In this document: positions 1 through 64,000 of the stretch, one piece after another
Position numbering within the stretch: position 1 is the first letter of the stretch
Layout: each line of letters begins with the position of its first letter
Assembly (NCBI GenBank): GCA_005882135.1
Contig: VBDR01000026.1
Location: 1-64,000 of the forward strand
Reading direction: 5' to 3'
DNA: 64,000 nt
Source: Chloroflexota bacterium
GTDB lineage: Bacteria > Chloroflexota > Dormibacteria > Dormibacterales > Dormibacteraceae
Translations under genes and position numbers: made by a program
Notes under the pieces: model-generated
The model's input: the letters and a program-made list of their open reading frames with translations, nothing else
Database searches by the model: none
Told to the model about the DNA's origin: nothing

Positions 1-977
1 AAGTCGCGGTCATAGGCAAGCGGCAGGCCCTTGAGCACGGTAGCCAGGGCGATGAAGCTTCCCAGGGCCCGGCCCGTCCTGCCTCGCAACAGCTCGGCGA
101 TATCGGGGTTTTTCTTCTGGGGCATCAGACTCGAGCCGGTCGCGATCTCGTCGGCCAGGACAACGAAGCCGAACTCGGCGGTCGCCCATAGAACGATGTC
201 CTCACCCAGCCGGCTCAGGTGGATGGCCGTGCTTGACGACGCGTAGGCGAGGTCGAGCGCGAAGTCGCGGTCGGATACCGCATCGACGCTGTTGAGCGTC
301 AGGCGATCGAATCCGAGCTCTTTGGCGACAACCTCGCGGTGCAGCGGCAGTGTCGTGGCGGCCAGGGCTCCCGACCCGAGCGGCATCTCGTCCGCCGAGT
401 CGTAGGCATGGCGAAAGCGCGACGCGTCACGAAGGAGCGGCTCGGCGTGAGCCAGAAGGTGATGGCCGACGGTGACGGGTTGCGCTCGCTGCAGGTGCGT
501 ATACCCGGGCATCAGCCACCCGGCGTGGGCGGCGGCCTGCTTGCCAAGGACCTGGATCAGATTGGCCAAACCCGCTGTCGCGTCGGCGGCCATGTCCCGG
601 CAGAACAGGCGCAGATCCAGAGCGACCTGGTCATTGCGCGACCGCCCCGCGTGCAGCGCGGCGCCGGCCGGCGTGATCTCGGTCAAACGCCGCTCGACGG
701 CCGTGTGGATGTCTTCATCCGTTGGTCTGAACTTGAATCCGCCACCGTCCAGCTCACGCCGGATGCGGCGCAGGCCGCGCTCGATCGCTGTCAGCTGTGA
801 CTTTGAGATCACCCCCGACGCCGCCAGGCCGCGCGCATGGGCGACGCTGCCCGCGATGTCATATGGGTACAGCTCGTAGTCCACGGCGAGGGAAGACGAG
901 AAACGTTCCAGCTCGGGCAACATGTCGCGCTTGAAGCGTCCGCCCCAGAGCTTTGTCGAGCGCGACTGCCGAGCTAT
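1..977 (-). CDS. argH: Argininosuccinate lyase, C-terminus cut by window edge
   Basis: Last step of arginine synthesis: splits argininosuccinate into arginine and fumarate. Reading the minus strand gives the family N-terminus (KLWGGRF), then DIAGSVAHARGL, HAGRSRNDQV and the fumarase/lyase signature GSSLMPQKKNPD near bases 105-145; the rest lies outside the window. The start is odd. Between an in-frame TGA further upstream and the conserved KLWGGRF there is no ATG, GTG or TTG. The best-placed candidate is ATA at 977-975, which overlaps the argG stop TAG and has AGAGG 8 nt upstream. The first ATG (923-921) would remove the conserved N-terminus. Translational coupling to argG is likely. Identity is secure, the start is not. 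Confidence 0.93.
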   Translation of the reverse strand, partial: MARQSRSTKLWGGRFKRDMLPELERFSSSLAVDYELYPYDIAGSVAHARGLAASGVISKSQLTAIERGLRRIRRELDGGGFKFRPTDEDIHTAVERRLTEITPAGAALHAGRSRNDQVALDLRLFCRDMAADATAGLANLIQVLGKQAAAHAGWLMPGYTHLQRAQPVTVGHHLLAHAEPLLRDASRFRHAYDSADEMPLGSGALAATTLPLHREVVAKELGFDRLTLNSVDAVSDRDFALDLAYASSSTAIHLSRLGEDIVLWATAEFGFVVLADEIATGSSLMPQKKNPDIAELLRGRTGRALGSFIALATVLKGLPLAYDRD

Positions 978-2221
978 GGCGTGAGCCTCTTCGCGTCTCC
1001 CAAGAGCGTGCCCAGGTCGCGCGAGTGGAGCTGTCCCTGCACACGCGCCGAGGTGCGGAGGCCCATGCCCCAGAGCTTGATGAAGCCTGCCGCCGCCGAC
1101 TGGTCGAACTCATCGCCCTTGCCATAGGTCGCAAGCGACAGCTCGTAGAGCTGGTGCGGACCCTTGCGTCCGACGACCTGCGCTGAGCCTCGGTACAGCT
1201 TGAGGCGGACGTCGCCGGTCACGTGCCGCTGCGTCTCTGCGACAAACGCGTAAAGGGCGTCGCGAAGCGGGCTGAACCAGAGCCCGTCGTAGACCATCTG
1301 CGCCCACTGCTGGGCGACGACATCTTTGAACCGCGCGACCTCCTTCGGCAGCGTGATGTCTTCCAGCGCCTGGTGCGCCTGCAGGAGCAGCACCGCGGCC
1401 GGCGCTTCGTAGATCTCGCGCGACTTGATGCCGATCAGCCTGTTCTCGAGGTGATCGATGCGGCCGACGCCGTTTTCCCCGCCGACCCGGTTCAAGGTCG
1501 TCACCAGATCCAGGGCCGAGACTGGCTTGCCGTCGAGCGCGACCGGAACTCCTTCTTTGAAGCCAACCTCGACATAGGTCGGCTCGTCGGGGCACTGGCG
1601 CGGGTCGCGGGTCCAGGCGTAGACGTCTTTCGGCGGCTCAGCCCACGGATCCTCGAGCACGCCTGCCTCGATCGAGCGGCCCCACAGGTTCTCGTCCGTC
1701 GAGTAGGGCGAGCGGGTCGTGGCCGGAACCTCGATGCCGTGCTCGGTCGCGTAGTCGATCTCGTCGTCGCGGTTCATGCCCCACTCGCGCACCGGCGCGA
1801 CCACCTGCAGGTCGGGTGCGAGCGCGGCGGTCGTCACGTCGAAGCGCACCTGGTCGTTGCCCTTGCCCGTGCATCCATGCGCTACCGCCTGGGCGCCTTC
1901 GCGACGCGCGACCTCGACCATCATGGCCGCGATCAGCGGCCGGCCAAGCGCGGTCGCCAGCGGATACTCCTTTTCATAGACCGCACCGGCCTGCAGGGAC
2001 GGCCAGACAAAGAGCTGTAGGAAAGGGAGCCTGCCGTCGGCGACGTAGGCAGCCGACGCGCCGGTCTTGAGCGCGCGCGCCTGGACAGCATCGAGATCCT
2101 TCTTCTCGCCCAGATCGACTGTGAATGCGATGACATCCCACCCCTGGTCCTTCAACCAGCGGATCGCGACCGAGGTGTCCAGCCCACCCGAATAAGCCAA
2201 AACCAACTTTTTAGCTGCCAT
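974..2221 (-). CDS. argG: Argininosuccinate synthase
   Basis: Joins citrulline and aspartate using ATP. At 415 aa it has the usual length. The N-terminal P-loop-like motif LAYSGGLDTSVA lies at about residues 8-19, followed by AHGCTGKGNDQVRF. The chosen start is ATG at 2221, which overlaps the end of argR by 11 nt (shared ATGGCAGCTAA); the open frame continues upstream but only as the antisense of argR. It sits in an overlapping arg operon. Confidence 0.97.
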   Translation of the reverse strand: MAAKKLVLAYSGGLDTSVAIRWLKDQGWDVIAFTVDLGEKKDLDAVQARALKTGASAAYVADGRLPFLQLFVWPSLQAGAVYEKEYPLATALGRPLIAAMMVEVARREGAQAVAHGCTGKGNDQVRFDVTTAALAPDLQVVAPVREWGMNRDDEIDYATEHGIEVPATTRSPYSTDENLWGRSIEAGVLEDPWAEPPKDVYAWTRDPRQCPDEPTYVEVGFKEGVPVALDGKPVSALDLVTTLNRVGGENGVGRIDHLENRLIGIKSREIYEAPAAVLLLQAHQALEDITLPKEVARFKDVVAQQWAQMVYDGLWFSPLRDALYAFVAETQRHVTGDVRLKLYRGSAQVVGRKGPHQLYELSLATYGKGDEFDQSAAAGFIKLWGMGLRTSARVQGQLHSRDLGTLLGDAKRLTP

Positions 2222-2618
2222 TGGCGAGCAGTTCTTTGAGCGCGCGACCAGCGCTGCGCTTGCGCAGCACGGCGATGATCGTGTCATCGCCGGCGACGGT
2301 GCCCGCGATCCCGGGCAGGGCAGCCTCATCGATCCTGCGGGCGACCAGGTTGGCGGTGCCGGGCGGTGTCCTGATCACCACCATCGGCTCGACTACCTCG
2401 ATCGAGAGGACGAGCTCGCTGACCAGGCCGGCCGAACTCCGGTAGCCGCTGCCCGACCGGACCAACCCGAGCTCCTGGATGTCGCGAGAGATGGTGGCTT
2501 GCGTTGCGCGCACGCCGCGGCGAGCGAGCGCCGCCGCGATCTCGTGCTGCGTGTGGACCGAACCCCGGTTGACCAACTCGAGGATGGCGCTTTGGCGCTC
2601 GGCCTTGGTGGCCGTCAT
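2211..2618 (-). CDS. argR: Arginine repressor
   Basis: Arginine-responsive repressor of the ArgR/AhrC family, 135 aa. The N-terminal winged helix includes ATQATISRDIQELGLV (about residues 38-53). The C-terminal oligomerisation and arginine-binding domain carries GTVAGDDTIIAV. It starts with ATG overlapping the argD stop by 4 nt. It is embedded in the operon it should control; its probable target is the palindrome before argC at 6898-6911. In actinobacterial arg operons argF usually lies between argD and argR; here it is missing. Confidence 0.95.
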   Translation of the reverse strand: MTATKAERQSAILELVNRGSVHTQHEIAAALARRGVRATQATISRDIQELGLVRSGSGYRSSAGLVSELVLSIEVVEPMVVIRTPPGTANLVARRIDEAALPGIAGTVAGDDTIIAVLRKRSAGRALKELLANGS

Positions 2619-3787
2619 CCCGCGACCTTCTGCATCACCGCATGCGCGTTGTCGATCTCTTCGGCCGTGATGATCAGCGGTGGGACCAGCCGGACCGAGT
2701 GATCATCGACCGCGTTGACGATGAGGCCGGCGTCGAGGCACGACAGCTGAAACGCCTTGGCCCGGGGCTCGGCAAACTCGAACGCCTGCATCAAACCCTG
2801 GCCACGCACTGCCTTGGCGCCGAGGTCGGCGAGCGATGACTGCAGCAACTCGCCCATCTCCGCGGCGTGAGCGACCAGACCGTCGCGCTCGATCACGTGC
2901 AGCACCGCCAGCGCCGCGGTGCAAGCCAGCGGGTTGCCGCCGAACGTCGAGCCATGGTCGCCCGGTTCGAAGACGTCCGCCCGGGGGTTGGCAAGGCACG
3001 CGCCGATGGGTACGCCGCCGCCCAGGCCCTTGGCCAAGGTCATCACGTCAGGCGTGATGCTGTGGTGCTGGTGCGCGAACCAGCGGCCGGTCCGGCCGAG
3101 ACCGGTTTGAACCTCGTCGAGGATCAGCAGGACGTCCTGCGTGTCGCACCACTCGCGCACGCCCCGCAGGTAGCCCGGCGACGGCGGGACGACGCCGATC
3201 TCCCCCATCACGGGCTCGAGCATCACAGCGACTGTCTTGCTGGTGGTTGCGGCCTTGATGGCGTCGAGGTCGTCATAAGCCACATGCACGAATCCGCCGG
3301 GCAGCGGCCGGAAAGGATCGGAGTATTTCTGCTGGCCGCCGGCGGTCACCGTCGCCAGCGTGCGTCCGTGAAAGGAGCCGGCGGTGGCGATGATCTCGAA
3401 CGCGCCGTCGCGCTGCCGGGCACCCCACTTCCGCGCGATCTTGATCGCAGCCTCATTGGCCTCGGCGCCGGAGTTGCAGAAGAAGACCCGCGACGGAAAT
3501 GAAAGCTCGACCAGGCGCTGGGCCAGATCTATCTGCGGCTGCGTGAAGTACAGGTTGGAGGTATGGATCAAGGCACCGGCCTGTTCGCTGATTGCGCGGA
3601 CCACCTCGGGATGCGAGTGTCCAAGCAGGTTGACCGCGATCCCGGCGACAAGGTCGAGATACTCGCGACCCGATTCGTCGTAAACCCGGCATCCCCGACC
3701 GCGCACGAACGTGACTGGCAGGCGGCGCCCGGTCTGCATCAGGTATCGCTCGGCCAGCTCGAGCGTGCTCTTGGTCACAGAGCTCAT
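2615..3787 (-). CDS. argD: Acetylornithine aminotransferase
   Basis: PLP-dependent class III aminotransferase, 390 aa, converting N-acetylglutamate semialdehyde to N-acetylornithine with glutamate as amino donor. Visible motifs are FCNSGAEANEAAIKIARK, the PLP-binding LILDEVQTGLGRTG, and TLAKGLGGG with the Schiff-base lysine. It overlaps argB by 4 nt (ATGA). Members of this family can also serve in lysine synthesis (succinyl-DAP), which cannot be decided here. Confidence 0.96.
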   Translation of the reverse strand: MSSVTKSTLELAERYLMQTGRRLPVTFVRGRGCRVYDESGREYLDLVAGIAVNLLGHSHPEVVRAISEQAGALIHTSNLYFTQPQIDLAQRLVELSFPSRVFFCNSGAEANEAAIKIARKWGARQRDGAFEIIATAGSFHGRTLATVTAGGQQKYSDPFRPLPGGFVHVAYDDLDAIKAATTSKTVAVMLEPVMGEIGVVPPSPGYLRGVREWCDTQDVLLILDEVQTGLGRTGRWFAHQHHSITPDVMTLAKGLGGGVPIGACLANPRADVFEPGDHGSTFGGNPLACTAALAVLHVIERDGLVAHAAEMGELLQSSLADLGAKAVRGQGLMQAFEFAEPRAKAFQLSCLDAGLIVNAVDDHSVRLVPPLIITAEEIDNAHAVMQKVAG

Positions 3788-4620
3788 GGCGTGACCATCG
3801 TCCCGATGCCGGCCTCCGTGAAGAGCTCGAGCAGGAGCGCGTGCTTGGTGCGGCCGTCGACGATGTGCGCGAGGGGCACCCCATCCAGGGCGCGCAGGCA
3901 GGCCTCGAGCTTCGGGATCATGCCGCCGGTGACCTCACCCTTGCGGATCCGGTTGAGGGCGTCTTCTTTGGACAGCACCGCCACCACGTCGCCGTCGACG
4001 CCCTGCACCCCCGGCACGTCCGTCAGCAGGATCACCTTGGCCGCCTTCAGCGCGACCGCGATCTCCGCGGCAACGGTGTCGGCGTTGATGTTGTACGCGT
4101 GGCCGTCGTAGCCAAGCCCGATGGAGGCTATCACCGGGATGTACCCGCGAGCGAGCAGGGCGGTGATCGGCTCCTTGTTGACCTGCGTCACCCGGCCGAC
4201 GAAACCCATCGACTCGTCGAGAGGCTCGGCGATGATGGTCGGGCCGTCCTCACCGCTCATGCCCACCGCCTGTCCGCCCAGGCGATGGATCGCGGCGACG
4301 AGATCGGGACTGACCTTGCCGGTCAGCACCATCTTCACGACCTCCATCGTCTTTTCGTCGGTGATCCGCAGCCCGTTCTTGAACTCAGGCTTCAACCCCA
4401 GCCGCTCGCTCATGGCGCTGATCTCAGGGCCGCCGCCATGCACCAGCACCGGCTGCATGCCGACGTAGCGCAGCAGCACGACATCCAGCAGCGTCTCGTC
4501 GCGCGCGTGGTCGATCGCGTTGCCGCCGACCTTGATCACCACTATCTGGCCGTGGAATCGCTTGATGTAGGGCAGCGCCTCGACCAGGACCTTGGCGCGT
4601 TCTTCGACCGTCAGCGTCAT
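3784..4620 (-). CDS. argB: N-acetylglutamate kinase
   Basis: Phosphorylates N-acetylglutamate, the second step of the acetylated arginine route. At 278 aa it is typical for the amino-acid kinase fold. Motifs include IVVIKVGGNAI near the N-terminus, LVHGGGPEIS and the C-terminal TGGMIPKLEACLRAL. An N-terminal helix preceding the kinase core (LPYIKRFHG) resembles arginine-inhibitable hexameric enzymes, so feedback inhibition is plausible. It overlaps argJ and argD by 4 nt each. Confidence 0.97.
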   Translation of the reverse strand: MTLTVEERAKVLVEALPYIKRFHGQIVVIKVGGNAIDHARDETLLDVVLLRYVGMQPVLVHGGGPEISAMSERLGLKPEFKNGLRITDEKTMEVVKMVLTGKVSPDLVAAIHRLGGQAVGMSGEDGPTIIAEPLDESMGFVGRVTQVNKEPITALLARGYIPVIASIGLGYDGHAYNINADTVAAEIAVALKAAKVILLTDVPGVQGVDGDVVAVLSKEDALNRIRKGEVTGGMIPKLEACLRALDGVPLAHIVDGRTKHALLLELFTEAGIGTMVTP

Positions 4621-5828
4621 GTCGTGTAGTCGGCGTTGATGCGCACGTACTCCTCCGATAGGTCACAGCCCCATGCCTCGGCGGTACCGTCCGCGAGCCC
4701 GAGAGCGGCGACGATCTCAATTTCCGGCTGCTCGAATGCTCGCCGGACGGCCGACAGGTCGACGTCAACACCAGCCCCGCGCTCGAAGACGACCAGGCCA
4801 CCAACGCGGAGCTGGAGCCTGTCGAGGGCGAGCTCGGCGCCACTGTAGCCGAGCGCGCATACGATCCGCCCCCAGTTGGGATCACCGCCGTGGACAGCGG
4901 TCTTGACCAGGCTCGATGATGCCACCGCGCGGGCCGCCGTCCTCGCCTCAGCATCCGACGCCGCCTCGCGCACCTTGACCGTGATCAGCCGGGTTGCACC
5001 CTCGCCGTCGCGGGCGATCGCGCGTGAAAGGTCGCGAGCGACCTGGATGAAACCCGCCTCGAGCTGCTCCGCTTGCGTGCTGCCCGGGCCAATGGGCTCA
5101 TTGCCGGCGGCCCCGTTGGCGAGCATCAGGAAGCTGTCGTTGGTCGAGCTGTCCCCGTCGACAGTGACCTGGTTGAAGCTCTGATCAGCGATCGCTTTGA
5201 CGAGCTTCGACATCAAGCCAGGCTCGACGGCCGCGTCGGTGGTGATGTAGGCGAGCATGGTGGCCATGTTCGGATGGATCATGCCGGAGCCCTTGCACAT
5301 GCCACCGATCCGCACCGTCGCGCCCGCGATGTCGACCTCAACCTGCGCCGTCTTCGGCCGCGTGTCCGTGGTCATGATGGCCCGCGCCGCAGCGTCGCCT
5401 GCCTCCGGACTCAGGTTCCCGCACGCTTCCGCGATTCCGGACTTGATGGCGTTCATCGGCAGGTAGCGGCCGATCACGCCGGTCGAGCTGACCAGCACCT
5501 GGTCGGGATCGAGGTCGAGCCGATCGGCGGACAGCTTGGCCATCAGCAGCGCATCCCGGAAGCCCTGCGCCCCGGTGCACGCGTTGGCGTTGCCCGAGTT
5601 GATCGTGAGCGCCTGCACGCGGTTGCGCTGCAGGTGGAGCTGATCGATGACGACCGAGGCTGACTTCACCTTGTTGGTGGTGAAGACCCCGCCTGTGTCG
5701 CATGGATACGCGGAATGGATCACGCACAGGTCCTCTCGCTGTCCGCTCGGGATGGCGGACGCGCCGGTCGTGAAAGCCTTGATGCCACACGCTGCGGTGC
5801 CCGCCCGAAACCCTCGGGCGTACGTCAC
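4617..5828 (-). CDS. argJ: Bifunctional ornithine acetyltransferase / N-acetylglutamate synthase
   Basis: Recycles the acetyl group from acetylornithine to glutamate, making the cyclic pathway. It is 403 aa. The autocleavage site is clear: GMIHPNMATMLAYI, where the Thr of ATML becomes the nucleophile of the beta chain. The start is taken as GTG at 5828, overlapping the argC stop TGA (GTGA); the frame remains open upstream only as an out-of-frame reading of argC. It overlaps argB by 4 nt. Confidence 0.95.
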   Translation of the reverse strand: MTYARGFRAGTAACGIKAFTTGASAIPSGQREDLCVIHSAYPCDTGGVFTTNKVKSASVVIDQLHLQRNRVQALTINSGNANACTGAQGFRDALLMAKLSADRLDLDPDQVLVSSTGVIGRYLPMNAIKSGIAEACGNLSPEAGDAAARAIMTTDTRPKTAQVEVDIAGATVRIGGMCKGSGMIHPNMATMLAYITTDAAVEPGLMSKLVKAIADQSFNQVTVDGDSSTNDSFLMLANGAAGNEPIGPGSTQAEQLEAGFIQVARDLSRAIARDGEGATRLITVKVREAASDAEARTAARAVASSSLVKTAVHGGDPNWGRIVCALGYSGAELALDRLQLRVGGLVVFERGAGVDVDLSAVRRAFEQPEIEIVAALGLADGTAEAWGCDLSEEYVRINADYTT

Positions 5829-6874
5829 GGCCACTGCAGAGCACCCGTCAGGGCAGTGGTGCGATCGAAGCCGAACGCGATGTTGAAGCACTCGATGCCC
5901 TGGCCCGATGCGCCCTTGAGCAGGTTGTCCAGGGCCGCGGTTACGACGGCCTTTCGGCCCTGCGCCCCGACGTTGACCAGGCACAGGTTCGAGTGTGTCG
6001 TCAGCTTGGTGGCAGGGGTTTTGTCGACCACCCTGGCGAAGGGCTGGCCGGCGTAGAACTCGCGATACGCATCCTGCAGCTCACCGACCGAACCCTTGAG
6101 GTCGAAGTAGCAGGTGGCAAGGATGCCCCTGGTCATGGGCACCAGGTGAGGAACGAAGGTCAGTCCACCTCCCCACCCCGTGGGGAGGTCGGCGCGAAGC
6201 GCCGGGTGGGGAGAAGCGAGCCCAGATAGCTCCTGGACGATTTCAGCCAGGTGGCGGTGGCCTTCGATCGCGTACGCACCCAGCGATTCATTGACCTCGC
6301 TGAACTGGACGCCGAGGCCGAGCGAACGCCCGGCGCCGCTCACCCCGGACTTCGCGTCGACCACGATGTCGGAGCCCACCAGGCCGGCGGAAACGGCCGG
6401 GGCCAGGGCCAGGATGCTCGCGGTCGAGTAGCAGCCCGGAACCGCGACCAGTCGAGCTCCTCGCAGCTCGGGCTCGTGCAGCTCGGGCAGGCCAAACACC
6501 GCCTGCTCCAGGAGCGCGGGCACCGGATGCGGCTGCCGGTACCACTTCGGATACTCCGACGGTTCGCGGAGGCGGAAGTCAGCGCTCATGTCGACCACTC
6601 GCACTCCCGCCTCGAGCCAGGATTCCACCCGCGTGGCGCCCACGTTGTGCGGAAGGCAGCTGAAGATGACCTCCACGCCGTCTGGCGCCGGCTCCGGGAC
6701 GAACGAGCCCTTCAGGTCGAGAAGGGGAAAGACCTGTGAGTAAGGCTTGCCCGCGTACGAGCGGGATGTCAGCTGGGTCAGCTCGACCCCGGGATGACGC
6801 GCCAGCAGGTGCACGGCCGTCATCCCCGCGTAGCCGTTCGCCCCGGCGACCGCAGCCCTCAGCTTTTTGGTCAC
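5825..6874 (-). CDS. argC: N-acetyl-gamma-glutamyl-phosphate reductase with in-frame repeat insert
   Basis: NADPH-dependent reduction of acetylglutamyl phosphate; first gene of the arg operon. An NAD(P) fold (AGANGYAGMTAV), the catalytic cysteine in VPGCYSTA, and the conserved EGHRH and FVPHLVPMTRG blocks are all present. Between the last two, about 20 residues (starting SGLASPHPALRADL, ending GWGGG) are the translation of a chromosomal palindromic repeat at 6165-6220, read through without breaking the frame. Start: GTG at 6874 is preferred because a TATACT -10 lies 9 nt upstream (leaderless); ATG at 6892 is the alternative. Confidence 0.93.
   Translation of the reverse strand: MTKKLRAAVAGANGYAGMTAVHLLARHPGVELTQLTSRSYAGKPYSQVFPLLDLKGSFVPEPAPDGVEVIFSCLPHNVGATRVESWLEAGVRVVDMSADFRLREPSEYPKWYRQPHPVPALLEQAVFGLPELHEPELRGARLVAVPGCYSTASILALAPAVSAGLVGSDIVVDAKSGVSGAGRSLGLGVQFSEVNESLGAYAIEGHRHLAEIVQELSGLASPHPALRADLPTGWGGGLTFVPHLVPMTRGILATCYFDLKGSVGELQDAYREFYAGQPFARVVDKTPATKLTTHSNLCLVNVGAQGRKAVVTAALDNLLKGASGQGIECFNIAFGFDRTTALTGALQWP
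6165..6220. repeat. Dispersed palindromic repeat, copy 1, inside argC
   Basis: The arms CCTCCCC/GGGGAGG are followed by GGCGCG-AAG-CGCC and GGTGGGGAG. The same architecture recurs at 21210, 23808, 25998, 44833, 46958 and 51351. This copy lies inside a coding region and is translated in frame. Confidence 0.8.
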
Positions 6875-6883
6875 AAGCGCATG

Positions 6884-6889
6884 AGTATA
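6884..6889 (-). promoter_or_regulatory. -10 hexamer of argC
   Basis: TATACT on the minus strand, 9 nt before GTG 6874. No Shine-Dalgarno sequence is seen, which fits a leaderless or nearly leaderless arg transcript. Inference from spacing shared with several other first genes in the window. Confidence 0.5.
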
Positions 6890-6897
6890 CATTGGAC

Positions 6898-6911
6898 TGC
6901 ATAAACATGCA
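6898..6911 (-). promoter_or_regulatory. Candidate ArgR operator (ARG box)
   Basis: Perfect inverted repeat TGCAT-N4-ATGCA (TGCATAAACATGCA) directly upstream of the argC -10. Its AT-rich core and placement over the promoter fit an ArgR site, and ArgR is encoded in the same operon. The half-site resembles, but does not exactly match, the enterobacterial ARG box. Confidence 0.5.
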
Positions 6912-6952
6912 TAGCGTCCCCCCTTGCCCTTCAGGGAGAGTGGGGTGGAAGC

Positions 6953-7255
6953 CTAATCCGTCTCATTGAAGAAACAAGACTCGGCGCCGGTGTGGCAGGC
7001 GGGACCGGCCGGCCTGACCCTCAAGAGCACAGCGTCGAGGTCACAGTCGAGCCGTACCTCCACGACTTCCATCGTGTTTCCCGAGGTTGCTCCCTTCTCC
7101 CACAGACCGCGTTCCCTGGAAAGAAACCAGGCGCGCCCGGTCTCGTTGGTCTTCGACCAAGCCTCCTCGTCCATGTAGGCCAGCATCAACACCATGCCCG
7201 TCTCCGCGTTCTGGACGACCGCCGGGACGAGCCCCTTTGAAAAGTCCGGGGTCAT
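6953..7255 (-). CDS. hisI: Phosphoribosyl-AMP cyclohydrolase
   Basis: Opens the purine ring of phosphoribosyl-AMP in histidine synthesis. At 100 aa it is the single-domain cyclohydrolase without a HisE part. Recognisable blocks are [21 protein letters not shown] and [10 protein letters not shown], with the zinc/catalytic cysteine region [12 protein letters not shown]. The start ATG at 7255 overlaps the hisF stop by 4 nt. It is last in the his operon; hisE is not in this window. Confidence 0.95.
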
Positions 7256-8013
7256 CGCCTCACCTCCAGGCCCATTTCCGCCAGCGCTTGTTTGACGTCG
7301 CGTATCGAAAGCTCGCCGAAGTGGAAGATGGACGCGGCCAGCGCCGCGTCTGCCCCCCCGCCGCTGAGCGCGTCGTACATGTGGCGCGCCGATCCGGCAC
7401 CGCCCGAGGCGATCACAGGCAGGCGGACGGCGCCGCTGACGGCCCGGGTGAGCTCGATGTCGTACCCGGCGTGCGTCCCGTCGCGATCCATCGACGTGAG
7501 CAGGATCTCCCCCGCTCCAGCCTGCTCCCCCAGGGTCGCCCATTCGACCGCGTCGCGCCCAGTGGCGCGGCGGCCTCCGTGGCTGAACACCTCCCAGCCG
7601 GTCCCGTCCGGCCGCTTGCGCGCGTCGATCGCCAGGACCACGCATTGCGAGCCGAAAACGTCCGCACAGCGCGTGATCAGCGCTGGATCCGCCAGCGCTG
7701 CGGTGTTGACCGACACCTTGTCCGCTCCGTGCGTCAGCAGCTCGGCCATGTCCTCAACGCTTCTCACGCCTCCGCCCACGGCGAGCGGGATGAACACCTG
7801 GTCCGCCGTGCGCTCGACCGCGTCGAGGAGGATCTTGCGAGCATCCGATGAGGCGGTGATGTCCAGGAAGACGATCTCGTCCGCGCCCTCGCGATCGTAG
7901 GCCGAGGCCAGCTCGGCGGGGTCGCCCGCGTCGCGCAGCTCCTTGAAGCGCACGCCTTTGACGACGCGGCCGTCGGTGACGTCGAGGCAGGGGATGACGC
8001 GTTTGGCAGGCAT
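7252..8013 (-). CDS. hisF: Imidazole glycerol phosphate synthase, cyclase subunit
   Basis: TIM-barrel subunit (253 aa) that uses ammonia from HisH to form imidazole glycerol phosphate and AICAR. The general acid/base aspartates lie in [13 protein letters not shown] and LAIDARK; phosphate-binding loops VGGGVRS and ASGGAGS are present. ATG at 8013 is preferred, forming TGATG with the hisH stop; a TTG three codons upstream is possible. hisA, normally next to it, is absent. Confidence 0.95.
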
Positions 8014-8606
8014 CAGCTGCAAAGGGCGAGGAAGTTGGCATAAAGACGCAGGCCGTCGGAACCGCTTTTCTCGGGATGGAACTGGGTTCCCATCACGTTG
8101 CCCGCCGCGGCCGCTGCCGCGGGCGAGTGGTCAGAGCAGCCGACGCCGTGGTTCGAGGCCTCGGGGGTGAAGGAGTGCACGTAGTAGAAGTAAGAGTGGT
8201 CGGGGATCCCGTCCCACAGCGCTGATCGGGCGGTCTGGGTGGTCCGACACCACCCGATCACCGGAACCCGCTCACTGGACGTGACCTCGACCACGCGGCC
8301 GGCCAGCAGCCCAAGGCCCTCGTGGCGACCGTGCTCGCTCGACTCCTCAAACAAAAGCTGATAGCCGAGGCACACGCCGAGCACCGGCGTGCCACGCCGC
8401 GCCAGCTCGACGACCTGGCGGCCCAGCCCGCGTGCGGAGAGCCTCGCCAGCGCAGGCGCAAACGCTCCCACGCCGGGCAGCACGATGCCGTCGGCCGACT
8501 CCAGCTCATCGGGTTCGGCGGTCAGCCGCGCCTCAGCCCCGACCTGGACCAGCGCGCGCTCCACCGAGCGGACATTGCCGACGCCGTAATCGACGATGGC
8601 GATCAA
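8013..8606 (-). CDS. hisH: Imidazole glycerol phosphate synthase, glutaminase subunit
   Basis: Class I glutamine amidotransferase supplying ammonia to HisF, 197 aa. The nucleophile elbow GVCLGYQLL (Cys near residue 80) and the His-Glu pair in TQFHPEKSG are intact. The usual W-N in the IGWN loop reads IGWCRT here, a small departure. It overlaps hisB by 4 nt and touches hisF. Confidence 0.95.
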
Positions 8607-9187
8607 CCCAACAACCCTTTGGAGGAAGGAGCACCGGCGGCCCCACTCGGCGCCATCGCCGCGCGGAGCGCGAGTCCAAGCGCCTTGAACGTGGCTTCGG
8701 CCATGTGGTGCCGGTTGCGGCCCCGAACCAGATCGACATGGATCGTGGCGCCGAGGTGGATGGAAAGCGCACGCCAGAACTCCTCCACGACTTCGGACTC
8801 GAGGGTTCCGATCCGGCCCCGCAGCGGCACGTTATAGGAGAGGAACGGGCGCCGGCCCAGGTCGATCACGACCCTGGCCAACGATTCGTCGAGCGGCGCG
8901 TAAGCAGAAGCGAAACGCGCGATGCCGTCGCGGTCACCCAGCGCCTGCGACAGCGCCTCGCCCAGCACGATGCCCGCATCCTCGACCAGGTGGTGGGGGT
9001 CGACCTGAACGTCACCGGCGCCGCGGAGCCGGAGGTCGAAGCCGCCGTACCTCGCCACCTGCTCCAGCATGTGGTCGACAAAGGCCAGGCCCGTCGAAAC
9101 CTCAGCCCGGCCACGGCCTTCCAGGTCGACCCTGGCCGAGAGCTGCGTCTCCCGGCTCTTGCGCGTGATCCGACCTCTCCTACTCAA
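8603..9187 (-). CDS. hisB: Imidazoleglycerol-phosphate dehydratase
   Basis: Mn-dependent dehydratase, 194 aa, single-domain form without the phosphatase of enterobacterial HisB. The metal-binding motifs FVDHMLEQ, DPHHLVEDAG and RNRHHMAEATFKALG are conserved. The start is TTG at 9187, overlapping the hisD stop by 8 nt. hisC, usually between hisD and hisB, is absent. Confidence 0.95.
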   Translation of the reverse strand: MSRRGRITRKSRETQLSARVDLEGRGRAEVSTGLAFVDHMLEQVARYGGFDLRLRGAGDVQVDPHHLVEDAGIVLGEALSQALGDRDGIARFASAYAPLDESLARVVIDLGRRPFLSYNVPLRGRIGTLESEVVEEFWRALSIHLGATIHVDLVRGRNRHHMAEATFKALGLALRAAMAPSGAAGAPSSKGLLG

Positions 9188-10451
9188 GGCGCACCTCGAT
9201 CGCGTGGGCGTGCGCGCCCAGGCCTTCCATCTCCGCCAGCCGGACAGAGGCGTCGCGCAAGGTCTCGAGGTCGCCGCGGTTCAGGCTCAACACGCTTGTC
9301 CGCTTGAGGAAGGTGTGCACGCCAAGCGGCGACGAGAATCGCGCCGCCCCCGATGTGGGCAGCGTGTGATTGGGGCCGGCGGAGTAGTCGCCGAGCGGCA
9401 CCGTTGAATAGGCGCCAACGAACACCGCCCCCGCATTCTGGACCTGGGCGGCGAGGCGGGCGCCGTCGGCGGCCACGATCAGCAGGTGTTCGGGAGCAAA
9501 GTCATTGGCGACGTGGATGGCCTGGTCCATGTCGTCCGCGACGATGACGCAGCAGTTGGCCTGGCGGATTATGTCCGCGCGCTCGAGCCCCTGCAGGAGG
9601 CTGACGAGCTCTTCCTCGACGCGGTCCGCGAGCTGGCTGGAGTCGGTGACGAGCACGCCCCAGGCCAACGGGTCGTGCTCCAGCTGGGCGGCGAGATCGG
9701 CGGCGACAAAATCCGGCCGCGCCTCGCCATCCGCAACGACGACGACCTCCGTCGGACCGGCGATGCCATCGACGCCAACCGAGCCGAACACCTCTTTCTT
9801 GGCGAGGGTCACATAGATGTTGCCGGGACCCGCCACCACATCGACGCGCGGGATGCTCGCCGTTCCATAAGCGAGGGCGGCGATCGCCTGCGCGCCCCCG
9901 ATCCGGTACACGGTGTCCGCGCCCGCGATGTGCGCGGCGGCGAGAATTGCGGATGGAACGCTTCCGTCTGCCCGCGGCGGCGTCGCGAGGACGACTTCGG
10001 CGACCCTGGCGACCCGGGCCGGGATCACGGTCATGAGCACGGTCGACGGATACGCCGCCCGGCCGCCGGGGGCGTAGACGCCCGCGCGCCGGACCGGACG
10101 CGTGACCAGCTTGAGCCCAGGCGAGCCGATCGACGCAGGCTGCCTCTGGCGCTCGTGAAAATCGCGGATGCGCTGAGCCGCGAACTCGAGCGCCGCCCGG
10201 TCGGCCGTCGGCAGGCGGCTGGACGCGGCCGCCAGGTCCCCATGCGCCACTTCGAACGACTCGCCCTTGGCGGGCGCCCAGCCGTCGTAGCGGAGTCCAA
10301 GCTCACGCAGCGCGTCGTCGCCGTCGGCCAGCACGCGCGAGCAGATTTCCGCCACCGTCTCGCGCTCCTTCACGAACTGGGACAGATCGAGGCGCCGCCG
10401 CGAGAGCGGCGAGTCGAGCCACGAGCCGACATCGAACCTCCTAACTGGCAT
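9180..10451 (-). CDS. hisD: Histidinol dehydrogenase
   Basis: Zn-dependent four-electron oxidation of histidinol to histidine, 423 aa. Conserved stretches: GLKLVTRPVRRAGVYAPGG, DVVAGPGNIYVTLAK, DGIAGPTEV, FAPEHLLI, and the metal/catalytic histidine region GPNHTLPTSGAARF. ATG at 10451 overlaps the hisG end by 11 nt. Confidence 0.97.
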   Translation of the reverse strand: MPVRRFDVGSWLDSPLSRRRLDLSQFVKERETVAEICSRVLADGDDALRELGLRYDGWAPAKGESFEVAHGDLAAASSRLPTADRAALEFAAQRIRDFHERQRQPASIGSPGLKLVTRPVRRAGVYAPGGRAAYPSTVLMTVIPARVARVAEVVLATPPRADGSVPSAILAAAHIAGADTVYRIGGAQAIAALAYGTASIPRVDVVAGPGNIYVTLAKKEVFGSVGVDGIAGPTEVVVVADGEARPDFVAADLAAQLEHDPLAWGVLVTDSSQLADRVEEELVSLLQGLERADIIRQANCCVIVADDMDQAIHVANDFAPEHLLIVAADGARLAAQVQNAGAVFVGAYSTVPLGDYSAGPNHTLPTSGAARFSSPLGVHTFLKRTSVLSLNRGDLETLRDASVRLAEMEGLGAHAHAIEVRLE

Positions 10452-11091
10452 GTCCGGACGCCTCGCGCAGCCTGGAGACCGCCGACTGGACTGCGGCGGT
10501 CCGGGTCTTGAGACTCGCCTGGTTGGCGATCAACCTCGCCGTCGAGCTGCCGAGCACCGCGATGATTCGCAGCCGGTTGTCGCGGAGGGTGCGCCCGGTG
10601 GCCGTGAGGTCGATGATCCCATCCACCAGCCCGACCTGAGGCGCAAGCTCCACGGAACCGTGCAGGCGCACGACCTCTACCGCCTGTCCGCGTGCCTCGA
10701 ACCAGGTGACGGCAGTCCGCGGGTACTTGGTCGCGACGCGCATCATCGGCGGCCAGGTCTGTGGTCCGTTGAAGCCTGAGGCGTCGGGCACCGCCAGGAC
10801 GAGACGGCAGCCACCGAAACGGAGGTCGATCAGCTCGTAGTGAGAGCCGGGGGTCTCCCAGAGAATGTCCTTGCCGACGATGCCAAGGTCGGCCGCACCG
10901 TGGTCCACGTAGGCGGGCACGTCGGTCGGGCGCACGAGGATCACCCGCAACGCCCCGCCATCGATCAACAGCTGCCGGCCGAGCTCTTCGGCAGAGAGCC
11001 GCGCCAGCCCCGACTTCGCAAGCAGCGCAAGGGCGCCGTCCAGCAGCACGCCTGTCGGCACAGCGATCGAGACCTGGTCCTCCGGTGTCAC
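10441..11091 (-). CDS. hisG: ATP phosphoribosyltransferase, short form
   Basis: First step of histidine synthesis. At 216 aa it is the short HisG that lacks the C-terminal regulatory domain and needs HisZ, whose gene lies directly upstream. The periplasmic-binding-like core is visible: DVPAYVDHGAADLGIVGKD and the PRPP loop GLVDGIIDLTATGRTL. The start GTG at 11091 overlaps the hisZ stop (GTGA). Histidine feedback is expected to act through the HisZ-HisG complex. Confidence 0.95.
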   Translation of the reverse strand: MTPEDQVSIAVPTGVLLDGALALLAKSGLARLSAEELGRQLLIDGGALRVILVRPTDVPAYVDHGAADLGIVGKDILWETPGSHYELIDLRFGGCRLVLAVPDASGFNGPQTWPPMMRVATKYPRTAVTWFEARGQAVEVVRLHGSVELAPQVGLVDGIIDLTATGRTLRDNRLRIIAVLGSSTARLIANQASLKTRTAAVQSAVSRLREASGHAS

Positions 11092-12335
11092 TTGAGGCCT
11101 CCTGCCAGTCGCGCCGCCACCTGCTCCGGGGGCAGCCGCCTCGTGCGCCGGCCCTTGGCCGACCACGACACCATCGATTCGGTCAGGCAGTGCACCAGGT
11201 TCGCCGCCGCGACGGCGCGCCACCACGCATGTGCCTCCGCCTGGCTGCGCGACTGAGTGTCCACGACCGCTCGCATGCCGAACAGTCGGAGGGTCGATCC
11301 CAAACGAAGAGCGGTGGTGAGCCCAGACCCGGTCCAGGCCAGCGCGGCGTCCAGGCGCGGCAGAGCCAGGGCTCGCGGCGCTCGCGTCAGCATCTCGGAG
11401 ACGAGGTCGAGCTGGATCATGAATCCGGTCGCGGGCGCAGGCCGGCCGAACCGCGCCAGCAACCCGTCGTAGCGGCCTCCCTGGGCGACCGGGCGCCCGA
11501 AATCGGGCCCGTACCCCTCGAAGATGACGCCCGTGTAGTAGTCGAAATCGCGAATCGCCCCGAGGTCGAGGTTGACCACGTCACCAATGCCGTGCGCAAC
11601 GAGCAGCTCGCGGACCCTTGCCAGCTCGGCGAGCGCAGCCTCCGAGCGGCGGTTGCGGACAAGTCCACCCGCGGCCTGAAGGATCTCCGGTCCGCCACGG
11701 AGAGCGGGAAAGCGCAGCAGCAGCTCGTGCTCGGCGGATTTCAACGGCGTGTCTTCGAGCAGCGACTCGAGGGTGACGAAGTCGCGCGCGGCGAGCGCGG
11801 CACGGACCGAGCTCTTGACATCGTCCGGCAGCCGAACCGCATCCATGATCCCGTGGAAGAACTCGGCGTGGCCGACGTCGAGCTGGTAACGACGGATGCC
11901 GGTCGCCTCCATGCACCGGGCCGCCAGCGCGATCACCTCAGCGTCGGCGACCGGGCCGGAGGCGCCGATCAGCTCGGCGCCTACCTGGTAGGTCTCACGC
12001 CGGTGCTGGAACCGGCCCTCGTCCGTGGAAAGCACGGGACCCGCGTAGCAGAGCCTGAGCGGCAACGGCGCAGTGCGCAGCTTGCCCGCGACCAGCCTCG
12101 CCACCGGCACCGTGCGCTCGCCGACCAGCGCCACGACGTCGCCGCGGGGGTCGGTGAACTTGAAGAGCCGCCGGCGTTGCTCGATGCCGAGCCCGAGGTC
12201 GAGCACGTCCATGTTCTCGACGAGCGGCGTGATCACATGGCGGTAGCCCCAACGCCGCATCTCGGCGAGAAGCGACTCCTGCGCCTCGCGCAGGATCTCG
12301 GCTTCGAGCGGGAGCAGGTCGCGAAAGCCGGGCAC
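11088..12335 (-). CDS. hisZ: ATP phosphoribosyltransferase regulatory subunit
   Basis: Class II tRNA-synthetase-like paralogue of HisRS without tRNA charging, 415 aa; it activates and regulates short HisG. Motifs: PGFRDLLPLEAE at the N-terminus, RRETYQVGAELIG, DFDYYTGVIFEGYG and GGRYDGLLARFG. GTG at 12335 is the only usual start codon before an in-frame TGA. Pairing with the short hisG separates it from a true hisS. Confidence 0.92.
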   Translation of the reverse strand: MPGFRDLLPLEAEILREAQESLLAEMRRWGYRHVITPLVENMDVLDLGLGIEQRRRLFKFTDPRGDVVALVGERTVPVARLVAGKLRTAPLPLRLCYAGPVLSTDEGRFQHRRETYQVGAELIGASGPVADAEVIALAARCMEATGIRRYQLDVGHAEFFHGIMDAVRLPDDVKSSVRAALAARDFVTLESLLEDTPLKSAEHELLLRFPALRGGPEILQAAGGLVRNRRSEAALAELARVRELLVAHGIGDVVNLDLGAIRDFDYYTGVIFEGYGPDFGRPVAQGGRYDGLLARFGRPAPATGFMIQLDLVSEMLTRAPRALALPRLDAALAWTGSGLTTALRLGSTLRLFGMRAVVDTQSRSQAEAHAWWRAVAAANLVHCLTESMVSWSAKGRRTRRLPPEQVAARLAGGLK

Positions 12336-12394
12336 GCCGCCCAGCTGCGGTCTACGGTCGGTGAAGAAACCTCCCGGCCGTGGCCACAGGAATG

Positions 12395-13261
12395 TCAGCT
12401 CTCATCTTCATCCTCTTCCTCGACCTCGCCGTCCGCGTCCTCTGAGAAGTCCAGCGGCTCGGCCTCGTCCTCGACCGTGTGCATGCCCTCTTCGATGTCG
12501 TCGCTGGCGGGCGTCTCCACCAAAGCCTCTTCCTCTTCTTCGCCGGCAAAGACCTCGACCTCGCGCGAGAGGAGGCTCTCCTTCGTGTACGGACGGAACT
12601 CCACCTCGCGCTTGCGCCGCATTGGGAAGCTGGGCTTGCCCGCAAAACGAGGGTCCTGGTACGTCTCGCGCACGATCAGCTTCACGGTGTTGCCGTCGCA
12701 CGATGTCACCCCGGCCTGGTAGCGGTTGCCGCCGCGCATGAACTTGGTCAGCCTCCGGGCCAGCTTGGCCTCCAGCAATCCGAGCTTCACGCCCCGCGAC
12801 GTCTCCGTCATGATGCCGTCATCTTCGATGCGCAGCTCGGCGACGTCACCTGCCGCGACCTTGGAGCAGATATCGGCTTTCGGCGGCGACTCGACCGTCG
12901 TGATCACGGTCTTGCCCATCTCCTCGACAAACAGGTTGAGGTCGACCCGGGTGCCGCCGACCTTGAGGCCTTCTTTCTGGTGGAGGAGCGCGTTGATCCG
13001 AGCGGCGTTCTTCTTGGCGATGTTGTTCATTGGGTTGAGCTTCAGCGCCACCTCATAAGAAGCCTTCGCCTCTTTGAGCTTGCCGAGCTCAGACAGCGCC
13101 TTGCCCAGGCGGTTCTGTGTTTCTTCGTCCGAGCCGAAGTTCTCGATGATGAAGCGGTTCAGCTTGACGGCCTCGTCCCACTTGCCGGCGATGGCGAGCT
13201 GCACGGCATCCTCGGCGTACTGCGAGCGGGGCTTGAGGTGTTCGCTGGTGTCGGCTTTCAC
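12395..13261 (-). CDS. TPR protein with long acidic tail, function unknown
   Basis: 288 aa. Residues roughly 10-90 form about two TPR helix pairs (WDEAVKLNRFIIENF; LGKLKEAKASYEVALKLNP). A middle domain of about 120 residues (VDLNLFVEEMGKTVITTV, then a basic stretch with RRLTKFMRGGNRY) is unfamiliar. The last 45 residues are mostly Glu/Asp and probably disordered. It lies 59 nt upstream of hisZ and may share its transcript. GTG at 13261 is preferred because GGAG lies 9 nt before it and TATACT (13308-13313) can be the -10; TTG at 13276 is the alternative. Confidence 0.75.
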   Translation of the reverse strand: MKADTSEHLKPRSQYAEDAVQLAIAGKWDEAVKLNRFIIENFGSDEETQNRLGKALSELGKLKEAKASYEVALKLNPMNNIAKKNAARINALLHQKEGLKVGGTRVDLNLFVEEMGKTVITTVESPPKADICSKVAAGDVAELRIEDDGIMTETSRGVKLGLLEAKLARRLTKFMRGGNRYQAGVTSCDGNTVKLIVRETYQDPRFAGKPSFPMRRKREVEFRPYTKESLLSREVEVFAGEEEEEALVETPASDDIEEGMHTVEDEAEPLDFSEDADGEVEEEDEDES

Positions 13262-13307
13262 AGGGGCGCGCTCCAATGGCTGGGCTGAAGGTTACGAGGG
13301 AATGCTG

Positions 13308-13313
13308 AGTATA
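13308..13313 (-). promoter_or_regulatory. -10 hexamer for the TPR-his transcript
   Basis: TATACT on the minus strand in the 93-bp gap to the divergent transporter gene. The same GTATAC palindrome also reads TATACG on the plus strand, so it may serve both directions. Confidence 0.4.
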
Positions 13314-13354
13314 CGTAGTGCCACCGCCTCACAACGGCTGTCATTCTCTCCGGC

Positions 13355-14659
13355 ATGCAGCGCGCGGCCTGGCTGAGTGCGGCCGTCCTCCTGGTGGTTT
13401 GCGGGGCATGCGCCTCCACCGGCACACCCGCCACGACCGGCCCCCAGCTCCGCGTCGGCGTCGATCTGCCTCTCACCGGGCATGAAGCCCGGGCCGCCGT
13501 ACCGGCGCTCAACGGCGTCCGCTACTTCGTCAAGACGCATCCACGGCTCGACGGCTTCCAAGTCGTCCTCACGACCGCGGACGACGCGCGTGGCGGTTTC
13601 CCGAACCCCAACCGCGGCGCTTCCAATGTCGAGGGCTTCGTCGCCGATTCCACCTTGATGGCGATGATCGGACCGTTCGACGCCGCGGTCGCGCGCAAGG
13701 AGATTCCGATCGCCAACCTGGCGGGGCTGGGGATGGTCAGCCCCGCGACCAGCAATCCGTGCCTGACCAGAGACGTATTCATTCCGGCCCTGCTCAACCC
13801 GGCCCGGACCGAGATCGCCTGCAAGTCCGCCGGCCTGCCTGCGGCATCGGACCTGAGGCCGGCGCATACCAACAACTTCTTCAGGCTCACCACCACCGAC
13901 GAGCTCCAGGGAGCCGCCGCGGCTGATTTCGCGTATCTGAATCTCCACATCCAGCGCGCCGCGGTCATCTCCGACCACGAGGCGTACGGCCAGGGACTCG
14001 CCGATTCCTTCATCGCCAGGTTGAGCACCCTCGGCGGCAGCGTGGTCGGGCACCTGGACCTTGCGCCGGGCGCAGCGGACGCCGCCCCGTTCTTGAGAGG
14101 CATGAAAGACGCGGGCGCGCAGGCGATCTACTACGGTGGCGAAAGCCACGCCGGCTGCAGTCTCCGCGCGCAGATGAAGGCGCTGTTCCCGCTGGGTGGG
14201 GCAACGCCATTCATCGGCGGCGATGGCATCGCCCAGGACCCGGCCTGCATCGTCTCCGCCGGCGGCAACACCCCGGGCATCTTCGCCACCGTGCCCATCG
14301 CCGACGCCGTTGCCAGGCCTGGCGCGGCGGCGACTATCCAGGGCTTCAAAGCCTCGTTCGGGACCACAGCCGACTACGGCCCGTACACGATCGTCGCCTA
14401 CGACGCCACCGCGGTCGTCTATGCGGCCCTGGATCGCGCCATCAGAGATGCCGGCGGCCGCCTGCCGGCCAGGTCGAAGGTCACGGCCGAGCTGGCGCTG
14501 ACCTCAGGGCTAGCCGGGGCGACCGGGACCCTTGGTTTTGACGCCGCCGGGGACACCAGCAACCGGCTCGTCTCCATCTTCGAGGCGACCAGCGCCGACC
14601 CCCGATCGCCATGGAAGCTGGTTGACAGCGTCGATTACAGCGCCCGTCTCCCTTATTGA
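13355..14659 (+). CDS. Branched-chain amino-acid-type ABC substrate-binding lipoprotein (first copy)
   Basis: 434 aa. A hydrophobic signal peptide ends in a lipobox-like VVCGAC (Cys about residue 19), followed by a type I periplasmic-binding fold of the LivK/leucine-binding family. Characteristic blocks: LRVGVDLPLTGHE, AMIGPFDAAVARKEIPIAN, MVSPATSNPCLT and AVISDHEAYGQGLAD. It shares family blocks with the next gene but has clearly diverged (GPFDAAVARKEIPIA against GPYNSAVAKAEIPIA). Ligand not predictable. Probably a second receptor for the same permease. Confidence 0.88.
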   Translation: MQRAAWLSAAVLLVVCGACASTGTPATTGPQLRVGVDLPLTGHEARAAVPALNGVRYFVKTHPRLDGFQVVLTTADDARGGFPNPNRGASNVEGFVADSTLMAMIGPFDAAVARKEIPIANLAGLGMVSPATSNPCLTRDVFIPALLNPARTEIACKSAGLPAASDLRPAHTNNFFRLTTTDELQGAAAADFAYLNLHIQRAAVISDHEAYGQGLADSFIARLSTLGGSVVGHLDLAPGAADAAPFLRGMKDAGAQAIYYGGESHAGCSLRAQMKALFPLGGATPFIGGDGIAQDPACIVSAGGNTPGIFATVPIADAVARPGAAATIQGFKASFGTTADYGPYTIVAYDATAVVYAALDRAIRDAGGRLPARSKVTAELALTSGLAGATGTLGFDAAGDTSNRLVSIFEATSADPRSPWKLVDSVDYSARLPY

Positions 14660-14690
14660 CAATGCCGCCGACCAGCCCTACCGCCAACTT

Positions 14691-14726
14691 CGACTTGACT
14701 TCGAGGGCCCTGCAAGTCGATAGTTT
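14691..14726 (+). promoter_or_regulatory. Candidate promoter/operator of the second binding protein
   Basis: Inverted repeat CGACTTG-N15-CAAGTCG (14691-14719) with TTGACT inside it and TAGTTT just after (14721-14726). The hexamer spacing of 20 nt is long, so this is tentative. The remaining 220-nt gap shows no gene. Confidence 0.3.
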
Positions 14727-14880
14727 GCCTCGGAGTAGCAGTTCGGCCATCCCAATGTGGCCGCACTCGCCGCCGGCGCACTCTCGCCCCGACTTCGAGT
14801 TGGGAAGAGGGCGGCAAGTGATGGGAGGCGTGAGGTGTGGTTTGCGCATGGGCCTCCCAACAAGCACAAGGGGGAACCAT

Positions 14881-16179
14881 ATGGTTCGAGCTAGGGGACT
14901 GATAGTCCTCACGACGGCGACGCTTGTCGCGTTTGCCTGCGGCGGTACTACGGGCGGCGGCGGCGGGGCGTCGAAGGGCACGATCAAGATCGGATCCGAC
15001 CTTCCCGTCTGTACGATCGGCGGCCAGGCGGTCAGCAACGGCGTCCAGTTCGCGGTCAACCAGAAGAACGCCGCCGGAGGCGTCGAGGGTTACACGATCC
15101 AGTATCAGAGCTTCGACGACTGCAGGCAAGGCGCCTACTCGGCCGACGCCGGCGTCGACAACGTCCGCAAGATGCTGGACGACAACAAGTTCCTCGGCAT
15201 GGTCGGGCCGTACAACTCCGCGGTCGCGAAGGCGGAGATCCCGATCGCCGCGCCGAAGCATTTCGTGATGATCAGTCCGGCCAACACCAACCCGTGTCTG
15301 ACCAAGGACATCGCTGGTTGCGCGTACCACCCACAGGACCTTCGCGCCGGCAACGCCAACAACTACTGGCGCGTCGTGACCACTGACGACTACCAGGGTC
15401 CCGCCATGGCCACGTATGCGTACAAGACACTTGGCATCAAGAACATCGGCATCCTGGACGACAGCACGGTCTTCGGCGTTGGCATCGCCGGCTCGTTCGA
15501 GCAGCAGTTCAAGTCGCTCGGCGGAACGGTCGCCAAGCACTCGGAATACAAGAAAGAGCAGACAAGCGACTTCAAGTCGATCCTGCTCGGCTTCAAGAAC
15601 GCCGGCGCGCTGGGCGTCTACGTCGGCGGCACCGACGACCAGAACATCTGCATTCCGCGCAAGCAGATGAAAGACATCGGCTGGGACGCTCCGTTCATGG
15701 GCGGTGACGGCATCGAGACCTCCGACTGCGTCGACCAGGCCTCGGGCAACGAGCCCAACATCTACGCGACCTCGGCCGGTGCTGACGCCACCAAGGTCGA
15801 CGGCGCCAAGCAGGCGATCGCCGACTTCCGCAAGGCATTCAGCGGCCCCAACGACTTCGGCGGTTACACCATGCAGGCTTACGACGCCGCCAACGCCCTG
15901 ATGGCTGCCATCGGGCGTGCGGTCAAGAACGCCAACGGCACGCCGAGCCGGGAGCAGGTTCGGGCCGAGATGGCCAAGACCACCGGCTTCAAGGGTGTGA
16001 TCGGCACTTACGACTTCGACAAGAACGGCGACACGAGCCTCAAGATCGTTTCCATCTATGTGGTCACCGGAAGCTTGAGCGACGCCGCCATCAAGGACTC
16101 CACCGGCGTGTGCGGGTCAAAGACCAAGAACGCGTGCTTCGTGTGGAAGACGCAATTCGACTTCGCCAAGCCCGCCTAG
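14881..16179 (+). CDS. livK: Branched-chain amino-acid-type ABC substrate-binding lipoprotein (second copy)
   Basis: 432 aa. Start ATG at 14881 with a purine-rich AAGGGGGAA just upstream; the longer frame upstream has no signal peptide. N-terminal signal with a lipobox-like AFAC followed by a Gly-rich linker. The LivK-family fold is clear: IKIGSDLPVCTIGGQAVSNG, MVGPYNSAVAKAEIPIA, MISPANTNPCLTKD, IGILDDSTVFGVG. A strong terminator-like hairpin follows, which would make this gene more abundant than the permease genes downstream, as is usual for binding proteins. Confidence 0.92.
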   Translation: MVRARGLIVLTTATLVAFACGGTTGGGGGASKGTIKIGSDLPVCTIGGQAVSNGVQFAVNQKNAAGGVEGYTIQYQSFDDCRQGAYSADAGVDNVRKMLDDNKFLGMVGPYNSAVAKAEIPIAAPKHFVMISPANTNPCLTKDIAGCAYHPQDLRAGNANNYWRVVTTDDYQGPAMATYAYKTLGIKNIGILDDSTVFGVGIAGSFEQQFKSLGGTVAKHSEYKKEQTSDFKSILLGFKNAGALGVYVGGTDDQNICIPRKQMKDIGWDAPFMGGDGIETSDCVDQASGNEPNIYATSAGADATKVDGAKQAIADFRKAFSGPNDFGGYTMQAYDAANALMAAIGRAVKNANGTPSREQVRAEMAKTTGFKGVIGTYDFDKNGDTSLKIVSIYVVTGSLSDAAIKDSTGVCGSKTKNACFVWKTQFDFAKPA

Positions 16180-16200
16180 TACTCTGTAGCCCAAAATCCA

Positions 16201-16232
16201 GCGAGGAGGCCGCCTTCGGCCTCCTCGCCCTT
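16201..16232 (+). terminator. Hairpin terminator or attenuator between livK and livH
   Basis: Arms GCGAGGAGGCCG and CGGCCTCCTCGC with loop CCTT, followed by CCTTT. Perfect 12-bp stem. As the permease genes continue in the same direction, partial termination or 3'-end protection is likely. Confidence 0.8.
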
Positions 16233-16241
16233 TGACCATTT

Positions 16242-16258
16242 AAGGAGGGGAAGCACTG
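16242..16258 (+). promoter_or_regulatory. Strong Shine-Dalgarno followed by in-frame CTG
   Basis: AAGGAGG at 16242-16248, then 7 nt, then CTG at 16256 in frame with livH. The first ordinary start (GTG 16316) has no comparable ribosome site, suggesting initiation at CTG. Confidence 0.5.
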
Positions 16259-16315
16259 GACGCGGGTGCGGTCAAGAGCGGCGCTTCTGCCCTGAAACGG
16301 TTCCGGTCGGGGCGG

Positions 16316-17311
16316 GTGGGTGGCATGAGCCTGCCCGACTTCGGCTTCTACGTCCTCTGCGCCACGGCAATCGTCCTCCTGGCAGCGCAGGCGGTGATCC
16401 ACCCCGGCGAATTCGTGCAGGTCTTCATCTTCGGCCTCACGCAGGGCTCGATCTATGCCCTCGTCGCTCTCGGCTACACGATGGTCTACGGCATCATCGA
16501 GCTGATCAACTTTGCCCACGGCGACGTGTTCACGCTCGGCGCCTATGTCGGCTCGGCGATCCTCGGCTTTTTCGCCATCTCGGAAGGCGGGTTCACGACA
16601 GTGAATCTCATCGCCCTTCTGCTGGTATTTCCGGCGGTGATGCTCGTCATGGGCGGCATCAACGTCGCCATCGAGCGCGTCGCCTATCGCCCCCTTCGCA
16701 ATGCGCCTCGCCTGGCTCCGCTGATCACCGCCATCGGCATGTCCTTCTTTCTTGAGGGTGTCATGTTCTTGTGGCACGGCCCGGCGACCGTGCACTTCCC
16801 CGACATCCTGCCGAAAGCCGCGACCACCGTCGCCGGCGTGTTTTTCGGCTTCAAGGACGTCTTCGTGGTGGTGGTGGCGGCGATCCTCGTGGCGCTGCTG
16901 GCGATCTTCATCAATCGCACCAAGCTGGGCAAGGCGATGCGCGCCACGGCTCAGGATCGCGACGCCGCGCAGCTGATGGGGATCGACATCAACCGCACCA
17001 TCGCCGCCACCTTCTTCATCGGCGCGCTCCTGGCCGGCGCCGGAGGCATGATCTGGGGCCTCTACTACAACACCGTCTACTACCAGCTCGGCTTCCGTAG
17101 CGGGCTCATCGCGTTCACGGCCGCGGTCTTCGGCGGTATCGGCAACATTCCCGGGGCGGCCCTTGGCGGGCTCATCATCGGGTTGATCGCCGCATTCAGC
17201 GACTCCTACATCGGGTCAAAGTGGACACAGGTCGTGGTCTTCGGCATCCTGATCGGCGTCCTCGTCTTCAGGCCCACCGGCCTGCTCGGCATGCGGGTGC
17301 CCGAGAAATGA
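16316..17311 (+). CDS. livH: Branched-chain amino-acid-type ABC permease LivH
   Basis: 331 aa inner-membrane permease with about eight hydrophobic segments. Family motifs: FGLTQGSIYALVALGYTMVY, ELINFAHGDVFTLGAY, and the C-terminal FGGIGNIPGAALGG. GTG at 16316 and ATG at 16325 are ordinary starts, but CTG at 16256 has a near-perfect ribosome site and would add 20 residues. It overlaps livM by 4 nt. Confidence 0.94.
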   Translation: MGGMSLPDFGFYVLCATAIVLLAAQAVIHPGEFVQVFIFGLTQGSIYALVALGYTMVYGIIELINFAHGDVFTLGAYVGSAILGFFAISEGGFTTVNLIALLLVFPAVMLVMGGINVAIERVAYRPLRNAPRLAPLITAIGMSFFLEGVMFLWHGPATVHFPDILPKAATTVAGVFFGFKDVFVVVVAAILVALLAIFINRTKLGKAMRATAQDRDAAQLMGIDINRTIAATFFIGALLAGAGGMIWGLYYNTVYYQLGFRSGLIAFTAAVFGGIGNIPGAALGGLIIGLIAAFSDSYIGSKWTQVVVFGILIGVLVFRPTGLLGMRVPEK

Positions 17312-18507
17312 GCACGTCGGTTTTCACGCGCCTCCACCTGCGGGATCGAATCCGCGACCGGGATACGGCCGTCTACAGCATCCTGCTCATCCTCGCCCTC
17401 GTCTTTCCCATGGCCTCCATCTATGCGACAGACGGCACCGCGCTTGTCTCCCAGGCAACGCGCGCCGGGACGTTCGTGCTGCTCGCGATCGGGCTGAACG
17501 TCGTGGTCGGCTTCGCCGGCCTGCTCGACCTCGGCTACGCCGCCTTCTACGCGATCGGCGCGTATTCGTACGCGCTGTTTGCCTCGACACAGCTCGCGTC
17601 GTCGCCTGCTCATCATGCGTTTCACCTGCCGTTCTGGCTGATGCTGTTCGTCGCGCTGTTCGTGGCCGCGGCCGCGGGCGCCGTCCTCGGGTTTCCAACC
17701 TTGCGCCTAAGGGGTGACTATCTCGCCATCGTGACCCTCGGGTTCGGCGAGATCGTGCCTCAACTCTTCTATAACTTCGACCAGTGGACAGGCGGCATCA
17801 ATGCCGTCGGCGGCATCGACCAGCCGACGCTGCCGGCATGGATCCAGGGTCCTTGGTCTGGAGACGGTCCGTTTCAGGTCGTGAGGAACTTCAACTTCGG
17901 GGGTGATCCGGTCGCCTTTTATGTGCTGATCTGCATCCTGATCGCCGCCGCCATCATCCTCGTCAACAACCTCTATCGCTCGCGGCTGGGACGCGCGTGG
18001 ATGGCGATCCGGGAAGACGAGGTTGCGGCCGCCGCGATGGGCATCAACACCGTGACCACCAAGCTGCTTGCCTTCGGCATCGGAGCCTCATTCTCTGGAT
18101 TCGCGGGCGCGTTTTACGGCGCGAACGTCAGCCTGGTCAGCCCCGATTCATTCCTGTTCATCGTCTCCATCACCGTCCTCGTGATGGTCGTGCTGGGGGG
18201 CATGGGCAATATCAGCGGCGTCATCATCGGGGCGCTTGTCCTCTACTACGTCGTGTACTACCTGATTCCAGGCCTTCCGGAGAATGTCAGGAGCCTCGCC
18301 AACAGCATCGGACTCAGCTCTGAAACCACACGCAGTCTGGCGGACGCGACCCAGCACCTCAACTACATCATCTACGGCGGCATCCTGGTCGCGATGATGC
18401 TGTTGCGCCCCCAGGGCCTGCTGCCGAGTCGGGTGCGCGAGCAGGAGCTCAAGCACGCGGCGGTACAGGAAGAAGAAGCCGCGGTGGAAATGGAGCACGC
18501 AACATGA
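17308..18507 (+). CDS. livM: Branched-chain amino-acid-type ABC permease LivM
   Basis: 399 aa. Start ATG at 17308 forms ATGA with the livH stop. Around nine to ten membrane segments. Family motifs: GLNVVVGFAGLLDLGYAAFY, LRGDYLAIVTLGFGEIV, and VLGGMGNISGVIIGA. Two insertions relative to compact LivM proteins: a loop with DQPTLPAWIQGPWSGDG and a C-terminal segment before MMLLRPQGLLPS. The charged C-terminal tail is rich in Glu. Confidence 0.94.
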   Translation: MSTSVFTRLHLRDRIRDRDTAVYSILLILALVFPMASIYATDGTALVSQATRAGTFVLLAIGLNVVVGFAGLLDLGYAAFYAIGAYSYALFASTQLASSPAHHAFHLPFWLMLFVALFVAAAAGAVLGFPTLRLRGDYLAIVTLGFGEIVPQLFYNFDQWTGGINAVGGIDQPTLPAWIQGPWSGDGPFQVVRNFNFGGDPVAFYVLICILIAAAIILVNNLYRSRLGRAWMAIREDEVAAAAMGINTVTTKLLAFGIGASFSGFAGAFYGANVSLVSPDSFLFIVSITVLVMVVLGGMGNISGVIIGALVLYYVVYYLIPGLPENVRSLANSIGLSSETTRSLADATQHLNYIIYGGILVAMMLLRPQGLLPSRVREQELKHAAVQEEEAAVEMEHAT

Positions 18508-19289
18508 GCGAGCAGCCTGCGCCGGCCGACAACATCCTCGAGCTGACCGACCTGACAAAGCGCTTCGGCGGTCTCGTCGCGGTGGACAACGTGAGTCTCA
18601 ACATCAAGCGCGGCGAGGTGTTCGCGCTGATCGGCCCCAACGGCGCCGGCAAGACCACTCTTTTCAACAACGTCACTGGTCTCTTCCAGCCGACGAGCGG
18701 ACGCGTCGTGTTCGACGGACGCGACATCACCGGCTCCAAGCCGCACCAGGTTGCGCGCCGGGGGATCGCGCGGACGTTCCAGAACATCCGGCTCTTCGAC
18801 TACATGACGTGCCTCGACAACGTCCGGGTCGGGCGCCACGTCCGCATGAAGGCGACAGTGTTTGACTCGCTGTTCAAGCTGCCCCGGGAGCGAAGAGAAG
18901 AGGAACGAGTCACCGAGGAGGCGATGGAATTCCTGCGTTTCGTAGGCATCGCCAAGCACGCGGATCAGTACGCGCGCAATCTTGCCTACGGCCAGCAGCG
19001 GCGGCTGGAGATCGCGCGAGCGCTGGCGACCGACCCCAAGCTGCTGCTGCTCGACGAGCCCGCGGCCGGATTCACGCCGCAGGAGAAGGTCGAACTGATG
19101 AAGCTCGTAAAAAAGATCCTGGGGCGAGGCATCACCGTTTTCTTGATCGAGCACGACATGAAGGTGGTGATGGGGATCTCGGAAAGGATCGTCGTGCTCG
19201 ACCACGGCGAGAAGATCGCCGAGGGTTCGCCGGACGAGGTCCGCAAGGACGTCCGGGTCATCGAAGCGTATCTCGGCAAATCGGCTTAA
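18504..19289 (+). CDS. livG: ABC transporter ATPase LivG
   Basis: 261 aa ATP-binding subunit. Walker A GPNGAGKTTLFN (about residue 43), Q-loop in RTFQNIRLFDYMT, signature LAYGQQRRLEIARALA, Walker B LLLLDEPAAGFTPQE and switch His in FLIEHDM. The signature LAYGQ and the LivG-type insertion before it are typical. It overlaps livM by 4 nt. Confidence 0.96.
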   Translation: MSEQPAPADNILELTDLTKRFGGLVAVDNVSLNIKRGEVFALIGPNGAGKTTLFNNVTGLFQPTSGRVVFDGRDITGSKPHQVARRGIARTFQNIRLFDYMTCLDNVRVGRHVRMKATVFDSLFKLPRERREEERVTEEAMEFLRFVGIAKHADQYARNLAYGQQRRLEIARALATDPKLLLLDEPAAGFTPQEKVELMKLVKKILGRGITVFLIEHDMKVVMGISERIVVLDHGEKIAEGSPDEVRKDVRVIEAYLGKSA

Positions 19290-19293
19290 CCAG

Positions 19294-20004
19294 ATGGCAC
19301 TCCTGGAGCTGGAGGGCGTCGACGCCTACTACGGGCGGATCCAGGCCTTGCGCAAAGTCTCGATCACGGTCGAAAGAGGCGAGATCGTCGCGCTCATCGG
19401 CTCCAATGGCGCCGGCAAGACCACCACCCTGCGCACGATCTCAGGACTGATGCACCCGACCACCGGTTCGGTCTCTTTCGACGGTCGCGAGATCACTCAC
19501 ACGAGGCCATCGAAAATCGTCGAGCTGGGGATCTGCCAGTCGCCCGAAGGGCGGCGGCTGTTTCCTCGCATGACCGTCCTCGACAACCTGGTCATGGGCG
19601 CCTACACGCGGAATGACAAGGCGGCCATCGCCTCCGACATGGATCGCGTCTTCACGCTGTTCCCCCGGCTCCAGGAGCGCCGGACCCAGATCGCGGGCAC
19701 CCTTTCCGGTGGCGAGCAGCAGATGCTCGCCATGGGCCGCGCGTTGATGGCCAAGCCGAAAGTGATGATGCTCGATGAGCCGTCCCTTGGTCTGGCGCCG
19801 ATCCTGATCGAGACCATTTTCAGCATCGTGCGGGAGATCAACTCGCAAGGCACGACCGTGCTCCTGGTGGAGCAAAACGCACACAAGGCGCTCGAGGTGG
19901 CCAACCGCGGCTACGTCCTGGAAACCGGGGTCGTCGTGCAGTCAGGGACGGGCCGCGAGCTGCTCGCGTCCGAGGAAGTGCAGAAAGCCTATCTCGGTAT
20001 GTAG
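19294..20004 (+). CDS. livF: ABC transporter ATPase LivF
   Basis: 236 aa ATP-binding subunit, partner of LivG. Walker A GSNGAGKTTTLR, signature LSGGEQQMLAMGRALM, Walker B VMMLDEPSLGLAP, and LLVEQNAHKAL at the switch. It starts 4 nt after livG and ends one base before the convergent membrane-protein gene. Confidence 0.96.
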   Translation: MALLELEGVDAYYGRIQALRKVSITVERGEIVALIGSNGAGKTTTLRTISGLMHPTTGSVSFDGREITHTRPSKIVELGICQSPEGRRLFPRMTVLDNLVMGAYTRNDKAAIASDMDRVFTLFPRLQERRTQIAGTLSGGEQQMLAMGRALMAKPKVMMLDEPSLGLAPILIETIFSIVREINSQGTTVLLVEQNAHKALEVANRGYVLETGVVVQSGTGRELLASEEVQKAYLGM

Positions 20005-20829
20005 CTACCTGCCCGGCTGGTAGCTCGACACGAAGAGGTAAATCAGGACGACCGCGAACGCGCCGTACTCGAGCACGACGTTCCTCGTGAAGCTGTCCTC
20101 GACGGTGTGCCGGACCAGGCCGCGATTGATGTACCAGGCAAACAGCAACATGACCGCGAACGTGCCTTCGTTCACGACCAGGTAGAGCGCCAGCGCGGTG
20201 ATCGCCCAGGCGAGGAACGTGACCACCTGGCCGACGAAGAGGGCGAAGATGAACGCCCGCCGCGGCGCAATGGCCACCCCGTTGATACGAAAGCTGCGGT
20301 ACGAGGCGAGAAAGGTGATGGTGAAGATCCAGAGCAGCTTCAGGATGGGATTGAAAGGAAGCGTCACCACCACCAGGTAGGCGCCCGAGAGGACGAGGAC
20401 GAGGATCGTCTCCTGCAGCACGAGGTGGCCGCGCTTTTCAAAGGCACGCAGCCTCAGGTAGTCCAACCTTGCCGCGATGATGAACCCGGCGCCGAACGTG
20501 ACCGTGAGCACGAGGTACTTCCACCGCTCGGGCACCAGGAGCGAAAGGCCCGCCAGCGTGGTGGCGCCCAGCGCGACCGGGATGTAATGCTCGATGCGCG
20601 GAAACTCTTCGGTTCCCCGCAGGTAGGCCAACAGCGCCGGGGCGGCGATCACGACCAGGCCCAGGGCAAGGGCCCAGACCTGGCCCGGACCGAGCAGCTC
20701 CGACTTGAAGACGAGCGCGATCGCCACGAGCACGATGCCCGCGAAGATCAAGAAGCTTCGGTCGCGTTCTGCTCCGGCGGCGGAATCGTTCGTGACGACC
20801 CTTTCCGGCAGCAGCGGCGGCAGCTTCAT
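20005..20829 (-). CDS. Multi-pass membrane protein, function unknown
   Basis: 274 aa with about eight hydrophobic segments (for example SFLIFAGIVLVAIALVF, ILVLVLSGAYLVVVTLPF, YGAFAVVLIYLFVSSY). No catalytic motif recognised. The stop codon directly abuts the livF stop on the other strand, and the gene starts 15 nt downstream of the cupin gene on the same strand, so it may be the last gene of the mannose operon. Confidence 0.7.
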   Translation of the reverse strand: MKLPPLLPERVVTNDSAAGAERDRSFLIFAGIVLVAIALVFKSELLGPGQVWALALGLVVIAAPALLAYLRGTEEFPRIEHYIPVALGATTLAGLSLLVPERWKYLVLTVTFGAGFIIAARLDYLRLRAFEKRGHLVLQETILVLVLSGAYLVVVTLPFNPILKLLWIFTITFLASYRSFRINGVAIAPRRAFIFALFVGQVVTFLAWAITALALYLVVNEGTFAVMLLFAWYINRGLVRHTVEDSFTRNVVLEYGAFAVVLIYLFVSSYQPGR

Positions 20830-20844
20830 ATCAGTCCCGGCATT

Positions 20845-21219
20845 CTAGACGCGACCGTACCTGTCCTCCAAGCGGACAACGTCATCGATCTCGGGCGTGG
20901 AGACCTCGAAGATGTCGCTGTCTTCGACCGCGGTGAGGCGATGTCGGGTGCCAGGCGTGAGGTGGAGCGTGTCGCCGGCGGACATCCGCCGGGCGGTCAG
21001 CTCGCCATCCGATCCCCCCAGCTCGACGTCGATGCTCCCCTTGATCAGGTACTGATACTCGTCCTTGCGCTCGTGATACTGAAGCGAGAGCGCCTCGCCC
21101 TTGTTGAGGTGCAGGATCTTGCCGGCGTAGCGGTCTGTGATCGCCCAGCGGAGCTCGTAACCCCACGGTTTATCGACCTTGCTGTTCTCGACCCGGCCGA
21201 ACTCAGGAGTCCTCCCCAT
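20845..21219 (-). CDS. Cupin, mannose-6-phosphate isomerase-like
   Basis: 124 aa single-domain cupin with the KPWGYE entry motif of type II phosphomannose isomerase domains, then the metal-binding pattern LQYHERKDEYQYLIKG and GTRHRL. The context (phosphohexomutase, mannose-1-phosphate guanylyltransferase upstream) supports a mannose-6-phosphate isomerase role. The only usable start, ATG 21219, lies inside a palindromic repeat copy (21210-21290), so the first codons (Met-Gly-Arg) come from the repeat. Confidence 0.8.
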   Translation of the reverse strand: MGRTPEFGRVENSKVDKPWGYELRWAITDRYAGKILHLNKGEALSLQYHERKDEYQYLIKGSIDVELGGSDGELTARRMSAGDTLHLTPGTRHRLTAVEDSDIFEVSTPEIDDVVRLEDRYGRV

Positions 21220-21290
21220 TTATGGCGAGGTGGCCTTGTCCTCCCCACTTGTGGAGAGGTGGCGCCGAAGGCGCCGGACGGGAAGGGCCA
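21210..21290. repeat. Dispersed palindromic repeat, copy 2 (double)
   Basis: Two adjacent partial units, CTCCCCATTTATGGCGAG and CTCCCCACTTGTGGAGAG, followed by GTGGCGCC-GAA-GGCGCC. It supplies the start codon of the cupin gene. Confidence 0.75.
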
Positions 21291-21307
21291 TAGGGGCCGC
21301 ACGCTGC

Positions 21308-22747
21308 CTAGGCTCCAGCACGTTGCCTGATTCCCACGATGTCTTCGAGCGCCCGAAGGCGCGCCTCGACCGCGTCACTGTCGGCCGCCTCGGCGTAGAT
21401 CCGGATCAGCGGTTCGGTGCCGCTCGCGCGGAGCAGGACCCAGCTGCCGTCGCCCAGGTAGAACTTGAACCCGTCATCCGAACGCACACGCTGCACCGGC
21501 ACCCCCGCCACCTCTTGCGGTTCGTTCTTTTCGAGCGTCTCCAGGATCCGCTTGCGGTCGCCATCGTAGGTTTCCCGCACCAGGTGAATGTCATGCCGCG
21601 CGTACGCGTGCGGCCCGACCCGCTGCTCGAGCCCGGCCAGGATTTGCGAGACGGGCTTGCCCGATTTCACCATCATGTCGGCGAACAGCAGCCCGATCAG
21701 GATGCCATCGCGCTCCGGGATGTGCCCACGCACCGCGAACCCGCCTGACTCCTCGCCACCAAGCAGCGCGTTGGTCTCCATCATCTTCGGCGCGATGTTC
21801 TTGAAGCCGACAGGCACCTCGTAGACGCGCTCGCCGAACTCGGCGCCGAGCTTGTCGACCATCGATGTCATGTTCACGGTCTTCACCACCGGGCCGCGCA
21901 ATCCGCGCGTTTCGAACAGATAGAGCATCAGCAACGCGAAGACCTGAAGCTGGTTGATGAAGCGGCCCGTCTCGTCGATGATGCCGACGCGGTCGGCGTC
22001 GCCGTCGGTGCAGATGCACAGGTCCTGGCCGCCGACCTTCATGAACGAGATCGTCGAATCGATGTTGGGCGGTATCGGTTCCGGATTGATGCCGCCGAAG
22101 AGCGGGTTGCGCTGGTTGTGCAGCTCGGTCACCGTGCTGCGGCCCCCGCCCACCATCTCCGCGATGTAGCCGTAGCCCGACCCATACATGCACTCGTGCA
22201 CGATGCGAAGGCCGGCTTCCTTGATCGCGTCGAGATCGACCATGCGCGCAACCTGCGCGTAGTAAGGCTGCCGCGGATCGTAAGCAGACACAAGACCATG
22301 GGCGACGCTGCGATCAGGAGGCGCCACTTCATCGAGCGCATTGATGGTTTGTTCCAGCTCGGCGATGACTTCGGACGGCACCGCGCTCCCCGTCTCGGTC
22401 TTGTACTTGTAGCCGTTGAACTGATATGGGTTATGGCTCGCTGTGATGACCGCGGCGCCGGTCGCCTTGCGGTCGATCACCGTCCAGGACGCGACCTGGG
22501 TTGGCGATGGACGGTCGAAGACCAGCGTCTTGATGCCGTTGCTCGCGAACACGTCGGAAACGGCCTGCGCAAAGTCCTCCGAAGCAAACCTGCAGTCGTA
22601 ACCGACGATCGCGAGGGGGTCGTTGGAACGCGACTTCATGTATTTGGCGGTCGCCTGCGCGACGCGGCGGACGTTGCCGAAGGTGAAATCGTCCGCGACG
22701 ACTCCGCGCCAGCCGTCGGTTCCGAACTTGATCTGCGGCGAGGCCAT
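21308..22747 (-). CDS. Phosphoglucomutase / phosphomannomutase
   Basis: 479 aa alpha-D-phosphohexomutase. All four active-site loops are visible: phosphoserine loop TASHNPYQFNGYK, metal loop TDGDADRVG, sugar loop GGEESGGFAV and phosphate loop RASGTEPLIRIYAE. The start MASPQIKFGTDGWRG (ATG 22747) lies 4 nt after the manC stop. Beside manC a phosphomannomutase role (mannose-6-P to mannose-1-P) is likely, though the fold alone does not decide the sugar. Confidence 0.93.
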   Translation of the reverse strand: MASPQIKFGTDGWRGVVADDFTFGNVRRVAQATAKYMKSRSNDPLAIVGYDCRFASEDFAQAVSDVFASNGIKTLVFDRPSPTQVASWTVIDRKATGAAVITASHNPYQFNGYKYKTETGSAVPSEVIAELEQTINALDEVAPPDRSVAHGLVSAYDPRQPYYAQVARMVDLDAIKEAGLRIVHECMYGSGYGYIAEMVGGGRSTVTELHNQRNPLFGGINPEPIPPNIDSTISFMKVGGQDLCICTDGDADRVGIIDETGRFINQLQVFALLMLYLFETRGLRGPVVKTVNMTSMVDKLGAEFGERVYEVPVGFKNIAPKMMETNALLGGEESGGFAVRGHIPERDGILIGLLFADMMVKSGKPVSQILAGLEQRVGPHAYARHDIHLVRETYDGDRKRILETLEKNEPQEVAGVPVQRVRSDDGFKFYLGDGSWVLLRASGTEPLIRIYAEAADSDAVEARLRALEDIVGIRQRAGA

Positions 22748-22751
22748 TGCC

Positions 22752-23876
22752 CTAAAGGTAACGGGTCTTGCGCGCCCGCTTGAGGGCCTCAACGACCTTG
22801 CGCACGTCTTGCGCACGCGAGCGCGGCACCACCAGCAGCGCGTCCTCGGTGTCGACGATGATCATGTCCTCGACGCCGATCGCGGCGATGAGCCGGCGGT
22901 CACCGAAGATCAGGCTCCCGGTGGTATCGACCAGCACGGCTTCCCCGTCAACCGAGTTGCCGCGCGCGTCCGCGCGCACCCGGTCACCGAGCTCTGCCCA
23001 GTTGCCGATATCCGCCCAATCAAAAGCACCCGGCACGAGCAGAAGCCGGTCGGTCTTTTCCATGACGGTCCGGTCTACAACCTCGACCGGCAGGCGGCGG
23101 TAAAGCTCGGCTGCGGTTGCCTCGTCACCGGCGTTGCGGGCGGCGACCACCTTGCGCAAAGCCGCAAGGTGTCGTGCCGCGTGCCTGGCAAGCTCCTCGA
23201 TGAAGACGTCGACCCTCCAGGAGAACCAGGCGAGGTTCCAGTAGTAGCCGCCCTCCCGCATGAACCGCTTGGCGCTTGCCGCATTCGGCTTTTCGATGAA
23301 CCGCCGCACCCGCAGCGTGCCCCGCGACACGCGGCCAGGCGCGTGGATGTAGCCGAGCCCGGTCGACGGAAATGTCGGTTTCAGACCAACCGTCACCAGG
23401 CAGCCTGTGGTGGCCGCGGCCTTGACGGCGGCGCGCACGGCCCTGGCGACCTGAGCGCTGCCGTGGACGACATGGTCCGCCGGGAGCGCGATCATCACCG
23501 CCCCAGGCATCCGCTCGTTGAGGATCAGCGAGGCCAGGCCATAGGCGTTCGTGGTGCCGCGCGCCGACGGCTCCAGGATCAGATGCGATACGTCGACCTC
23601 CGGCAGGACCGCCTCGATGATCTCGCGCTGCCTCACCTCGGTGAGCACGAAGACCTCGTCCGCGACCGCTTTCGCGCGGTCGTATGTCGCGCGAAGCAGC
23701 GTCCGGCCCCGGTCCGCGAGAGGCAGCACGTGTTTTGGCGTCGAGCTGCGCGAGCGCGGCCACAGCCGCGTGCCCGCGCCGCCGGCGGGAATCACAGCGA
23801 CAGTGGCCTCACCCCTGCCCCCTCCCCATGAATGGGGAGAGGCGATGCCTGGTTCCGGACGTCGTTGCGCCGTCAT
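22752..23876 (-). CDS. manC: Mannose-1-phosphate guanylyltransferase
   Basis: 374 aa, makes GDP-mannose. Nucleotidyltransferase motifs: [27 protein letters not shown], and FIEKP followed by [15 protein letters not shown]. It is the GT-A domain only, without the fused isomerase, which fits the separate cupin gene. ATG 23876 forms ATGA with the metK stop; the resulting N-terminus (about 27 residues, including [15 protein letters not shown]) is mostly the translation of a palindromic repeat. GTG at 23795, just before the IPAGG motif, is a serious alternative start. Confidence 0.92.
23808..23848. repeat. Dispersed palindromic repeat, copy 3, at the 5' end of manC
   Basis: CCTCCCCATGAATGGGGAGAGG hairpin unit written in parts: CCTCCCCAT, GA, ATGGGGAGAGG. 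In the manC frame it reads ASPHSWGGG, the same phase as the argC copy. Confidence 0.7.
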
Positions 23877-25012
23877 TGGACCTCTTCGGCAAGGTCCTTC
23901 GCGCGCGCGGTGGATTCCCACGGCGCGTCGATGTCCGTGCGGCCGAAATGCCCGTACACCGCCGTCTGGCGGAAGAGTGGGCGGCGCAGGTTGAGCTCCT
24001 TGATGATGCCCAGCGGGCTCAGGTCGAAGAGCTTGGAGACGGCGGTGGCGATCGTCGCCTCGGAAACACTTCCCGTGCCGAAGGTATCGACCCGAATCGC
24101 GACCGGCTTGACGACACCGATCGCGTAAGAGACCTGGACCTCACATTTGCTCGCGAGGCCTGCTGCCACGATGTTCTTGGCGACGTGCCGGGCGCCGTAC
24201 GCGCCGGCCCGATCGACCTTCGTCGGGTCCTTGCCCGAGAAGCATCCGCCGCCGTGGCGGGCATACCCGCCGTAGGTGTCGACCATGATCTTGCGGCCGG
24301 TCAGACCTGCGTCGGCGACCGGGCCGCCGATCACGAACCTCCCGGTGGGGTTGATGAACGAGCGCACCGACCCGTGGAGCAACTCGGGTGGAATCACGGC
24401 ATCGATCACGTGCTCCGCGATGTCGGAGCGCAGCTGGTCGGCCTCGACCTCGTCGTGGTGCTGCGTCGAGAGCACCACGTTCTCGACGCCGCTGGGCTTG
24501 CCGTCATCGCCATAGCGGACGGTCACCTGGACCTTGCCGTCAGGCCGCAGGTAGCTCAGGGTCTTGTTGCGGCGGACGTCGGCCAGCTTGCGGGCGAGTC
24601 GATGCGCCAGCGTGATCGGAAGCGGCATGAGCTCGGGCGTCTCATCGCAGGCGAAGCCGAACATCATCCCCGAGTCGCCGGCGCCGCCGACGTCGACGCC
24701 GTGGGCGATGTCCGGTGACTGCTCGTCGATGCTGGTCACCACACCGCACGTCTCGGCGTCGAAGCCGTATTTCGCGCGCGTGTAGCCGACCTCGCGGACC
24801 GTCTGCCGGATGATGCGCGGAATGTCGACGTAGCAGTCCGTTGTGATCTCTCCCACCACGATCACCAGGCCGGTGGTGACTATCGCCTCGCACGCGACTC
24901 GAGCCAGCGGGTCCTTGGCAAGGATCGCGTCGAGGATGGCGTCGGAGATCTGGTCGGCGAGCTTGTCCGGATGGCCTTCGGTGACTGACTCAGACGTGAA
25001 CAGTGACGACAT
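23873..25012 (-). CDS. metK: S-adenosylmethionine synthetase
   Basis: 379 aa, makes SAM from methionine and ATP. Signature sequences: [35 protein letters not shown] and [22 protein letters not shown] 25012 has AGGAGG 5 nt upstream, and this site can be paired by an upstream CCTCCT (see the leader feature). First gene of metK-manC-phosphohexomutase-cupin, with 4-nt overlaps. Confidence 0.97.
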
Positions 25013-25106
25013 GCGGTCCTCCTCTGAATCTCCCGCGCCGGCAAGGAGGGCCGCCGTATGGGCCGATCCCCAGACGCCAGGTTCATACCTCTGGGACAGG
25101 CGAATC
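25013..25106 (-). promoter_or_regulatory. Structured metK leader, candidate riboswitch
   Basis: A 94-nt leader. Minus-strand elements in order: hairpin CCCAGA (25095-25090) / TCTGGG (25074-25069) with inner GGT-ATGA-ACC; hairpin GGCC (25064-25061) / GGCC (25052-25049) whose loop exposes CATAC (25060-25056), complementary to GTATG (25088-25084) in the first loop; anti-SD GGCCCTCCT (25052-25044) pairing with AGGAGGACC (25023-25015), which contains the SD. The second hairpin and the anti-SD helix share the same GGCC, so they exclude one another. I do not recognise a known SAM class. Function inferred from position. Confidence 0.55.
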
Positions 25107-25985
25107 CTATCTCAGCGGCAGGTAGTGGATTCCGGAGTGGCGGAACAGCTTCGAGCCCCGCTGGCGCAGGAGCGAAGCCATCGCCACCCGCGACGACTCC
25201 ATCACGGATTCCAGGTGCTCCCGCTTCATCTCCCAGGTCGCGGTGGGGGCCGTGATCGGGCACAGGACGACGATCCGGCATCGCTCCCGCAGTCTTTCGT
25301 AGTCGCTGAGCATCTGGTGATGCAGCGAAAGCTGCAGCGTTCGCGCGATCAGCTCGCCAAAGCCCGCCGGTGAGGGCTCATTCTCGCCACCGGCCATCAG
25401 GCTGACGGCAAGGATCTCCCTGGCGCCATCGTCCACCGCGGTGTTGAGCGGCGTGTTGGCTACCACTCCCCCGTCGAGGTGCTCGCGGCCGTTGATGCGA
25501 ACCATCGGAAACACGCCCGGGATCGCGGTTGACGCCAGGAGGGCGGGGGTCAGGTCGCCCGAGCGGAACACCGCCGGCCTGCCGGCGTTGAGATCGGTCG
25601 CCACCACGGCCAGGGGGAGCCGCAGCTGTTCAAAGGTGGTGACCCCCATCAGGGCCTGCGCCCGATCGATGAGCCGGCGCACGTTCCGCTGCGGAAACGC
25701 GCTGAGCTGATCGCGCCGGATTCCCGACACGACCAGGCCGAGCGGGTGGGCCTGGAACACGCTCAGCGCAGGTCGCGACATCCAGACCTCGCGCAGCATC
25801 ATCGTCCCGGCGAGGGATGGATACGCGGCGATCGAAGCTCCGTTCAGGGCGCCGACGCTGGTCCCCACTACCGCCGCGGGCGCCTCGATGTTGGCCTCAA
25901 ACAGCGCCTGCAGCACCCCGACCTGGGCGGCGCCCCGCGCCCCCCCTCCGCCCAGCACCCACGTGCGCCGAGCGGGCCCAAACAT
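25107..25985 (-). CDS. Patatin-like phospholipase
   Basis: 292 aa serine acyl hydrolase of the RssA/YlbK-type patatin family. Oxyanion loop [17 protein letters not shown] at the N-terminus, nucleophile elbow GTSVG (Ser about residue 44) and catalytic Asp in [11 protein letters not shown]. No signal peptide or membrane anchor, so probably cytoplasmic. Substrate unknown; acts on acyl lipids in characterised members. It lies between ahcY and metK with a repeat copy at its 5' side. Confidence 0.9.
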
Positions 25986-25997
25986 TGTTGGTTAAGT

Positions 25998-26044
25998 CCC
26001 TCCCCGCTTGCCGGGGAGGTGGCGCGAAGCGCCGGCGGGGAGGT
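25998..26044. repeat. Dispersed palindromic repeat, copy 4
   Basis: The most regular copy: CCTCCCCG-CTTG-CCGGGGAGG followed by TGGCGCG-AAG-CGCCGG and CGGGGAGG. It fills the gap between the patatin start and the ahcY stop. Confidence 0.85.
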
Positions 26045-27847
<1,803 letters not shown>

Positions 27848-27851
<4 letters not shown>

Positions 27852-28792
27852 AGAACCGAGCGGAAGTATGCGAGGGTTTGGCGCAGTCCGTCCTCCAGAC
27901 CCACCACCGGCTGCCAGCCGAGAAATTCACGGGCGTGGGTGATGTCCGGCCGGCGCTGCTTGGGGTCATCGACCGGGAGCTCACGGTGCTCGATGCGGCT
28001 GCTCGAGCCGGCGAGCCGGATGATCGCTTTCGCAAGCTCGAGCACACTGACCTCCTCGGGGTTGCCGAGGTTGACCGGCAGCTCGTCTCCGCGTTCTAGC
28101 GCGGCGAGCACGCCGCGGACGAGGTCAGAGATGTAGCAGATGCTGCGCGTCTGCGACCCGTCGCCGTAAACCGTGAGCGGCTCGCCTCGAATTGCCTGCG
28201 CCATGAAGTTCGGTATGGCGCGGCCGTCGGAGATCTGCATCCGGGGACCGTGGGTGTTGAAGATGCGGATGATTCGAGTGTCGACCTGGTGCGTGCGCTG
28301 GTACGCCATCGCGTACGCCTCGGCGCACCGCTTTGCCTCGTCGTAGCAGCCGCGCGGACCGATGGGGTTGACGTTGCCCCAGTAGCTCTCCGGCTGGGGG
28401 TGGATGAGAGGGTCGCCGTAGACCTCGGACGTTGACGCCAGGAGAAACGTCGCGCTTTTGGCGCGCGCCAGGCCGAGCATGTTCATGGTCCCGATGGTGC
28501 CGACTTTGAGCGTGTGAATCGGATTCGCGTCGTACTGCGGCGGCGACGCGGGCGAGGCAAAGTGCAGCACATAACGAACGTTGCCGCCTATGAAAACGCC
28601 GTGATTGACGTCTGCTTGGCGAAACTCGAAGTCGGGGTTTCCCTGCAGGGAGCTCAGATTTTGGGCCGAGCCGGTGATGAAGTTGTCGAGCGCGAGCACG
28701 CGCATGTCTCGGTCGAGCAAGGCCTCGCAAAGGTGAGAACCAATGAAGCCGGCCCCGCCGGAAACTACGGCCCTGGGCTTATTCGCGGCCAA
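27848..28792 (-). CDS. uxs: UDP-glucuronate decarboxylase (UDP-xylose synthase)
   Basis: 314 aa extended SDR. NAD motif GGAGFIGSHLCEALL, HFASPASPPQYDANPIHTLK and STSEVYGDP, then GCYDEAKR with the catalytic Tyr-x-x-x-Lys; these are hallmarks of Uxs. Its substrate would be made by the adjacent ugd product. TTG 28792 overlaps the ugd end by 14 nt. Confidence 0.9.
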
Positions 28793-30074
28793 TGCCGCGA
28801 TACGTGAAACCCAGCCGGATCATGGCCTTGGGGTCATAAATGTTGCGACCATCGACGATTACCGGCCGCCGCATCAGAAGTTTGACGCGCGCCATGTCGA
28901 GCTGCCGGAACTCGTTCCATTCTGTAACCAGGACAATCGCGTCCGCACCCGCGGCGACCTCATATGCGTCCTTCAGATACTCCACGGCAGGCAGCAGCGT
29001 CCTCGACCTCTCGATCGCGGCGGGGTCGTAGGCGCGGACCTCGGCCCCTGCCGCAAGCAGGACCTTGGCGATGTCGAGGCTCGGGGCATCACGCATGTCA
29101 TCCGTGTTGGGTTTGAAGGCGAGCCCGAGCAGGCCGATCACCCGCCCCGGAAGCTCCTCGAGGCATTCCCGCAGCTTGTCGATCACGAGCATGCGCTGGT
29201 CGCGGTTGATATCCCTGACCGCGTGCAGGAGCTCGGGGTGATAGTCAAATCCTTCCGCGACGGCGGTCAAGGCGGAGACATCCTTGCCAAAGCAGCTCCC
29301 GCCCCAGCCAATCCCCGCGTCGAGATAGTGGGGTCCTATGCGCTTGTCGAGGCCCATGCCTTCCGCCACCAGCTTCGCATCGGCGCCCACCCGCTCGCTG
29401 ATCATGGCAATCTCGTTGATGAACGAGATGCGTGTTGCCAAGTAAGCGTTCGACGCGTACTTCACCATCTCCGCCGTGTAGATGTTCGGGGTGATAAGGA
29501 CAGGCGCCTCCAACGGCGCGTATAGCATGGCCACCCTTTCGGCCGCCTCGCGGTCGTGACTACCCACCACGATCCGGTCGGGGTGCATGAAGTCCTGGAT
29601 GGCGGAGCCCTCGCGCAGAAACTCCGGATTGGAGACGACCGCGGCCTCGTGCTCCGTGTTTCGCTTCTTCAACACCCGCGAGACCATGTCGCCCGTCAGC
29701 GGCGGCACCGTGGATTTGTTGACGACGACCAGCGGCCCGTCCATCGCGTCGGCGATCGAGCTCGCGGCCGCCTCGACGTAGGAAAGGTCAGCCTCGCCGC
29801 CTTCGCCTTCGGGCGTGCTGACGGCGATGATCGCGTACTCGGCGCCCGGCACCGCGTCCACGTACGACGTGGTGAAGGCGAGGCGACCCGCCCTGGTGTT
29901 GCGTTCGACCAGCTCGTGCAGGCCAGGCTCATAGAACGGCACCTGGTGACGCTTGAGCTGGGCGATCTTGTTCTGGTCGATGTCGACCACCGTCACGTCG
30001 TTGCCCAGGTCGGCGAGGCACGCGGCAGTCGTCAACCCCACGTAGCCGGCGCCGATGACGGCGACTTTGCTCAC
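28779..30074 (-). CDS. ugd: UDP-glucose 6-dehydrogenase
   Basis: 431 aa, oxidises UDP-glucose to UDP-glucuronate with NAD. Rossmann motif VIGAGYVGLTTAACLADLG, STPEGEGGEADLSYV, and the catalytic cysteine in GIGWGGSCFGKD. Together with uxs it leads from UDP-glucose to UDP-xylose for surface polysaccharide. Confidence 0.96.
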   Translation of the reverse strand: MSKVAVIGAGYVGLTTAACLADLGNDVTVVDIDQNKIAQLKRHQVPFYEPGLHELVERNTRAGRLAFTTSYVDAVPGAEYAIIAVSTPEGEGGEADLSYVEAAASSIADAMDGPLVVVNKSTVPPLTGDMVSRVLKKRNTEHEAAVVSNPEFLREGSAIQDFMHPDRIVVGSHDREAAERVAMLYAPLEAPVLITPNIYTAEMVKYASNAYLATRISFINEIAMISERVGADAKLVAEGMGLDKRIGPHYLDAGIGWGGSCFGKDVSALTAVAEGFDYHPELLHAVRDINRDQRMLVIDKLRECLEELPGRVIGLLGLAFKPNTDDMRDAPSLDIAKVLLAAGAEVRAYDPAAIERSRTLLPAVEYLKDAYEVAAGADAIVLVTEWNEFRQLDMARVKLLMRRPVIVDGRNIYDPKAMIRLGFTYRGIGRE

Positions 30075-30103
30075 GGCGACGCGATTATCTCAATCGGGGA
30101 TCG

Positions 30104-31210
30104 TCAGGCCAGGGATCGGTAGGCCGAGATCGTCTCCCGGGCGGCCCTGTCCCAGCTGAACTTGCTCGCCTGCCGCAGCCCGGCCCGCCTCCACCGTTCA
30201 GGTTCGCGGATCATGTCGGCGGCGGCTTTGCCGAGCGCCTCGCCGTCGCCGTCGGCAACCAGGATGCCCGCGTCATCCACCACCTCAGGCAGGCTCGAGT
30301 TGCGAAAAGCGGCCACCGGACAGCCGCAGGCCATCGCCTCCACACAGGGCAGGCCAAACCCCTCGTAGCGGCTCGGAAAAACAAGGCAGCCGGCAGCGGA
30401 GTAGAGGTCGGCCAAAGCCTCATCGTCGACCCGGCCCAGGCGAACCGCTCCTTCCATGCTCGCCGGGGCCTGGCGGCCGGGGTCGCCGGCGATCACCAGC
30501 TGCAGCCCCGGATGGAGCAACCTGGCGGTGCGCCAGGCCTGAAGTAGGGCCCGCGGGTCCTTGCGAGCATCGAGAGCGCCGACGAACAGGAGGTAGGAGC
30601 CACCCAGGCTCCATCGATCCTTGACGCGGGCCGCGGCTCCCTGTCGCGGCGCAAAAACCGGGCCTGCGGCTTCGGGAATAACTCGGATCCGGCCCGGCGC
30701 CGCCATGCGGAGCCGTCTCGCGTCCTCCGCGGTCGCGTTGGAAACGGCGATGAGGAGGTCCGCGCGGCGGAGCAGCCGGCGTCCAGCCAAGTAGCGAAAC
30801 CGCTCCCCAAGCATGCGCGGACCTCCCCACGCCCAGGGGATCAGGTCGTGCAGAGTCACCACCACGGGGCACGGGGAACGGCCCGGAAGGTGGAGGTCGA
30901 TCGCGTGGTAGACGTCGGGGCCGATCCGCTGGATATCGGCGGTCAGGACGACGGCGTCCTCGTACGCCGCGAGCTGGCCGTGGCTGCGCCGCCGGGATCC
31001 GGCGAGCTTGAAGCGGCCGGCAGGCAAAGCGGGCTCGTCAAAGGCAATATCGAGCAGCAGCGTCAGGTTGGAGTCGAAGCCCGCCCTGACCAGTCCCTGC
31101 AGCAGGCCGCGAGCGTAGGCGCCCACGCCGCGGCCGGCGCTCGGACCCTGGAGCGGCCTCATGTCCAGCAGCACGGATGGGCGACCAAGGCCCTTCCGAG
31201 GTGAGTTCAT
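30104..31210 (-). CDS. Glycosyltransferase family 4
   Basis: 368 aa retaining GT-B enzyme. The N-terminal acceptor domain has RGVGAYARGLLQGL; the C-terminal donor domain carries LLFVGALDARKDPRALL and the nucleotide-sugar motif FPSRYEGFGLPCVEAMACG with the EX7E-type glutamates. ATG 31210 is preferred, with TATGAT 10 nt upstream (leaderless). Donor and acceptor unknown. Heads the GT4-ugd-uxs-apt-ahcY gene string. Confidence 0.9.
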   Translation of the reverse strand: MNSPRKGLGRPSVLLDMRPLQGPSAGRGVGAYARGLLQGLVRAGFDSNLTLLLDIAFDEPALPAGRFKLAGSRRRSHGQLAAYEDAVVLTADIQRIGPDVYHAIDLHLPGRSPCPVVVTLHDLIPWAWGGPRMLGERFRYLAGRRLLRRADLLIAVSNATAEDARRLRMAAPGRIRVIPEAAGPVFAPRQGAAARVKDRWSLGGSYLLFVGALDARKDPRALLQAWRTARLLHPGLQLVIAGDPGRQAPASMEGAVRLGRVDDEALADLYSAAGCLVFPSRYEGFGLPCVEAMACGCPVAAFRNSSLPEVVDDAGILVADGDGEALGKAAADMIREPERWRRAGLRQASKFSWDRAARETISAYRSLA

Positions 31211-31220
31211 GAGTGCGGAG

Positions 31221-31228
31221 ATCATAAT
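31221..31228. promoter_or_regulatory. Shared bidirectional -10
   Basis: The octamer ATCATAAT reads CATAAT on the plus strand (31223-31228, 9 nt before ATG 31238) and TATGAT on the minus strand (31226-31221, 10 nt before ATG 31210). Two divergent genes with only 27 bp between their starts must share it. Confidence 0.6.
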
Positions 31229-31237
31229 TTGGCCGCC

Positions 31238-32434
31238 ATGAAGGACCTCGACCTGGACCTTGTCATTGTCGGCGGCTGCGGCCACGTCGGCCTACCCCTC
31301 GCCCTGTCGCTCGCCGAGTGCGGCTATCGCGTCGGCATCAACGACATCGACGCAGACAAGATCGACGAGGTCAAGAACGGCCACGTGCCCTTCCGAGAAG
31401 CAGGCGCCGAGCCCCTCCTGACCAAGCTGCTGCCGACCGGCCGGCTCGAGCTGTCCCGGGACCCGGCGATGCTCAGGCGCACCCGCACGGTGATCCTCGT
31501 CATCGGCACGCCGATCGACGAGTTCATGAACCCGTCGGTGCGGATTTTCGAGAAGGTCCTCGACGAGCTGACACCCCACGTGCAGAACGGCTCGCTGATC
31601 GTCTTGCGTTCGACGGTCTTCCCGGGTACCAGCGAGACGGTGGAGCGGCGGCTTCGCGCGGCGGGCATTGAGGCGGACGTCGCGTTCTGCCCGGAGCGGA
31701 TCGCAGAGGGACATGCTCTGGAGGAGCTGAGGACGCTGCCGCAGCTGGTCGGCGTCAACTCAGACGCGGCGTTCGCCAAGGCGCGGGACCTGTTCGAGCG
31801 CATGGGCGTCGCCTCCGTCGTCCGGACGACGCCCCTCGAGGCCGAGCTGGCGAAGCTCCTTACCAACACCTGGCGCTACATGAAGTTCGCGATCGCGAAC
31901 CAGTTCTTTCAGATCGTCAACCGTTCCGGTCTCGACTACAACCGCGTGCTGAATGCAATCCGGCAGGATTATCCACGCGCGGCGGACCTGCCCGGTCCTG
32001 GTTTCGCCGCGGGCCCATGTCTCTTGAAGGACACGATGCAGCTTTCCGCGTTCACCCCAGACCACTTTCCCATGGGCCAGGCCGCGATGCAGGTCAACGA
32101 GGGACTTCCCGGCTACATCGTCGACACGCTCAACTCACGCCGGCCTCTGCTCGGACGGACGGTGGGCATCCTGGGCATGGCCTTCAAGGGCGAGTCCGAC
32201 GACGCGCGCGCATCGCTCAGCTACAAGCTGCGCAAGCTCGCGCAGTTCAAGGGCGCGAAGGTGCTCTGCAGCGACCCGTATGTTCCCGACCCGACCTTCG
32301 AGCCGCTGGAGAAGGTGCTGCACGATTCCGACGTGATCGTGGTCGGCGCTCCGCATCGCGCATATCGCGAGCTCGAGCTCGACGGCCGGGAAGTGGTCGA
32401 CATCTGGGGCATCACCGGACCCATCAGGTTATGA
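31238..32434 (+). CDS. Nucleotide-sugar dehydrogenase, UDP-ManNAc/GlcNAc dehydrogenase-like
   Basis: 398 aa UDP-glucose/GDP-mannose dehydrogenase superfamily. Rossmann motif IVGGCGHVGLPLALSLAECG, then IGTPIDEFMNPS and LRSTVFPGTSE, and catalytic cysteine in FAAGPCLLKDT. It differs from Ugd at 28779 and resembles the WecC/TviB branch, suggesting an N-acetylhexosamine substrate, but this is uncertain. A perfect hairpin overlaps the stop codon. Confidence 0.85.
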   Translation: MKDLDLDLVIVGGCGHVGLPLALSLAECGYRVGINDIDADKIDEVKNGHVPFREAGAEPLLTKLLPTGRLELSRDPAMLRRTRTVILVIGTPIDEFMNPSVRIFEKVLDELTPHVQNGSLIVLRSTVFPGTSETVERRLRAAGIEADVAFCPERIAEGHALEELRTLPQLVGVNSDAAFAKARDLFERMGVASVVRTTPLEAELAKLLTNTWRYMKFAIANQFFQIVNRSGLDYNRVLNAIRQDYPRAADLPGPGFAAGPCLLKDTMQLSAFTPDHFPMGQAAMQVNEGLPGYIVDTLNSRRPLLGRTVGILGMAFKGESDDARASLSYKLRKLAQFKGAKVLCSDPYVPDPTFEPLEKVLHDSDVIVVGAPHRAYRELELDGREVVDIWGITGPIRL

Positions 32435-32459
32435 GAGGGAACGCGCCGTTCCCTCTCAT
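32431..32459 (+). terminator. Perfect hairpin over the dehydrogenase stop codon
   Basis: Arms of 13 bp, ATGAGAGGGAACG and CGTTCCCTCTCAT, loop CGC. No clear T-run follows, so it may terminate weakly or protect the 3' end. Confidence 0.6.
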
Positions 32460-32557
32460 CGCGCCTGACGGCGCTGCTCTCCCTTTCGTATAAGGAAGGG
32501 TCTTGTCTTAATTGCTCCGCAGGTACGTCTGGTGGCAAATCGCGACGCGGGTTAGAC

Positions 32558-32576
32558 GGCCTGGCAAAGCCAGGCC
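32558..32576 (+). repeat. Hairpin in the leader of the epimerase gene
   Basis: GGCCTGGC-AAA-GCCAGGCC, 8-bp perfect arms, 12 nt before ATG 32589. Resembles a REP-like unit. The rest of the 154-nt gap holds no gene. Confidence 0.5.
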
Positions 32577-32588
32577 TACAGACAACGC

Positions 32589-33611
32589 ATGAAAGCTCTC
32601 GTCACTGGCGCATCGGGATTCATCTGCGGGTACCTCGTCGCCGAGCTGTTGCACGCCGGCCACGAGGTGGTCGGGGTCGACAACTTCAGCAAGTACGGCC
32701 CGGTCCGGCGCACCTTCGACAACGAACCTCGGTACCGCCTGGTCGAAGGCGACGCCAAGGATGCGGCGCTCCTGACCGAGCTCGCGGCTGGCTGCGACCA
32801 TATCGTCGCCGGCGCCGCGATGATCGGCGGCATCTCGTACTTCCACGAGTTCGCATACGACCTGCTCGCCGAGAACGAACGTATCTGCGCGGCCACCTTC
32901 GACGCGGCACTCAGCGCTTTCCGGTTGGGACGGCTGCAAAAGATCACAGTGCTGTCGAGCAGCATGGTGTTCGAGTCCACGTCGGTGTTCCCCACGCCAG
33001 AAGGCGCCCAGCTCACGAGCCCCCCTCCCCGCTCCACTTACGGCTTCCAGAAGCTCGCCACCGAGTACTTCGCGCGCGGCGCCCACGAGCAGTACGGGCT
33101 GCCGTTCACGATCGTGCGTCCCTTCAACTGCGTCGGCATCGGCGAGCGGCGCGCGCTCCGCGACCACGACGTGATGAGCGGGAACGTCAAGCTCGCGATG
33201 AGCCACGTTGTGCCAGACCTGGTGCAGAAGGTGATCAAGGGCCAGGACCCGCTGCACATCCTCGGCGACGGCAGCCAGGTGCGGCACTACACGTATGGAG
33301 GCGACCTCGCACTGGGAATCCGGCTCGCGATGGAGTCGGACCGGGCGCTAAACGAGGACTTCAACCTTTCCACCGCCCGCTCGACGACCGTGCGTGAGCT
33401 GGCGGAGGTCATCTGGCGCAAGGTTCACGGCCCTGGCAAGCCGATGCGGCTGGTCACCGACCCGCCTTACGAGCACGATGTGCAGATGCGGGTGCCCGAT
33501 GTGCGCAAGGCGCGCGAGATGCTGGGTTTTGAAGCGACGACGTCGCTCGAAGACGTGCTGGACGAGGTGATCCCATGGATCCGCGAAGAGATCGAGGCCC
33601 GGCGCATCTAG
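32589..33611 (+). CDS. NAD-dependent sugar epimerase/dehydratase
   Basis: 340 aa extended SDR: GASGFICGYLVAELLHAGHEV (note Cys where Gly is common), SSSMVF, STYGFQKLATEYF with the YxxxK pair, and RPFNCVGIGE. It is clearly in the UDP-glucose epimerase-like family, but the substrate cannot be assigned. Upstream is a nucleotide-sugar dehydrogenase, and the next gene overlaps by 37 nt. Confidence 0.87.
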   Translation: MKALVTGASGFICGYLVAELLHAGHEVVGVDNFSKYGPVRRTFDNEPRYRLVEGDAKDAALLTELAAGCDHIVAGAAMIGGISYFHEFAYDLLAENERICAATFDAALSAFRLGRLQKITVLSSSMVFESTSVFPTPEGAQLTSPPPRSTYGFQKLATEYFARGAHEQYGLPFTIVRPFNCVGIGERRALRDHDVMSGNVKLAMSHVVPDLVQKVIKGQDPLHILGDGSQVRHYTYGGDLALGIRLAMESDRALNEDFNLSTARSTTVRELAEVIWRKVHGPGKPMRLVTDPPYEHDVQMRVPDVRKAREMLGFEATTSLEDVLDEVIPWIREEIEARRI

Positions 33612-34345
33612 GCGGCAGGGCGAGCGACGAAACGCCTGCCCTGAGCATCGTGATCCCCGTCTACAACGAGGGCGAGAATGTGGTGGGCACGCTGCGGGGA
33701 GTGGTCGAGCAAACCCAGACCCGACCCCTCGAGGTGCTGGTCGTGCACGACTTCGACGAGGACACGACGGTACCCGTGGTCAAGCGCCTCCAGGCCGAGC
33801 TTCCCCAGCTGCGGCTGCACAAGAACACGCTCGGGCGCGGCGTCCTCAACGCGATGAAATCAGGGCTTCGTGCGGCGCGAGCGCCTTACGTTCTGATCAC
33901 GATGGGCGACGGCTCCGACGACCCGGCCGATATCGACCCCATGTATAAGCTGGCCCGCGGCGGCGCCGACGTCGTCGCCGGCTCGCGCTACATGCGCGGC
34001 GGGCGCCAGGTCGGCGGACCGCTGCTCAAGCGGACGATGTCTCGAATCGCCGGCCTCTCACTGCACTGGCTCGGCGGGCTGCCCGTGCATGACGCCACGA
34101 GCAACTTCCGCCTCTACTCCAAGCGCCTGCTCAACCAGGTCACAATCGAATCGCGAGGCGGCTTCGAGCTGGGGTTGGAGCTCACGGTGAAGGCTTACCG
34201 GCTCCGGATGCACGTCGCGGAGGTGCCCACCACCTGGCGCGACCGGATGGCCGGCCAGAGCCGGTTTCGCCTCTGGGAGTGGCTTCCGCGCTACCTCCAT
34301 TGGTACTGGCGCGGAATGGCAGGTAGGTTCGCGTTTAATCGATAA
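33575..34345 (+). CDS. Family 2 glycosyltransferase, dolichol-phosphate mannosyltransferase-like
   Basis: 256 aa GT-A enzyme without membrane helices. Opening motif SIVIPVYNEGENVVGTLRG, metal-binding ITMGDGSDDPADI, GSRYMRGGRQVGGP and the C-terminal NFRLYSKRLL. This is the polyprenyl-phosphate hexosyltransferase pattern. It starts within the end of the epimerase gene, implying coupled translation. Confidence 0.88.
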   Translation: MDPRRDRGPAHLGGRASDETPALSIVIPVYNEGENVVGTLRGVVEQTQTRPLEVLVVHDFDEDTTVPVVKRLQAELPQLRLHKNTLGRGVLNAMKSGLRAARAPYVLITMGDGSDDPADIDPMYKLARGGADVVAGSRYMRGGRQVGGPLLKRTMSRIAGLSLHWLGGLPVHDATSNFRLYSKRLLNQVTIESRGGFELGLELTVKAYRLRMHVAEVPTTWRDRMAGQSRFRLWEWLPRYLHWYWRGMAGRFAFNR

Positions 34346-34346
34346 G

Positions 34347-35300
34347 ATGTGCCGCGTGAACCGCCAACTCCAGGCCTTGGCGGCCGCCGCCATCGCCACG
34401 CTGGCGCTTACTCCTCTCTCCGCCGACGCCGCGACGCCCAGTCCCTCCCCGTCCCTGGACAAGGTGCTCGCCCCGCCGCCCAGCTCCGACTTTGCCGAGC
34501 TGACGACGGGCGTGCTCCACGGCCAGTTCGACGCTCACGACTGGGCGACGACCAACTCAACCGGTCCGGCCGCGACGGAAACGGAGACCACCTTGAAGAA
34601 GGACGGCTTCGTCGACGGGTACGGCAAGGAGTGGGGACAGGCATCCGCAGGCCACGCCATGATCGAAGCGGTGATGGCGTTCACCGGCGGAAAGGGCGCC
34701 CGGAGCGCGCTGACTGCAATCGAGGCTTCGGACAAGGCCGACTCCAACTACAAACACGCAAACACCATCTCGGGCATCGACAACTACTACGGCGCTCACT
34801 TCGCTGACACACAGACCAACACTTTCGTCGACCTGTATGTGTTCGTCAAAGGCAACGACATCTTCTTTGTGGTCCTCGCGTCGGGTAAGGATGACGTTTT
34901 GACGGTTGCCACCAACCAGACCAAGACGCAGTTCGATTCCGCGCCGGCCAGCACGATTCCGACTTCGCAGTGGCCGGAGAACATTGCGAACAAGTCCAGC
35001 TCGTTCCCGGTGGTGCCGGTGGTGGTGGTCCTCGCCATCGTGCTCGCGGTGGTGGTGGTGGGCGTTGTCCTCGCGACGATGCGTCGCGGCGGCGCCATGC
35101 CGGCGATGGCAGGCGGGGCGGGCGCGATCCAGCTATCTGAAGATGGCAACTACTGGTGGGATGGCCAGACCTGGCGGGATTCGTCGCGCGAGGTGCCGCC
35201 GACAGCGCAGCGCTCCTTCGACGGCGTGACGTGGTGGGATGGCCGCAGCTGGCGACCGGTTCCGCCGGCGACGGAGCCAGGACCCCCGCCCACGGGCTGA
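34347..35300 (+). CDS. Secreted/membrane protein with two C-terminal WWDG repeats (paralogue A)
   Basis: 317 aa. An N-terminal signal peptide (ALAAAAIATLALTPLSADA) is followed by an external domain of about 190 residues containing TTLKKDGFVDGYGKEW and VDLYVFVKGNDIFFVVL. One membrane helix follows (VVPVVVVLAIVLAVVVVGV), then a cytoplasmic tail with two copies of a DUF2510-like WWDG motif (NYWWDGQTWRDS; VTWWDGRSWRPVP). Function unknown. It begins one base after the GT2 stop, so it is part of that transcript. Next gene is a tandem paralogue. Confidence 0.8.
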   Translation: MCRVNRQLQALAAAAIATLALTPLSADAATPSPSPSLDKVLAPPPSSDFAELTTGVLHGQFDAHDWATTNSTGPAATETETTLKKDGFVDGYGKEWGQASAGHAMIEAVMAFTGGKGARSALTAIEASDKADSNYKHANTISGIDNYYGAHFADTQTNTFVDLYVFVKGNDIFFVVLASGKDDVLTVATNQTKTQFDSAPASTIPTSQWPENIANKSSSFPVVPVVVVLAIVLAVVVVGVVLATMRRGGAMPAMAGGAGAIQLSEDGNYWWDGQTWRDSSREVPPTAQRSFDGVTWWDGRSWRPVPPATEPGPPPTG

Positions 35301-35314
35301 GAGTCAGGCCGGAC

Positions 35315-36250
35315 GTGTTCCGCGTCATGCTCGCTGGGGGTGTCGCGGCCTTGTTGGCGGCCCCGTCGGCCGCCATCGCATCGCCCTCCCCGTCGCCTGC
35401 TCTGGACTCGGTGCTTGCGACGCCGGTGACCTCCGATTACATCCAGTACTCGAAGGCATTCATGACGGTCCAGGGCGATTTCAACGTGCTCGAGTACGTC
35501 AGCTTCCTTGCCCCGGCCGACCCATCCGGCACCCAGACGACGCTGAAACATGACGGCTTCGTGACTGGTTTCGGGCGGAGCTGGGTCCAACACGGAAGCG
35601 GTCACGTCCTGCTCGAGGTCGTCATCGCCTTCAGCGGAGGCGCAGGCGCAAAGAGCTGGCTGAACGCCTCCGAAGCCGAGTACCGATCGGACCGGTACTA
35701 CAGCAAGACGGTTGCGGTAAGTGGGCTTGACCAATACTTCGGCGGCCATTTCGCCGACCCGGTAACTCCCGCCTACGTGGACATCGTCGTGTTCGTCAAA
35801 GGCAACGACTACTTCATGATCGGAATGCTTTCGCAGGCGGATGACCTGGCCGACGCCGCGCCGGCTCAGACGCGCAAGCAGTACGAGCTCGCACCGGCGA
35901 GCACGATTCCGCCCGCGCAGTGGCCGGAGAACGCAACCTCCGCGATCAATCGATTCTCCTTGCTGCCGCCAGGACTGGCCATCGACATCCTCGTCCTTGC
36001 CTTGGTGGCCGGCATCGCCCTGTTTGTGGTCATCCTCATCCGGCGTGTCGGGCGCCGGGTCTCGGTTCCCGCGTATGCGGCCGTGCCCGGAGGAGTCCAG
36101 ATGTCACCCGATGGCCACTACTGGTGGGACGGCCAGGCATGGAGGGATGCGTCGAGCGAGGCACCACCGGCCGCCCTCCGATCAGCCGATGGTTACTACT
36201 GGTGGGATGGACGCACGTGGCGGCCGGTGCCCAAGCCTACCCCCGACTGA
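35315..36250 (+). CDS. Secreted/membrane protein with two C-terminal WWDG repeats (paralogue B)
   Basis: 311 aa, same architecture as the preceding gene: signal peptide, PSPSPALDSVLA linker, external domain (TTLKHDGFVTGFGRSW, VDIVVFVKGNDYFMIGM), one membrane helix, and two WWDG repeats (HYWWDGQAWRDA; YYWWDGRTWRPVP). Strong residue-level correspondence shows a tandem duplication. GTG 35315 is preferred (15 nt after the upstream stop); ATG 35327 is possible. The topology resembles membrane-anchored sensors that bind something inside through the short tail, but no function is known. Confidence 0.78.
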   Translation: MFRVMLAGGVAALLAAPSAAIASPSPSPALDSVLATPVTSDYIQYSKAFMTVQGDFNVLEYVSFLAPADPSGTQTTLKHDGFVTGFGRSWVQHGSGHVLLEVVIAFSGGAGAKSWLNASEAEYRSDRYYSKTVAVSGLDQYFGGHFADPVTPAYVDIVVFVKGNDYFMIGMLSQADDLADAAPAQTRKQYELAPASTIPPAQWPENATSAINRFSLLPPGLAIDILVLALVAGIALFVVILIRRVGRRVSVPAYAAVPGGVQMSPDGHYWWDGQAWRDASSEAPPAALRSADGYYWWDGRTWRPVPKPTPD

Positions 36251-36265
36251 GCTCCGAACCCGCTC

Positions 36266-37288
36266 TCAGCGCCCTGCCAGCGGCCGGTAGTTGCGCTTGT
36301 AGTACTCCCAATACTCGCCCGACTTGAGCGGGCGCCACCACTCATGGTGCTCCTGGTACCACCGCACGGTCCGTTCCAGGCCTTCGGCAAACGTGACCTG
36401 AGGCTCCCAACCCAGCTCTGTGATGCGTGAGACGTCGAGTGCGTATCTGTAGTCGTGACCTGGCCGGTCGGCGACGAACTCGATCAGGCTGCGCGGCTTG
36501 CCCATGATCTCGAGTACTGCCTCCGCGACCTGGAGCCCTGTCGTTTCCGAGCCCGTGCCGATGTTGTAGACGCTGCCGAGCGGGGCCTCATGCAGGACCT
36601 GGTCGATGGCGCGGCAGTGGTCTTCGACGTACAGGTAATCACGCACCGCCGAACCGTCGTTGTAGAGCGGCAGCGGCAGGCCGTCGATCGCGTTGGTGAT
36701 CAACACCGGAATCAGCTTCTCCGGGTACTGGTACGGTCCGTAGTTGTTCGACCCGCGCGTGACCAGGAGCGGCAGCCCGAAGCTCTCCGCGTAGGCGCGC
36801 GCGACGTGCTCTCCTCCGGCCTTGCTTGCGGAGTACGGGCTCCGCGGCCGGAAGGCGTCGTCTTCGGCGGAGCGCCCTTCTGGTACGTCGCCATAAACCT
36901 CATCCGTGCTGATCAGGAGGAAGACCTCGTGTTCATGCTTGCGCGCCGCTTCGCACAGAACCGCGGTTCCACGAACGTCAGTCTCGAGAAAAGCGAAGGG
37001 ATCCATCAGCGAGCGGTCGACGTGAGTTTCGGCGGCGAAATTAACGATCGCGTCGGTTTGCGACGCCAGCTCGTTGACCAGCTCGTCGTCGCAGATGTCG
37101 CCGCGAACGAAGCGATAACCAGGCTGCCCTTCGACATCGGCCAGGTTGGCGAGGTTGCCGGCGTACGTGAGCTTGTCCAGCACCGTGATCTCGACCTCCG
37201 GGCGCGTGCGCCGCAGGTGGCGCACGAAATTCGAGCCGATGAAGCCCGCGGCGCCCGCGACAAGGATCCGGTGGAGCGACCGCGTCAC
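36266..37288 (-). CDS. rfbB: dTDP-glucose 4,6-dehydratase
   Basis: 340 aa SDR. GAAGFIGSNFVRHLRRTRP, NFAAETHVDRS, catalytic STDEVYGDVPEG and YSASKAGGEHV, then RGSNNYGPYQYPEKLIP. This is the standard RmlB pattern. Last gene of rfbA-rfbC-rfbB on the minus strand, overlapping rfbC by 4 nt; converges on the WWDG paralogue with a 15-nt gap. Confidence 0.96.
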   Translation of the reverse strand: MTRSLHRILVAGAAGFIGSNFVRHLRRTRPEVEITVLDKLTYAGNLANLADVEGQPGYRFVRGDICDDELVNELASQTDAIVNFAAETHVDRSLMDPFAFLETDVRGTAVLCEAARKHEHEVFLLISTDEVYGDVPEGRSAEDDAFRPRSPYSASKAGGEHVARAYAESFGLPLLVTRGSNNYGPYQYPEKLIPVLITNAIDGLPLPLYNDGSAVRDYLYVEDHCRAIDQVLHEAPLGSVYNIGTGSETTGLQVAEAVLEIMGKPRSLIEFVADRPGHDYRYALDVSRITELGWEPQVTFAEGLERTVRWYQEHHEWWRPLKSGEYWEYYKRNYRPLAGR

Positions 37289-37734
37289 TTGATGGGGGGA
37301 CCGGCCGTCCAGTCGTAACCGATGGTGGGGTCGTCATGGGGTATCCGGCCCTCGTCGTCGGGCGCGTAAACGTGAGACGTGATGTACAGGATGTGCGTGA
37401 CCTCGAGCGCCCGACATCCATGAGCCACGCCAGGCGGAATCTTCAAGCAGGCCGGCCTGGTGTCACCCATCAGGAACTCCATCAGCTGACCCTTGGTCGG
37501 CGAGTCCTCGCGGGTGTCGTAGAGCGCGACCTTGAGCGCGCCGATGACGTACCACCAGTCAGTCTGGTGCTGGTGGATGTGCCACGCCTTCGCGACGCCG
37601 GGATGCATCAAGGAATGACTCCACTGGCCGAAATGATCAAAAAACTCATCCGACTCGCGGATCACCTCGCGAAAGAAGCCGCGCTCGTCCGCATGCGTGG
37701 TCAGCTCTTTCAGGACGACGCCGTCGATGCTCAT
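37285..37734 (-). CDS. rfbC: dTDP-4-dehydrorhamnose 3,5-epimerase family protein, divergent
   Basis: 149 aa, shorter than the usual 180-190 of RmlC. The fold is suggested by DERGFFREVIRESDEFF, the His-rich AWHIHQHQTDWWYVIGALKV and KIPPGVAHGCRAL. In typical RmlC the first block reads RGLHYQ; here it is HIHQHQTDWW, so the activity may differ (another cupin-type sugar isomerase/epimerase). Operon position between rfbA and rfbB supports a dTDP-sugar role. rfbD (reductase) is not in the window. Confidence 0.8.
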   Translation of the reverse strand: MSIDGVVLKELTTHADERGFFREVIRESDEFFDHFGQWSHSLMHPGVAKAWHIHQHQTDWWYVIGALKVALYDTREDSPTKGQLMEFLMGDTRPACLKIPPGVAHGCRALEVTHILYITSHVYAPDDEGRIPHDDPTIGYDWTAGPPIK

Positions 37735-38477
37735 CCTTCTCTGTTCGCGCCGTGCGCCCGCACGAAATCGTGGACCGCGTAGTAGGCCTGGATCGACTCG
37801 CCCGCGTCACCCCAGAAACCGTCGAGGACGTCATATTCCATCCGGCTGTGCTCGAGGTACCAGTTGTTGACGTCGGTGATCTCGAGCTCCCCGCGACCTG
37901 ACGGCTTCAGCTCTGGCAGCACCTTCCAGACGGTCTCGTCGTAGAAGTAGACGCCGGTGACGGCGAACTCGCTCGGCGGCTCCGCCGGCTTTTCGATGAT
38001 CCGCTCGATCCTCCGATTGCCGTCGAACTGCGCAACTCCCAGGTGCCGAAGGTGCGCGCTGTCGGCTTCTCTGGACAGGACCACCCGGGCGCCACTCTCC
38101 TGCCTTCTGAATGCTTCGACGCACGGCCGGATCGAGCGCTCGAACACGTTGTCCGCCAGCAGGACCACGCATCGATCCCCGGCGACAAATTTCTCGGCGA
38201 GACCGAGGGCTTCGGCGATACCGCCGGCCTTGTCCTGGTACGCGTAGAAGAGGCGGTCGATGCCGAACTCGTTTCCGTTGCCCAGCAAGCGCAGGAACTC
38301 GCCGGCGTGCGTGCCCCCCGTCACCAGCATGATCTCGCCGACGCCCGACCCGACCAGGGCTTCGATGGCGTAGTTGATCATCGGCCGGTCGTAGATCGGC
38401 AACAGATGCTTGTTGGTGATGCGCGTCAGCGGATGGAGCCGGCTGCCCGTACCGCCCGCGAGGATGACGCCCTTCAT
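37731..38477 (-). CDS. rfbA: Glucose-1-phosphate thymidylyltransferase-like
   Basis: 248 aa nucleotidyltransferase: MKGVILAGGTGSRLHPLTR, YDRPMINYAIEAL, LLADNVFERSI, FIEKP-like IIEKPAEPPSEFAVTG and GRGELEITDVNNWYL. ATG 38477 is preferred since TAGAAT lies 9 nt upstream (leaderless); GTG 38483 is possible. First gene of the rfbACB operon. It is slightly shorter than canonical RmlA and some relatives use other nucleotides. Confidence 0.88.
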   Translation of the reverse strand: MKGVILAGGTGSRLHPLTRITNKHLLPIYDRPMINYAIEALVGSGVGEIMLVTGGTHAGEFLRLLGNGNEFGIDRLFYAYQDKAGGIAEALGLAEKFVAGDRCVVLLADNVFERSIRPCVEAFRRQESGARVVLSREADSAHLRHLGVAQFDGNRRIERIIEKPAEPPSEFAVTGVYFYDETVWKVLPELKPSGRGELEITDVNNWYLEHSRMEYDVLDGFWGDAGESIQAYYAVHDFVRAHGANREG

Positions 38478-38486
38478 CGCCACCGG

Positions 38487-38492
38487 ATTCTA
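38487..38492 (-). promoter_or_regulatory. -10 hexamer of rfbACB
   Basis: TAGAAT on the minus strand, 9 nt before ATG 38477, with no Shine-Dalgarno sequence in between. Confidence 0.5.
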
Positions 38493-38584
38493 GAGGCGTG
38501 GCCGGAAAACCTCGGAGCCGCATGGTCGCCGGAGAGGCGATGAGGGCTTTCTCGCCGAGGATCTGGGCCGCAACCAGGGGGCGA

Positions 38585-38600
38585 CCACAAGTTGTTGTGG
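38585..38600 (+). promoter_or_regulatory. Palindrome upstream of dinB
   Basis: CCACAAGTTGTTGTGG: 6-bp arms CCACAA/TTGTGG with GTTG between, 22 nt before the dinB ATG. It looks like an operator. It is not the GAAC-N4-GTTC LexA box of actinobacteria; the regulator is unknown. Confidence 0.4.
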
Positions 38601-38622
38601 CAGACTGGCCGCTGCACAGCAA

Positions 38623-39711
38623 ATGGCGAGACCGGACAACTGGCCCAGGACCATCCTCCACGTCGACCTCGACGCCTTCTACACGTCCGTCCACCAGCGT
38701 GACGACCCGCAGCTTCGCGGCGTGCCGGTGGCTGTGGCAGGCCGTTCCCGGCGAGCCGTCATCATGGGTGCCTCGTACGAGGCCCGGGCCTACGGGGTTC
38801 GTTCCGCGATGCCCCTGCACGAGGCCACGCAGCTCTGCCCGCAGCTGACCGTCATCGCGCCCGACGGGCCGCGTTATCGAGAGGCGAGCCGGCTGGTGCA
38901 TCAGATCTTCCGCCGCTTTACCTCGCCTGAGCTGGTGGAGGGCGTGGCCCTGGACGAGGCGTATATGGATGTCACCGCTCGCACCCGGCACGGCACCTCG
39001 ACCGCTGACGAGGTCGCGCGCCGGATCAAGTTTCAGATTCACACAGAGGTCGGGCTGACGGCGTCGGTCGGCGCCGCGACGTCCAAGCTCGTCGCCAAGG
39101 TGGCCAGCGGTACGCGCAAGCCCGACGGCCTGGTGCTGGTGCCACCGGGCACCGAAGCTGATTTCCTGGCCCCGCTCCCGATCGGCGTCATTCCCGGGCT
39201 GGGTCCGAAGACCGAGGAAAGGCTTCATGCCATGGGCCTGCGAAACGTCGGGGCGCTGGCGGCGTACGAAACCCAGCGCCTGGTCCAGGCGCTCGGCACC
39301 AACGGCGCGGTCTTACAGCGGCTGGCGCAGGGCCGCGACCGAGCGCCAGTGGATGGAAGCAAACCTGCGAAGACGATCTCGGCCGAGACGACCTTCGACA
39401 ACGACGTCAGCGACCGCGGCCAGCTCGAGCGGGCGCTGCGCGATCTCACCGACCGCGTGACCGACCGTTTGAAGACGGACGGCGTCCGGGCCCGGACCGT
39501 TTACGTGAAGCTCAAGCTGCCCGACTTCAGGCTGGTGAGCCGCCAGGTGAGCCGGACGAGCCCGACCGACGACGTCGAGACGATCTTCCGCGCCGCCCGC
39601 TCGGCGCTCGAGAAGTCGCACGTGGAGTCGCGGCCGGTGCGGCTGATCGGGGTGGGGCTGTCGGGCCTCGAGCACCCTGAGCCCGACCTCCAGCTGACGC
39701 TCTTCGACTAG
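38623..39711 (+). CDS. dinB: DNA polymerase IV (Y family)
   Basis: 362 aa translesion polymerase. Catalytic aspartates in ILHVDLDAFYTSVHQ and the DE pair in ALDEAYMDVT; HhH region PGLGPKTEERLHAMGL; little-finger domain after about residue 245. The C-terminal LQLTLFD resembles the clamp-binding motif QLxLF. A palindrome lies upstream. The 3' end overlaps the convergent exonuclease gene by 185 nt. Confidence 0.95.
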   Translation: MARPDNWPRTILHVDLDAFYTSVHQRDDPQLRGVPVAVAGRSRRAVIMGASYEARAYGVRSAMPLHEATQLCPQLTVIAPDGPRYREASRLVHQIFRRFTSPELVEGVALDEAYMDVTARTRHGTSTADEVARRIKFQIHTEVGLTASVGAATSKLVAKVASGTRKPDGLVLVPPGTEADFLAPLPIGVIPGLGPKTEERLHAMGLRNVGALAAYETQRLVQALGTNGAVLQRLAQGRDRAPVDGSKPAKTISAETTFDNDVSDRGQLERALRDLTDRVTDRLKTDGVRARTVYVKLKLPDFRLVSRQVSRTSPTDDVETIFRAARSALEKSHVESRPVRLIGVGLSGLEHPEPDLQLTLFD

Positions 39712-40387
39712 GCGCGGTTCGGTCCACGAGCGGCCGCGGGAGCGCGGCCAGCACGTCACCTACCGTGTTCCAGCCAAGACTCTCCCGGGCTAGAGCGATC
39801 AGGGCGCGAAACACCATCGCCGTCGCGCGCGCGTCGTCGAGCGCCGCGTGCGCCGGCATGACGTCGAGGTGCAGCTCCTCCACCAACCGCGCAAGGCCCG
39901 GGGTCTGTCCCTTTGGCAGGTCCAGCACCAGCCGGGCGAGCGCGGTCGTGTCGATGATCGGGTGCTCCAGCGGACTCTCCAGGCCGCGGCCCACGAGCCA
40001 CGTGTCGAACGCGTCGTGGCTGTGCTCGACGAGGACCGCGCCCTGGGCAAAACGCAGGAAGCCGCGCCGCGCGTCTTTGAATTCGGGGGCGCCGATGAGC
40101 ATCGAACGGTCGATGTGGTGGCGCTTGCGGGCGTAAGGGTTGATCGGCGCGCGGCAGTCGACCAGGGTGTCAAAGAACGACAGGGTCCCGTCGAGTCGAA
40201 AGCGCTCGGCCCCGATCTCGAGGACGAGGAAGGGAGCGTTGCCGGTCGTCTCGACGTCGAGAGCTACGAACTGCGCGTCTTGCAGCAGCGTCTCGCGACC
40301 GACCTCCGGCGCATCGACGGCGATCTCCTCCCATGGCACGAGCTGACTCGCGCCGCGTGGTTTGAGATAAAGCGGACGCGAGCTCAT
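39527..40387 (-). CDS. DEDDh 3'-5' exonuclease
   Basis: 286 aa. Exonuclease motifs: ExoI VALDVETTGN, ExoII VEHSHDAFDTWL, ExoIII PAHAALDDARATAMVF; relatives are the epsilon/DnaQ-like proofreading nucleases. The catalytic domain ends near residue 220; the last 65 residues are Arg/Ser/Gly/Pro-rich and are simply the antisense of the dinB 3' end, so the natural stop may have been lost. ATG 40387 overlaps the flippase stop by 4 nt. Confidence 0.82.
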   Translation of the reverse strand: MSSRPLYLKPRGASQLVPWEEIAVDAPEVGRETLLQDAQFVALDVETTGNAPFLVLEIGAERFRLDGTLSFFDTLVDCRAPINPYARKRHHIDRSMLIGAPEFKDARRGFLRFAQGAVLVEHSHDAFDTWLVGRGLESPLEHPIIDTTALARLVLDLPKGQTPGLARLVEELHLDVMPAHAALDDARATAMVFRALIALARESLGWNTVGDVLAALPRPLVDRTAPSRRASAGGRAQGARGPTAPPRSAAPAATPRATSRAPSGRRGRSSRRRRSGSSGSPGGSPA

Positions 40388-41850
40388 CGTGCCAGCGCCA
40401 GGGCGCGGCGCGCCCACGCGATCTCCTCTCCGCTCAGCGCACGCAGAAGCAGCACCGCGGCGGTGTAGACAAGCACGCCGGCTGCGATCGGGATCGCGAC
40501 CTTCACCCCGCCCAGCTCGCGGAGCGGAAAGATCGCCACCCCCATCACCAATCCAGCGAGCACGATCCGCCAGCTGAGGGCGAGGATCGGCACCCGGCCG
40601 ACGTGGCGCGCGGTCAGAACCCATCCGGCGATGCCGAGCGCGATCTCAGTCAGCACGGTCGCCCAGCTTGCGCCGAGATAGCCGAACGTAGGGATGAGAG
40701 CCAGATTCAGGACCACGTTGGCGGCCAGGCTCCAGCCCGCGGCCCACGTGAAGGAGAGCTGGCGGTCGCTGGCGTTCAGGGCGCCAATGAATGCGTTGTT
40801 CACGAACGCGAATCCAAGCGCGAGCGCGAGGATCTGCAGGGCCGGGGCGGAAGGTGCGTAGAGCCTCATGACCGCGTTGAGCGGATAGGCGAGGACGAAG
40901 ATGCCGACGCTCATCGGCCAACCCATGAGCAGCAGGGCCTTGTAGAAGCGGTTCAACGCGTCGAGGACCTCTGTCTGCCGCTCGCGGTGATAGACGGACA
41001 GCACCGGGAAGACGACGGAGAGGAATGTCATGGGGATGAACAGGAGCGCTTCGATCGGCTTGTACGCCGCCCCATACCACCCGGCCTCGGTCTGAGATTT
41101 GAGCGCGAACACCAGCGGCTGGTCGATCCGAAAATAGAGAATCGTCAGGACGAAGGTCAGCGCGAACGGCAGGCCCTTCCAGAACCATTCGCGCACCAGG
41201 TCAGGTTCGAAGCGCCAGCCGATGACGGCGATGCGTTTGACGGCGAGCACCACGCTGAAGTAGACGCAGCTGAATGCGTATTGAGCCGCGTACGCCCAGA
41301 CGAAATAGGTGACGCCCTGGTGGGTTTGCCGGCCGTAGAGCACGAGGGCGAGCAGGACGACGCTCTCCAGGATCACGGCGATCGCCTCGTAACCCAGCTG
41401 CTGGACCGCGTAGAGGCCGTTGCGAAGCAGGGTCGAGTAGGAGGTCAACACCATCAAGAAGAAACCGGGGACGATGAGGTCGCTCAGGCCCACGACCATG
41501 AGCACCCCGACGAGAAGCACAAGGCTGAGCACCGACATGACGAGGCGCACCGACATCACGTTGCGCAGGTAGCGCTCGATGTCGTCGCGATGTCGCGCGC
41601 CCTCGCGTACAAACAGCACGTTGAAGCCAAGGTCGAGGACGACGCTGACGATGGCGGTGCAGTTGACCAGGACGGTGAAGGCCCCGTAGCGCCTGGGCTC
41701 CAACGAGTTGATGATGTAGATCACGGTCACCAGCGCGATCAGCCGCGCTACGACCTTCGCCCCCAGCACGGTTACGGTATTGCGAAGGGCCCGTGAGCCG
41801 AGGCCGGCGCTCGCGGCCGGCGGGGCGGCTGCCGAATAGTGATCTGGCAA
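40384..41850 (-). CDS. Polysaccharide flippase, Wzx/MOP superfamily
   Basis: 488 aa with 12-14 membrane helices, beginning ALRNTVTVLGAKVVARLIALVTV and including FALTFVLTILYFRIDQPLVF. This is the typical pattern of lipid-linked oligosaccharide flippases. The start is taken as TTG 41850, since TACGAT lies 9 nt upstream; extending further to 41925 would run into divergent trpS. It fits the polysaccharide genes nearby, though it is transcribed with an exonuclease. Confidence 0.88.
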   Translation of the reverse strand: MPDHYSAAAPPAASAGLGSRALRNTVTVLGAKVVARLIALVTVIYIINSLEPRRYGAFTVLVNCTAIVSVVLDLGFNVLFVREGARHRDDIERYLRNVMSVRLVMSVLSLVLLVGVLMVVGLSDLIVPGFFLMVLTSYSTLLRNGLYAVQQLGYEAIAVILESVVLLALVLYGRQTHQGVTYFVWAYAAQYAFSCVYFSVVLAVKRIAVIGWRFEPDLVREWFWKGLPFALTFVLTILYFRIDQPLVFALKSQTEAGWYGAAYKPIEALLFIPMTFLSVVFPVLSVYHRERQTEVLDALNRFYKALLLMGWPMSVGIFVLAYPLNAVMRLYAPSAPALQILALALGFAFVNNAFIGALNASDRQLSFTWAAGWSLAANVVLNLALIPTFGYLGASWATVLTEIALGIAGWVLTARHVGRVPILALSWRIVLAGLVMGVAIFPLRELGGVKVAIPIAAGVLVYTAAVLLLRALSGEEIAWARRALALAR

Positions 41851-41859
41851 CTGGTTCAA

Positions 41860-41865
41860 ATCGTA
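41860..41865 (-). promoter_or_regulatory. -10 hexamer of the flippase gene
   Basis: TACGAT on the minus strand, 9 nt before TTG 41850. Confidence 0.45.
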
Positions 41866-41879
41866 ATCCTCGGGCTGGC

Positions 41880-41885
41880 TACACT
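41880..41885 (+). promoter_or_regulatory. -10 hexamer of trpS
   Basis: TACACT on the plus strand, 8 nt before GTG 41894; no ribosome site seen. Confidence 0.5.
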
Positions 41886-41893
41886 CGTTCGCC

Positions 41894-42880
41894 GTGGCAG
41901 ATCGAGTCCGAATTCTCAGCGGCATCCGGCCGACGGGGCGGTTCCACCTTGGGAACTATCTCGGCGCGGCCAAGAACTGGGTCGAGCTGCAGAGCCAATA
42001 CGAGTGCTACTACTTCATCGCCGACTATCACGCCCTGACCACCGAGCCGGACGGCCACAAGATCGAGGACAAGGTCTTCGACCTCACCGCGGACCTCCTG
42101 GCGGTTGGCATCGATCCGGAACGGAGCGTCCTTTACCAGCAGTCAAAGGTGCCTGAGGTGGCCGAGCTCACACTCCTGCTCTCGATGGTCACGCCGTTGA
42201 GCTGGGTGCAGCGCACGCCGGCCTTCAAGGAGAAGGCGAAGATACACCCAGACAACGTCAACCTCGGGCTTCTCTCCTATCCGGTGCTGCAAGGCGCCGA
42301 CATCGTGATCGTCAAGGGGGCGGGCGTGCCGGTCGGCAAGGACCAGCTTGCGCACCTGGAGCTGATCCGCGAGGTCGTGCGCAAGTTCAACCGCACCTAC
42401 GCGCCGGTTTTTCCAGAGCCGCGCGCCCTCCTGACGGAGACGCCGCTCATCAACGGCACCGACGGCAAGCAGCGAATGTCGAAGACGGTCGGCAACGTCG
42501 TCGGCGTGACCGACGACTCCGAGGTCATCAGAAAGCAGGTGTTGAGCATGGTCACCGACATCAAGCGTCCACGAAGGACCGATCCTGGCCATCCGCGGAG
42601 CTGCAACGTCTGCGCCTTCTACAAGTTCTTCTTCGACGACTGGGAGCATTACTGGGACCTGTGCCGCAGGGCTCAGATCGGCTGCTTCGACAAGAAGAAG
42701 CTGCTCGCCGAGAGGATGATCGAGACCTTCGCTCCCTTCCGAGAGCGACGAGCGGCGCTCAGCCCCGAGCAGGTGACCGCGATCCTCGACGAGGGCAGCG
42801 TCAGGGCCCGGGAGGTCGCACGCCACACCATGATCGAGGTGCGCCATGCGGTGGGTCTGCCGCCCTACCTGGATCGCTAA
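41894..42880 (+). CDS. trpS: Tryptophanyl-tRNA synthetase
   Basis: 328 aa class I synthetase. The HIGH-equivalent is in RPTGRFHLGNYLGA; KMSKS-equivalent is KQRMSKTVGN. Also VLQGADIVIVKG and VPVGKDQLAHLELIREV. GTG 41894 start, leaderless by spacing. The stop codon TAA forms part of the -10 for the Rieske gene. Confidence 0.96.
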   Translation: MADRVRILSGIRPTGRFHLGNYLGAAKNWVELQSQYECYYFIADYHALTTEPDGHKIEDKVFDLTADLLAVGIDPERSVLYQQSKVPEVAELTLLLSMVTPLSWVQRTPAFKEKAKIHPDNVNLGLLSYPVLQGADIVIVKGAGVPVGKDQLAHLELIREVVRKFNRTYAPVFPEPRALLTETPLINGTDGKQRMSKTVGNVVGVTDDSEVIRKQVLSMVTDIKRPRRTDPGHPRSCNVCAFYKFFFDDWEHYWDLCRRAQIGCFDKKKLLAERMIETFAPFRERRAALSPEQVTAILDEGSVRAREVARHTMIEVRHAVGLPPYLDR

Positions 42881-42883
42881 GAT
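42878..42883 (+). promoter_or_regulatory. -10 hexamer of the Rieske-cytochrome b operon
   Basis: TAAGAT, beginning with the trpS stop codon, 9 nt before ATG 42893. Confidence 0.5.
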
Positions 42884-42892
42884 TTGAGCCGG

Positions 42893-43444
42893 ATGGCAGA
42901 AGCTGCGGCGCCGAGGCGAGTCACCCGACGAACCTTCCTGGGCTGGTGGCTGGCGTCCCTGATGACCGCGACGGTGATCACCGGGCTGGCCCCCATCCTC
43001 GTCTACTTCTGGCCCGCCCCGCCGAAAGGACAGAAGAAGGGCCCCATCAACGTCGCCCTGCAGACGCCCGTCGACCAGCTGCAGGACGGCGACGCGGTCA
43101 AATTCGACGCCCCTCGGAACCCGAACTCGGCGTTCATCATGGCCGACGGTGGCGGCGACAACGCACCGGGCGAGCTCGCCTTTGGCGGCTTTGTGGTCAA
43201 GAACCAGGGCAAGGTCAATGTCTTCGCGATCAACTGCTCGCACCTCGGCTGCTCGGTGGCGCTGGCCAAGGCGGCGCCCGGCCATCCCGAGGCGAGCTTC
43301 GACTGCCCGTGCCATGGCTCGCGGTTCCGCCTTGACGGAAGCGTGCTCCACGGTCCGGCTGCGTACCCGCTATCCCACCTCTCCTGGAAGCAGGGTCCCA
43401 ACCCGAGCGAGATCGAGGTTGAGGGCATAGTGCTGGGTTTCTAG
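42893..43444 (+). CDS. qcrA: Rieske iron-sulfur subunit of a bc/b6f-type complex
   Basis: 183 aa. N-terminal twin-arginine-like TRRTFLGWW followed by one membrane helix. [2Fe-2S] ligands are in CSHLGC (about residue 113) and CPCHGS (about residue 139). The Rieske domain faces the outside and takes electrons from menaquinol. ATG 42893 has no ribosome site. It directly abuts the cytochrome b gene. Confidence 0.95.
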   Translation: MAEAAAPRRVTRRTFLGWWLASLMTATVITGLAPILVYFWPAPPKGQKKGPINVALQTPVDQLQDGDAVKFDAPRNPNSAFIMADGGGDNAPGELAFGGFVVKNQGKVNVFAINCSHLGCSVALAKAAPGHPEASFDCPCHGSRFRLDGSVLHGPAAYPLSHLSWKQGPNPSEIEVEGIVLGF

Positions 43445-44140
43445 ATGGCGATTCCCCACCCGCGCGACATCCAGGTGGCGGTGGTGGACTGGCTCGACGA
43501 GCGTTATCCGTTCACCAAAGCGGTCGACGAGGCGCTGTACCAGCGAGTGCCGAACTTCGCCAACGCCTTCTATTACTGCTTCGGGGGGATGGTCTTCATC
43601 CTCATCGTGTTCCAGCTCCTGACCGGCGTCCTGCTCGCGATGTACTACATTCCCGATGCGACCGGAAATCCAGCTCCCGCATACAACAGCGTCCTCTTCA
43701 TCCAGAACGACGTGTACCTGGGTTGGTTGATCCGGGGAGTCCATTTCTGGAGCGCCAACCTGCTGATCATCATGGTGCTTCTCCACATGGCCCGGGTTTA
43801 CTGGACCGGCTCTTACCGGGCGCCGCGTGAGCTCAACTGGATCGTTGGTGTCCTGATGCTGTTGATCGTTCTCTTCCTGTCACTGACCGGCTACCTCCTG
43901 CCCTGGGACACCAAGGCATACTTTGCGACGGAGGTCACGATCAAGATCGCCGGTTCGGCGCCTCCAGCCTGGCTGGGGGCCGCCATTCGCGAAGTGCTGC
44001 AAGGCGGTCCGGTGGTAGGCCCGCCAACCCTGCAGCGCTTCTTCACGCTCCACGTATTTGTGCTGCCGGCCGTGATAGTGCTTTTGATGTACGTGCACTT
44101 CCGCTTCATCCGGGCGCATGGGATTTCGGAGCCACTATGA
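43445..44140 (+). CDS. qcrB: Cytochrome b6-type subunit (N-terminal half of cytochrome b)
   Basis: 231 aa with four membrane helices. Haem-b histidines are in RGVHFWSANLLIIMVLLHMA and in FTLHVFVLPAVIVLLMYVHF. A cysteine in NAFYYCFGGMVF matches the cytochrome b6 cysteine that holds the extra haem c(i). It ends after helix D, so this is the split b6/subunit IV arrangement. It overlaps the next gene by 4 nt. Confidence 0.93.
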   Translation: MAIPHPRDIQVAVVDWLDERYPFTKAVDEALYQRVPNFANAFYYCFGGMVFILIVFQLLTGVLLAMYYIPDATGNPAPAYNSVLFIQNDVYLGWLIRGVHFWSANLLIIMVLLHMARVYWTGSYRAPRELNWIVGVLMLLIVLFLSLTGYLLPWDTKAYFATEVTIKIAGSAPPAWLGAAIREVLQGGPVVGPPTLQRFFTLHVFVLPAVIVLLMYVHFRFIRAHGISEPL

Positions 44141-44820
44141 GCGAGAAAGAGATCAACAAGGAAGGTCCGGGGGCTACCGTCGCCGCTCCCAAAGAGGTCC
44201 AGATCATCGAGCTGGACGGGCACGGCGGACACACGCTCGAGCCCGAGTGGAAGCGTTTGCCGATCGGCCCAGACCACATCCTCTACTCGGTGGTGGTCGG
44301 CCTCGCCCTCTTCCCCATCCTGATGGGCGACGCGGGGCATCACCTGGCCGACGATATGCCCGACGAGGACACCCACCCCTTCTTCCCCGACCACTTCTGG
44401 CCCTACCCGATCATCGCCGTGGTGATGCTGATCGCGGTCGGCCTGCTCTCCGCGTTCGTGCAGAAGAACCTTCAGCTGGAGACATCCGCCGACCCTCGCG
44501 CGACGACCATCCCCCGGCCCGACTGGTACTTCCTCTTCCTCTTTCAGTTCCTCAAGCTCGGCCCGGAGCTGATCATGTCGCTGGTCATCCCGCCGGTCGT
44601 CGTCGGCGCGTTTCTGCTGTTTCCGTTCATCGACGCCATCGCCGGTCCGCGCCTGGCCCACCGACTGGGCTGGAAGAGCTGGCCGGTTCCCGGGCGCAAC
44701 ATCATCACCGGAACCATCTTTGTGCTGGCCCTGGTGTATATCGCGTTCCTGACGTTGTGGGCGCTGGCCGGACCGGAGTTCTGCCTGCCCTACTTCACCG
44801 GCCCCGTCTGCGGGGCCTAA
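44137..44820 (+). CDS. Subunit IV-type C-terminal half of cytochrome b
   Basis: 227 aa, three to four membrane helices. The Qo-site motif appears as PDWY (RPDWYFLFLFQFLK) in place of the common PEWY. It has a hydrophilic N-terminal extension of about 40 residues and a HPFFPDHFWPYP segment like PetD. It completes cytochrome b with the preceding gene. No cytochrome c1 or f gene follows; the electron acceptor of this complex is not visible. Confidence 0.92.
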   Translation: MSEKEINKEGPGATVAAPKEVQIIELDGHGGHTLEPEWKRLPIGPDHILYSVVVGLALFPILMGDAGHHLADDMPDEDTHPFFPDHFWPYPIIAVVMLIAVGLLSAFVQKNLQLETSADPRATTIPRPDWYFLFLFQFLKLGPELIMSLVIPPVVVGAFLLFPFIDAIAGPRLAHRLGWKSWPVPGRNIITGTIFVLALVYIAFLTLWALAGPEFCLPYFTGPVCGA

Positions 44821-44832
44821 AAACTAAGGAAG

Positions 44833-44946
44833 GTGGCTCCTCCCCACTAAAGAGAGAGTGGCTCCTCCCCATTCATGGGGAGGTGGCGCGCAGCGCCGGA
44901 GGGGCAGCGCCGGAGGGGCAGCGCCGGAGGGGCAGCGCCGGAGGGG
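44833..44946. repeat. Dispersed palindromic repeat, copy 5, with four tandem 14-bp units
   Basis: CTCCCCATTCATGGGGAG hairpin, then TGGCGCG and four exact tandem copies of CAGCGCCGGAGGGG (44891-44946). A partial unit lies at 44840-44860. Local slippage has multiplied the tail of the element. Confidence 0.85.
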
Positions 44947-45408
44947 CTAAGTGCGGCTGTCGTACAGCTGCTTCGTGAGCTCGATCTGCGCGAGGTGTTC
45001 ACGCGCATGGCCGTAGTTGGAGATGAGCCAAAGCAGGCCGGGTTTGGGCTCCTGATCCTTGCGCGGCCGATCCTGGGTCAGGTCTTCGACAGTCAGTCCC
45101 GCAAGATGCTCGTCGAGCTCACGGTCGGCCTGGTCCAGCAGCCCGAGTAAGTCCGCGGCCTCGGCCTCGACCTTGAACTCCGAATCGCGATCACGGTCGC
45201 TCGCCACCGACCGCACGGCCCGGATCATCTCTCGCTCCGAACCAAGGCTATGCGTCACGAGCACGGCGATCGAGTTGGCTTTAGGCAGTGGCCGCCAGTT
45301 GAGCGTTCCCTGGTCGAGGCCGCGCACCTGCTCGCGCAGCTTGTCGTGCAGCTCGTGAAACAGCGTCTTGAACGCATCGCCTACGGTTCGGACGCCCGCT
45401 TCGTCCAT
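44947..45408 (-). CDS. DinB-fold (DUF664-like) protein
   Basis: 153 aa four-helix bundle of the DinB/YfiT superfamily (thiol-dependent transferases, unrelated to polymerase IV). Metal-type histidines are placed as LVTHSLGSE near residue 53 and NYGHAREHLAQIELTKQL near the end. No substrate can be named; in actinobacteria relatives use mycothiol. It lies 3 nt downstream of the GT2 gene on the same strand; its stop is close to the repeat array. Confidence 0.75.
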   Translation of the reverse strand: MDEAGVRTVGDAFKTLFHELHDKLREQVRGLDQGTLNWRPLPKANSIAVLVTHSLGSEREMIRAVRSVASDRDRDSEFKVEAEAADLLGLLDQADRELDEHLAGLTVEDLTQDRPRKDQEPKPGLLWLISNYGHAREHLAQIELTKQLYDSRT

Positions 45409-45411
45409 CGG

Positions 45412-46947
45412 CTACACCTTCTCCGTGACTCGATATTCGAGGTAGCGCCCCAACAGTAAACGCGTGTGGGCTTCCAGCGCCGGAAGCACGCTCATCACGA
45501 GGCCGACGATCGGGTACAGCAAGTATTCGAGGTAGATCCCGCCCTTCTTCCAAAATGGCCAGCTCACGGGCTTGGGCGGCAGCATGCGGATCTCGAAATA
45601 GAGGAAGAAGAGCACCGTCGAAAGCGTGACGCCGAGCAGAACCCCCGAGATTCCCCACAGCGTCTGGCCCAGGTCGGTCAGTGAGAAGTCGGTGCTGACC
45701 CAGATCGGGACCGACGCTCCGAAGAGAAGCAGCACCGGGAGGAAGATCCAGTTGAGGTGATTGAGGAAAAGGTTCATGAACCGCCGGAAGCGCAGCCACA
45801 GCGGGATCTCAGGGTGCTTGAAGAACCTGGCGAGCACGTACGGAACGTCTGTGATGCCCCAAGCCCAACGCTTGATCTGGTTGTACTGGCTGACGTGCGT
45901 CGCGGCGTAGTCGCGCGCCTGCGGGGAATCACCGTAGATGGGCAACCAGACGGATTTGACCGAGAAGAGCTTGCCGAAGGTGAAGAATGCTTTCCAGTAA
46001 AACCGCGAGTCCTCGGGGATCACGTCCTTGTCCCAATAGCCGACCTTGTGCACGAAGTCGAGGCTGCACGTGTAGCTAGAAAATGCGACGAGACGGTGTG
46101 GCCGCGAGTGGAGAAACATCTGCCACTGCGAGGTGCTGGCGGACATGATCCTGACGGCCAGCGGCACCTGCCAGATGTTGTTGTGGAACAACGGCACCGG
46201 CTGCCAGATCAGGTAGTCGCGCAGCGCCTCGCGCGCGTGATGCCAGCTGATCCAAGCGAAGTATTGGGGATGGACGCGATAGTCCGAGTCGAGATCGGTG
46301 ATCAGGACCTTGCTCAGGTCAAAGCCTTCATCGGTGAGGACCCGGACCATCCAGCGGCCGCCCCAGTTCATCGCGGCGGATTTGCCGATGACGATGCCAG
46401 GCTCCAGCGGGTCCTTGATGTGATAGAAGCCGCGCAGCCTGTTTCCAAACTTCTCTTTCAGGCGGGCCACGTTCTCCCACCCAGGCTTGTCGGTCTCGCG
46501 CGTGATGATGCCGACGAGCTTCAGCTCGTCCGGGTAGTTCGAGTCAACAATCGCCTGCACCGTGCGCTCGAGCACGTGATAGGGCTCGGTGTAGGTCGGG
46601 ACGACGCTCAGGTGGTAGTACCGCAGCGGGTCCACTGCCGTGGCCGGGGCTTGCTCCCTGCAGAGCGCCAGCCAGTCCTTTCTCATGTCCCGACGCATCC
46701 GGAGCATCGTGCCGTAGACGCCCGTCACGACGCTCACCGCCCGCACCACCCAGTAGGTATCGAAGAGCAGCACGACGACCGCGACGAAGAGAGCCCCGGA
46801 CGAGTGGAAGATGATCGGGATCCACGCCGGGGCCCCCAGCAGCACCCATGTCACCAGGCCAGGGGCGGCCTCGAAAAGCCTGGCGCCGAACTGGCGCATC
46901 GCCAGCTCCCAGGCGGACACCGGCGGCGGCGCTTCGATCACGGCCAC
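45412..46947 (-). CDS. Membrane family 2 glycosyltransferase, cellulose-synthase-like
   Basis: 511 aa. Two N-terminal membrane helices, a cytosolic GT-A domain ([19 protein letters not shown]; DxD in [11 protein letters not shown]; acceptor/TED-like [19 protein letters not shown] matching the QxxRW motif), then three to four C-terminal helices. This is the processive synthase pattern, though chain type is unknown. GTG 46947 is chosen because CATAAT lies 6 nt upstream; the longer frame starts in a repeat. Confidence 0.87.
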
Positions 46948-46957
46948 GAGCCGATTA

Positions 46958-47055
46958 TGTCCTCCCCGCTTAGCGGGCAGGTGGCTCCTCCCCATTGATG
47001 GCGAGGTGGGGCGCAGCGCCGGAGGGCAGACGCCGGAGGGCGGACGCGAGAGGGG
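46958..47055. repeat. Dispersed palindromic repeat, copy 6
   Basis: CCTCCCCGCTTAGCGGGCAGG, then CCTCCCCATTGATGGCGAGG, GGGGCGC-AGC-GCCGGAGGG and degenerate tail units. It fills most of the gap between the divergent GT2 and thioredoxin genes. Confidence 0.8.
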
Positions 47056-47092
47056 CTGGAATACAGATCAGGCCTCAGACCTTGTATTGGGC

Positions 47093-47440
47093 ATGAACAA
47101 CCTTCAGCACTTCGACGGCCCGACTTTCGAGGCCGATGTGCTCAACTCCGCGGACCCCGTCGTGGTCGACTTCTGGGCCGAATGGTGCCCTCCCTGCAAG
47201 ATGATGGAACCGGCGGTCGAGAGGCTGGCCGATGAGTTTGCCGGCAAGGTGAAGATCGGGAAGCTGGACGTCGACGTGAACCAGGACATCGCCATCCGGT
47301 ACGGCGTCATGGGCATCCCCACGCTGGGCCTCTTCAAGGACGGCAAGCTGGTGGACCGGATGGTCGGCTATCCCGGCGGAGCAGCCCCGATCCGCTCGTG
47401 GATCGAGAACAGCACAAACGTAACAACCGCCAACAAATAA
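47093..47440 (+). CDS. trxA: Thioredoxin
   Basis: 115 aa, single thioredoxin fold. Active site [13 protein letters not shown] (WCPPC rather than the usual WCGPC), buried Asp in VVVDFWAEW, cis-Pro in [15 protein letters not shown] 47093 (MNNLQHFDG) is the natural start. The Pro at the active site should change the redox potential relative to WCGPC thioredoxins. Confidence 0.94.
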
Positions 47441-47505
47441 AACCGCACGGGGATGGGCGGCCGGGGAAATCCTACCCGCCCTCTTATGTAACCGACATCC
47501 CCTTG

Positions 47506-47528
47506 GCGGCCGGGTTCACCCCGGCCGC
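47506..47528 (+). terminator. GC-rich hairpin after trxA
   Basis: GCGGCCGGG-TTCAC-CCCGGCCGC, 9-bp arms, no T-run. Confidence 0.45.
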
Positions 47529-47634
47529 GACTTTGCCCGAGAGGTCTGCCACAGGTCGCCTGCAGCGACTACTTAGACAATCCCAACCGTATACCGGAAT
47601 GGGAGCAGCGCCTGCGGCGCAGCCGCACGCGCGA

Positions 47635-47670
47635 TGAGGGAAAACCATCGGGGTTTTCCCTCATATCTTT
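47635..47670. terminator. Bidirectional terminator between trxA and glnB
   Basis: TGAGGGAAAACC-ATCGG-GGTTTTCCCTCA, 12-bp arms, followed on the plus strand by TATCTTT; it lies right after the glnB stop on the minus strand. The rest of the 228-nt gap has no gene. Confidence 0.75.
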
Positions 47671-48070
47671 AGTGGCCCCACATGGCGCGCTCGGCGTGCT
47701 GGACGGTTTCTGGGCCGTGCTCACCCGTCCGGATGCGCACCGCGTCCTCGACCCCGATGACGAAGATCTTGCCGTCGCCGACCTCACCGTCGCCGGTCCG
47801 CCCGGCTACCGCCAGCTTGTCGACCACCGTGGTGACGATCTCCGACTTCATGACCGCCTCAACTTTCAGGCGCGGTCGAAGCGAGATGTGCACGGAAGCC
47901 CCACGGTATTTCTCCGTGTAACCGCGCTGCGCGCCGCATCCTTTGACCTCTGTCACCGTCACGCCCGAGACGCCGCATTCGTCCAGGACGTCCTGGACCT
48001 CCTGCAGCCGCTCGTGGCGGATGATCGCGACCACCATGCTCATCGCCAGGCCACTTCCGTTCGCGGTCAT
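47669..48070 (-). CDS. glnB: Nitrogen regulatory protein P-II
   Basis: 133 aa, slightly longer than the usual 112 because of an extra N-terminus (MTANGSGLA) and a C-terminal tail. PII signatures: VVAIIRHERLQEVQDVL, T-loop GAQRGYTEKYRGA with the modifiable Tyr, and VGDGKIFVIGVEDAVRIRTGE at the ATP/2-oxoglutarate site. It overlaps amt by 4 nt (amt first, glnB second, the reverse of glnK-amtB), so it likely gates the transporter. Confidence 0.95.
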   Translation of the reverse strand: MTANGSGLAMSMVVAIIRHERLQEVQDVLDECGVSGVTVTEVKGCGAQRGYTEKYRGASVHISLRPRLKVEAVMKSEIVTTVVDKLAVAGRTGDGEVGDGKIFVIGVEDAVRIRTGEHGPETVQHAERAMWGH

Positions 48071-49569
48071 GCCGGCGACACCTCCTTGTGCTGGGCGGGC
48101 ACAGGTTCATCATGCGGGTGCGGGTTGACTGTCGGAGTGTCAGCAGGGCGGTAGACGCCGCCCGGCACCGGCATGAACGACTCGGGGTAACCCCACATGC
48201 CGTGCTCGCTGATGTCCAGACCCTCCATCTCCTCCCCTGCCGAGACGCGCAGACCGACTGTCTTCTTGATGATCCAGAAAAGCCCGTAGCTGAGAACGAA
48301 GACGGTGACGAAGGAGGCCCCCACCGCGATGGCCTGCGCACCGAGCTGGTGAAAGCTGCCCGTGTAGAAAAGTCCGCCCTGGCCGACGCCGTTGAACTTC
48401 GCCAGCGCGGGAGTTGTGAAGAGACCGCAGCTGAGCGTGCCCCAGATGCCGGCCATGCCGTGTGCCGGCAGTGCGCCCACCGGGTCATCGAGCACCCTGT
48501 CGAGGGCGAGCACTCCGACCACGACGATCACCCCCGCAACCGCGCCGATGACGATCCCGGCCCACGGCTCGACGTAGCCTGACGGTGCGGTGATCGCCAC
48601 GAGCGCGGCGATGGCGCCGTTGCCGATCATGCCTACGTCCATTGTCTTCGTGATCAGGTAGACCGTGACCAGGGCCGCCACTGCTCCGCCCGCGGCCGCG
48701 AGGTTGGTGACCACGACGACGTCCGCGAAGTGCAGGTTCGTCGCGTTGAGGGTCGACCCTGGGTTGAAGCCAAACCATCCAAACCAGAGGATCAGCACGC
48801 CCAGCTGGGCCAGCGGCATGTTGTGCCCCGGGATTGCGTTCGACCGCCCGCGCTCGTACTTGCCGATGCGCGCACCCAACAAAAGAAGGCCGGCCAGCCC
48901 TGCCGTCGCGCCCGTGAGGTGAACGACTGTCGACCCGGCGAAGTCCTGCGAGCCGAGGGTCGCCATCAGAAATCCGCCGCCGAACAGCTGGTGGCTGATG
49001 AGTGGATAGATGAAGGCTGCGAACGGAACCCCGAAGAGGATGTAGACGATGAACTTGGTGCGCTCGAGCATGGTTCCCCAGACGATGGCCAGGGAGACAG
49101 CACAGAAGACGAACTCGAAGAACCACTTCCCTGCCGCAGGCACGGTGCTGGCGGCGATCGCCGGCAGGTCCATCGACGAACCTGGGCTGAACGTCGGGAA
49201 GAAGCCGCTGCCCCCGATCAAGGCAAATGCCCCGCCGGCTCCGAAAGCAAGACCGAACCCGACGCCCCAGTAGGCGATCGAGCTCACGCTCAGGTTGGTG
49301 ATGACCTTTGCCACCACCGTGCCGACGTTCTTCATGCGGCTGAAACCGACCTCCAGCATCGCGAAGCCGGCCTGCATGAACATCACGAAGCAGGCGGCTA
49401 CGATCACCCATACGGTGTCGGCCGCGACGCCGGCGGCCTGCGTAGCCGTGGTGTCGTCGGCGAGAACTGCAATCGGGATCAGCGCGGCGAGCGAGGCGAC
49501 CGTCGCGGATATGGCGAGCACCCGGCGACGGCGAATGAGCGATTTCCATAATTCCACGGGTAGCGGCAA
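48067..49569 (-). CDS. amt: Ammonium transporter
   Basis: 500 aa, signal-like first helix then eleven membrane segments. Amt motifs: MQAGFAMLEVGFSRMKN, DFAGSTVVHLTGATAGLAGL with the pore histidine, and VGALPAHGMAGIWGTL with the second. TTG 49569 is chosen because GGAGGTG (49582-49576) lies 6 nt upstream; the frame remains open to 49602. The cytoplasmic C-terminal tail of about 60 residues (GMWGYPESFMP) is the PII contact region. Confidence 0.93.
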   Translation of the reverse strand: MPLPVELWKSLIRRRRVLAISATVASLAALIPIAVLADDTTATQAAGVAADTVWVIVAACFVMFMQAGFAMLEVGFSRMKNVGTVVAKVITNLSVSSIAYWGVGFGLAFGAGGAFALIGGSGFFPTFSPGSSMDLPAIAASTVPAAGKWFFEFVFCAVSLAIVWGTMLERTKFIVYILFGVPFAAFIYPLISHQLFGGGFLMATLGSQDFAGSTVVHLTGATAGLAGLLLLGARIGKYERGRSNAIPGHNMPLAQLGVLILWFGWFGFNPGSTLNATNLHFADVVVVTNLAAAGGAVAALVTVYLITKTMDVGMIGNGAIAALVAITAPSGYVEPWAGIVIGAVAGVIVVVGVLALDRVLDDPVGALPAHGMAGIWGTLSCGLFTTPALAKFNGVGQGGLFYTGSFHQLGAQAIAVGASFVTVFVLSYGLFWIIKKTVGLRVSAGEEMEGLDISEHGMWGYPESFMPVPGGVYRPADTPTVNPHPHDEPVPAQHKEVSPA

Positions 49570-49733
49570 GTACGTCACCTCCAGAGTTCTCCCTGGCGCC
49601 AATGGGCGCTCGGCTGATGGGCTCAGCCTAGGAGCAGTGCCAGGCGGTCAGAAACGTGTGGCTTCGACGAATTGGCGACCTCGGCCTCGTGCTGTTCGCA
49701 CAGGAGGCCACGGCCAACTGACGCCTGGTCTTT

Positions 49734-49746
49734 GTGTCAACCACAC
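49734..49746 (+). promoter_or_regulatory. Operator-like motif in the amt-glnA intergenic region
   Basis: GTGTCAACCACAC (GTGT-N5-ACAC). The near-identical GTGTCAACAACAC occurs at 53226-53238 before the PucR-type regulator. It is about 60 nt upstream of the glnA -10. Confidence 0.5.
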
Positions 49747-49804
49747 AGGAAGTGAGGCCGCCGGTTCGTGCCCCTTTCACCTGATTGTTTGCAGAGCACC
49801 TTCC

Positions 49805-49810
49805 TACGAT
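49805..49810 (+). promoter_or_regulatory. -10 hexamer of glnA
   Basis: TACGAT, 43 nt before the ATG; unlike many genes here glnA has a leader with GGAGG 6 nt before its start. Confidence 0.4.
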
Positions 49811-49853
49811 CACTGTGAGGCCCGTCAAATCTTCGTATTCGTGGAGGGTGTTC

Positions 49854-51299
49854 ATGGCAGTTGAGACAAAGTCGGTCAGTAAGACCAGCCCGCGGGAGGT
49901 GCTGGATCGTGCCAAGGCCGAAGGAGTGGAGGTTGTCGACGTCAGGTTCGTCGACCTTCCAGGCACGTGGCAGCACTTCAGCCTTCCACTGGGGGAGCTG
50001 GAGGTCGACAGCTTCAAGGACGGGCTCGGATTTGACGGCTCGAGCATCCGCGGTTTCCAGTCGATCGATGAGAGCGACATGCTGCTCATGCCCGACCCCG
50101 ACTCGGCGACGATCGACCCCGTCCTTTCGCACAAGACGCTTTTTCTGATCTGCGACGTGGTCGACCCGATCACCCGCGAGCCGTACTCGCGCGATGCGCG
50201 CTTCATCGCCAAGAAAGCTGAAGGCCACCTGAAGCGATCCGGTATCGCAGACATCAGCTACTGGGGACCCGAGGCTGAGTTCTACCTCTTCAACTCGCTG
50301 CGCTTCGACCAGAACGCGCACAGCGGGTACTACTACATCGACTCGGAGGAAGGCATCTGGAACTCGGGCAAGAACTCCGAGGCAAACCTCGCGTTCCGGC
50401 CGCGGCACAAGGAGGGCTACTTCCCGGTGCCGCCGACCGACAAGCTGCAGGACCTGCGCTCGGAGATCATGCTCAAGCTGATCGAGGCGGGCGTGCGGGT
50501 CGAGGTGCAGCACCACGAAGTCGGCACCGCCGGCCAGGCCGAGATCGACATGCGATTCGACTCGCTGACCAAGATGGGCGACAAGATGATGGTCTACAAG
50601 TACGTCATCAAGAACATCGCGGCGCAGCACGGATACGTCGCGACCTTCATGCCGAAGCCGCTCTTCCAGGACAACGGCTCTGGGATGCACGTGCACCAGA
50701 GCCTCTGGAAAGACGGGGAGAACCTGTTCGCCGACACGAAGGGATACGCCGGGCTGAGCCAGACCGCTGTCTACTACATAGGCGGCCTGCTGAGGCACGC
50801 GGCGGCGCTGCTCGCGATCTGCGCACCGACCACGAACTCGTACCGGCGGCTCGTGCCCGGCTATGAGGCTCCGATCAACCTCGTTTACTCCAAGCGCAAC
50901 CGCTCGGCGTGTGTGCGCATCCCGATGTACTCGACCAACCCCAAGACGAAGAGGGTCGAGTTCCGGTCGCCGGACCCGGCTGCCAACCCATACCTCGCTT
51001 TCTCGGCATGCCTGATGGCCGGCCTCGACGGCATCAAGAACAAGATCACACCGCCAGAGCCCGTGGACAAAGACATCTACGAGCTCGAGGGCGAGGAGAA
51101 GGCCAAGATCAGGTCCGTGCCGGGATCGCTGGCCGAATCACTCGACGCGCTGGAGAAGGACCATGCTTTCCTGCTCGAAGGCGGGGTTTTCACCAAAGAC
51201 GTCATCGACACCTGGATCGACTACAAGCGCAAGAAGGAAGTCGACGCGGTCGCGCTGCGTCCGCACCCATGGGAGTTCATGCTCTACTCCGACGTTTAG
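49854..51299 (+). CDS. glnA: Glutamine synthetase type I
   Basis: 481 aa. Glu + NH3 + ATP to Gln. Beta-Grasp [19 protein letters not shown], metal/ATP sites [45 protein letters not shown] and [20 protein letters not shown]. The region [14 protein letters not shown] corresponds to the adenylylation loop and has a tyrosine. ATG 49854 has GGAGG at a good distance; the frame runs further upstream without support. Confidence 0.97.
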
Positions 51300-51322
51300 C
51301 TAGAGGCGGTCCATCTACTCCA

Positions 51323-51350
51323 AAGGGCCTCGGCTCGCGCCGGGGCCCTT
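51323..51350. terminator. Terminator between glnA and the PucR-type gene
   Basis: AAGGGCC-t-CGGC-tcgc-GCCG-g-GGCCCTT, a near-perfect stem between convergent genes. Confidence 0.7.
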
Positions 51351-51400
51351 CACCTCCCCACCGTGTGGGGGCCGCGCGCTGCGCGCACGGAGGGGGTGGA
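51351..51400. repeat. Dispersed palindromic repeat, copy 7
   Basis: CACCTCCCCACCGTGTGGGGG, then CCGCGCGCTGCGCGCACGG and AGGGGGTGG. A divergent member adjoining the terminator. Confidence 0.7.
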
Positions 51401-51415
51401 AGCTAAAACTTGCAA

Positions 51416-53188
51416 TCACATTCCGAGCATGGCGCGGGCGCGCAATGCGATCGAGATGGCGACGCGGGTCTCGGGATCATCGAGCTGCAGTCCGGTGAGG
51501 GACTGGATGCGCTCGACACGGTAGGTCATCGAGTTGATGTGAATGCCGAGGTTGCGAGCAGCCGCGCGGCGAGTCCACCGCGCCGCGGACAGCGCCTCGA
51601 GCGTTTCCAGCAGGGGTGTGTCACGTGACTGCGCATAGTCGAGCAGGGGGCCCAGCAGCTCGTGGACAAAGCGGCGCAGCGCATCGGGGCTCTGGACCTC
51701 CAGCAGCAGCCTGAACGCTCCCAACGATCGGTAGGACGCAACCCGTCCCCGCCCGCCGGCGCGGCGGGTCAGCCGCAGCGACTGCCGAGCCTCGAGATGC
51801 GACCGCGCAAGCTCGCCGACGCCGTTGGCCAGGTTGCCGATACCCACCGACGCCGAGCCCGGCTTCATGACCGGCACAGCCGCGGCCAGCACCTGGGCGG
51901 CCAGCTTCTCCACCGCCGCCAGGTCGGCCGCGAGCTCGTCCGGAACCAGAAAAACCGCGGACGAGGGACGGACCAACGTCAGCGCGCCAGGCAGGCGCGA
52001 ACGGATCAGGCCGTGCAGCGCGCCGTCGAGCCGGTCCTGCTGACCTCGTGCCGACAGCGCGGCCCCGGTCTTGTCGTCGTCCGCCTCCAGCACGACCACC
52101 CACGCCCGCGGCGGCAGCCGGTGTCCCAAGCGCTCCGCCTGCCGGGCGATGCGTTCCGCCTCCTCCGATTCCAGCCCACCGGCGAGGACCTCCTCGACCA
52201 GGTCCCCGCGCAACCGTCGTTCGACTTCGGCCGCGGCCCGCTCCTTGGACAGCTCGAGCGCCAGCACCGTCGACCCGTGCTCGAGGGCGCGGAGGCGACC
52301 CTCCGCATCGGCGGTCTCCTGGTCGATGCCGACGGCGAGCATGCCCAGCATGTCGGCGCCGGCGCGCACCGGCACCACGTCCAGCGGCCTCGGCGGACGC
52401 CCAGCGTTGACCCGCACCTCGCGGGCGGCGGTTTGCGCCAGAGAGGCCGGGACCTGGATGCGCGGTGGCATGCCGTCCGAAGCCTCACCGACCCCACGCA
52501 CGCGGTACCCGTCAGCCGAATAGAGCGCCGCTCGGCCTCCGGCGAGCGAACCGATGACCTCGAGGATCGACTGGATGCCGGCACCCTCGAGCGACAGCTT
52601 GGTGAAGCGCTCGTGGATGTCATGGGACAGCTGGATCTCCGCGAGCTGGACTTCGGTGCGCCGCTGCAGCTCGCTCCGCTCGAGGATTCCTGCCACCTGC
52701 GCGGCGATGGCGCGGAGGAAATCGATGTCCCCCGAGTTGAACTCGCGCCGCTCGGTGCTCTGGACGTTGAGGACTCCGACCAGGCGCGGACCGGACTCGA
52801 TGGGCACCGAGGCCATGGAGTGGAAGCGGTCCTCGTCCAGCCCTGGGACCCACTTCCAGTGAGGCTCCTTGCTGACGTCGGGCACGACGGCCGGCCGGCG
52901 CGACTCCGCGACCCAGCCGGTGATGCCCTCCCCCACCTTCATCGTCACCTTGCCGACCATGTTCTCGTTGAGGCCGTTGGTCGCGGTGAGCAGCAGCTCG
53001 CGGCCGTGCGGCAGCACCAGATAGAGCGAACAGACGTCGGCGCCGATGGCCGAAGTCGTCTCGCGGATGATCAGCTCGAGCAGCTCATCAGGGCGCTGGG
53101 TTGACGCCGCCGCCTGGGCCAGGCGGACGAGGAAATTCAGCTCCCGAGCGGCGAGGCTCGAGTCGGCGGCACCGGAGGCGACGTGCAC
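51416..53188 (-). CDS. GAF-domain PucR/CdaR-type transcriptional regulator
   Basis: 590 aa. N-terminal GAF domain (about residues 30-180: VGEGITGWVAESRRPAVV), a middle region with a GGDEF-like CdaR module (WVVVLEADD, LVPDELAADLAAVEKLAAQV, VGIGNLANGVGEL), and a C-terminal PucR helix-turn-helix (LLETLEALSAARWTRRAAAR, HINSMTYRVERIQSLTG). Ligand unknown. GTG 53188 is preferred since TAACTT lies 7 nt upstream; GTG 53215 is possible. It faces glnA, and a motif before it also occurs before glnA, so it may control nitrogen genes and itself. Confidence 0.88.
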   Translation of the reverse strand: MHVASGAADSSLAARELNFLVRLAQAAASTQRPDELLELIIRETTSAIGADVCSLYLVLPHGRELLLTATNGLNENMVGKVTMKVGEGITGWVAESRRPAVVPDVSKEPHWKWVPGLDEDRFHSMASVPIESGPRLVGVLNVQSTERREFNSGDIDFLRAIAAQVAGILERSELQRRTEVQLAEIQLSHDIHERFTKLSLEGAGIQSILEVIGSLAGGRAALYSADGYRVRGVGEASDGMPPRIQVPASLAQTAAREVRVNAGRPPRPLDVVPVRAGADMLGMLAVGIDQETADAEGRLRALEHGSTVLALELSKERAAAEVERRLRGDLVEEVLAGGLESEEAERIARQAERLGHRLPPRAWVVVLEADDDKTGAALSARGQQDRLDGALHGLIRSRLPGALTLVRPSSAVFLVPDELAADLAAVEKLAAQVLAAAVPVMKPGSASVGIGNLANGVGELARSHLEARQSLRLTRRAGGRGRVASYRSLGAFRLLLEVQSPDALRRFVHELLGPLLDYAQSRDTPLLETLEALSAARWTRRAAARNLGIHINSMTYRVERIQSLTGLQLDDPETRVAISIALRARAMLGM

Positions 53189-53195
53189 GCCGGCT

Positions 53196-53201
53196 AAGTT
53201 A
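53196..53201 (-). promoter_or_regulatory. -10 hexamer of the PucR-type regulator
   Basis: TAACTT on the minus strand, 7 nt before GTG 53188. Confidence 0.35.
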
Positions 53202-53225
53202 CGGCTGTTCTTCACGCCAGATCTC

Positions 53226-53238
53226 GTGTCAACAACAC
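53226..53238 (-). promoter_or_regulatory. Operator-like motif before the PucR-type regulator
   Basis: Plus-strand GTGTCAACAACAC, 12 of 13 bases equal to the motif at 49734. It sits just upstream of the presumed -35 region, a position suited to autoregulation. Confidence 0.5.
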
Positions 53239-53298
53239 AATGGACAACCCACTGGCTAGTGTGACCGATACAGACTCGACCTGATACCGAGTTGGCAG

Positions 53299-53304
53299 TA
53301 GATT
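53299..53304 (+). promoter_or_regulatory. -10 hexamer of the class V aminotransferase gene
   Basis: TAGATT, 9 nt before TTG 53314. Confidence 0.45.
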
Positions 53305-53313
53305 AGGCCCAGA

Positions 53314-54720
53314 TTGTCATCTCCACATTCCGGCCAGTGGCGCGAGCACTTTGCGGGGGTCGACCTGCCGGTTCCGGTGCTCGGCGGCGCGACCCTCACC
53401 GGGATCAACTTCGACAATGCGGCCAGCACGCCGCCCCTGAGCCGGGTCCGCGACATGGTGACCGCGTTCTCCGATCTCTATTCGAGCGTTCACCGTGGGA
53501 CGGGATACAAGTCGCGGCTGTCGACCGAGGCGTACGAGCAGGCGCGGGAGCTGGTCTCGAAATTCCTTGGCGTCGATGAAAAAGATCAGGTGGTGATCTT
53601 CGTCAAGGGCACGACCGATGCGCTCAACCGAATCGCCGCCGAAGAGGCACGTCTCAACGGTCGCCAGGTCCTGGTCACCGAGATGGAGCATCACGCTGAC
53701 CTGCTGCCGTGGCGGCATCGGGGCGATCACGTGATGGTCGGCCTCTCGGATGAAGGACACATCGACCTCGAAGCGATCGAGCATGCGTTGAAGAGCGGCG
53801 ACGGCAAGATCAGCCTGGTTGCGGTCTGCGGCGCGTCGAACGTGACGGGATTCGTCTCCCCGATTCACGAGGTGGCCGAGCTCGCCCATCGCTACGGGGC
53901 TCGGATCTCGGTCGACGCCGCCCAGCTGGCGCCGCATCACCGCATCGACGTCCGACCCGCCGATGACCCCGGGCATCTCGACTTTCTCTCGTTCTCGGGA
54001 CACAAGATGTACGCGCCTTATGGCGCCGGCGTGCTGATTGCGCCGCGCGACTTTTTCGCCGGTGCGCCAGAGGTCATGGGCGGCGGCGCGATCAGCATCG
54101 TGACCTGGGACGACACGGTATGGGCCGATCTGCCTGACCGTGAGGAGGCCGGCTCGCCCAACGTCATCGGCGCGGTTGCGTTGGGCGTCGCGATCGAGAC
54201 GCTGCTCGAGCTCGGCTTCAGCGAGATGCTGGATTACGAGGTCGGGCTAGGAGGCCGAATGATCGCCGGCTTGAGCGGCATTCCCGGCGTGAGCGTGCTT
54301 GGTGGTCTGGAGCCCAGCACGGGCGGCACCCGCCTCGCGCTGGCGAGCTTTGTCGTGGAGGGGTTGCACCACGGCCTGGTCGCGGCGGCCCTGAGCCACG
54401 AATGGGCCATCGCTGTCCGCCACGGCTGCTTTTGCGCCAACCCGTACGTCTTCCGCCTCTTGCACATGAATCGGGACGACGTCGCGGAGGTGGAGGGAGA
54501 GGTGACGGCCGGCCGGCGCAAAGCGCTCCCGGGCGCGGTTCGGGCGAGCCTGGCGCCGTACAACACCGAGGCCGAGGTCGACCGTTTTCTCGAGGCGGTC
54601 AGGCAGGTCGCACGGGGCCGGATCAAAGCCACCTACGAGCAGGCCGCGGACGGGACTTACTCGCCGGCCGGCGGCTGGCCTCGCATCACCAGCCCGCTGC
54701 ACGCGGTCGTGAAACACTGA
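53314..54720 (+). CDS. Class V aminotransferase, cysteine-desulfurase-like
   Basis: 468 aa PLP enzyme. Motifs: INFDNAASTPPLSRVRDMV, TEMEHHADLLPWRH, SVDAAQLAPHHRIDV, and the PLP lysine in LSFSGHKMYAPYGAGVL. A cysteine-containing loop RHGCFCANPYVFRLL lies where the catalytic Cys of SufS-like enzymes occurs. No suf/isc genes adjoin, so a SufS role is unproven; kynureninase- or isopenicillin-epimerase-like activity is possible. TTG 53314 is chosen from the leaderless spacing. Confidence 0.87.
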   Translation: MSSPHSGQWREHFAGVDLPVPVLGGATLTGINFDNAASTPPLSRVRDMVTAFSDLYSSVHRGTGYKSRLSTEAYEQARELVSKFLGVDEKDQVVIFVKGTTDALNRIAAEEARLNGRQVLVTEMEHHADLLPWRHRGDHVMVGLSDEGHIDLEAIEHALKSGDGKISLVAVCGASNVTGFVSPIHEVAELAHRYGARISVDAAQLAPHHRIDVRPADDPGHLDFLSFSGHKMYAPYGAGVLIAPRDFFAGAPEVMGGGAISIVTWDDTVWADLPDREEAGSPNVIGAVALGVAIETLLELGFSEMLDYEVGLGGRMIAGLSGIPGVSVLGGLEPSTGGTRLALASFVVEGLHHGLVAAALSHEWAIAVRHGCFCANPYVFRLLHMNRDDVAEVEGEVTAGRRKALPGAVRASLAPYNTEAEVDRFLEAVRQVARGRIKATYEQAADGTYSPAGGWPRITSPLHAVVKH

Positions 54721-54724
54721 CGCC

Positions 54725-54916
54725 ATGGTCAAACTCATCGTTGAGATCGTGCTCGCGATCTTTCTGCACCCGATCGCCTTCGTCCTCTGCGTGATCGACA
54801 TCGTCAACCGCCAGGAGCTGAGCGGGCTCTCGAAGTTGCTGTGGATCATCGTCACCTTCTTCTGGGGCATCGGCCCGATCCTCTACATCCTCCTGGGTCG
54901 CGGCAAGTTCTGGTGA
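54725..54916 (+). CDS. Small membrane protein, PLDc_N-like
   Basis: 63 aa with two hydrophobic helices and the pattern LWIIVTFFWGIGPILYILLGRGKFW, typical of the phospholipase-D N-terminal (PLDc_N) membrane domain found alone in many Gram-positives. Function unknown. It starts 4 nt after the aminotransferase stop. Confidence 0.7.
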   Translation: MVKLIVEIVLAIFLHPIAFVLCVIDIVNRQELSGLSKLLWIIVTFFWGIGPILYILLGRGKFW

Positions 54917-54929
54917 CGTAGCTGACCGG

Positions 54930-55157
54930 ATGAGAGACCGCGCGGCGACCAGGGCCCTGGTGCTCGGTCTGCTCGCGCTCCCGTTCGGGGTGTTGGCGCC
55001 CTTCGCCATCTGGAGCGGCATCCATTCGCTGCGGCGGATTCGCGCTTCGGACGGCGAGCTGCGTGGCACCTCCAGCGCCGGCGCCGGTCTGATCGCAGGC
55101 CTCGTCGGGCTGTCGGCCTTTCTGATCGGGACGTCTTACTGGCTGCTCGCATCGTGA
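54930..55157 (+). CDS. Small membrane protein, DUF4190-like
   Basis: 75 aa, two membrane helices around a short polar loop (GIHSLRRIRASDGELRG), as in DUF4190 proteins. Function unknown. It overlaps the following glycosidase gene by 4 nt (GTGA). Confidence 0.65.
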   Translation: MRDRAATRALVLGLLALPFGVLAPFAIWSGIHSLRRIRASDGELRGTSSAGAGLIAGLVGLSAFLIGTSYWLLAS

Positions 55158-56851
55158 TCGGGCGCGTCCTGATCACCTTGCTCGTCGTCGTCGTGGCGCT
55201 GATCTCGTATCCCGGCGCGCTGCTGGTTTCGCTGGCGACTCGCCTCACCCCCGCCCCCAATGCACCGGCAGGTCGAGAGGGCGCCCTGCCGTGGCTGCAT
55301 GTCGCGCATCCAGCGGACGGGAGGCCATACATCGCCGACGATCAGGGGCGCATCGTGATGTTGCACGGCGCGATCCCGGCCGGGTTGATCGACTTCTGGA
55401 CCGGCCCCGATCAATCTCAGCCGAACGTGCCGCCGCTTTATCCAATCGATCCGACTGAGTACGACGGGGGCCAGTGTCCTGCGAACTCCTCGCTCAGCCG
55501 CTATCCACCTTTTTGCCGGGCGGACGTCGAGGCGATGGCGACGCTGGGGTTCAACTCGATCCGGCTTCCGATCTCGTGGAGCCTGCTCGAGCCCGCGCGC
55601 GGCCATTTCAGCCAGACCTACATCGCTCGAGTGGCCCAGGTGATCGAGTGGGCGAAGTCGGCGCAAATGTACGTGATCATCGACATGCACCAGAACGGTT
55701 ACTCGCGCTACGTGGGACCCGGCGACGACGTCAACCTCTCATATCTCAGCGGCGCTCCGCGATGGGCCACCATCACCGACGGTTTTCCATCCAGGGTCTT
55801 CTTGGGCCAGCGCGAGCTGAACCCCGCCGTCTTCGAAGCGGCGAGCAATTTCTGGTACGACCGCGCCGGCATTCAGGACGAGTACATCGCCGCAGTGGCT
55901 CTGATCGCGCAGCGCTTCAAGGACGAAAGCGTCGTCGCCGGCTACAGCATCTTCAATGAGCCGTGGCCGGGATGGAATCTACCCCCAGGCTTCGAGGACC
56001 TGCTCCTCTTTCCTTTTTACAGGCGCGTTATCGACGCCATCACCGGGGTTCGGGACGGCACGCCGTGCTGGTCCGGCTTCTTCATGCCGGCACCATGCGG
56101 TTATCGCGATCTCGGGGTCCGCGACCAGAGGCACCTGATCTTTCTCGATACAGGCCTGCTCCGGGAGGTGACCGATTTTCCGACCCACCTGGGCCTTCCG
56201 GTGAGCTCGTATCCGAATCTCGTCCTGGCTCTGCACACCTACACCCACGAGTACACGTTCGACAAGCTCGTGGGCCAGACACCGGACCAAGCGACATACC
56301 CCTGGGGCGGTTACGACCAGAGCTATGTTTTCGCCGACCGCGAGGCCAGGGCGATGGACGCGGCGTTGTTCGTGGCCGAGGTCGGCGCGCCACCGCAGTG
56401 GGACTACTTGATGACCGCGAACCAGCTGACCGAGCAAGACCGCCAGCGCATCGGCTTTGCGTTCTGGACGTGGAAGGAAAACGGAGGCAAAGACAGTTGG
56501 GGCATCTTCAATCCACCAGGCTCGCCGCCCGAATCGAGCGGATGCCTCAGAGCAGCGCGTGAGCGTCTGCTCGCACGGGTCTTCCCAAAGGCCAGTGGCG
56601 ACCGAAACCTCAGGTACAGCTACGACCCCGGGACCGGCGGTTTCGCGCTGGCAGCCACGGGTCAGACGGGTGCCCCGGCCACGATGGTCTACATCCCGCC
56701 CGAGGTGAGGGGTGAGGTATCGACAGGAGGCGGCGTCCACGGCTCAATCGCTACGAACACCGATGGAAGCCGGGTCGTAACCGCTCTACCAACGGGCGGT
56801 CCGTTCCGAGTTTCCGTGGCGCCGCAATCCCTCGCGCTTACGGGCTGCTAG
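55154..56851 (+). CDS. Glycoside hydrolase family 5, endoglycoceramidase-like
   Basis: 565 aa, N-terminal signal/anchor helix (VLITLLVVVVALISYPGAL), so exported. The GH5 barrel shows IVMLHGAIPAGLIDFW, NSIRLPISWSLLEP, the acid/base Glu in AGYSIFNEPWPGW, LHTYTHEY, and the nucleophile Glu in LFVAEVGAPP. A beta-sandwich-like C-terminal part follows. The layout resembles endoglycoceramidases, which cut glycan from glycosphingolipids; the real substrate here is unknown and could be a self or environmental glycolipid. Confidence 0.82.
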   Translation: MIGRVLITLLVVVVALISYPGALLVSLATRLTPAPNAPAGREGALPWLHVAHPADGRPYIADDQGRIVMLHGAIPAGLIDFWTGPDQSQPNVPPLYPIDPTEYDGGQCPANSSLSRYPPFCRADVEAMATLGFNSIRLPISWSLLEPARGHFSQTYIARVAQVIEWAKSAQMYVIIDMHQNGYSRYVGPGDDVNLSYLSGAPRWATITDGFPSRVFLGQRELNPAVFEAASNFWYDRAGIQDEYIAAVALIAQRFKDESVVAGYSIFNEPWPGWNLPPGFEDLLLFPFYRRVIDAITGVRDGTPCWSGFFMPAPCGYRDLGVRDQRHLIFLDTGLLREVTDFPTHLGLPVSSYPNLVLALHTYTHEYTFDKLVGQTPDQATYPWGGYDQSYVFADREARAMDAALFVAEVGAPPQWDYLMTANQLTEQDRQRIGFAFWTWKENGGKDSWGIFNPPGSPPESSGCLRAARERLLARVFPKASGDRNLRYSYDPGTGGFALAATGQTGAPATMVYIPPEVRGEVSTGGGVHGSIATNTDGSRVVTALPTGGPFRVSVAPQSLALTGC

Positions 56852-56996
56852 CAGTCGCAGGCGCTCTCGCTTCTCGAAGATCGCCCGCCAACTTTCCCTG
56901 GCCGGGCTTGGGAACCCCGTACAGACAGGCCGCGTACTTCTCACAGGCAGGTCACAGGGGACGAAAGTACCGTTTCCTCGACAGCCCGGCATGGGC

Positions 56997-57002
56997 TAAT
57001 CT
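56997..57002 (+). promoter_or_regulatory. -10 hexamer of the ftsEX fusion
   Basis: TAATCT, 11 nt before GTG 57014. The rest of the 162-nt gap upstream shows no gene. Confidence 0.4.
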
Positions 57003-57013
57003 GGGCCTGAAGG

Positions 57014-58924
57014 GTGGGAAGCCGACCAGTGACAACTGGCCGCGATGGCACGTCCAGGAACGGCACCGACGTTAAGGGCGCGAACACGCGGCAAAAGAAC
57101 GGGGCGGTCAGGCGCCGCCCGGGGACCAACGGCGAGGTCGCGGTCGAGCCGGCGGTCAGACTCGTCGACGTCTCCAAATCGTTCGGTCGCCAGGCCGTTT
57201 TCAAGGGCGTCAACTTCAGCGTTGCCCCCGGTGAGCTGGTAGAGGTAACGGGCCCAAGCGGTGCCGGCAAGACGACACTTCTTCGCCTCGTTCACGGCCA
57301 GCTGAGGCCGAACGCGGGCGAGCTCTGGGTGCGCGGACGTGGACTCCACAGGCGGTGGCGCCGCGGCCTGGGCAACCACCGCCGCGACGTGGCGTTCGTG
57401 TTCCAGGAGCAGCGGCTGCTGCCCCGGCTCAACGCCTTCGAGAACATCGTCCTCGCGCTCCAGGTGCGCGATCCTCAGATGCCCAACCGCGCGATCAGGC
57501 GGCGAGCCATGGAGGCACTGGAATCGGTGAAGCTCGCACATCGCCGGCGTGCATATCCGCACCAGCTGTCCGCCGGCGAGCGGCAGCGGGTCGCGATCGC
57601 CCGGGCCCTGGCGACCAGGCCTCGGGTGCTGCTCGCCGACGAACCGCTGGCGTCGCTGGACGCCGAGAACGCGGCGATGGTCGCCCACCTGCTCGAAGAG
57701 GCGGCCGCCAACGGAACCACCGTGATCGTCGCCACGCACCGGCACACCTTCGCGGCGAGCCGCATCCTTCGCCTCCCCAGCGCCCGAGTGATGACGAACG
57801 GAGCCCGGCGCGCGGCGCTCACTGGCAATGGGAACGGCCACGCCCTTCCCGCCTCCAACGGGCATCCCAACGGGGACGGCAACGGCAGCGCTGCCGGCAA
57901 CGGAAACGGAAACGGCCATGTCAACGGCGCCGCGGCGCGGCCTGCCTGGTGGCGGATCGTCATCCCCGCCCGCGTCAGGCAGCGCCGCGCGGCCAGGCCG
58001 CCGCGCCTTCCTCTTTGGCGCCGCGCTGCGGCCTTGACCGCGAACAGCTATCGCCTCGTCGCGCTCAACGGACTCCGGAGCTGGAGCAGGGATGCCAGGC
58101 TGACGATGCCGGTGACCGGCACGATCGCGTTGCTGCTCATGCTCTGCGGCACGCTGGCGCTCATCGGCATCGGAGTCGAAGCCGCCGTCGCCGACCAGGC
58201 CGGCCAGGCGTCGGTTGTACGCGTCTACCTGGCCCCGGACGCGACGTCTGACGCCGTGGCCGCGCTCAAGGCAAGGCTGATGGCCGACCGCAGGGTCGCC
58301 TCGGTGACGGACGTCAGTCCCGAGCAAGCGCTCGCCGAGGCCAGCAAGCGACCCGGGCTTGACAGCCTCGCCAGCCTCAGCGCGACCAACCCCTTTCCCG
58401 CAAGCCTCGACGTGAGGGTCCGTGTCGTGACCCAGGTCGCCGCCGTCGCGAACTCATTGCGAGGCGACGCCGCCGTCGATCCCTCCTATCCGACTTCTTA
58501 TGACCCGGATACCTACTCGCGCCTGCGCCGCTTCGCGCTGGTGGCAGGTTCAGTCGCCGGCGGCATCTTGCTCCTGCTCGCGGTCGTCGCCTACGCCGTG
58601 ATCGCCAACTCCATGCGCGGAATCGCCGCATCGCGCCGCCAGGAGGTCGCCATCACGCGCCTGCTCGGTGCGAGGGGTTGGATGCTGCGAGGACCGTTCG
58701 TGGTCGAGGGACTGACCACCGGTGCGATCGCTGGCGCGCTCGCCGCGGCGGTTGTCGCGGGCGCCTATCTACTTGCTGTCAGCTTCGAGTCCGCCATCTA
58801 TGTCCAGGTGTTTCCCGGCGTCGATGCGACCGCGGTGCGGTATGTCCTGGCGGCCGTGATCACCACCGGGCTGGTGCTCGGCGCGGCGACGGCGATGTTT
58901 GGTTTTCGCAAGGCGCGCGCTTGA
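57014..58924 (+). CDS. ftsEX: FtsE-FtsX single-chain fusion
   Basis: 636 aa. Residues about 48-270 form FtsE: Walker A TGPSGAGKTTLLRLV, FVFQEQRLLP, signature LSAGERQRVAIARALA, Walker B VLLADEPLASLD, switch ATHRH. An Asn/Gly-rich linker follows (about 270-310, GNGNGHALPASNGHPNGDGN and on). Residues about 345-636 form FtsX: first helix, an external loop with VVRVYLAPDATSDAVAALK, then three helices with NSMRGIAASRRQEVAITRLLGA. Normally these are two proteins; no stop or restart is seen between them. It overlaps the M23 hydrolase by 4 nt, its expected partner. Confidence 0.9.
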   Translation: MGSRPVTTGRDGTSRNGTDVKGANTRQKNGAVRRRPGTNGEVAVEPAVRLVDVSKSFGRQAVFKGVNFSVAPGELVEVTGPSGAGKTTLLRLVHGQLRPNAGELWVRGRGLHRRWRRGLGNHRRDVAFVFQEQRLLPRLNAFENIVLALQVRDPQMPNRAIRRRAMEALESVKLAHRRRAYPHQLSAGERQRVAIARALATRPRVLLADEPLASLDAENAAMVAHLLEEAAANGTTVIVATHRHTFAASRILRLPSARVMTNGARRAALTGNGNGHALPASNGHPNGDGNGSAAGNGNGNGHVNGAAARPAWWRIVIPARVRQRRAARPPRLPLWRRAAALTANSYRLVALNGLRSWSRDARLTMPVTGTIALLLMLCGTLALIGIGVEAAVADQAGQASVVRVYLAPDATSDAVAALKARLMADRRVASVTDVSPEQALAEASKRPGLDSLASLSATNPFPASLDVRVRVVTQVAAVANSLRGDAAVDPSYPTSYDPDTYSRLRRFALVAGSVAGGILLLLAVVAYAVIANSMRGIAASRRQEVAITRLLGARGWMLRGPFVVEGLTTGAIAGALAAAVVAGAYLLAVSFESAIYVQVFPGVDATAVRYVLAAVITTGLVLGAATAMFGFRKARA

Positions 58925-60231
58925 GACGGGCGCTCGGCGCCGCGGTCCTGGTCGGGGCGGTGCTGGGGCTCCAGGTCAGCGCCGCCACAGCCACCGACAC
59001 GACCACGTGCCCCACACCGACCGCCGCATCCGACGCGCGTGTCACCTGCAGCAGCCCACCTGTCGATCCCAATCAGGCCGCCTACGACCAGCTGAAGACT
59101 CGCCTGGGCGGGGACATGGCCAAGGCTCTGGCCGCGGAGCATAGGCTGACCGCCACCCTCAACCAGTTCGCGGCCACCGAGGAGCTGCTCACGACCGAGG
59201 TCACGCAGGAGGAGGCGGTGATCGCCGACCTCGAAGAGAAGATCGCGAAACTTGACCTTCAAATCGCTGACACCCAGGCGCGCATCGAGGTCGAAAAGCA
59301 GCAGCTGGCGACGATGTCACGTGCGATCTACCGCCAGCCGGATTCGTTCTGGCTGCTGATCGCGCGGAGCGGCAACCTCCACGAAGCGCTGCTCGCAACC
59401 GCGGACGCGGTGGTTGCCGGTCAGCGCGCCCACGCCCTGCAGACGCGGTTGGAGGCGGACCTGGCCAAGCTGCAGGCGGATCGCCAGGCGCGACAGAACG
59501 ACCTCGACCGCGAGAGCGCGACGCTCGATCTTTTGAATGCAAATCTGAGCTCGCTCGAGGAGGTGATGAGCCGGCAGACCGACGTCAACGGCCAGTTGGC
59601 CGACCTGCTGGTGCAGATGCAGAGTGCAAAGAATCACCTCCAGAACCAGCCGCCCGACGTGACAATCACCCTGGCGCAGCTGCTCGAGTCTCAAGAGCAG
59701 GACCTGATCCTGCGTTCGTATCAGACCGCCTGGACCCAGGCCCAGGTCGGCACCGGCCTCGCGCTCGTCAACCACGAGTTGCCTGTCGGCAAGACCATTT
59801 CTGGTCTGGCCCTGTCGTGGCCGATGACTCAATTCGCGATCACGCAGCCATTTGGTCCGACGACGATCACCCTCGAGCCTCCCTTCGGGCCCTACAGGCA
59901 TTTCCATACCGGGGTCGACATCGCAGCTGCGCTCGGGACCCCTGTGATGGCGGCCGCGGATGGCGTCGTGGTGGCGGTGGGCCACACCACCGTCGGCTAT
60001 GGCGTCTACGTCGTCATCGCTCATGGCGGTGGCATCGCCACTCTGTACGGTCACCTGCTGCAGACAAACGCCACGGTTGGCGATCGCGTCGTGCGCGGCC
60101 AGGTGATCGGGCTCGAAGGTTCGACGGGCCTCTCGACTGGACCGCACGTGCACTTCGAGCTGCGGGTGAACGACGAGGTCATCGACCCCATGCCCTACCT
60201 GCCGGTCCCGGGGACGAACTGGTCCGGGTAA
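58921..60231 (+). CDS. Coiled-coil M23 peptidase, FtsEX-linked murein hydrolase
   Basis: 436 aa, EnvC-like layout: signal peptide, a long coiled coil (about residues 55-280, rich in Leu/Ala/Glu, e.g. VIADLEEKIAKLDLQIADTQ), then a LytM domain. Unlike degenerate EnvC, the zinc ligands are present: HTGVD (HxxxD) and GPHVHFELR (HxH), so it should cut peptidoglycan itself. TTG 58921 overlaps the FtsX stop (TTGA). Presumably activated by the FtsEX ATPase cycle. Confidence 0.92.
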   Translation: MRRALGAAVLVGAVLGLQVSAATATDTTTCPTPTAASDARVTCSSPPVDPNQAAYDQLKTRLGGDMAKALAAEHRLTATLNQFAATEELLTTEVTQEEAVIADLEEKIAKLDLQIADTQARIEVEKQQLATMSRAIYRQPDSFWLLIARSGNLHEALLATADAVVAGQRAHALQTRLEADLAKLQADRQARQNDLDRESATLDLLNANLSSLEEVMSRQTDVNGQLADLLVQMQSAKNHLQNQPPDVTITLAQLLESQEQDLILRSYQTAWTQAQVGTGLALVNHELPVGKTISGLALSWPMTQFAITQPFGPTTITLEPPFGPYRHFHTGVDIAAALGTPVMAAADGVVVAVGHTTVGYGVYVVIAHGGGIATLYGHLLQTNATVGDRVVRGQVIGLEGSTGLSTGPHVHFELRVNDEVIDPMPYLPVPGTNWSG

Positions 60232-60243
60232 GAGCTGCCGGTT

Positions 60244-60319
60244 TGGTGCCCCCGGAGGGAATCGAACCCCCGACCTTGACGTTAGGACCGTCCTGCTCTA
60301 TCCCCTGAGCTACGGGGGC
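60244..60319 (-). tRNA. tRNA-Arg (anticodon CCU)
   Basis: Cloverleaf on the minus strand: acceptor GCCCCCG / CGGGGGC, D-arm GCTC-AGGGGATA-GAGC, anticodon loop GTCCTAA (anticodon CCT, reads AGG), T-arm GGGGG-TTCGATT-CCCTC, discriminator A and an encoded CCA (60246-60244). The outermost anticodon-stem pair is a G-A mismatch. Confidence 0.9.
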
Positions 60320-60431
60320 GCGCCCAAACAGCGTACGAATTTTGATTTATGCGCCCTGCGCGCGCCCGGCGCCCCTGAGCTACGGGGGCGCGCCCAAACA
60401 GCGTACGAATTTTGATTTATGCGCCCTGCGC
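60302..60431. repeat. 60-bp direct repeat carrying the tRNA-Arg 5' end
   Basis: Bases 60302-60361 and 60372-60431 are identical, offset by 70 bp. The first copy includes the first 18 nt of tRNA-Arg and its promoter; the second copy is therefore a promoter with a truncated tRNA 5' fragment. Confidence 0.95.
60330..60335 (-). promoter_or_regulatory. -10 hexamer of tRNA-Arg
   Basis: TACGCT, 10 nt before the tRNA 5' end. An identical copy lies 70 bp upstream in the duplicated segment. Confidence 0.4.
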
Positions 60432-60582
60432 CTCGCGCACCTGATTCCGCACGCTTTGCGCAGAGCGCGCCCTTACCGGGTTCGGATTGCGCACGTTTTG
60501 CACCGGCCGTGCGCTCAGGCTCTCAGCCAGTTCTAAGCCGGCTCCCAGGTCCGGTTCAGTGGCAGCGCTCACTCTTTTCGAC

Positions 60583-60900
60583 ATGGAAAGCACACCACAA
60601 CCTGACTCCAGGATGCGTGCCCGGGATGCCGCCCTCCGGATGCTCAACCGTCTGACCGCGGGGACCGCGGTCGCAGCTTTCGCCGGCCTTGGGTTGTTCA
60701 GCGCGATCAGCGCCGCCACGATCCCCGGCACATCTTCGTCATCGACTTCCTCGACGAGCGACCAAACGTCATCGTCATCCTCTTCATCGACCTCGTCGAC
60801 CTCGTCGAGCACATCGAGCTCCTCGAGCGGCCTCCAGTCCTCGACCGGCGTCAGCTCCTCGTCCGGCACCGGAATGGTCGTTTCGGGCGCGTCGCACTGA
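60583..60900 (+). CDS. Small Ser/Thr-rich membrane-anchored protein
   Basis: 105 aa from ATG 60583 (MESTPQPDSRM). One hydrophobic segment (LTAGTAVAAFAGLGLFSAIS) is followed by an outward tail of about 55 residues made almost only of Ser, Thr and Gly, ending VVSGASH. The tail looks like a flexible, possibly modified spacer. It is first in a string with a ferric-reductase-like protein, NuoF-like protein, ferredoxin and ApbE. The terminal SGAS loosely recalls the SGA(T/S) flavinylation motif used by ApbE. Function unknown. Confidence 0.7.
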   Translation: MESTPQPDSRMRARDAALRMLNRLTAGTAVAAFAGLGLFSAISAATIPGTSSSSTSSTSDQTSSSSSSSTSSTSSSTSSSSSGLQSSTGVSSSSGTGMVVSGASH

Positions 60901-60902
60901 CG

Positions 60903-61490
60903 GTGTCCGACTCCCTCCTCTGGTACACGACGCGCGGCGCGGGCGCCGTCACCCTCATCCTGCTGAGCTGCGTCGTGGTGCTCGGGATCCTTTCCGCGCT
61001 GCGCGTGCGGAGCGCCAACTGGCCCAGGTTCCTCTCCACGGGACTGCACCGCAACCTAGCGCTGATGACGCTGGTGTTCCTCAGCCTCCACATCGTGACC
61101 GCGGTCGTCGACCCGTTCACACACCTCGGCTGGGCGGCGGCGCTGATTCCGTTCTCCTCGTATTACCGGACCCTATGGCTGGGCCTGGGCGTCATCTCGT
61201 TCGAGCTGCTGCTGGCGATCGTCATCACCAGCCTGGTGCGCGGGTTCCTTGGCCACCGCGCCTGGCGGGCGATCCATTGGCTGACGTACGCGGCATGGCC
61301 GGTCGGTGCCCTCCATGGCCTCGGCACCGGTACCGATAGCTGGTCGGCGTGGATGCTCGCCATCACCGGCGCCTGCATCGCCGGTGTCGCCGTGGCAGCT
61401 GTGATGAGGCTCACAGCGGACTCGGCTGACCAGCTCGCCTCCGAGCGGGCGACGTTCCGCGCGGCCGTGGACCGCCGCGAGGTCAGGTGA
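60903..61490 (+). CDS. Ferric-reductase-like transmembrane protein
   Basis: 195 aa with about five to six helices. Histidines typical of haem b coordination in the FRD/NOX/MsrQ group: STGLHRNLALMTLVFLSLHIV and HRAWRAIHWLTYAAWPVGALHGLG. No flavin or NAD domain is fused; those functions are encoded by the next genes. GTG 60903, 2 nt after the Ser-rich gene; it overlaps the next gene by 4 nt. Confidence 0.82.
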   Translation: MSDSLLWYTTRGAGAVTLILLSCVVVLGILSALRVRSANWPRFLSTGLHRNLALMTLVFLSLHIVTAVVDPFTHLGWAAALIPFSSYYRTLWLGLGVISFELLLAIVITSLVRGFLGHRAWRAIHWLTYAAWPVGALHGLGTGTDSWSAWMLAITGACIAGVAVAAVMRLTADSADQLASERATFRAAVDRREVR

Positions 61491-62659
61491 TGCGACTGCT
61501 CGAGGGACCAGAGGTCGGCGCGGGCGCGGAGTCGTACGCGGATCATGTGCGCCGCCTGGGAGGGGTCCCGGATCTCGGTCCTGGCCTCATCGGTACCCTG
61601 CAGCGGTCCGGCCTGGCCGGCCGCGGCGGCGCCGCCTTCCCCACCGCGGTGAAGTGGCAAGCCGTGGCGGAGCGCTCGCGCGGCCAGGCGGTGGTCGTCG
61701 TCAACGGCGCCGAAGGTGAGCCGCGGAGCCAGAAGGATCGCCTCCTCATGAGCGCGCGCCCGCACCTGGTCCTCGATGGGGCTTTCATCGCGGCACGAGT
61801 GCTCCGGGCCCGTCGGGTGATCGTCTACATCGGCGAGCGCCATCAATCCGCGCGCGCGGCGATGCTGCGGGCGGTGGCGGAGCGGCCCGACCCGGAGCGC
61901 GGCCTGGTGACCTTCTCGGCCGCTCCCGCACGCTACGTGGCGGGCGCTGAGGCGGCTGCAATCCACTTCTTGAACGAGGGCGTGGCGACCCCGACCACCG
62001 TTCCGCCCTATCCCTTCGAACGAGGCGTGGGCGGTGCGCCGACGCTCGTCCAGAACGTCGAGACCCTCGCGCACGTGGCCTCGCTCGCCAGGCCAGGCGG
62101 CGCCGCGAGCACCTTGCTGCTGACTCTCGCCGGCGGCGTGGCAACGGCCGGGGTGCTCGAAGTCGAGGCAGGCGTGACGATCGGCGAGGCGATGAGGCGG
62201 GCCGGCGGTGTGACCGAGTCGCCGCGCGCCGTGCTGGTGGGCGGCTACTTCGGATCGTGGGTCGAACCCGAGCGGGCCTGGCTGCTGGCGATCGACCATG
62301 AATCGCTGCGCCGGCACGGGCTTGGGCTGGGATGCGGCGTGATCGGCCTGCTCCCGGCGAGCCGCTGCCCGGTTTGCGAGACGGCCGGGATCATGCGCTA
62401 CCTGGCGAGCGAGAGCTCCGCGCAATGTGGCCCATGCTTCTTCGGGCTTCGCGCGCTGGCGGACGCGTGCACGCGGATCTCGGAAGGCAGCTCGGACGGC
62501 CACGACCTACAACGTCTCCAGCGCTGGGCCGCGGAAGTCGCCGGCCGGGGATCTTGCCGCCACCCTGACGGTGCGGTCATGTTCCTGGCGTCTTCGCTGG
62601 ACGTTTTTGCTCGAGAGTTCGCGCATCACACCGCGCACAACCTGCGGCGGTCCGCATGA
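61487..62659 (+). CDS. NuoF-like NADH/FMN iron-sulfur protein
   Basis: 390 aa homologue of the complex I 51-kDa subunit. FMN/NADH region SGLAGRGGAAFPTAVKWQ and NGAEGEPRSQKDRLLM, VQNVETLAHVASLA, an SLBB-like segment (LEVEAGVTIGEAMRRAGG), and C-terminal cluster cysteines SSAQCGPCFFGLRAL with a distant Cys in GRGSCRHPDGA. Two further cysteines (CPVCE) lie before them. It probably feeds electrons from NAD(P)H to the ferredoxin and membrane protein of this operon; it is not in a nuo operon. Confidence 0.87.
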   Translation: MMRLLEGPEVGAGAESYADHVRRLGGVPDLGPGLIGTLQRSGLAGRGGAAFPTAVKWQAVAERSRGQAVVVVNGAEGEPRSQKDRLLMSARPHLVLDGAFIAARVLRARRVIVYIGERHQSARAAMLRAVAERPDPERGLVTFSAAPARYVAGAEAAAIHFLNEGVATPTTVPPYPFERGVGGAPTLVQNVETLAHVASLARPGGAASTLLLTLAGGVATAGVLEVEAGVTIGEAMRRAGGVTESPRAVLVGGYFGSWVEPERAWLLAIDHESLRRHGLGLGCGVIGLLPASRCPVCETAGIMRYLASESSAQCGPCFFGLRALADACTRISEGSSDGHDLQRLQRWAAEVAGRGSCRHPDGAVMFLASSLDVFAREFAHHTAHNLRRSA

Positions 62660-62874
62660 GCACGGAGCTCAAGCTGGTGGTCGATCGCATCAAGTGCGAC
62701 GGACGCGGTCTCTGCGCCGAGCTGCTGCCGGAGCTGATCCGTCTTGACGACTGGGGCTACCCGATCCTTGCGCCGGGCCCGATCCCCGAACACCTCCGTG
62801 CCCTGGCCCAGCGTGCGGTCGAAGACTGTCCGGTGCTCGCGATCGCGCTGCGCCGAGCCGAGCGCAAGCAATGA
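62656..62874 (+). CDS. Ferredoxin, probable [3Fe-4S] type
   Basis: 72 aa. Three cysteines, in IKCDGRGLCAELLPE and EDCPVLAI; the missing central cysteine (Gly-Arg here) is typical of single [3Fe-4S] ferredoxins of actinobacteria. It overlaps both neighbours by 4 nt, so it should be an electron carrier of the same module. Confidence 0.87.
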   Translation: MSTELKLVVDRIKCDGRGLCAELLPELIRLDDWGYPILAPGPIPEHLRALAQRAVEDCPVLAIALRRAERKQ

Positions 62875-63824
62875 CGGCGACTGTCCTCGGCATCGCCGAC
62901 GATCGCGCGCTCGGCAGCGCCCTGCGCCTCATCGTCACCCGACCGCACTCACTGGCTGCGGCGAAGGCGGCGGTGGACGACGTCACCGCGGCCATGGACG
63001 CGGCGGCCAGCCGTTTTCGCGAGCACAGCGAGCTGAGCCGGCTCAACGCCAGGCCAGACCGAGTCACGATCGTCAGCCCGCTGCTGGCGCAGGCGATCGG
63101 GGCCGCTTTGAGGGGCGCCGAGCTGACGCACGGCGCGGTGGATCCAACCGTCGGCCACGCGATCCGGCTGGCCGGCTACGACACCGACTTCGCCTCCGTC
63201 CCGCAGCAGGGGGAACCTCTGCAACTGGTCGCTCAACCGGTCCCCGGCTGGAGGGCAATCCGATTCAGCCCCGCGACGCGGACGGTGCTCGTTCCGCGCG
63301 GGGTCGAGCTCGATCTCGGCGCGACCGCCAAGGCGTTGGCGGCGGACCTGGCCGCGGCCGCCGCGTGGAGAGCGGCTGGCGGCGGGGTGCTCGTCAGCCT
63401 GGCCGGAGATATCTCCGTCGCGGGCGAAGCGCCGGCCGGAGGCTGGTTGATCCAGACCGGCGAGGACAGCGCCGTCCCCCTCGCGGACGGGGAGGAGACC
63501 ATCAGCATCACGTCGGGCGGCGTCGCCACCTCCGGCACCACGGTCCGCCGCTGGAGCCGCGGGGGCGTCGTCCTGCATCACATCATCGATCCCGCGTCCG
63601 GCCTACCCGCCAAAAGCTGCTGGCGGACCGCCACCGTCGCCGCTGCAAGCTGCGTCGACGCGAACATCGCATCGACCGCCGCCATCGTCATGGGCGAGAA
63701 CGCCGCGGCCTGGCTCGAGATGAACCACCTGGCGGCGCGCCTCGTGCACCGCGCCGGCACCGTTGAGCGTACGGCCGGCTGGCCTCAACCAGAAAAATCG
63801 AAGCTGATCCCCACTATTCTCTGA
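62871..63824 (+). CDS. apbE: FAD:protein FMN transferase (ApbE)
   Basis: 317 aa. Transfers FMN from FAD to Thr/Ser of target proteins outside the cytoplasm. Family features: SRFREHSELSRLNA, GAVDPTVGHAI, VELDLGATAKALAAD, GVLVSLAGDISVAG and the HHIIDPASGLPA block. No clear signal peptide is visible, unlike many ApbE proteins, though an uncleaved start cannot be excluded. Its presence implies a flavinylated partner; none with a canonical FMN-binding domain lies in the window. Confidence 0.92.
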   Translation: MTATVLGIADDRALGSALRLIVTRPHSLAAAKAAVDDVTAAMDAAASRFREHSELSRLNARPDRVTIVSPLLAQAIGAALRGAELTHGAVDPTVGHAIRLAGYDTDFASVPQQGEPLQLVAQPVPGWRAIRFSPATRTVLVPRGVELDLGATAKALAADLAAAAAWRAAGGGVLVSLAGDISVAGEAPAGGWLIQTGEDSAVPLADGEETISITSGGVATSGTTVRRWSRGGVVLHHIIDPASGLPAKSCWRTATVAAASCVDANIASTAAIVMGENAAAWLEMNHLAARLVHRAGTVERTAGWPQPEKSKLIPTIL

Positions 63825-63850
63825 GCAATTCCCCAGGAAATCCGATCAGC

Positions 63851-64000
63851 ATGATCATCGTGAACAAGGATGGCGCCCGGGTGCTCGTGGTCGACGACGA
63901 GCCGAACATCACCGAGCTCGTAGCCATGGCCCTCCGCTACGAGGGATTCAACGTCAAGACCGCCGCGACCGGCCGGGGCGCCCTGAGTGCGGTCACCCAG
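63851..64000 (+). CDS. Response regulator receiver, cut by window edge
   Basis: Only the first 50 codons are present: VLVVDDEPNITELVAMALRY with the acidic DDE pocket and the start of the next helix (GRGALSAVTQ). Most like OmpR-family regulators, but the output domain is outside the window. It lies 26 nt after apbE; AGGAAA precedes ATG 63851 at a longer-than-usual distance. Confidence 0.85.
   Translation, partial: MIIVNKDGARVLVVDDEPNITELVAMALRYEGFNVKTAATGRGALSAVTQ

Follow-up and report, generated by a model that had tools for sequence, protein, structure and literature searches.

Across one family of the Dormiibacterota, designated here f1, the regions upstream of metK share a conserved leader that, by sequence comparison, is a real and structured RNA. 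We consider it virtually certain that this RNA is a structured regulatory leader. It is not in Rfam 15, and it constitutes a candidate new SAM-type translational riboswitch. As a cis-regulatory element, the leader would most likely act on translation as a riboswitch sensing SAM or a closely related compound; it is the identity of metK alone that points to SAM as the ligand.

The copy analyzed in most detail comes from a genome of f1 and lies in a window of 64,000 nucleotides (contig VBDR01000026.1, positions 1 to 64,000), where the leader occupies 94 nt (25013-25106, minus strand) between metK and an upstream patatin-like gene. The best NCBIfam model for the latter was RssA, at 68.9 bits and under the cut-off of 272. 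Profile scores bear out the first-pass annotation of this DNA in its identification of the downstream gene as metK (Table 1), and metK was present in 41 of 41 genomes, the window's own included. An ahcY gene (adenosylhomocysteinase, TIGR00936) is found on the same strand at 26045-27316 (minus), approximately 1 kb upstream of metK, with the patatin-like gene alone between the two.

Conservation and distribution of the metK leader

Constraint on the leader was assessed against four-fold degenerate sites from the initial portion of metK, in 19 pairs in total with the window copy as reference. Identity of the leader to the window copy was 0.76-0.89 in the 16 nearer relatives (L002-L017), compared with 0.48-0.67 at the four-fold sites, and the three most distant relatives (L018-L020) gave values of 0.59-0.66 and 0.43-0.53, respectively. 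The higher identity of the leader indicates that it is under constraint. By eye, the leader is also kept where the upstream DNA is unlike the end of the patatin-like gene (L005, L012, L013 and L018-L020).

Following a check proposed in the first-pass annotation, a new covariance model of related metK leaders (R1, built from 20 sequences) was searched over 110 genomes of the class. R1 matched 36 of the 42 f1 genomes with E values from 1.7e-25 to 2.8e-9, and the 68 class genomes outside f1 gave no comparable match. The six misses within f1 are assemblies without the complete 5′ end of the leader-bearing metK: G006 and G093 contain C-terminal fragments only, the G017 contig begins inside metK, G015 and G095 contain only the other metK, and G107 contains none. 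All 37 copies of the motif lie directly before metK (17 by tblastn, 20 by construction); a conserved fold in the 5′ UTR, upstream of a coding region that belongs to the presumed ligand's own pathway, is characteristic of riboswitches. Comparison thus establishes both the motif and its restriction to metK. A further model, R2, gave strong matches in f1 only (23 genomes) when run over 400 genomes of the phylum, along with six further phylum genomes at E 0.0015-0.009, near chance expectation for 400 genomes. We take as chance the weak matches in G032, G038 and G071 of the class (E 0.0008-0.004) and in G116, G232, G234 and G392 of the phylum (E 0.003-0.009); metK is on another contig in six of these seven genomes, and G234 has no detectable metK.

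A named genome collection was also searched with a motif pattern. Of 27 matching stretches, 24 belonged to assemblies that bear the names Chloroflexi bacterium CF_* or UBA10874, Candidatus Dormibacteraeota or Candidatus Dormiibacterota, and kinship with these places the window's genome in Candidatus Dormiibacterota. The remaining three belonged to two Verrucomicrobia records and one Burkholderia record, with no metK among the nearby frames by eye, and one of the three was antisense to an apparent ribosomal protein L35 gene. No viral contig matched the pattern.

The position of the motif relative to a probable promoter provides a clue to its place in the transcript. In 34 of the 37 copies, a -10 box of the form TAnnnT lies upstream, its end 6-7 nt from the first conserved G; of the other three, one has the box at 10 nt and two lack it. 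At random positions of the same loci, TAnnnT occurred at this spacing in 18 of 11,100 cases. The transcript therefore most likely starts at the motif itself, a position that the comparison of copies indicates through the -10 box. In the window, the TAG of the -10 box doubles as the stop codon of the patatin-like gene.

Known RNA families did not account for the motif. Scanned against Rfam 15 at the gathering threshold, the window gave one tRNA only and 11 relative loci gave no SAM family; three leaders of the motif scanned at E <= 10 gave only chance matches below gathering scores. The search against Rfam that the first-pass annotation had also proposed accordingly matched no family, and no covariance-model match was obtained in these scans to SAM-I, SAM-II, SAM-III, SAM-IV, SAM-V, SAM-VI, SAM/SAH or SAM-Chlorobi, for all of which Rfam 15 presumably holds models. 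The motif was likewise undescribed in the riboswitch literature, as judged from titles and abstracts among the matches listed, which included few subscription papers or preprints. For SAM/SAH, SAM-Chlorobi, SAM-I-IV-variant and SAM-II long loops, Rfam accessions are given in PMC2864571.

A probable junction of P2, P3 and a short closing helix

Covariation among the copies supports a fold in which the small hairpin P2 and the long arm P3 would meet a short closing helix in a three-way junction (Table 1). In a MAFFT alignment of 20 sequences, made with no use of structure, P3, P2 and the alternative closing helix P1a together showed 20 two-sided cells against 9.0 in shuffles (reached by 0 of 500), with 88.6% of cells paired versus 45-59% when the strands were slid. 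With 37 sequences aligned to a model of the same three helices, there were 50 two-sided cells against 16.3, spread over 11 of 23 pairs (0 of 500 shuffles). The final fold, closed by P1, gave 56 against 19.7 over 14 of 24 pairs, again with 0 of 500 shuffles, when the 37 sequences were aligned to a second model. Taken alone, the window leader folds no better than its shuffles (z +1.08).

Table 1. Coordinates and basis of the features discussed; positions are those of the window unless a locus is named.
Feature	Position	Strand	Basis or remark
metK (methionine adenosyltransferase), regulated gene	23873..25012	-	ORF; TIGR01034 561.2 bits, cut-off 309.4
-10 box TAGGAT	25104..25109	-	TAnnnT before first conserved G
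Likely transcription start, first G of GUCCC	25097..25097	-	inferred from -10 spacing
P1, 5′ strand GUCC	25094..25097	-	paired cells and covariation score against shuffles
P2 hairpin AGGU-AUGA-ACCU	25079..25090	-	two-sided changes above shuffle mean
P3 base, 5′ strand	25073..25077	-	pairs with 25035-25039
P3 upper arm, 5′ strand	25061..25071	-	pairs with 25043-25052
P3 apical loop (loop 2 of the first-pass annotation)	25053..25060	-	absent in L057, L059
P3 upper arm, 3′ strand	25043..25052	-	contains the anti-SD of the first-pass annotation
Conserved GCC opposite single U (25072), asymmetric internal loop	25040..25042	-	alignment A4
P3 base, 3′ strand GGCGC	25035..25039	-	pairs with 25073-25077
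J3/1, conserved single strand GGGAGAUUCAGAGGA, P3 to P1	25020..25034	-	alignment A4
Shine-Dalgarno sequence GGAGG	25018..25022	-	sequence; 5 nt 5′ of ATG
P1, 3′ strand GGAC	25016..25019	-	GG is second half of GGAGG
f2/f4 leader copies	L107:1415-1488, L022:1410-1490, L104:2653-2732	+, +, -	13 more in alignment A5

The P3 arm is the part of the fold that comparison establishes most directly. All cells of its base (100%) are paired, with changes on one side only, and its upper arm, with two-sided changes in 9 of 11 pairs, carries most of the covariation of the fold. In two sequences of one genus, L057:783-869 (-) and L059:1501-1587 (+), the arm is shortened on both strands to a hairpin of tetraloop size, suggesting that the apical loop CACACGGU is dispensable. 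The conserved GCC, the U opposite and two adjoining G-U pairs show hardly any variation, and this internal loop of P3 is possibly an element of a ligand pocket. P2 (AGGU/ACCU) and the closing helix P1 emerge from the comparison with less weight. For P2, 8 two-sided cells were counted where shuffles gave 4.4, a count of 8 being reached by 20 of 500 shuffles, and the inner pair of P2 is unformed in 15 of 37 copies. The J3/1 strand includes the 5′ portion of the Shine-Dalgarno sequence, and its conserved unpaired stretch includes GGGAGAUUC. A pairing GAA/UUC between the P2 loop and J3/1, taken from single-sequence folds, was dropped because AUUC is constant among the copies and the P2 loop is not.

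The 5′ end of the transcript, GUCCC, has two alternative partners: GGAC, forming P1, or the GGGA of J3/1 directly 3′ of P3, forming P1a. P1 (GUCC/GGAC) takes in half of the Shine-Dalgarno sequence. P1a (UCCC/GGGA), whose 5′ strand consists of the last three letters of GUCC and the next C, was the closing helix first given by RNAalifold. We compared the two on alignments made without structure (A1), fitted to P1a (A2) and fitted to P1 (A4). The paired percentage and covariation score of P1 were reached by 19 and 18 of 500 shuffles on A1, and by 0 and 0 of 500 on both A2 and A4. The corresponding counts for P1a were 92 and 157 on A1, 5 and 141 on A2, and 165 and 497 on A4; its two-sided cells on A2 were reached by 28 of 500. 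P1a is paired in 89-91% of cells. P1 has only 1-4 two-sided cells, and with its partner slid by +3 the score was as high (0.132 against 0.091 on A1; 0.081 against 0.084 on A2). All four pairs form in 31 of 37 copies for P1, the exceptions being L018, L020, L061, L091, L092 and L093, and in 26 of 37 for P1a. Furthermore, AC follows GGAGG in 30 of 37 metK leaders versus 2 of 41 other genes from these loci, a conservation that P1 explains and P1a does not. Overall, P1 is favored over P1a as the closing helix on all three alignments, on few changes, and P1a is kept as the likely partner in an open state.

This fold differs from the one envisaged in the first-pass annotation, in which two hairpins would kiss through their loops and an anti-Shine-Dalgarno (anti-SD) segment GGCCCTCCT would cover AGGAGGACC at the ribosome site. 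The letters were read correctly for the window copy: loops GTATG (25088-25084) and CATAC (25060-25056) are complementary at 5 of 5 positions, GGCC is present at 25052-25049, and 8 of 9 anti-SD positions pair. Conservation of the kissing loop and the anti-SD was not borne out. Among 20 aligned copies, the window included, the loops match at 5/5 positions in 3, 4/5 in 4, 3/5 in 4, 2/5 in 1 and 0-1 of 5 in 8; with 374 of 500 shuffles reaching the paired percentage and 437 of 500 the covariation score, the kissing loop was rejected. The anti-SD matches at 8 of 9 positions in the window copy alone, the remaining 19 copies having 3-7 of 9. When the constructs were extended by 20 nt, it paired at P>0.4 in 4 of 37 copies (L001, L003, L009 and L052), the window's own among them. 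Both this anti-SD and a shorter CCUU/AAGG register are often paired with covariation not above shuffles, and were set aside as possible but unsupported. We regard the strong anti-SD of the window copy, whose helix is part of the predicted minimum (P 0.71), as either locally added or coincidental. Across the 37 copies, hairpin 1 (CCCAG/CUKGG) has 92.7% of its cells paired and zero two-sided changes, and 493 of 500 shuffles reach its score; it was rejected for want of covariation. Hairpin 2 proved to belong to a genuine covarying arm, P3, which is longer than had been described. Compensatory changes, whose absence the first-pass annotation named as refuting, thus fall mostly in the P3 arm and do not exceed shuffles in the kissing loop, the anti-SD and hairpin 1.

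Proposed switch and alternative explanations

In the mechanism we propose, the transcript would begin at the motif and P2 would form a core with the long arm P3. In the open form, GUCCC would pair with the GGGA after P3 (P1a), which would leave the Shine-Dalgarno sequence free; in the closed form, GUCC would pair instead with GGAC (P1), closing the three-way junction and hiding the Shine-Dalgarno site. A ligand bound at the junction would stabilize the closed form, switching metK off when SAM is plentiful. A ligand switch of this description, hiding the Shine-Dalgarno sequence in P1, is the outcome we modestly favor. Within it, hiding in P1 is taken as the conserved means of control, and we infer the direction of control and the role of GGGA as open-state partner.

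Predicted energies place the two forms close together. Forced into the closed and open forms, the 37 leaders had median energies of -28.4 and -29.0 kcal/mol, respectively. The unconstrained minimum was lower (-33.5), and for most copies the best predicted fold is therefore some other structure. The gap between the closed form and the minimum was at most 2 kcal/mol in 4 of the 37 copies and at most 5 kcal/mol in 18; in the window copy it was 8.2 kcal/mol.

The proposed architecture invites comparison with known SAM riboswitches. As described in PMC6914780, SAM-III (SMK box) and SAM-VI have three stems and one three-way junction, with the Shine-Dalgarno sequence joining P1 and P3, and in SAM-VI, studied on metK, a competing helix P0 leaves the Shine-Dalgarno sequence accessible; SAM-III is found in Firmicutes and SAM-VI in Actinobacteria. 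Judged by that account, the f1 leader would resemble both in layout, with three stems at one junction and the Shine-Dalgarno sequence between P3 and P1, and SAM-VI also in its place before metK and in a competing helix that would free the Shine-Dalgarno sequence. The likeness depends on the closing helix, as the Shine-Dalgarno sequence joins P1 and P3 if that helix is GUCC/GGAC and does not if it is P1a. The f1 leader differs from both in its lineage and in the lack of an Rfam match at E <= 10 (three leaders). Given the missing covariance-model match and a ligand that is presumed, we do not assign the motif to SAM-III/SAM-VI.

Two further families are relevant for their narrow distributions. 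The SAM/SAH riboswitch is presented in PMC2864571 as a small motif of one bacterial group immediately before metK, and the f1 leader is similar in its restricted distribution and its location. However, SAM/SAH is an H-type pseudoknot (PMC7367207), whereas the f1 motif appears to be a junction with a long arm and has no Rfam match. SAM-Chlorobi, also described in PMC2864571, is a group-restricted leader that precedes metK and ahcY; its promoters are strong, its ligand is unproven, and it showed no binding of SAM or SAH in preliminary tests. The f1 motif is likewise a group-restricted conserved metK leader, unlike SAM-Chlorobi in occurring at metK only and in having no Rfam match. SAM-Chlorobi serves as a warning, since similar support was followed by no SAM or SAH binding in preliminary tests.

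Other explanations of the f1 leader were weighed against the ligand switch. It is unlikely, though not negligibly so, that the leader serves as the binding site of a protein, such as MetK or some other regulator, rather than as a small-molecule switch. Autoregulated leaders likewise show a conserved stem-loop arm upstream of just one gene, which counts in favor of such a protein, and the metK gene is the only clue to a ligand. A protein site would leave much of the conservation outside helices, in J3/1 and the GCC/U internal loop, to be accounted for, and the different RNA at metK in sister families would need a different protein site.

The same RNA might also act with the opposite sign, a reading to which we give a rather small probability. 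A ligand, for instance methionine as an activating substrate, would then stabilize the P1a junction, free the Shine-Dalgarno sequence and turn metK on. The high pairing of P1a, its direct stacking on P3, a stability about equal to that of the closed form and a paired percentage that few shuffles reach on the alignment fitted to it (A2) are all consistent with this; yet its covariation score is readily reached by shuffles on the three alignments, and the conserved GGAC after the Shine-Dalgarno sequence is left unexplained. Furthermore, SAM synthetase leaders with known ligands are described as shut off by SAM, as exemplified by SAM-VI on metK (PMC6914780).

It seems improbable that the leader is a constitutive 5′ structure, free of switching, whose role is to protect the mRNA or to set its translation rate. 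The motif would lie at the extreme 5′ end of the transcript and its ligand is a presumed one, as such a structure would allow, but long conserved unpaired stretches (J3/1 and GCC) are unusual for a plain stabilizer, and the motif is confined to metK. Finally, the original design of kissing loops set against the GGCCCTCCT anti-SD is very improbable as the conserved mechanism: for all its agreement with the window copy, both elements fail in conservation as detailed above, and the two-helix state of hairpin 1 plus anti-SD has a median of -22.6 kcal/mol, falling below the closed form in only 3 of 37 copies. What endures of the first-pass interpretation is its designation of a candidate translational riboswitch, on the strength of a conserved structured leader, unmatched in Rfam, that could plausibly hide the ribosome-binding site.

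Other metK leaders in the class

Families f2 and f4 carry a different conserved metK leader, of approximately 60 nt and with one arm. Its lower stem, CCCCG/UGGGG, changes to UCUCG/UGAGA, its upper stem shows G-C to A-U swaps, and it contains an invariant GGACAGGAG and conserved CCGGUG(-like) internal-loop strands. Sixteen sequences (15 distinct) yielded 27 two-sided cells against 9.3, a count reached by 0 of 500 shuffles. At E <= 0.001, a covariance model of this leader (R3) matched 43 of the 110 class genomes, all of f2 or f4, and none of the 42 f1 genomes; 16 of its 44 matches were examined and all 16 lie directly before metK. Over the 400 phylum genomes, R3 matched strongly in f2 and f4 only, and four weaker matches do not adjoin metK. 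The f2/f4 leader had no match in Rfam in gathering scans of four loci or at E <= 10 on one. Searching R2 on 24 loci (f2, f4 and second metK copies) gave no match (best E 0.35), and the f2/f4 leaders are therefore not counted as members of the f1 motif.

At five f3 loci (L025-L029), metK begins, by eye, within a few bases of the apparent end of ahcY, with no room for a leader of its own. Most f1 genomes possess a second metK, 55-59% identical. In 13 of 13 genomes examined (loci L124, which is G000:C84 of the window's own genome, L113-L115, L118, L122, L123, L125-L128, L130 and L131), a TAnnnT -10 box precedes the start codon of this second gene by 8-11 nt; its mRNA would thus be leaderless, making a switch of this kind impossible there. 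The f1 genomes accordingly combine one metK copy with a leader RNA and another apparently without a 5′ UTR.

Few SAM riboswitch folds are known. We tentatively suggest, as a proposal somewhat short of even probability, that Dormiibacterota hold two unrelated and undescribed SAM-type riboswitch classes for metK: an f1 class that would conceal the Shine-Dalgarno sequence in the helix closing a three-way junction, and, in f2 and f4, a compact class with a single arm. Some SAM riboswitches came to light in the same manner, as motifs confined to one bacterial group and located before metK. Across the 110 genomes the distributions of the two leaders do not overlap, implying that one replaced the other or that each arose independently. 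If the proposal is true, a new fold together with a second one in sister families would mean that evolution readily reinvents SAM sensing by RNA, and would offer a first handle on gene regulation in a soil phylum that is uncultured.
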